A stretch of DNA of 20,263 bases from a virus. Of the stretch, positions 1-20,263 are shown in pieces. Below the pieces are notes generated by a model. That model was not told the DNA's origin, did not search any database, and saw only the letters and a list, made by a program, of their open reading frames with translations. The stretch spans positions 1 to 20,263 of the IMG/VR virus record IMGVR_UViG_3300010885_017632; one strand, given 5' to 3'. The translations under genes were made by a program, and so were the position numbers. Each line of letters starts with the position of its first letter. Within the stretch, counting starts at the first letter, position 1.

Positions 1-1
1 C

Positions 2-400
2 AGACCTGGTTGGGAAAAGGGTACACCCAAGCGTGTCAATAATCTAACTAAGCATACAGATGTTTATAAGAAAACTGGCAAATGCGGAGTTGGTCATGCC
101 ATGGCAGCCATTAACTGGAACAGATTTAAAGAAGCATTTGGTGATCGCAGAAGTATGGACATTACTGATGGACAGAAAGCCATTGTATGTAAACTGAGAT
201 CCAATCCCATGCAGATCACCAGTATTGCGTATCCCATTGATGAAATGAACTTGCCAGACTGGTTCAAGAAGTTGCCGTTTGATCATGAGGCCATGGAAGA
301 AACCATCATTGACTCCAAGATTGAGAACCTACTTGGAGTATTGAAATGGGACCTAAACGCTTCCAAGGATCGAGGATATATTGATGATATATTTTCATAA
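2..400 (+). CDS. 43: Family B DNA polymerase (T4 gp43-like), C-terminal fragment
   Basis: The frame is open from base 2 and ends in TAA at 398-400, giving about 132 residues of the C-terminus of a larger protein cut by the window edge. The segment resembles the end of T4/RB69 gp43: a KGTPKRVNN stretch, then VCKLRSNPMQITSIAYP, a PDWFKKLPFDHEAMEE block and a final helix leading to LKWDL, which is the thumb and C-terminal tail region. The tail ends in an acidic-hydrophobic segment (YIDDIFS), where T4-like polymerases carry their clamp-binding peptide. The catalytic palm motifs lie upstream and cannot be seen. The clamp gene follows directly, which supports the call. An internal ATG at 101 is not the real start, because homology begins before it. 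Confidence 0.85.
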   Translation, partial: RPGWEKGTPKRVNNLTKHTDVYKKTGKCGVGHAMAAINWNRFKEAFGDRRSMDITDGQKAIVCKLRSNPMQITSIAYPIDEMNLPDWFKKLPFDHEAMEETIIDSKIENLLGVLKWDLNASKDRGYIDDIFS

Positions 401-415
401 TGGCAAAAGGTCAGC

Positions 416-444
416 TTGACATTTGTCGCTTTTCTAAATATAAT
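416..444 (+). promoter_or_regulatory. Consensus sigma70 promoter for the clamp/DpdA operon, overlapping a late-like box
   Basis: TTGACA at 416-421 and TATAAT at 439-444 are separated by exactly 17 bases, so both hexamers match the sigma70 consensus perfectly. The predicted start is near 451, giving a leader of about 20 bases that carries AGGAG at 456-460 ahead of the clamp ATG at 471. The sequence TCTAAATA at 433-440 overlaps the -10 and differs from the T4 late box TATAAATA at one position, so the same spot might also be read late; that second role is weaker. Confidence 0.8.
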
Positions 445-470
445 CATAACATAACAGGAGAATCTCACCA

Positions 471-1190
471 ATGCTAAAAGATATTGTGCTTGATGTAGCA
501 AAAAACATCGCAGGACTAGGAATGTTTGAAGAAATTCTAGTAGAACAAGAAACTGATTCAACTAAATTTACTGCATATCCAGAAGGTAATTTGTTGACAG
601 TACTTGCAAGTAGCAAGGACAAAGTGGTCGAACTGCCAGATGCATTTGGCATGCTCAATCTAGGCTTTTATGTAGGTTTAACAAATCTTTATCGCAATGA
701 AGATAGCGCAGTTGCAACTGGTACAAATGCAAATAGCGAAATTGATCGTTTGACATTTAGTAGCAAAGATGGCAACAAGGACGAATATCGTTTGACGCCA
801 ACAAACTTTATGAAGACCAAAAGCCGTAGCTTTAAAGGCACAGCTTGGGAAGTGGTTGTTCAACCACAAGCAAACAAAATCAGTGAACTAAATTCACGTG
901 GCACATTGTATGCCAACATTGATCCAAATTTGGTAGCATCAACTGAAAATGGCAAGTTGGTATTCACGTTTGGTGGAGGCCAAGGTGGCGGCCACAGTGG
1001 CAAGTTTATTTTTGCTGATACTACACAGACATTAAAGCGTCCAGTGGCCTTGTCTATTCAGGCCCTGTTGACTGCATTTAAAATGTGTAGTCAAGGTACC
1101 CCAGTACTGAGCATTAGCGAGAAAGCAACTCGGGTTGAATTTGATAGCGGCTTGATTTCATATGAATATATTGCAATGACACAAAACTAA
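471..1190 (+). CDS. 45: DNA polymerase sliding clamp (T4 gp45/PCNA-like)
   Basis: This 239-residue protein is close in length to T4 gp45 (228). Its N-terminus (MLKDIVLDVAKNIAGLGMF) and repeated beta-rich segments fit the two-domain PCNA fold. The C-terminal stretch ISEKATRVEFDSGLISYEYI resembles the last strands of gp45-type clamps, and the gene lies directly after the polymerase. As a trimeric ring it would tether the polymerase; in T4 the same clamp also activates late promoters, which matters because late boxes are present in this window. A glycine-rich stretch near residues 167-176 (FGGGQGGGHSG) is an unusual flexible loop. AGGAG at 456-460 supports the ATG at 471. The stop overlaps the next ATG (TAATG). 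Confidence 0.8.
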   Translation: MLKDIVLDVAKNIAGLGMFEEILVEQETDSTKFTAYPEGNLLTVLASSKDKVVELPDAFGMLNLGFYVGLTNLYRNEDSAVATGTNANSEIDRLTFSSKDGNKDEYRLTPTNFMKTKSRSFKGTAWEVVVQPQANKISELNSRGTLYANIDPNLVASTENGKLVFTFGGGQGGGHSGKFIFADTTQTLKRPVALSIQALLTAFKMCSQGTPVLSISEKATRVEFDSGLISYEYIAMTQN

Positions 1191-2752
1191 TGAGTAATTT
1201 AAATAAGAAAAGTAATGTAGATTTATGGGCTAAGAATCAAGACTATGCAGTCTTCTTGCCCAGCATCTCAACATTCTACAATAATATTATTAGCAAAGAA
1301 CGATTAACTCCAGGTAGCATTCCTGCTGATCGTGTTCCTAAAGAATTTGAAAATGGTATTGAAGGTATGAACTTCCTTAATAAGGATGCGGCATATTATC
1401 ACTATCCTTATGCATTGTATTCTGCAGGACATGCACAGTTAGATTTAGCAAAGACTGATGTTGATGAAAGCATGATTCAAAAACGTGATCGCAAGAATAC
1501 TTTTATTCTAGGCGACTCGGGTGGATTTCAGATTGCCAAAGGTGTTATCAAGTTTGATTGGGAAAACTTTATGGAGAAGCCAGGAGATGCTGGTTATAAA
1601 GGTTCCGCAGATAAAACTCGTGGTGCAATTTTAAATTGGTTGGAACATACTGCCGATTATTCAATGGTACTTGATATCCCAACCTGGGCGGCTCGTCCAC
1701 CATTAAATGAACGCACAGGTTTGAAATCATTCCAACAATGTTTGGATGGTACATTGTACAACAATGCATGGTTCTTGAAGAATCGTCAAAACAAAACTAA
1801 GTTTCTAAATGTGTTGCAAGGTAGCAACAACGAAGAAGCAGACGTTTGGTACGACAATGTCAAACACTTTCCATTTGAAGGTTGGGCAATGGGTGGTAAC
1901 AACATGCAAGACGCACACTTGGTGTTACGCAGACTAATTCAAATGCGTGATGAGGGCATGTTGGCACCAGGTCGAGATGTTATTCACTTTTTGGGCACAA
2001 GTCGATTAGAATGGACCATCTTCTTAACTGCTGTTCAACGTGCCCTGCGTGAACATGTAAATCCCAACATGATGGTTACATATGATTGTGCAAGTCCCTT
2101 TGTATCTGTTGCGTATGGGTTGAGTTATACACAACACGTTCATAGCAATGATAGATTTACCTATGTAATGGAGAAGGCTGTTGACAATCGCGAACTGAGT
2201 GGCAGTAATATTCCATGGCCTTGGAACAGTCCAATTGGCGAGCGTTTGACCATGGGTGATGTTTGCTATTACAAACCAGGTCAAGCCAACAAAAATGGCA
2301 AGGTATCTCGTACCAGTTGGGATACATTTAGCTATAGTTTGATCATGGGTCATAATGTGTATCAACACATTGAATCTGTGCAACGAGCCAATACACTTGC
2401 TGACATTGCACACAAATTAAACAAACTCAATCCACGGGAATGGCGCAAAGGACGGCAAAGAAGTCAAGAAGGACAGGTTGACTTATGGGTACCACGTAAT
2501 GTATTATACATTATGGAACTGGTAGATCAAGTCTTTAGAGTTGAAAACCCATATGAACTATTGGATCAATGTTCAGCATTGTTGAGCGAGTTCTCTGGAC
2601 GTAAAACTCGTAAGAGTGGAACTGAATCAGTAGATGATATCTTTACAACTGCTGATGGTACTAGTGCAGTTGACATGGCAGAAGCTGGAGACTTTGATGA
2701 TCCAGATGATGATAAACTTGTTGAACTTGAAAACTCATTGAAAGATGAATAA
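1190..2752 (+). CDS. dpdA: DpdA-like 7-deazaguanine DNA transglycosylase (TGT superfamily)
   Basis: This 520-residue protein has the landmarks of the tRNA-guanine transglycosylase barrel. FILGDSGGFQ contains Asp109 of the DSGGF motif (base recognition/general acid). LDIPTW falls near residues 161-166. GWAMGGNN corresponds to the GYALGG motif of TGTs. HFLGTSRLEW corresponds to the ML-G segment. TYDCAS places Asp299 at the catalytic nucleophile position (DCVLPTR in TGT). The zinc site of bacterial TGT (CxCxxC...H) is not visible, and the C-terminus is longer and acidic, ending in a DDPDDDK-rich tail. In phages, TGT relatives of this kind (DpdA) exchange guanine in DNA for a 7-deazaguanine. FolE, QueE and a QueD-like gene in the same window support DNA rather than tRNA as the target, but that is inference. 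Overlaps flank it on both sides (TAATG). Confidence 0.78.
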   Translation: MSNLNKKSNVDLWAKNQDYAVFLPSISTFYNNIISKERLTPGSIPADRVPKEFENGIEGMNFLNKDAAYYHYPYALYSAGHAQLDLAKTDVDESMIQKRDRKNTFILGDSGGFQIAKGVIKFDWENFMEKPGDAGYKGSADKTRGAILNWLEHTADYSMVLDIPTWAARPPLNERTGLKSFQQCLDGTLYNNAWFLKNRQNKTKFLNVLQGSNNEEADVWYDNVKHFPFEGWAMGGNNMQDAHLVLRRLIQMRDEGMLAPGRDVIHFLGTSRLEWTIFLTAVQRALREHVNPNMMVTYDCASPFVSVAYGLSYTQHVHSNDRFTYVMEKAVDNRELSGSNIPWPWNSPIGERLTMGDVCYYKPGQANKNGKVSRTSWDTFSYSLIMGHNVYQHIESVQRANTLADIAHKLNKLNPREWRKGRQRSQEGQVDLWVPRNVLYIMELVDQVFRVENPYELLDQCSALLSEFSGRKTRKSGTESVDDIFTTADGTSAVDMAEAGDFDDPDDDKLVELENSLKDE

Positions 2753-3285
2753 TGACAATTGATAGAGTCTCAGACAACTACTTCTTTGGTGCAGAAGTAG
2801 AAAATAGCCCAGCCAAAGGTATGCCTACACTATTTGTTGTGGGCTTACAGCCAAGTGCTGAAATTTTGGATATTGCAAACAAAAACAATATCCATCATAT
2901 CTATCTTGGTGCCAACATGAGTCTGCATGATGTTGCCGATAATGACCATGTCAAATGGAGACGTTGGGATGACATGTTTGAAGCCCTGCTAACAGATCCT
3001 TCAATTGAATATATCACAGTAGATATCTTATCAACTCAGATTGAAGGCTTTCTTGAAAGCACAATGAGCGAAGACAATCGAGTTATTCCAATGGTTTCGG
3101 TGAAACTACCATACATTAGATTGCTTAATTACAATACAACTGTTAAAATTGATGACAAAGGTTTTGACAAAACAAATCCAGGAGTATGGTGTATGCCTTT
3201 AGCAGATTTGACCAAAAGAAAATACTTTACTCCTTGGAATGCCTATAAAGGCGATAACCCTGTAACAACCAAGGAAAATAAATGA
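2752..3285 (+). CDS. Conserved-looking phage protein of unknown function, next to DpdA
   Basis: 177 residues, starting at ATG 2752 that overlaps the DpdA stop (TAATG) and ending with an ATGA overlap into the next gene, so it is probably translationally coupled to DpdA. The N-terminal half looks like an alpha/beta fold (strands TLFVVGLQPSAEIL and IHHIYLGANMSLHDV, then the acidic WRRWDDMFEALL). The second half contains VIPMVSVKLPYIRLLNYNT followed by TVKIDDKGFDKTNPGVW and a CMPL segment. I do not recognise a catalytic motif. The position between the transglycosylase and the QueD-like gene makes a role in the DNA-modification pathway or its substrate possible, without direct evidence. Confidence 0.72.
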   Translation: MTIDRVSDNYFFGAEVENSPAKGMPTLFVVGLQPSAEILDIANKNNIHHIYLGANMSLHDVADNDHVKWRRWDDMFEALLTDPSIEYITVDILSTQIEGFLESTMSEDNRVIPMVSVKLPYIRLLNYNTTVKIDDKGFDKTNPGVWCMPLADLTKRKYFTPWNAYKGDNPVTTKENK

Positions 3286-3491
3286 ACGATGATGAAAACA
3301 TTGCTAGGCCTATCAAACGTCCGCTACCAAAAACAAGTGGCGTAGATAGTGATACCAGCACAGTTGAAACCACTACAAGCGATCCTAGTCTTGCAGAACT
3401 CAATGAAAAAATGGGAAAGCTCCTAGAGCTTACTCAGGCCATTGACTGGAAACTATGGGTATATTTAAAAGCAAACAATTATATTGAGTAA
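3282..3491 (+). CDS. Small phage protein, unknown function
   Basis: 69 residues in two parts: a polar, Thr/Ser-rich and probably disordered N-terminus (about residues 1-35), and a short C-terminal helical region (LAELNEKMGKLLELTQAIDWKLWVYLK) with heptad-like hydrophobic spacing that could form a small coiled coil. The ATG overlaps the upstream stop (ATGA), and the downstream gene begins 8 bases after its TAA, so it is inside the operon. No function can be inferred beyond possible oligomerisation through the C-terminal helix. Confidence 0.65.
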   Translation: MNDDENIARPIKRPLPKTSGVDSDTSTVETTTSDPSLAELNEKMGKLLELTQAIDWKLWVYLKANNYIE

Positions 3492-3499
3492 GGAGTAAC

Positions 3500-3871
3500 A
3501 TGTCCACAGACATGATTTGGGTTAAGTTCCAAAAAGAAGGCATCCACAGGTATCCACAGGCATTGACGGATCCTAAATTGGCAACCGGCGACGAGTATGA
3601 TGTAAGTTTCTTAGGTCATCCACATCGTCATATTTTTCACTTTAAAGTTTATCTAGAGGTCTTTCATGACGATAGAGATGTAGAGTTTATTCAATTTAAG
3701 CGTTGGTTGGAAAATTTATATAACCAAGGCACCTTAGTATTGAATCATAAGTCCTGTGAAATGATTGCAGATGATTTGTATGCACAAATTTCAGCAACAT
3801 ACACAGATAGAAAAGTTTGGATTGAAATCTCGGAGGATGATGAAAATGGATGCATCAAGCAATACGCTTAA
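3500..3871 (+). CDS. QueD-like / 6-pyruvoyl-tetrahydropterin synthase-fold protein
   Basis: 123 residues, about the size of QueD (roughly 120). The order of elements matches the PTPS/QueD fold: His16 in GIHRYPQ; HRH at residues 42-44, leading into strand FKVYLEV, resembling the HGH zinc-ligand pair followed by a strand; EFIQFKRWLENLY resembling the DF-x-LK helix; HKSCEMIADDLY resembling the PTSE-x-LA helix; and VWIEISEDDENGC resembling the final strand with E-x-x-x-x-GC. QueD converts dihydroneopterin triphosphate into 6-carboxytetrahydropterin, the step between FolE and QueE. The usual catalytic cysteine a few residues before the HxH pair is not seen; HPHRH is there instead. The call is therefore tentative. 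AAGGAG at 3490-3495 sits just before the ATG. Confidence 0.55.
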   Translation: MSTDMIWVKFQKEGIHRYPQALTDPKLATGDEYDVSFLGHPHRHIFHFKVYLEVFHDDRDVEFIQFKRWLENLYNQGTLVLNHKSCEMIADDLYAQISATYTDRKVWIEISEDDENGCIKQYA

Positions 3872-4295
3872 TAGCCACGTAAAATTTAATAACCGCGAAC
3901 GTGGTGGTTATAATCAGCAGTACCAGCCACGCAGGTCTGGTCTTAACATTAATCATGTCAAGTTTGATCTTTTAAAGATCAGTGAATTGTATGATGGTGT
4001 TTTAACAGAAGATCTAGGGCGTATGCCACTAGAATTTTATAATCAGTATCTAACTGATTTGTGCAATGATGGAATGATCTATGGCTATTCCATAGACAAT
4101 CCTGAAATGCGTACACATGAAGCAAGTGGCGATAGGAGTTTTACCTACACTATTCATATTCAAAGTGCTCCAGATCGTGCAAGCAAAGCACTCAAAATCC
4201 ATGTGGGCTTTTACAAGAGCGCATGGTGCCCAGAAACTGTGCATGGTGCTGATGGCATGTGCTGTATGCCAAACAGGTTAGATCGCGATGCGTAA
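3846..4295 (+). CDS. Phage protein of unknown function with Cys/His-bearing C-terminus
   Basis: 149 residues from ATG 3846. The frame is open further upstream, but that part overlaps the QueD-like gene. GGAGG at 3832-3836 is a strong Shine-Dalgarno site placed nine bases before 3846, while the ATGs at 3837 and 3840 are too close to it. The N-terminus is basic and polar (asparagine-, arginine- and glutamine-rich). The middle has LLKISELYDGVLTEDLGRMP and a helix YNQYLTDLCNDGMI. The C-terminus has a strand TYTIHIQSAPD, the segment LKIHVGFYKS and a Cys/His cluster (WCPETVHGADGMCCMP) that could bind metal. No family was recognised. The last 8 bases overlap the glycosyltransferase gene. Confidence 0.65.
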   Translation: MDASSNTLNSHVKFNNRERGGYNQQYQPRRSGLNINHVKFDLLKISELYDGVLTEDLGRMPLEFYNQYLTDLCNDGMIYGYSIDNPEMRTHEASGDRSFTYTIHIQSAPDRASKALKIHVGFYKSAWCPETVHGADGMCCMPNRLDRDA

Positions 4296-5499
4296 ACTTT
4301 ACTACATGGGTCTAGAACCTTATGAGGGTAGATATACCCTACAGCTTCAGCAATGGAATGAAGCTGTATTTAAACAGCGTGGTATTGATTATGTATTGGT
4401 GCCAGGCAAGACCATTGACAATACTAAAGCAATCAGCGTAGGGCAAGTATTAGATGCTCATGGCAGAAGTTTCTTTGGCATGAGTCAAATGATGAATTTA
4501 GTTCAGATGATGCGTAGAGGTGAGGTAACCAGTGATGATGTTATATATTTTGAAGATATGTTCCAGCCTGGAATGGAAAGCCTTCCTTACATCCTCGATC
4601 AGATTGATCCTTCTCTTCGTCCTAGGATATTTGTTCGTTGTCTTGCTCAGGCAATTGACCCTGATGACTTTGTACATGTTTGGGGCATGAGTAAATGGAT
4701 GTCAACATATGAGGCAATGGTTAATGAATTTGTAACAGGCGTACTTGCTACAAATGAAGAGATGGTGGCTCATATGCGTATTGCCAATTGGACTGCTCCT
4801 ATCTATAACATCAGCGGCTTGGCATTTGGCAAAGAAGAAGTACTGAGTCGTGTTAAGAACAAACTCAAACCTTTTGAACAACGAGCCAATCGTGTGGTAT
4901 TTGCCGCAAGGTTTGATCAAGAAAAACAACCAGACTTTTTCATGGACATGATTGAAGCCTATAATAATCAATGGCCTGGAGTACCTGTAGAATTTGCAGT
5001 ACTAAGTGGTGGGCCATTGCGTAGCAACAATCCTAAATATCTGGAACGTGCCGCACAAATGGAAGCTCAAGGCAAACTCAAAATTTACAAAGACCTAAGT
5101 AAAAATGAGTATTATAACATTGTCAATGATAGCCGTGTGTTATTCAACTGTGCTTTACAAGATTGGGTTTCAAATACAGTTAGCGAAGCTGATGCTCTTG
5201 GTTGTAATGTTCTGTATCCTGCTTATCGTTCATTTCCAGAGACTTTTGCCAATGATCATACAAGATTATATGTACCTTGGTCAATAGATGATGCAGTAAA
5301 CAAACTTCGTATTCAGCTATCTGGCCCACATGTACGTCAAGGTCAAATTAGTGATTGGAACAATGGCACAATTGATCGTATCATTGACATCATGGAAACT
5401 GCTGGGACCATTGCCGAAGGTGGCATGACTTGTAAAGCTACCAAGTGGAATCGTGCAGGCAATCGTTATAGAGATCATGTAGCTGAGGCAAAATATTAA
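4288..5499 (+). CDS. GT4-like glycosyltransferase
   Basis: 403 residues. The C-terminal half has the features of a GT-B fold nucleotide-sugar transferase: VVFAARFDQEKQPDFF (the R-x-x-x-x-K phosphate-binding region opening the second domain), a strand VEFAVLSGGP, and VSNTVSEADALGCNVLYP, resembling the acceptor/donor Glu motif of GT4 enzymes (S-x-x-E-A-x-A-x-G-x-x-V). The N-terminal domain (MRKLYYMGLEPYEGRYTLQL) ends near residue 190. Sugar donor and acceptor cannot be read from the sequence. The epimerase and nucleotidyltransferase that follow with overlapping stop/start codons indicate a common carbohydrate job: glycosylating phage DNA bases, virion proteins or a cell-surface glycan. I cannot choose among these. 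Confidence 0.72.
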   Translation: MRKLYYMGLEPYEGRYTLQLQQWNEAVFKQRGIDYVLVPGKTIDNTKAISVGQVLDAHGRSFFGMSQMMNLVQMMRRGEVTSDDVIYFEDMFQPGMESLPYILDQIDPSLRPRIFVRCLAQAIDPDDFVHVWGMSKWMSTYEAMVNEFVTGVLATNEEMVAHMRIANWTAPIYNISGLAFGKEEVLSRVKNKLKPFEQRANRVVFAARFDQEKQPDFFMDMIEAYNNQWPGVPVEFAVLSGGPLRSNNPKYLERAAQMEAQGKLKIYKDLSKNEYYNIVNDSRVLFNCALQDWVSNTVSEADALGCNVLYPAYRSFPETFANDHTRLYVPWSIDDAVNKLRIQLSGPHVRQGQISDWNNGTIDRIIDIMETAGTIAEGGMTCKATKWNRAGNRYRDHVAEAKY

Positions 5500-6488
5500 T
5501 GGACAAGTGGGTAGCTATAACTGGTTGTAATGGATACATTGGTGGTCAAACTGTTTTAAAGTTTAAAGACTTGGGATATAAGGTCATTGGCGTTGATAGG
5601 AATAACACAAGTCCTTGGATTAGAAATATTGTAGATTCATTTATTACAGGGGATTTCACTAACCCCATGTTTATAAATGTAATGATAGATCGAAATCCAG
5701 ATTCTCTTATACACATTGCTGGGACCAGCCTTGTTGGGCCAAGTATGACCGATCCTGGTCCTTACTATACCAATAACGTAGGAAATACTGCAAAGTTATT
5801 GGGTTTATTGGCAGACAGGGGATGGAAGAAGACAGTTATATTTTCTGGTAGTGCCGCAATATACGGAGACCAGGGTGATGCTCTTGTAACTGAAGAGACT
5901 CCAAAATTACCTATTAGTCCATATGGACAAAGTAAGCTAATGGCAGAGCAAGTGCTTAGAGATTGTGCCGCAGGATACGGATTTAAAACCATATCGTTGA
6001 GATACTTTAATGCATGCGGTGCAGACTCGCGAGTAAGACATGGACAATTAAAACAGGCCACGCATCTTATTGCCAGGATTATGGAAAGTATTGTTAATCG
6101 TAGTGTGTTTACACTTAACGGTAATGCTTATGATACGCCAGATGGTACCTGCGTGAGAGATTACCTGCACGTTGAAGACATTGCTCATGCTCACTTTTTG
6201 GCAACCAAGTATGCTGAAACTATGGAGATGTCTAGCAATGAATTTAATCTCAGTTCAGGTAAAGGTGTAAGTATTCAAGACATTATTAAAAGCGTCGAAT
6301 ATATAACAGGTCGAACTGTTCTTGTTCATACAGGACCACCTAGGCCTGGCGATCCGGCAACACTGGTTGCAAGTGCTCGTAAGTTTTATAGAGATGCCGG
6401 ATGGCAACCAGTTAATAGCACTATTGATAATATTGTAAGAACATCATGGGCCTGGTATAACTCAGTCGAATATGGAAATAGAGCATGA
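5499..6488 (+). CDS. NAD-dependent sugar epimerase/dehydratase (GalE-like extended SDR)
   Basis: 329 residues, nearly the length of UDP-glucose 4-epimerase (about 338). The Rossmann motif GCNGYIGG is at residues 9-16. SGSAAIYG is the catalytic serine region, and Tyr142/Lys146 lie in SPYGQSKLMAEQ (the YxxxK pair). LRYFNACGAD and the later GTCVRDYLHVEDIAHAH and PRPGDPA match GalE-type signature segments closely. It probably interconverts UDP-glucose and UDP-galactose or a related UDP-sugar in the cytoplasm. It overlaps the glycosyltransferase by one base (TAATG) and the cytidylyltransferase by four (ATGA), so the three are very likely made together. GalE and related epimerases are hard to tell apart by eye, so no symbol is given. 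Confidence 0.85.
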   Translation: MDKWVAITGCNGYIGGQTVLKFKDLGYKVIGVDRNNTSPWIRNIVDSFITGDFTNPMFINVMIDRNPDSLIHIAGTSLVGPSMTDPGPYYTNNVGNTAKLLGLLADRGWKKTVIFSGSAAIYGDQGDALVTEETPKLPISPYGQSKLMAEQVLRDCAAGYGFKTISLRYFNACGADSRVRHGQLKQATHLIARIMESIVNRSVFTLNGNAYDTPDGTCVRDYLHVEDIAHAHFLATKYAETMEMSSNEFNLSSGKGVSIQDIIKSVEYITGRTVLVHTGPPRPGDPATLVASARKFYRDAGWQPVNSTIDNIVRTSWAWYNSVEYGNRA

Positions 6489-6919
6489 AAATAGGATTTA
6501 CTTGTTCAACGTTTGATCTACTGCATGCGGGTCATGTAGCAATGCTACAAGAAGCAAAAACAGTATGTGATTATCTAATTGTAGGATTACAAAACGACCC
6601 TACGCTAGATAGAGCCACTAAAAATAAACCAGTTCAAACAATCATAGAACGCCAAATGCAATTGCGTGGCAATAAGTATGTGGATGAAATTTGGGTCTAT
6701 AACACTGAAAAAGATTTGGAAGACCTTTTATTGACTTTGCCAATTAATGTACGTATACTAGGAGTTGAGTATGAAGGCAAAGAGTTTACTGGTAGAGAAA
6801 TTTGCCATAAGCGAAGTATCGATTTATATTTTAATGGTCGCGATCATAGCTTTTCATCAAGCAGTTTACGGCGTAGAGTGTATGAAGCAGAATCAACTAG
6901 ACAGGAAACTATAACATGA
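6485..6919 (+). CDS. Cytidylyltransferase-family nucleotidyltransferase
   Basis: 144 residues of the glycerol-3-phosphate cytidylyltransferase-like family (TagD is about 129). The nucleotide-binding HxGH motif is clear at residues 14-17 (DLLHAGHVAM), preceded by the strand IGFTCSTF. The C-terminal signature, usually R-T-x-G-I-S-T-T, appears as GRDHSFSSSSLRRR, with serines in place of the threonines. Enzymes of this family join CTP to a phosphorylated alcohol or sugar. With a GalE-like epimerase upstream and a glycosyltransferase before that, it probably prepares an activated precursor for the same glycan. The exact substrate is unknown. It sits between ATGA overlaps on both sides. Confidence 0.8.
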   Translation: MKIGFTCSTFDLLHAGHVAMLQEAKTVCDYLIVGLQNDPTLDRATKNKPVQTIIERQMQLRGNKYVDEIWVYNTEKDLEDLLLTLPINVRILGVEYEGKEFTGREICHKRSIDLYFNGRDHSFSSSSLRRRVYEAESTRQETIT

Positions 6920-7347
6920 AAATTACTGAACTCAAAGAAGCTATCAATGACCGTTGGTTTGACCAAGGTGCGTTCAAGACTTTTAAAAAGGCCACTCCTA
7001 TCAAATATCAAACAGCAATTGAACCGGGTACTGTTGAAACACTTGAAGGTCCAGTTGACTATGTTAGTGGTCATAAAATTATTACCGGTCCAAAAGGCGA
7101 GAAATATCCTGTTACTCCAGAAAAATTTAATGCATATTATGATGACAATGGTGATGGTACTGCTACTCCCAAGAAGATTGAAAAGTTGGCTAAACTAGCT
7201 GATCACGATGGTACATTGCATACCAATTGGGGTGATTTAAATTATACAGCAGGCAATGATTATATTGTTCGCCATGGTGATGGCGACTATGGCGCAGTAA
7301 AAAAAGACATCTTTGCACAAACATATGATACCAAAGGAGCACAATAA
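6916..7347 (+). CDS. PGDYG-domain-like protein, unknown function
   Basis: 143 residues. The C-terminus contains DYIVRHGDGDYGAVKKDIFAQTYD, which looks like the PGDYG domain, here HGDGDYG with Asp replacing Pro. The middle has a beta-rich segment (DYVSGHKIITGPKGEKYPVTPEKF) of the kind that repeats this pattern around a short Pro-containing turn. Function of the domain is not established; it is common in phages and proteobacteria. The gene begins inside the stop of the nucleotidyltransferase (ATGA), and its end overlaps the next small gene by one base. The AGGAG for that small gene (7335-7339) lies inside this reading frame. Confidence 0.65.
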   Translation: MKITELKEAINDRWFDQGAFKTFKKATPIKYQTAIEPGTVETLEGPVDYVSGHKIITGPKGEKYPVTPEKFNAYYDDNGDGTATPKKIEKLAKLADHDGTLHTNWGDLNYTAGNDYIVRHGDGDYGAVKKDIFAQTYDTKGAQ

Positions 7348-7520
7348 TGCAAATAAGAGTTAAAGAAAATAAAGAAGACATTGGCACATGTGGTTGCGGA
7401 CGTAGTCCTACAGGCAAATGTATTGGATGGCATGGTCTCCCGCAAGAAGAATTTCAACGATTACAACGTAATTGGTTAGAAGAAGAATTACGCAAAGATG
7501 CAGAGCAACAAGGAAAATAA
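7347..7520 (+). CDS. 57-residue CDGSH-like iron-sulfur or zinc protein
   Basis: A short gene of 57 codons plus TAA, with AGGAG at 7335-7339 seven bases before the ATG. The motif C15-G-C17-G-R-S20-P-T-G-K-C25-I-G-W-H29 resembles the CDGSH 2Fe-2S signature (C-x-C-xx-S-xxx-P-x-C-D-G-S-H). It is one residue shorter between Ser and the third Cys, and Asp-Gly-Ser is replaced by Ile-Gly-Trp. Three Cys and one His is the ligand set of that family, so a 2Fe-2S cluster or zinc is likely. The rest is a charged helix (PQEEFQRLQRNWLEEELRK). The glutaredoxin two bases downstream suggests a redox or Fe-S setting. Confidence 0.7.
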   Translation: MQIRVKENKEDIGTCGCGRSPTGKCIGWHGLPQEEFQRLQRNWLEEELRKDAEQQGK

Positions 7521-7521
7521 A

Positions 7522-7767
7522 ATGGAAGTAGTAATTTATAGTAAGGAACAATGTCCTTACTGCGACAATGCAAAGGCTTGGTTTAATAGTAAAGGTATTG
7601 CTTTTACAGAACATAAAATTGGAACAAATGGTTTCACTAGAGAAAAACTATTAGAAGCAATCCCAACAGCAAGAACAGTTCCACAGATTATCATTGATGG
7701 TGTTAATTTTGGTGGTTGGGATGATTTGCGTAAAACTGAATTTTATGCCGATCAAAATAACAAATAA
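7522..7767 (+). CDS. Glutaredoxin
   Basis: 81 residues from ATG 7522, preceded by AGGAA at 7510-7514; the frame extends upstream to 7498, but the fold begins at MEVVIYSKEQCPYC. The dithiol active site is Cys11-Pro-Tyr-Cys14. The cis-proline region TVPQIIIDG and the glutathione-binding GGWDDL segment follow in the usual order and spacing, and length is typical of phage and bacterial glutaredoxins. Phage glutaredoxins commonly re-reduce ribonucleotide reductase, using glutathione as electron source; no reductase genes lie in this window, so that partner is inferred. Its C-terminal 23 bases overlap the next gene. Confidence 0.92.
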   Translation: MEVVIYSKEQCPYCDNAKAWFNSKGIAFTEHKIGTNGFTREKLLEAIPTARTVPQIIIDGVNFGGWDDLRKTEFYADQNNK

Positions 7768-8026
7768 ATTCTATTCAGCAAAAACAGTTGTTCCTGTCAA
7801 CGTCTTAAAGGATATAAGACGTTGGCTTATTGATAATTGTAAAAATAGATGGTCAGCAACCAATTATAAAGGGGAAGATTTTAATTGGAGAAAATTAAGT
7901 AAAGTTGATAGGCTCGATGAATTGCTTTATGCATTAGATGTAACCATCATTGTTAATTTTAAAAAATCTGAAGATCTCATGTTGTATCTGTTAAGTTGGC
8001 CAAGCGATGTATTGCTTGATGACTAA
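7745..8026 (+). CDS. Small unknown phage protein overlapping glutaredoxin
   Basis: 93 residues from ATG 7745, which lies inside the glutaredoxin end. The frame is open from 7694, but that part is a shadow of glutaredoxin. The sequence is basic and aromatic (WLIDNCKNRWS, DFNWRKL), then LDELLYALDVTIIVNFKKSEDLMLYLLSWP, with a strand TIIVNF and a terminal acidic LLDD. It looks like a compact alpha/beta protein of the type common in T4-related phages, but I recognise no family. It is the last gene before the 85-base gap that carries the folE promoter region. Confidence 0.55.
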   Translation: MPIKITNKFYSAKTVVPVNVLKDIRRWLIDNCKNRWSATNYKGEDFNWRKLSKVDRLDELLYALDVTIIVNFKKSEDLMLYLLSWPSDVLLDD

Positions 8027-8042
8027 CTATCTGTTACAATAG

Positions 8043-8050
8043 TATAAATA
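8043..8050 (+). promoter_or_regulatory. T4-type late promoter box upstream of folE
   Basis: A perfect TATAAATA at 8043-8050 stands in the 85-base gap before folE, predicting a late start near 8056. A weaker sigma70 reading is TTGCTT (8012-8017), 17 bases, TACAAT (8035-8040). The leader keeps a normal ribosome site (AAAGGAAGG, 8096-8104), so unlike the other late boxes in this window this one makes a conventional leader of about 56 bases. Confidence 0.6.
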
Positions 8051-8054
8051 AACG

Positions 8055-8072
8055 TGCTACACAACGGTAGCA
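8055..8072 (+). other. Short hairpin at the predicted 5' end of the folE mRNA
   Basis: TGCTAC (8055-8060) and GTAGCA (8067-8072) can pair around the 6-base loop ACAACG. With a start at about 8056 from the late box, the transcript would begin in this stem. It could act as a 5' stabiliser; it has no U-tract and is unlikely to be a terminator. Confidence 0.4.
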
Positions 8073-8111
8073 AACAATCAAATAAAAACCATCACAAAGG
8101 AAGGTTATCAA

Positions 8112-8798
8112 ATGTCATATAACAAGACAAAAACAGATCCAGAATTGGGTCTAGCAGTACACAATCACTTAGTAGCATGCGGAGTAGAAACTCCTATTAT
8201 CAAAGAAAACGATCTAGAACGCAAAGATAAAATTGATATCATCGAAGGAGCCTTCGCTGTTATCATGAAAACAATGGGTCTGGACTTGACTGACGACAGC
8301 TTAATGGACACACCAAAACGTGTGGCCAAGATGTATGTGAATGAAATCTTTTGGGGCTTGGACTATGAAGCATTTCCCAAATGCACCACAGTTGACAACA
8401 AGATGAAGTATGATGAAATGGTCGTTGAACGCAATGTCAATGTGCAAAGCAACTGTGAGCATCACTTTGTTGTGATTGATGGTGTAGCTACAGTTGGTTA
8501 TATTCCAAAACAAAAAGTACTTGGTCTGAGCAAAATCAATCGCATTGTGGAATACTTCTCCAAGCGTCCACAAATACAAGAACGCCTAACAGAACAAGTT
8601 TATCATGCATTGCAATTTATCTTGGAAACAGATGATGTTGCAGTGGTAATTGACGCACAACATTACTGTGTCAAGAGTCGTGGCGTAGAAGATGTCGGCT
8701 CCAGTACTGTTACCAGCAAGTTGGGCGGATGTTTTAAATCAGATCCTGCTGTTCGTACAGAGTTCATGAACATTGTAAACAACTGCAAGAGAACATAA
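8112..8798 (+). CDS. folE: GTP cyclohydrolase I
   Basis: 228 residues, close to E. coli FolE (222) and strikingly alike in the C-terminal half. The zinc ligands are Cys115 and His118 in NCEHHFV, and Cys186 in QHYCVKSRG. VIGLSKINRI-type segment appears as VLGLSKINRIVEYFSKRPQ, followed by ERLTEQ and TSKLGGCFKS. It converts GTP to dihydroneopterin triphosphate and formate. In this genome that product most likely feeds the QueD-like and QueE steps toward a 7-deazaguanine base rather than folate. The start is fixed by AAAGGAAGG at 8096-8104. The gene has its own promoter region, separating it from the upstream block, and overlaps the next gene by one base (TAATG). Confidence 0.95.
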   Translation: MSYNKTKTDPELGLAVHNHLVACGVETPIIKENDLERKDKIDIIEGAFAVIMKTMGLDLTDDSLMDTPKRVAKMYVNEIFWGLDYEAFPKCTTVDNKMKYDEMVVERNVNVQSNCEHHFVVIDGVATVGYIPKQKVLGLSKINRIVEYFSKRPQIQERLTEQVYHALQFILETDDVAVVIDAQHYCVKSRGVEDVGSSTVTSKLGGCFKSDPAVRTEFMNIVNNCKRT

Positions 8799-9289
8799 TG
8801 GATGAAGAGTCTAACAACCTAAAAGATACGTTGTCTACAATAGATCCAGTGAGCTTCCACTGGGATGAAAATACCGTTGCACAAGATACAAATTCCTCTA
8901 TACCTAGTACTGTATCATTGGACACAATTGATCTAAATAGTAGTGCAATGTATGATACTATCAGTATCACTGGCATTAATAATGTGTCTGGGACCATGAT
9001 GGCGTCAGCTAGTTCAGGTCCAATTTGGACAACTAACACCACTTTTGGTACCAGCTCTAACATTGGCAGTGGGCTCAGTATCAATAATGTAAATGATAAA
9101 AGTTATATTAAAACAAAGCGTCATGAAATTGATATCGACGAGCTGGGTGATTTAATGTTGACTCTTAAAGAACGTCTACTTATATTAACACCTAACTTTG
9201 AAAAACATGAAAAGTATCCTATGCTTAAACAAATGTATGATGAATACAAAGCAATGGAACGTTTATTAAGTGGACCTGATTCGGAGTAA
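8798..9289 (+). CDS. Phage protein of unknown function with helical C-terminus
   Basis: 163 residues. The first 100 or so are Ser/Thr/Asn-rich and low in charge (SSAMYDTISITGINNVSG, then SASSGPIWTTNTTFGTSSN), probably disordered or a linker. The last 55 form a charged helical domain (HEIDIDELGDLMLTLKERLL, then EKYPMLKQMYDEYKAMERL) with a conserved look. The N-terminal composition is unlike its enzyme neighbours and recalls structural or decoration proteins, but nothing identifies a role. TAATG couples it to folE. GGAG at 9283-9286 near its end serves the next gene. Confidence 0.65.
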   Translation: MDEESNNLKDTLSTIDPVSFHWDENTVAQDTNSSIPSTVSLDTIDLNSSAMYDTISITGINNVSGTMMASASSGPIWTTNTTFGTSSNIGSGLSINNVNDKSYIKTKRHEIDIDELGDLMLTLKERLLILTPNFEKHEKYPMLKQMYDEYKAMERLLSGPDSE

Positions 9290-9291
9290 TA

Positions 9292-9798
9292 ATGGCAGAA
9301 CGTGTATCACTATCTTGGCAAGACGTAGAATATTTGGCACATGACATTGTGCGTGAAATTAGTTTATCCGACTGGAAACCAGATCTTATCATTGGGGTAG
9401 ACCGTGGTGGACTAATATTAAGTACAATGCTTAGTCATTACTTAGAAGTGCCACATGAAAGTGTCAAAGTATCTTTAAGAGATTTTAAAAATACTGAGTC
9501 TGTTTTATGGGCACCCGAAGAAGTCATCGAAGGAAAAAAGATACTATTAGTAGATGATATTAACGATTCAGGTGCAACACAGACATGGTTAAAAGAAGAC
9601 TGGCAATCTAATGTTGCTGGAGTAGAGCCCAATTTTATTGAAACGTATTGGCATAAAAATGTACGTTGGGCAAGTCTAGTAGATAATACTGCAAGCGATG
9701 AGTCCAGTGATTATTGTGGCATGGTAATCAATAAACACGAATCAGATGTATGGATTGATTTCCCCTGGGAATCGTGGTGGACAAGGAGTACACGATGA
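9292..9798 (+). CDS. Phosphoribosyltransferase (purine-type PRT)
   Basis: 168 residues. The PRPP-binding motif ILLVDDINDSGATQ, with Asp88-Asp89 and the DSGAT loop to about Thr96, is the hallmark of type I phosphoribosyltransferases, and DLIIGVDRGGLILSTMLSHYL is the first conserved loop. Xanthine-guanine and hypoxanthine PRTs have this size and layout. It would transfer a purine-like base to PRPP. The base is not visible from sequence; in this setting salvage of guanine or handling of a deazapurine is possible. GGAG at 9283-9286 precedes the ATG, and its TGA overlaps the next ATG. Confidence 0.82.
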   Translation: MAERVSLSWQDVEYLAHDIVREISLSDWKPDLIIGVDRGGLILSTMLSHYLEVPHESVKVSLRDFKNTESVLWAPEEVIEGKKILLVDDINDSGATQTWLKEDWQSNVAGVEPNFIETYWHKNVRWASLVDNTASDESSDYCGMVINKHESDVWIDFPWESWWTRSTR

Positions 9799-10208
9799 AA
9801 GTGGGATTCAGTTTGGGACGTTGCGTTCGAGATATTGTCAACGGTACTGTTGATATCGATGATGTGGTTGTTATTGTATCTGGTACACGATTTGATACGC
9901 AAGAGCAATTAACTGCCATCATTGAAGAATATATGTACCGCTCAGGATATCTATATGGATTAGATGAAGCAGAATGCCAAGGTGTTGCTAGTGTGTTATT
10001 CCGCGAAGGCAAAATACACCAGCCTCGTAACTTTGGTACATATAGAAACATGATGCCGGAAAATGCAATCTGGGCTGATATATTTCCCACAGGCGGACAT
10101 GCGGATCCAATGGTTCAAGAAGCATGGCAGACGTATAGAGGTATGCTAGGGCTCACAGGCAACAAGCCTGTTGATAAAGATCGTATCGAACAAAATTGGA
10201 AAATATAA
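9795..10208 (+). CDS. Conserved-looking phage protein, unknown function
   Basis: 137 residues from ATG 9795, with AAGGAG at 9783-9788 six bases upstream and a four-base overlap with the PRT stop; a GTG at 9774 in frame is the weaker start. The N-terminus [33 protein letters not shown] is a clear strand-helix-strand unit. The middle has a helix [13 protein letters not shown] and a segment [23 protein letters not shown] histidine-containing stretch and a basic end complete it. I recall proteins of this kind from T4-related aquatic phages, but with no assigned function. Confidence 0.65.
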
Positions 10209-10209
10209 T

Positions 10210-10542
10210 ATGACTTATGTAGTAACTGAAAGCTGTATCAAATGCAAGTACACAGATTGTGTTGACGTTTGTCCAGTAGATTGTTTTAAAGAAGGACCTA
10301 ACTTTTTAGTTATTGATCCGGCTGAGTGTATTGATTGTGGAGTATGCGTTCCAGAATGCCCAGTTGATGCTATTGTTGCAGACAATGAAATATCTGCAGA
10401 TCAACGCTCTTTTATTGAAATCAATGCAGAGCTTAGTAAAATATGGCCAGTGATTAGAAAAAAGAAAGCATCATTGCCTGAAGCAGAACAATATAAAGAT
10501 GTCAAAGATAAAAGAGATTTGCTTGAAAATGAGTTTATATAA
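10210..10542 (+). CDS. fdxA: 7Fe ferredoxin (FdxA-type, 3Fe-4S plus 4Fe-4S)
   Basis: 110 residues from ATG 10210; the frame is open from 10171 but homology starts at [17 protein letters not shown]. The first cluster site is C-x2-C-x4-C-x3-CP ([14 protein letters not shown]) and the second is [12 protein letters not shown], the standard arrangement of bacterial FdxA, which matches in length. It carries single electrons in the cytoplasm. Candidates for its partner in this window are the radical SAM enzyme QueE, which needs reduction of its cluster, and less likely the oxygenase encoded next. Ferredoxins in phages are usually plant-type; a 7Fe one is less common. The stop overlaps the next start by 14 bases. 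Confidence 0.93.
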
Positions 10543-11287
10543 TTTAATCAATCATGCTGAATGTCCAAGGCTAAATGAAAAGTACAAAGATTTAGTGGCT
10601 GTGCCATTGGCAGTTCCTAAATTTGAATTAGACTCCGTTGAAGACTTTTGGCGTGTGTGGAATACTGAAGTTGAAAGGGTGGCTAGACAACATATTGATA
10701 GAGGTGCCGTTGGTGTTAAAGGTGCAAGCCTAGATACAACTCAATGGGATGGTCTAGCAATGTACGAAGATGAAATGTTGCTTGGCAATGCCGCCTGGCG
10801 TACAAAAGTATGTCACGAACTTGCAACTACACAACCTAATTATTTAAAATCTATATTCAGTGAATTACCATTTGTAAGAATTCGTAGTGTTAGATTGTGG
10901 AGTGCACATACCACTATTCCCCCTCACTATGATGGCAATATGCCAGCCGCATTAGATGGTGTTATGCACTTTCCAAGTGAGATACGAATCATGCTGGATG
11001 ATAAAAATCCAGCAGAAACATTTTGGTTATGCTCTAGTAAAAAATACAAACCAAATACAAAAGAAACTATTCCTGACAGTGATAGATACTATGTAAAACT
11101 TCCAATTGATTCAAACGCATTTGCATGGAACAATGAAGATAATTTACATGGTGCAGACTTTGATCCGCAGTATAGAAAGATACTGGTTGTAATCAAAGGT
11201 TGGGTTGATGTTAATAGGTTAGAACACTTGTTGGATGCAAGTATTGAGAAATATCCAAACTATGTAATAAGAGAAAAAAATGACTAA
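10529..11287 (+). CDS. 2-oxoglutarate/Fe(II) oxygenase, aspartyl/asparaginyl beta-hydroxylase-like
   Basis: 252 residues from ATG 10529 (another in-frame ATG at 10499 gives a longer overlap with ferredoxin). TIPPHYDGN supplies the H-x-D iron-binding pair. [20 protein letters not shown] supplies a distal His and the basic Arg/Lys that usually binds the 2-oxoglutarate carboxylate, the layout of the aspartyl/asparaginyl hydroxylase-type jelly-roll. The preceding [14 protein letters not shown] resembles the strand leading to the HxD. It would hydroxylate a protein or small molecule using O2 and 2-oxoglutarate. The substrate is unknown. Phage oxygenases of this kind are widespread. It overlaps the dehydrogenase gene by eight bases. 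Confidence 0.7.
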
Positions 11288-12071
11288 GATTATAATTCAA
11301 GGTGCAGGCACCGTTGGCAAATCAACTGAAATGTTTTTAAAACATTTTAATAAGGAATTGGATATTGTATTCAATGATCCGGCTAAAGATCTAACAGCCG
11401 CTGCCGATGATTGGAATGAAGCTGATTGGGTTGTTGTTTGTGTTAACACGGACTTGGATGAAAGTTTACCTTTACCAGAAAATAATACTGGTAATTTGGA
11501 TGCGGCGATCAATCAGGCATTGGATAACAAATTTACTGGTGGTATTGTAGTTAGAAGTACAGTTGGCGTTGAATGTGCTACATTATTACTAAAGCAACTT
11601 GGACAAAATTTAATCATGTGGCCCGAATATATTCGAGAAGCAACTTGGGAGCAAGACAGTATTAATCCCAGTCTTGTTGTGGTCGGTGGAGAGAAAGCTG
11701 AAGAATTTGCAAATTTATTTGAATCATATCCAGGTAATATATTCATCACTGATCCAGTTGAGGCCATGATTGCAAAACTAAGCACAAATACTTTTCTTGC
11801 AATGAAAGTTATTTTTGCAAACCAATTGAAGCAACTGTGTGAAGCCAACAATGCTGACTACACGGTTGTCAATGGCCTGTTAAGGAATGAAGGACGACTT
11901 GGTCCAACACACTGGGATGTTCCTGGGCCAGATGGCCAATTTGGATTTGGTGGCAAGTGTTTTCCAAAAGACACAAAGACATTTGAAACTGCCTTGATAA
12001 AAAACAATATACACATTGATTTGATACGTGCAATAACAGATATTAATGTCATCATTAGGCCCAATCAATGA
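11280..12071 (+). CDS. Short UDP-glucose/GDP-mannose dehydrogenase-family protein lacking the C-terminal domain
   Basis: 263 residues, while full-length UDP-glucose dehydrogenases have about 390-440. The Rossmann motif GAGTVGKS begins at residue 9, VVRSTVGVECATLL matches the STVPPGT region, MWPEYIREAT matches PEFLREG, and the catalytic cysteine is Cys227 in GFGGKCFPKDT. MIAKLSTNTFLAMKVIFANQ is the central helix region. The usual C-terminal UDP-binding domain is missing, and the stop follows soon after the catalytic motif. It may work with a partner, use another ligand, or be a natural short phage form. No frameshift is evident, since the next gene starts at the stop (ATGA). It would fit the sugar-nucleotide module at 4288-6919. 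Confidence 0.8.
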   Translation: MTKIIIQGAGTVGKSTEMFLKHFNKELDIVFNDPAKDLTAAADDWNEADWVVVCVNTDLDESLPLPENNTGNLDAAINQALDNKFTGGIVVRSTVGVECATLLLKQLGQNLIMWPEYIREATWEQDSINPSLVVVGGEKAEEFANLFESYPGNIFITDPVEAMIAKLSTNTFLAMKVIFANQLKQLCEANNADYTVVNGLLRNEGRLGPTHWDVPGPDGQFGFGGKCFPKDTKTFETALIKNNIHIDLIRAITDINVIIRPNQ

Positions 12072-12370
12072 CCAAAGACATACGATGGAAACACGTAGTA
12101 GACTCAATCAAAGGCCTGCACGAAAAGACCACCAAAGAACCATTTGACCCCACTTGGGTTTTGTGCTATAATGATAACAGCAGAAACATCTCAATGACCC
12201 ATAATGAAGCGGTCCTTGATGATGTGCTACAGACATTTGAAGACTTTTGCAAAGGATGTGGATTTGTATTTGCCGGCTTTGCAATAGTTGATGAAGATGG
12301 TATCCCAATACATGGATTAAATTCTCTAGCAAAATTAGAAGGCGATGATGAAGATAAAAGTAGTCAGTGA
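12068..12370 (+). CDS. Small unknown phage protein with internal promoter
   Basis: 100 residues, starting in the ATGA overlap with the dehydrogenase. It has a basic N-terminus (MTKDIRWKHVVDSIKGLHEK), a middle with LDDVLQTFEDFCKGCGFVFAGFAIVDED (a CxxC pair and an amphipathic helix) and an acidic end. The second half resembles the C-terminus of conserved phage proteins but I cannot name a family. It contains a near-consensus sigma70 promoter at 12144-12172 and an in-frame ATG at 12194 just after the predicted start, so a shorter form may exist. It overlaps the phosphoesterase gene by 26 bases. Confidence 0.6.
   Translation: MTKDIRWKHVVDSIKGLHEKTTKEPFDPTWVLCYNDNSRNISMTHNEAVLDDVLQTFEDFCKGCGFVFAGFAIVDEDGIPIHGLNSLAKLEGDDEDKSSQ
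12144..12172 (+). promoter_or_regulatory. Near-consensus sigma70 promoter inside a gene, upstream of the phosphoesterase block
   Basis: TTGACC (12144-12149) and TATAAT (12167-12172) are spaced by exactly 17 bases, and the -10 is preceded by TGC, giving an extended -10. The predicted start is about 12179. It would drive the phosphoesterase, MazG-like, QueE and following genes separately from the upstream operon. The same spacing and TGCTATAAT recur at two other promoters in the window. Confidence 0.55.
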
Positions 12371-13139
12371 TTTACATTTAGAATTTGAAGACATTGACAT
12401 TAAGAATGACCAGGCATGCGATGTGCTAATTCTATCTGGGGACATACTTGTTGCCTCTAAATTAGATAAGAATTCTGCATATGGGGAACGCTTTAGAAAC
12501 TTCCTAAGTCGTGTTAGTTTGCAGTTTCCGCATGTTGTTTATGTTGCTGGTAATCATGAATTCTATAGCAATGGACAATGGGTTCAAAGTATTGAAGATC
12601 TAAGGACTGCATGTTCTCAATATCCCAATGTGTATTTTCTAGAAAGAGATACCAAAACGATTGATGATGTTGTATTTGTTGGCGGAACTTTGTGGACTAA
12701 TATGAACAAAGGTGATCCTTTAACTTTACAGCATGTTAAGAATAGTATGAATGATTATCGTCAGATCCGCAATGATGTCAATGGCTATACTACACTTAAA
12801 CCAAACGATACAGTTGTTAGACACACACAAACACTAGAGTATATTAAATTTGTACTTGATGAAAATGCAACTAAAAGGTGTGTTGTGGTTGGGCATCATA
12901 GCCCAAGCTTTGCAAGTGCTCATGACATGTATAAAGCCGATTTTTTAATGAATGGTGCATACCATAGTGAATTAAGCGAATTTATTTTAGATCATCCACA
13001 AATCAAATTATGGACACATGGACATACTCATCATCCATTTGATTACTGCATTGGTTCTACTCGTGTTGTATGTAATCCACGTGGTTATGAGGGTTATGAG
13101 GACACTGGTTGGAACGAAGATATTGTGCTAGAAGTTTAA
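12345..13139 (+). CDS. Calcineurin-like metallophosphoesterase
   Basis: 264 residues with all the metal-binding blocks of the family in order: Asp9-x-His11 in VVSDLHLE, LSGDILV, VAGNHEFYS, a later GHHSPSF, and HGHTHH near the end. This set binds two metal ions and cleaves phosphomonoesters or diesters; substrates range from nucleotides to nucleic-acid ends. Two ATGs start the gene (12345 and 12348), and AGAAGG just upstream is a weak ribosome site. It overlaps the previous gene by 26 bases. Phage members of this family often have unknown substrates, and nothing here identifies one. Confidence 0.85.
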   Translation: MMKIKVVSDLHLEFEDIDIKNDQACDVLILSGDILVASKLDKNSAYGERFRNFLSRVSLQFPHVVYVAGNHEFYSNGQWVQSIEDLRTACSQYPNVYFLERDTKTIDDVVFVGGTLWTNMNKGDPLTLQHVKNSMNDYRQIRNDVNGYTTLKPNDTVVRHTQTLEYIKFVLDENATKRCVVVGHHSPSFASAHDMYKADFLMNGAYHSELSEFILDHPQIKLWTHGHTHHPFDYCIGSTRVVCNPRGYEGYEDTGWNEDIVLEV

Positions 13140-13152
13140 CAAAGGAAATATT

Positions 13153-13365
13153 ATGCCAACAATTTATCAAGAAGTCGAAATAGACGTCGAGTTGTGCGAT
13201 TTTGAAACTGATGATCTAATTGAAGAATTAACAAGACGCGACAGTGGTAATTATATGCCACGCAATGATTTGGTTCAATCTATATTTGAAAAACGCAGGG
13301 CAGGAAAAGACTATCAAAAAGAACTAGATGATTTAATTTATAACACCATTGGGAGAGTTGTGTGA
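13153..13365 (+). CDS. Small acidic phage protein, unknown function
   Basis: 70 residues from ATG 13153 with AAGGA at 13142-13146. It is acidic at the start (EVEIDVELCDFETDDLIEEL) and basic in the last third (EKRRAGKDYQKELDDLIYN), with helical propensity throughout. Proteins with an opening like this occur in many phages and some bacteria, but no function is known to me. Its TGA overlaps the GTG start of the next gene. Confidence 0.65.
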   Translation: MPTIYQEVEIDVELCDFETDDLIEELTRRDSGNYMPRNDLVQSIFEKRRAGKDYQKELDDLIYNTIGRVV

Positions 13366-13634
13366 ACGATAAGTTGTATGAAGTAATGAATATTCTTAGT
13401 GAAGAATGTGCAGAAGTGATCCAGGCAATTAGCAAGTGTAATAGATTTGGATTGGATAACGCCAAACCTGGAAAACCTCTAACTAATGCTCAACACCTAG
13501 AAGGTGAAATTGGTGATTTACTTGCCATGGTAGATCTGTTAAAATCATTAAACATTATAACAGATGAAGGGCTTGATAATGCAAAGCGAGCCAAAGTAGA
13601 AAAACTTAAAATATGGTCAAACATTTATGAATGA
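13362..13634 (+). CDS. MazG-like nucleotide pyrophosphohydrolase
   Basis: 90 residues starting at GTG 13362 inside the preceding stop (GTGA). The metal-binding pattern is visible as Glu14, Glu15 and Glu18 in LSEECAEVIQAIS and Glu49 and Asp52 in EGEIGDLLAM, the E-x-x-E plus E-x-x-D pattern of the all-alpha NTP pyrophosphohydrolases. Enzymes of this family cleave (d)NTPs or ppGpp-related nucleotides to monophosphate and pyrophosphate. Phages that carry it are thought to manage the nucleotide pool; in a phage with an altered guanine, removing an unwanted nucleotide is a possible extra role. Overlaps QueE by eight bases. Confidence 0.82.
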   Translation: MNDKLYEVMNILSEECAEVIQAISKCNRFGLDNAKPGKPLTNAQHLEGEIGDLLAMVDLLKSLNIITDEGLDNAKRAKVEKLKIWSNIYE

Positions 13635-14496
13635 ATTTAAAGTAAGCGAGATTTTTTATTCGGCTCAAGGTGAAGGTCGTTTTGTTGGTGTACCAAGTGT
13701 GTTCTTTAGAACATTTGGTTGCAACTTTAAATGCCCTGGGTTTGGATTGCCACTTGGCGAGAAAACTACCGAACCAGACGATATTGGTCAAGTAGTACAC
13801 ATGTATCCTACATTCAATGATTTACCATTGGCAACCACTGGCTGTGATAGCTATGCAAGTTGGCATCCGGCATTTAAACATTTGAGTCCTACATATAGTG
13901 TAGAGCAGGCCATTGATAGCATGCTGGAGCTAACACCCAATAATCATTGGGAACAAATAAATGGTAACGATGTACATCTTGTTATTACAGGCGGCGAACC
14001 GTTGTTAGGATGGCAACAATTGTATCCTGCATTGTTGAGCAATACACGTATGCAAGATTTACAAAATTTGACTTTTGAGACAAATGGTACTCAACACCTG
14101 CATGATGACTTTCACGAATACCTGTTTCAAGAATGGACAAGGTTTGGTAGAGATCAAGACTATCTTACATTTAGTGTGAGTCCCAAGCTGAGTGCCAGTG
14201 GTGAAAAGTGGTCAGATGCTATCAAGACTGATGTGGTTGTAGAATATCAAAGCATTGGTCATACTTATCTTAAATTTGTCATCGAAAACATCTTGGACTT
14301 CAATGAAGTTGATCAAGCAGTCAGCGAGTATCGTGCCGCAGGGTTTGGTGGACAAGTTTGTGTTATGCCAGTAGGTGGCACAGACAAAGCCTACTTCTCC
14401 AACACAAGACATATTGCAGATGAAGCACTTGCAAGAGGTTATAGATATAGCCCCAGACTGCATGTGGATATTTGGTCTAACGGATGGGGTAAATGA
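13627..14496 (+). CDS. queE: QueE: 7-carboxy-7-deazaguanine synthase, radical SAM
   Basis: 289 residues. The start MNEFKVSEIFYSAQGEGRFVGVP is the classic QueE beginning (IFYSxQGEG), and TGGEPLL at about residues 120-126 is the radical SAM glycine-rich motif. It makes 7-carboxy-7-deazaguanine (CDG) from 6-carboxytetrahydropterin. The cluster-binding cysteines are Cys32 and Cys36 (GCNFKCP) and then Cys73 (TTGCDSYASW), so the third cysteine is separated by 36 residues instead of the usual two. The segment CDSYASW resembles CDTKHTW of bacterial enzymes, so this is an insertion between the second and third cysteines. The enzyme belongs with FolE, the QueD-like protein and DpdA. It overlaps MazG-like by eight bases and the next gene by four. 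Confidence 0.85.
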   Translation: MNEFKVSEIFYSAQGEGRFVGVPSVFFRTFGCNFKCPGFGLPLGEKTTEPDDIGQVVHMYPTFNDLPLATTGCDSYASWHPAFKHLSPTYSVEQAIDSMLELTPNNHWEQINGNDVHLVITGGEPLLGWQQLYPALLSNTRMQDLQNLTFETNGTQHLHDDFHEYLFQEWTRFGRDQDYLTFSVSPKLSASGEKWSDAIKTDVVVEYQSIGHTYLKFVIENILDFNEVDQAVSEYRAAGFGGQVCVMPVGGTDKAYFSNTRHIADEALARGYRYSPRLHVDIWSNGWGK

Positions 14497-14834
14497 TGCA
14501 AGCCGAAACACCAGCAGAAGGCATTTACAAACGCAACAACTGGGGCGACTCAGTTGTTTATGGCGTTCCTTGTCAGTGTGGTAGTGATGATTGTACTCAT
14601 AATGTTTGGGTAGAAGCAGATGATATTACAGTAAGTGTAACAACCTACACAAAACAGACCAGTAAGTTCTGGAGTATGAGTCGCTGGCAGACTATATGGA
14701 CCTTGTTAATCAAAGGCTATGTAGAATACGAAGCTTCAATTGTAATGAGCAAGCAACAGGCTGTCAATTATGCCAATGCACTACAAGTAGCAGTTGATCA
14801 AGTAGAGAAATTTAAAAATGTCAAATCCAAGTGA
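14493..14834 (+). CDS. Phage protein of unknown function with Cys-rich motif
   Basis: 113 residues, starting in an ATGATG at the QueE stop. PCQCGSDDCTHNVWVEAD has C-x-C-x4-C plus a nearby His, arranged like a small metal site. Strands with ITVSVTTYT and a helix near WSMSRWQTIWTLLIKGYVEYEASIVMSKQQAVNYANAL follow. This layout is one I associate with conserved hypothetical proteins in T4-like aquatic phages, with no known role. The stop overlaps the start of the next gene by 17 bases. Confidence 0.65.
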   Translation: MMQAETPAEGIYKRNNWGDSVVYGVPCQCGSDDCTHNVWVEADDITVSVTTYTKQTSKFWSMSRWQTIWTLLIKGYVEYEASIVMSKQQAVNYANALQVAVDQVEKFKNVKSK

Positions 14835-15006
14835 ACACGCAAACAATACCAATCCTTGCATTGGTGTTTGCATGACAGACGATGATGGAATCTGTGTTGG
14901 CTGTTTTCGCTCTCAAGAAGAAAGAGCCAGTTGGTATGAAGAGACCAACGAGTGGAGAGAACAAGTGCTAACTATCTTAAAAGAAAGAGAAGAAAAATAT
15001 GTTTGA
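14818..15006 (+). CDS. DUF1289-family small cysteine protein
   Basis: 62 residues with NPCIGVCMTDDDGICVGCFRSQEERASW, the signature of DUF1289 (P-C-I-x-x-C, then C-x-G-C-x-R-T/S-x-x-E-x-x-W). The four cysteines probably bind a metal or an Fe-S cluster. Members are found in proteobacteria and phages with no settled function. The start overlaps the upstream gene and the stop overlaps the next by eight bases. Confidence 0.8.
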   Translation: MSNPSEHANNTNPCIGVCMTDDDGICVGCFRSQEERASWYEETNEWREQVLTILKEREEKYV

Positions 15007-15322
15007 ATGGTTTAAAAAGAAATTCAAAAAAAAGCCGACAGCAGAATCAATGAAGGACAATCCAGAACCTTGGGTCAATGTTGTTAAAGCTCATGTGGAT
15101 CATAATAATCCCAAGGCTGGTTATTTTGAATTAGAATGGAATCCTGCATTTGTTTTATTCTTGCGTAATAATGGATATCAAGGTGTAACTGCCGAAGAAA
15201 TTGTGGATCAGTGGTTCACTGACATGTGTCGCAATGTCAGCATGGATGGACAAGCCGCTGGCGATTTCATTGCTGATGCTGGACGTATTGCAACAAATGA
15301 AAAGACTCGGATGCAACAATGA
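14999..15322 (+). CDS. Phage protein of unknown function with basic N-terminus
   Basis: 107 residues. It opens with a very basic amphipathic segment (MFEWFKKKFKKKP) that could be a membrane- or nucleic-acid-contacting tail. The body has EPWVNVVKAHVDHNNPKAGYFELEWNPAFVLFLRNN followed by a second helix near GVTAEEIVDQWFTDMCRNV. The layout recalls conserved hypotheticals of aquatic T4-like phages. Start and stop overlap neighbours (ATGA at the end), so it is in the operon with QueE and MOSC. Confidence 0.6.
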   Translation: MFEWFKKKFKKKPTAESMKDNPEPWVNVVKAHVDHNNPKAGYFELEWNPAFVLFLRNNGYQGVTAEEIVDQWFTDMCRNVSMDGQAAGDFIADAGRIATNEKTRMQQ

Positions 15323-16014
15323 CAGGAAGTGTGATTGCTGTAGGGTATTCTAAGGATGTTGTACCCAATGGAGTCAAACGAGCCGAAGAACAATCTGTAC
15401 AAAAATCATTGTTAAACTTTTTGCGTGGCAATACTGACAACAAACAAGATGCAATTGAAGCAGTTAAAATAATTAAAAAATTCAACATAAACAAGCCGCC
15501 ACAAGATCAAATAGAGTTGATATCTGGTGGCGTTGTAAATGACAAACATTTTTATCCGCATCGTAGATATGAAAACAAAGGACTAGTATACACTAGAGCC
15601 ACCATTGGAGAGGTCAATTTATTTGCATCTGAAGAATTAGAAAAATTAAATGCCGTTTTCAATACAAATGTAAAGGCAGGTGCATTGGGTGAAAATATAC
15701 TAACCAGCAACATTGACATTGATAATCTAACACACGGTACAATATTGAAAATTGGCAGTACTGCACAGATAAAAATATTGGCTCGCCGTTCGTTCTGCTA
15801 TAAGTTTGTCAATGTGTTCTTTCCTGAAAGTGAAATATGGAGTGTGCCTGACATCAAAAAAATAGACAAAAACCGGATAGGAGTACTGGGCCAAGTGATC
15901 CAGGCAGGCATTGTTAGACCCAATGACCAAATTGAAATTGTTGAGGTTGCCAGTCATGTATCGCTTAAATCTATAGAACCACCTAACATTTATATTGACA
16001 CACCACTGGCTTGA
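15319..16014 (+). CDS. MOSC-domain protein
   Basis: 231 residues. GALGENILTSNIDIDNLTHGTILKIGSTAQIKI is the characteristic MOSC domain block (GEN, then a short turn, then G-x-x-L-x-IG). The usually conserved Cys follows in ARRSFCYKF (Cys160), where the typical motif is R-x-P-C. An upstream GGVVNDKHF matches the G-x-x-x-D-x-H of the family. MOSC domains bind sulfur or other groups delivered to metal cofactors (molybdenum cofactor sulfurase C-terminus, YiiM, YuaD). This one has no molybdenum-binding partner beside it, so the substrate is open. The first 80 residues look like an N-terminal extension. Its ATG overlaps the upstream stop. Confidence 0.8.
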   Translation: MTGSVIAVGYSKDVVPNGVKRAEEQSVQKSLLNFLRGNTDNKQDAIEAVKIIKKFNINKPPQDQIELISGGVVNDKHFYPHRRYENKGLVYTRATIGEVNLFASEELEKLNAVFNTNVKAGALGENILTSNIDIDNLTHGTILKIGSTAQIKILARRSFCYKFVNVFFPESEIWSVPDIKKIDKNRIGVLGQVIQAGIVRPNDQIEIVEVASHVSLKSIEPPNIYIDTPLA

Positions 16015-16023
16015 TGCTATAAT
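15995..16023 (+). promoter_or_regulatory. Perfect sigma70 promoter producing a leaderless exonuclease mRNA
   Basis: TTGACA (15995-16000), 17 bases, then TATAAT (16018-16023), with TGC before the -10. The predicted start is base 16030, which is the A of the exonuclease ATG. No Shine-Dalgarno sequence lies before that ATG. The -35 lies inside the end of the MOSC gene. Confidence 0.8.
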
Positions 16024-16029
16024 AATACT

Positions 16030-17013
16030 ATGAGTTACTTAATCGTTGATGCCGCAAATTTATTCTTTCGTGCCCGCCACGTGATCCGTACTGGTGATCC
16101 AGAAGAACGTGTAGCAATGAGCTATCACATCATCTTGGCCGCTGTACTAAAACAATGGAAGGAACGCCAAGGCAAACATGTTGTATTCTGTTTCGAAGGC
16201 AGGTCGTGGCGTAAGGAGGTGTACAAACCTTACAAGGCTCAGCGAGCAGATGCTAGGGCCAAGCATACTCCCAAAGAAGCTGAGGAAGAAAAACTGTTCT
16301 GGGAAAGCTTTGACAAGTTCTACGAATACATCAGCACCAAGACCAATGTAACAGTATTGCGAAATCCTGTATGTGAAGCAGATGATTTTATTGCACGTTG
16401 GATACAATTACACCCAAGTGATAACCACATTATTGTTTCAAGCGATGGCGATTTTGAACAATTGATTGCTCCCAATGTCCAACTCTACAATGGTATTGCC
16501 GGAGTCCTTACTACACATGAGGGGTATTATGATGACAAAGGTAAGCCTGTTATTGATAAGAAAACTAAACAAGTCAAAGCCGCGCCGGATCCAAGCTGGT
16601 TATTATTTGAGAAGTGTATGCGTGGCGACACATCCGACAACATCTTTAGTGCTTATCCGGGAGTTCGCGAGAAAGGCACAAAGAATAAAGTTGGTCTCCG
16701 TGATGCCTTTGCCGACAGAGACAATAAAGGATTCATGTGGAACAATCTCATGCTTCAACGTTGGTCCGACCACGAAGGTAATGAACACTTGGTAAGAGAC
16801 GATTATGAGCGTAATAAAAGCATTATTGATTTGACTGCACAGCCAGACAACATCAAAGCAATATTAGATCAGAGTATTGCCGACGCAGTACAAAAACCTC
16901 GTAATCCCAGTGTAGGCCCTCATTTTATGAAGTTTTGTGGTAAGTATCAGTTACAAAAGGCAAGCGATAATGCTCAACAACATACTGACTGGCTGGCGGC
17001 AAGCTATAGTTAA
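16030..17013 (+). CDS. 5'-3' exonuclease / RNase H (T4 RNase H-like, FEN family)
   Basis: 327 residues, close to T4 RNase H (305). The acidic metal-binding residues are in the expected order: Asp7 in LIVDAANLFFR, later FCFEGRSWRKEVYKPYKAQR, EADDFIARW, SSDGDFEQLI, and GDTSDNI near the helix-hairpin-helix. In T4 this enzyme removes RNA primers from lagging-strand fragments, assisted by the clamp. The ATG at 16030 coincides with the predicted transcription start of a perfect sigma70 promoter and has no ribosome site, so the mRNA is probably leaderless. The last 44 bases overlap the next gene. Confidence 0.9.
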   Translation: MSYLIVDAANLFFRARHVIRTGDPEERVAMSYHIILAAVLKQWKERQGKHVVFCFEGRSWRKEVYKPYKAQRADARAKHTPKEAEEEKLFWESFDKFYEYISTKTNVTVLRNPVCEADDFIARWIQLHPSDNHIIVSSDGDFEQLIAPNVQLYNGIAGVLTTHEGYYDDKGKPVIDKKTKQVKAAPDPSWLLFEKCMRGDTSDNIFSAYPGVREKGTKNKVGLRDAFADRDNKGFMWNNLMLQRWSDHEGNEHLVRDDYERNKSIIDLTAQPDNIKAILDQSIADAVQKPRNPSVGPHFMKFCGKYQLQKASDNAQQHTDWLAASYS

Positions 17014-17329
17014 ATTCGTATTCATCTTCACATTACTGTGTCTTGTAGTGATGTGTATTCCTGTGCTTGCTGGCGCACCATTAGTTGGAACTGAATCAAA
17101 ATGGTTTTGTGGTGCTAGCGAAGATTTATATTCAGAACTAATGCGATATAAAGAAGAACCAATCATGTCTGGTTCAGTTGTGGATGATTTATTTTATATG
17201 TCATTTTGGGCAAATGCTGTCGCTGGAACATGGACCATAATTGTTTCTTCAAGCAAAGAAAAGGGAACCAGTTGTATAGTTTTAGAAGGTTCTAAATTTC
17301 ATTTAATGAAGCCAACGAACTTTGTTTAA
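16970..17329 (+). CDS. Small exported or lipid-anchored phage protein
   Basis: 119 residues from ATG 16970 (the frame is open from a GTG at 16937). The N-terminus has a basic n-region (TGWRQAIVK) and a hydrophobic run of about 17 residues (FVFIFTLLCLVVMCIPV), ending LAGAPLVG, a likely signal peptidase site. The mature part has two cysteines (KWFCGASED and TSCIVLEGS) that could form a disulfide, and an AVAGTWTIIVSSS strand. Phage and proteobacterial proteins with this layout are thought to act in the periplasm, but the function is not known. The gene starts inside the exonuclease end. Confidence 0.65.
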   Translation: MLNNILTGWRQAIVKFVFIFTLLCLVVMCIPVLAGAPLVGTESKWFCGASEDLYSELMRYKEEPIMSGSVVDDLFYMSFWANAVAGTWTIIVSSSKEKGTSCIVLEGSKFHLMKPTNFV

Positions 17330-17345
17330 CTAGTTTATTAAATAC

Positions 17346-17366
17346 GCACTTATGATAAATAAGTGC
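17346..17366 (+). other. Hairpin overlapping a late promoter and ending at a start codon
   Basis: GCACTTAT (17346-17353) and ATAAGTGC (17359-17366) form an eight-base-pair stem with the 5-base loop GATAA. The base after the stem is the A of the ATG at 17367. The late box GATAAATA (17354-17361) lies in the loop and right arm. Confidence 0.6.
17354..17361 (+). promoter_or_regulatory. T4-type late promoter box directly before a start codon
   Basis: GATAAATA matches the T4 late consensus TATAAATA at seven of eight positions. Five bases separate its end from ATG 17367, so a start at the standard T4 distance would fall on the A of the ATG. No ribosome site is present. Confidence 0.6.
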
Positions 17367-17678
17367 ATGAGTAGACCTAAACCATCCATATTATTAACCA
17401 ATACAGATCCTAGAACATACAAGAGCGAAGAAGTGCTTGCGGCTGATGCAATCTATGCTGTATTTTTTAAAAATAAACCTATAAATCTACGTACATTGAA
17501 TAGTCTTGTAAGTTACCCAGGACCAAAATATAAAAAGGTAAGCTTCTCCAATCCAGGACATGCCTTCAATCTAGCAGATAGATTGAACAAAATGTTTAAA
17601 AGTGATGAATTTAGCGTGGTTGAACTAAAGCAAGGTCGACGCATAAATGAGCAAGGAACTAGCTATAAAGATATCTGA
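17367..17678 (+). CDS. Conserved-looking phage protein, probably leaderless
   Basis: 103 residues from ATG 17367. An upstream in-frame ATG at 17352 is inside the hairpin and has no ribosome site. The protein opens MSRPKPSILLTNTDPRTYKSEEVLAADAIYAVFF, then PINLRTLNSLVSYPGPKYKKVSFSNPGHAFNLADRLN, a pattern I recall in many T4-related aquatic phage genomes as a hypothetical protein. Basic residues are spread along the chain. The role is unknown. It overlaps the next gene by 32 bases and probably shares its late promoter with it. Confidence 0.7.
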   Translation: MSRPKPSILLTNTDPRTYKSEEVLAADAIYAVFFKNKPINLRTLNSLVSYPGPKYKKVSFSNPGHAFNLADRLNKMFKSDEFSVVELKQGRRINEQGTSYKDI

Positions 17679-18030
17679 GTACCTAGCTCAGTATCCTTTA
17701 CCCCATATTTGGGAAAATACAAAGATAACACCTTATTCGGTGTTTAAGAACTATCAGCCTGGCCGACAAAAAGGTTTACGTTTAACAGCCTTTGGCTGGG
17801 CTTTAATGCAACCACATTTCCGTTATTGGAGTTATCAACTGCCTGCAGGTTGGGCACCTAAACCAGGCCACCTAATAGGATTAGAACAACATTTAGATTG
17901 GCCGTATTATCACGGTGCCGGTTACTTCCGCATATTTGGCGAAAACGATGCCATGGAGATTCGTTTGGTAAACGATGATGTTATCTTGTGGTTGGATGGT
18001 TTAAGTAGGAAAGCTCAACGTAAAGGCTAG
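17647..18030 (+). CDS. Conserved-looking phage protein, unknown function
   Basis: 127 residues, starting 32 bases before the end of the upstream gene. It is rich in aromatics (ITPYSVFKNY, then HFRYWSYQLPAGWAPKPGH and LDWPYYHGAGYFRIFGE), with a strand-like end (AMEIRLVNDDVILWLDGL). The pattern looks like a compact beta-rich protein, but I cannot assign a family. Its stop codon TAG shares CTAG with the stop of the convergent SOD-like gene at 18027. Confidence 0.65.
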   Translation: MSKELAIKISEYLAQYPLPHIWENTKITPYSVFKNYQPGRQKGLRLTAFGWALMQPHFRYWSYQLPAGWAPKPGHLIGLEQHLDWPYYHGAGYFRIFGENDAMEIRLVNDDVILWLDGLSRKAQRKG

Positions 18031-18587
18031 ATTAAACGTTGATTAACTACATTCCAGTCTACAATACGCCAGAAGTTTTCTAGATACTTCTTTTTGTCTG
18101 ATTGATAATCTAGGGCCCATGCATGTTCCCACCAATCAATAAGCAGTACAATTCTATCAGTATTGCCAGTAATGCTATGGTTGGCAATGGTTTGAATATT
18201 TCCGCTACGGTCTAAGAATACCCAACCACTGCCTTGTATGCCCATGGCTCGTTCAGTGATCTGATCTTTAAACGCATCAAATGTTTTAAAGTTACGCTCA
18301 ATAAAATCTGCCGCATTACCAACAGGTTTATTTCCTGACCGTGGTGCTTGCAGTTGCGGAAAGAAAATATTGTGTAAATCTGCACCATTCTTATTAAACT
18401 TAGGATCGCCTTCACCTGAATTGTAACGATCCACATAGGCCTTGGCCAGCTTGCCATAATGATAATCAAGTGTTGCTTCACTCATTACTGGATCTAAATC
18501 TGTTCTTTTATAAGGTAGGCGATTGAGGCTTAAGGTCAACTTGATGCCTTCTACAATCATTACATATTTTCTAATTTCGTTTTGCAT
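18027..18587 (-). CDS. Iron/manganese superoxide dismutase-like protein with altered metal site
   Basis: 186 residues, close to Fe/Mn SODs (about 190-200). The fold is clear: LPYKRTDLDPVMSEATLDYHYGKLAKAYVDRYN, LHNIFFPQL, GSGWVFLDRSGNIQTIANH, and LLIDWWEHAWALDYQSDKKKYLENFWRIVDW. Three metal ligands are in place (His72, Asp151, His155), but the first, normally His in an L-x-P-H-I-S context, is Val34 (LDPVMS). The glutamine usually before the second histidine (QVWNH) is also absent (GADLH). So it may bind metal differently or act without SOD activity, for example as a structural protein. It has no ribosome site and begins six bases after a late box, so the mRNA is probably leaderless. Confidence 0.85.
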   Translation of the reverse strand: MQNEIRKYVMIVEGIKLTLSLNRLPYKRTDLDPVMSEATLDYHYGKLAKAYVDRYNSGEGDPKFNKNGADLHNIFFPQLQAPRSGNKPVGNAADFIERNFKTFDAFKDQITERAMGIQGSGWVFLDRSGNIQTIANHSITGNTDRIVLLIDWWEHAWALDYQSDKKKYLENFWRIVDWNVVNQRLI

Positions 18588-18592
18588 AGGTT

Positions 18593-18600
18593 TATTTATA
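18593..18600 (-). promoter_or_regulatory. T4-type late promoter for the SOD-like gene
   Basis: A perfect TATAAATA on the minus strand ends at 18593. Five bases (18592-18588) separate it from the ATG at 18587, so the predicted start is the ATG itself. No ribosome site is present. Confidence 0.7.
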
Positions 18601-18604
18601 AATA
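18597..18604 (+). promoter_or_regulatory. T4-type late promoter for the gene at 18610
   Basis: A perfect TATAAATA ends at 18604. Five bases (18605-18609) separate it from ATG 18610, the same distance as on the minus strand. The two boxes overlap by four bases, so polymerase probably occupies only one at a time. Confidence 0.7.
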
Positions 18605-18609
18605 ATCAC

Positions 18610-19044
18610 ATGCAACATTGGCAACCATATGTGCGAGCCGGGTGGGAACTAGTCGTCGAAGCCCAAGGTATTAGTCAGACTTATTTAGAGCCGGACGTGG
18701 AAGCTTTTTTGGTACATACAGTTGCACGTACATTTCAACGCAACGATATTTGGGAACAGCCTGTTGCAATACGCATGATGACAGCACAGTCTCTCCCAAA
18801 TGCTAAAAAACAACCAGCCATGCGTACAATTGGTGAAGAATGTTTGTTTATTGATGCATGGGAAATAAAGCAAACAAGATGGCCTAGCCCAACATACTTT
18901 TCAAGTATGGGTGAAATTGCATTTGGGATGGCCAGTACTGCCAGCAATCCAGCAGATGAACTATTAGAGTTGGTAAGCAACAATTTCAAACGCATGAGTC
19001 AAGTGTTAAAACAGGCTAAAAACCTATATTTGCTTAAAAATTAA
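18610..19044 (+). CDS. Phage protein of unknown function, probably leaderless
   Basis: 144 residues from ATG 18610; the frame is open from 18523, but the earlier part overlaps the SOD gene on the other strand and precedes the late promoter. The protein has MQHWQPYVRAGWELVVEA, then VHTVARTFQRNDIWEQPVAIRM, a strand-rich middle with CLFIDAWEIK, and a helical end (ADELLELVSNNFKRMSQVLKQAKNLY). The composition suggests a soluble alpha/beta protein. No family is recognised. A likely terminator lies right after its stop (19047-19077). Confidence 0.65.
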   Translation: MQHWQPYVRAGWELVVEAQGISQTYLEPDVEAFLVHTVARTFQRNDIWEQPVAIRMMTAQSLPNAKKQPAMRTIGEECLFIDAWEIKQTRWPSPTYFSSMGEIAFGMASTASNPADELLELVSNNFKRMSQVLKQAKNLYLLKN

Positions 19045-19046
19045 AC

Positions 19047-19077
19047 AAATTGTTGCTAAAATACAACAAATTTTTGT
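19047..19077 (+). terminator. Probable intrinsic terminator
   Basis: AAATTGTTG (19047-19055) pairs with CAACAAATTT (19064-19073) apart from one bulged A, with an 8-base loop, followed by more Ts. It follows the stop of the 18610 gene by two bases. Confidence 0.55.
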
Positions 19078-19078
19078 G

Positions 19079-19095
19079 GTTTTTAGCTTAAAAAC
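19079..19095 (+). other. Second short hairpin before the promoter of the 19136 gene
   Basis: GTTTTTA (19079-19085), loop GCT, and TAAAAAC (19089-19095) form a seven-base-pair stem. It lies between the terminator and the next promoter. It could be a backup terminator or a site that isolates the two transcription units; there is no run of Ts after it. Confidence 0.4.
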
Positions 19096-19097
19096 GG

Positions 19098-19126
19098 TTG
19101 TGTTTAGAGCCAATCTAACATATAAT
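19098..19126 (+). promoter_or_regulatory. Sigma70 promoter with weak -35, close to a start codon
   Basis: TTGTGT (19098-19103), 17 bases, then TATAAT (19121-19126). The ATG is at 19136, nine bases after the -10, so the predicted start (19133) leaves a leader of only about 3 bases. There is no ribosome site. The -35 is poor, only TTG matching. Confidence 0.55.
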
Positions 19127-19135
19127 ACATTTACT

Positions 19136-19300
19136 ATGAAACAGAACACTATCACTATCAAATTGCCACGTTTAAAGCGTCGTTGCGTAGAGCTGTATTC
19201 TGCCAATTCTCCTTTCAAAGGTAAAGTTGAGCAAAATCGTGTTGCATATAAACGACATGCTAAGAACCAAAAACAGGTTGACAAGGATCTGGGTCTATAG
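19136..19300 (+). CDS. Small basic protein, nearly leaderless
   Basis: 54 residues from ATG 19136; the frame is open from a GTG at 19076, but that is upstream of the promoter. The protein is strongly basic (KLPRLKRRCVELY, then KGKVEQNRVAYKRHAKNQKQVDKD), with many lysines and arginines and little hydrophobic core. This composition suggests a nucleic-acid binding protein or an inhibitor of a host protein, as many phage early genes encode; that is inference. TTGACA of the next promoter lies in its last codons, and the predicted hairpin/terminator at 19309-19339 follows. Confidence 0.65.
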   Translation: MKQNTITIKLPRLKRRCVELYSANSPFKGKVEQNRVAYKRHAKNQKQVDKDLGL

Positions 19301-19306
19301 TAAAAT
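19278..19306 (+). promoter_or_regulatory. Sigma70 promoter for the 19366 gene
   Basis: TTGACA (19278-19283), 17 bases, then TAAAAT (19301-19306). The predicted start is near 19313. The -35 lies in the end of the 19136 gene, and the -10 sits immediately after its stop codon. The leader holds AAAGGAG at 19353-19359. Confidence 0.7.
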
Positions 19307-19308
19307 AC

Positions 19309-19339
19309 AAATATTGCGGAACGGTTCTGCAATATTTTT
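19309..19339 (+). terminator. Strong hairpin with T-tract: terminator, or 5' hairpin of the next mRNA
   Basis: AAATATTGC (19309-19317) pairs with GCAATATTT (19329-19337). Inside, a G-T pair and GAA/TTC around a CGG loop extend it to about 13 base pairs. A run of five Ts (19335-19339) follows, the pattern of an intrinsic terminator for the 19136 gene. The promoter just upstream starts transcription at about 19313, inside this stem, so the next mRNA would open with most of the same hairpin. Confidence 0.65.
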
Positions 19340-19365
19340 AACACACACACTCAAAGGAGTCAAAA

Positions 19366-19722
19366 ATGGCTAAAGTTCTTTCTCAAACAGTTTCCGCAAT
19401 TCGTAAACGTGAAGCTCGTGCTCGAGCTAAAGTTCTTGCATCAGCAGTTCCTGAGGTAGTTGCACCTGAAGTTATTACTGCCGCAGTTGAAGCAGTCATT
19501 GCAGGTGAGACTTTTACTCATGTGGGCTATGCTGTTGACAAAAAAGGCAAAGGTGCTGTTCGCTATACTAACGACAAGCGTCGTACCCGTACCTTAGTAC
19601 GTGCCGGCTGTACAGATGTCAAATTTGTAGAGTTGCCCCGTCCAATGAATAAAGCAGAAATTGATGCTTCAGAATTCATTGCACAAGTTACCCCTTCTAC
19701 TACAGTAGAGGCAGTTGCTTAA
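19366..19722 (+). CDS. Phage protein of unknown function, Ala/Val-rich
   Basis: 118 residues with AAAGGAG at 19353-19359 in ideal position before ATG 19366. The first third is helical and repetitive (SAIRKREARARAKVLASAVPEVVAPEVITAAVEAVIAG), alternating basic then Ala/Val/Glu-rich. The middle (FTHVGYAVDKKGKGAVRYTNDKRRTRTLVRAGCTD) has strand-like segments with many basic residues. A C-terminal acidic tail completes it. It could bind nucleic acid, but no family is recognised. Strong promoter and ribosome site suggest high expression. Confidence 0.65.
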   Translation: MAKVLSQTVSAIRKREARARAKVLASAVPEVVAPEVITAAVEAVIAGETFTHVGYAVDKKGKGAVRYTNDKRRTRTLVRAGCTDVKFVELPRPMNKAEIDASEFIAQVTPSTTVEAVA

Positions 19723-19727
19723 TTACA

Positions 19728-19753
19728 ACTAGGGGTTGACACCAGCCCCTAGT
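19728..19753. repeat. Eight-base inverted repeat enclosing a -35 box
   Basis: ACTAGGGG (19728-19735) and CCCCTAGT (19746-19753) are perfect inverted repeats, and the ten bases between hold TTGACA of the promoter at 19736-19764. It follows the 19366 gene by five bases. It could be an operator or a terminator stem; there is no T-run after it. Confidence 0.6.
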
Positions 19754-19764
19754 ATTGCTATAAT
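19736..19764 (+). promoter_or_regulatory. Perfect sigma70 promoter of the MoxR-like gene
   Basis: TTGACA (19736-19741), 17 bases, then TATAAT (19759-19764), with TGC before the -10. The predicted start is near 19771, giving a 32-base leader with AGGAG at 19791-19795. Confidence 0.8.
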
Positions 19765-19802
19765 TATTACTTGTTTAACAAACCCTAAGTAGGAGCCACC
19801 AA

Positions 19803-20263
19803 ATGGGAAATCAAGTCGAAAATCGTACAGTTAAAATTAGCGAGTGCAAACCAATTTTGCGCCGTGCAGTTGCAAAACGCCGTCCAGTGTTTATCTGGGG
19901 ACCCCCAGGAGTAGGCAAGTCAGATATGGTAAATCAAGTTGCCTCAGAGTTTCCCAACTCTACTGTGGTAGACTTACGTATGGCTCTCATGGATCCAACA
20001 GACATTAAAGGTGTGCCTTATTATTCAGCAGGCGACAATACTATGAAGTGGGCTACCCCTTCAGAATTGCCTAGTAAAGAATTTGCAAAAGAACATGACA
20101 TTGTGTTCTTGTTTTTAGATGAGCTCAACTCAGCTCCTCCAGCTGTCCAGGCTGCCGCTTATCAACTTATCCTTAACCGTAAGGTTGGACAGTATACCTT
20201 GCCAGACAATGTAGTAATGATTGCCGCTGGTAATCGTATGGGCGATAAAGGTGTTACATATCG
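19803..20263 (+). CDS. MoxR-type AAA+ ATPase, N-terminal part
   Basis: The first 153 residues of a protein cut by the window end. ATG 19803 follows AGGAG at 19791-19795. The Walker A motif is GPPGVGKSD (about residues 34-42), the Walker B motif is VFLFLDELNSAPP (about residues 101-113), and VVMIAAGNRMGDKG is the sensor 1 region. The order and wording match MoxR ATPases, which usually work as chaperone-like rings with a von Willebrand factor A (VWA) protein. In phages a VWA gene often follows it, but it would lie outside the window. ATP-driven remodelling of a protein complex is the general role; the target is unknown. Confidence 0.9.
   Translation, partial: MGNQVENRTVKISECKPILRRAVAKRRPVFIWGPPGVGKSDMVNQVASEFPNSTVVDLRMALMDPTDIKGVPYYSAGDNTMKWATPSELPSKEFAKEHDIVFLFLDELNSAPPAVQAAAYQLILNRKVGQYTLPDNVVMIAAGNRMGDKGVTY

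Follow-up and report, generated by a model that had tools for sequence, protein, structure and literature searches.

It is well established that leaderless mRNAs occur in bacteria and arise from a few phage genes. In T4-like phages, late transcription is a textbook case in which the messages carry leaders and Shine-Dalgarno (SD) sites. The T4 late promoters, served by gp55, gp33 and gp45, have a TATAAATA-type box without a −35 element, and this box spans −13 to −6, counted from the transcription start (PMC1524935). On leaderless messages, 70S ribosomes initiate at a 5'-proximal AUG, and extra initiator tRNA helps (PMC9031893). The known cases, such as lambda cI (PMC9031893), have a −10 box 5–6 nt before the AUG, no SD and an AUG that is predicted to lie at the 5' end or close to it; the AR9 paper also notes that transcripts of phages often have no leader (PMC5312081). 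The genes studied here have likewise these three properties, and they differ in forming a set dispersed over a T4-like genome that would use a phage late sigma factor as well as sigma-70. With T4 they share the late box lacking a −35, an encoded gp55 homologue and boxes before virion genes. In the open-access papers searched, no late gene of a T4-like phage was described as leaderless, in agreement with what the preliminary description of this DNA had supposed. Both parts, leaderless mRNAs and promoters of the sigma-70 or gp55 type, are known, and no account of their combination was found.

Promoters and start codons in the window

The window, i.e. the whole stretch of DNA that was analysed, is an IMG/VR virus record in its entirety (20,263 bases). 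Its genes mark it as a phage of the T4 superfamily; the closest relatives with a name are jumbo phages, among them Pseudomonas phage PA5oct, and its kin are large T4-like phages, mostly metagenome-derived. Judging from the sequence, the window very probably carries genes that are leaderless and have ordinary promoters of the sigma-70 and gp55 types, with the following features.

15995..16000, plus strand: −35 element TTGACA of the 16030 promoter (sequence; TTGAC kept there in relatives)
16018..16023, plus strand: −10 element TATAAT of 16030, with an extended TGC at 16015-16017 (sequence, relatives)
16030..17013, plus strand: predicted leaderless gene for a 5'-3' exonuclease of the T4 RNase H type, 327 aa (phrog_107, E 1.4e-33; PF02739)
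17354..17361, plus strand: late box GATAAATA for 17367, followed by AGTGC and ATG (sequence)
17367..17678, plus strand: predicted leaderless gene for a conserved 103-aa protein without assigned function (relatives' upstreams)
18600-18593, minus strand: late box TATAAATA, followed by AACCT and the ATG at 18587 (sequence)
18027..18587, minus strand: predicted leaderless gene for an Fe/Mn superoxide dismutase, 186 aa (PF02777 / PF00081)
18597..18604, plus strand: late box TATAAATA for 18610, followed by ATCAC and ATG (sequence)
18610..19044, plus strand: predicted leaderless gene for a 144-aa protein without assigned function (relatives' upstreams)
19121..19126, plus strand: −10 element TATAAT of 19136, followed by ACATTT, ACT and ATG, with a predicted +1 at 19133 (sequence)
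19136..19300, plus strand: near-leaderless gene (predicted 3-nt leader) for a small basic 54-aa protein (relatives' upstreams)
19803..20261, plus strand: contrast gene, an SD-led AAA ATPase gene (SD AGGAGCCACC, promoter about 28 nt upstream)

Upstream of the exonuclease gene we read TTGACA-N17-TATAAT-N6-ATG without an SD, exactly as first described, and the predicted +1 of this promoter is position 16030 itself. The hexamers, which in a sigma-70 promoter stand about 17 bp apart, are exact here and kept in relatives, and the full arrangement arose in none of 500 dinucleotide shuffles of the window. Over dozens of relatives the flanking upstream DNA of such genes has diverged, and what stays is the box, its distance to the start and the ATG. 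TTGAC, a correctly spaced −10 and N5–N7 to the ATG were present in 43 of 50 distinct exonuclease upstreams. Three further rows kept the promoter but had a 28–30 nt leader with an SD, and these led rows cluster with leaderless relatives in the tree, at a weakly supported fork; the remaining four were operonic or otherwise without this promoter. Conservation of the exonuclease N-terminus among relatives begins at residue 1 or 2. The PA5oct exonuclease is 52% identical to the window's protein. A MOSC-domain protein (PF03473) is encoded at 15319-16014, adjoining the exonuclease gene.

For the late-box genes, the arrangement TATAAATA-N5-ATG without an SD, claimed earlier for 18610 and for minus-strand 18587, is present at both. 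The same claim for 17367 holds for the five-base distance and the lack of an SD, and has to be corrected for the box, which is imperfect (GATAAATA, 7 of the 8 letters of TATAAATA). Relatives of 17367 have TGATAAATA or TGCTAAATA at N5; some orthologues show N8, which leaves the same predicted start 3 nt before the ATG (leader AUC or AUA), and a few have a leader with an SD. The features of a T4-type late promoter were found, namely a TATAAATA-like box, no −35 and a variable first T (consensus as in PMC1524935). At least two occurrences of TATAAATA-N5-ATG were obtained in 1 of 500 dinucleotide shuffles of the window. TAAATA-N5-ATG was kept in 31 of 32 distinct 18610 upstreams, down to about 53% protein identity; the upstream DNA was unconserved apart from TAAATA at −11 to −6, and codon-like conservation started at the ATG. 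Among the relatives examined, the superoxide dismutase gene occurred in only two other distinct forms, whose upstreams show N5 or N4, and it is perhaps a recent gain of the phage for this reason. None of the three late-box genes of the window is recognisable as a virion gene. The plus and minus late boxes overlap inside one palindrome, TTATTTATAAATAA, at 18593-18604. This single palindromic box is common to the divergent genes for superoxide dismutase and the 144-aa protein, and the gp2/gp4 pair of Pelagibacter phage HTVC008M is similar.

At 19136, TATAAT-N6-ACT-ATG without an SD bears out the earlier reading of about three leader bases; the leader would be ACU if +1 comes six bases past the −10. 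The −35 is weak in the window (TTGTGT), and most of 28 distinct 19136 upstreams carry TTGAC, a TATAAT-type −10, N6 and ACT-ATG. Starts that fall short of being fully leaderless often have a predicted leader of exactly three bases (ACU, AUC, AUA), counted from the same +1 (19133-19135; 17367 orthologues). Besides the AAA ATPase gene, gene 17647 serves as a contrast and is operonic.

The mechanism that we propose is as follows. Host sigma-70 RNA polymerase would start on the A of the start codon at 16030 and on a 3-nt leader at 19136, and the polymerase with a late sigma factor of the gp55 type would start on the start-codon A of 17367, 18610 and minus-strand 18587. With the T4 late box at −13 to −6, a spacing of N5 makes the A of the ATG the +1, and an RNA starting there would therefore begin with 5'-AUG. 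Such mRNAs would be translated by the leaderless route, with a 70S ribosome or an initiation complex on the 5'-terminal AUG, and not by SD pairing. Promoters further upstream could carry these genes on led transcripts as well.

Spacing in related genomes

We retrieved 80 relatives of the 16030 protein and scanned six of their contigs at full or nearly full length (G001 to G006; 285, 178, 86, 74, 60 and 60 kb, about 740 kb in all), together with the window. The exact pattern TATAAATA-N5-ATG proved too strict (2 matches in 285 kb), as the box varies in its first two letters, and TAAATA was used instead. Each TAAATA with a downstream ATG opening at least 40 open codons was counted, independently of gene calls. 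For sigma-70, TGnTAnnnT by itself was noisy in whole-genome counts, and the −35 was therefore needed too.

This genome-wide scan, which the preliminary description had proposed, gave a sharp excess at N5 for the late box and at N5–N6 for sigma-70; a lack of such excess had been named there as counter-evidence, and excesses were present in the related genomes. Over the six contigs, which are related and hence non-independent, and the window, TAAATA-Nk-ATG occurred 40 times at k=5, 13 times at k=4 and about 3 times at each other spacing. Some of the N4 cases may be boxes overlapping operon stop codons, or chance matches. The late N5 excess was significant in every contig scanned (G001, 12 observed against 1.09 expected, P 2e-9; G002, P 1e-9), and for sigma-70 the excess reached significance in three contigs (G001, G002, G004), was marginal in two (G003, G006) and did not appear in G005. 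Strong sigma-70 promoters were bimodal, with the ATG either at 5–6 nt (21 cases) or at 21–47 nt, where an SD-led hump covers about 21–38 nt, and 7–20 nt nearly empty. The −10 element of the leaderless candidates stood 5–7 nt before the start codon, as in leaderless genes.

Aligned on called starts, TAAATA formed a spike at −11 (27 of 435 genes with an upstream gap of at least 20 nt), with further spikes of TGnTAnnnT at −15/−14 and of TTGAC at −35; the SDs of other genes were centred near −11. An SD was present in 0 of 50 leaderless-type genes vs 183 of 385 others, an absence that follows in part from the box itself, which takes up the SD zone. The start codon was ATG in 60 of 62 candidates, the two GTG being one orthologous pair, which is a weak test since the gene caller favours ATG.

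It could be argued that the boxes are promoters whose start lies elsewhere, or that the start codon lies further downstream, so that the leaders are ordinary. The led 17367 and exonuclease orthologues with SDs speak for this, but conserved protein sequence and codon-like conservation begin at these ATGs, the T4 late box fixes +1 six bases past its last base (PMC1524935), and the distances are bimodal with a gap at 7–20 nt; we regard this explanation as unlikely. We give still less credit to the idea that TAAATA, being AT-rich and close to the start codon, is a translation signal (e.g. an S1-type or unstructured initiation region) in genes read from upstream promoters. The sigma-70 class has an exactly spaced −35 and an extended −10, divergent gene pairs have one palindromic or paired box, and both in these phages and in T4 the same TAAATA also stands 20–56 nt ahead of virion genes that have an SD.

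Gene classes, late sigma factor and initiator tRNAs

The gp55 family (phrog_234) is encoded by the three largest relatives (G001, G002 and G003) and by HTVC008M; it was not found in the fragments G004 to G006. The sigma-70 leaderless set comprises UvsW, gp47, dNMP kinase and the exonuclease, which are nucleic-acid or nucleotide enzymes, and the late leaderless set in the window's family includes baseplate gp25 and head proteins. This split between sigma-70 enzymes and late virion genes matches the expected timing. In G001 to G003, gp18, gp20 and gp23 are SD-led. In this family, enzymes and virion parts needed in few copies would have the leaderless layout, and abundant virion proteins, the major capsid protein for one, would have SD leaders; the leaderless layout probably serves as a compact, low-output initiation mode.

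A C1xA72 mismatch is typical of initiator tRNAs. The 285-kb contig G001 encodes 29 tRNAs and a tmRNA, and two of its CAT tRNAs have this mismatch (L084:11062-11136 and 12465-12540 (minus)); these initiator-type tRNAs may be tied to leaderless translation. The protein bS21, considered as an aid to leaderless initiation, was not found in G001 to G006 and is present in PA5oct and HTVC008M, and is therefore not a common factor.

The host could be identified neither through the superoxide dismutase, for which no bacterial relative with close patterns was found, nor through the phage tmRNA tag ANDSQFALAA, whose one matching contig, from a Lake Erken bin, is itself phage-like. The 3-kb contig L284, filed in a Lake Erken bacterial bin, is phage-like, with tRNAs, a tmRNA (tag ANDTQFALAA) and a ClpP-like ORF.

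Distribution among T4-like phages

The leaderless layout suggested for T4-like phages held for the window's family and for HTVC008M; T4, Syn9 and GAP32 lacked it and PA5oct was marginal. In T4, Syn9 and GAP32 the box is mostly 20–35 nt before the ATG, with a leader and an SD, whereas in the window's family it is at exactly 5 nt in many cases, and the same counts gave no N5 spike in these three phages. That the spacing is a mere by-product of tight packing in compact genomes, and not a selected initiation mode, fits the short intergenic gaps at many of these genes, but is highly improbable given the exact N5/N6, the depletion at 7–20 nt, the conservation over deep divergence and the lack of the pattern in these equally compact genomes. 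PA5oct, the nearest named phage, has gene content in common with the window and a gp55 homologue; it differs in that its exonuclease gene sits in an operon and has no promoter at the ATG, and its N5 excess is marginal (6 vs 2.8). One TATAAATA-N5-ATG of PA5oct is at 144985. TAAATA-N5-ATG showed no clear excess over a reversed control in PhiW-14, phiM12, XG4, S-SRM01, P-SSM2, CC_R7, KVP40, XaC1 and Aeh1, and in OLIVR5 the count was 4 vs 0.

HTVC008M (Kyanoviridae), a phage of the ocean bacterium SAR11, resembles the window's family in having a TATAAATA-type box at N5 before the ATG; it differs in having the late class only, with no sigma-70 class, and is distant from that family. Twelve open frames of this phage begin with the ATG of TAAATA-N5-ATG (P 3e-9), and these match the independent starts annotated in GenBank. 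The ATGs are at 6280, 7562, 11972, 18943, 19456, 31132, 49760, 75559, 75830 and 142360 and, on the minus strand, at 18916 and 16007. The genes concerned are gp2 and gp4 (divergent), gp48, gp25, gp3, a baseplate wedge gene, the tape measure gene and others, and every one of the 13 distinct upstreams from its relatives keeps the gp48 site. An SD leader precedes the genes for sheath, tube, portal and major capsid protein (gp19 among them). These gene identities suggest that leaderless initiation serves low-copy products. gp25 is predicted to be leaderless in both HTVC008M and the window's family, and gp2, gp4 and gp48 in HTVC008M.

More broadly, and only tentatively, T4-superfamily phages of uncultured aquatic bacteria may use two tracks of translation, abundant virion proteins being SD-led and low-copy virion parts and replication enzymes being leaderless from sigma-70 and gp55 promoters, with the leaderless track maybe aided by their own initiator-type tRNAs.

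A T4-type late box is placed as for AUG-start messages in at least two distant lineages, with gp25 in both. Orthologues that have the same promoter but differ in being led or leaderless offer a natural experiment on switching between the two modes, and the cultured pair of HTVC008M and SAR11 is a direct test system. If this is confirmed, leaderless genes should be provided for when start codons are annotated in such phages, and the mode of translation would add to the regulation of T4-like phages a layer on which selection can act.
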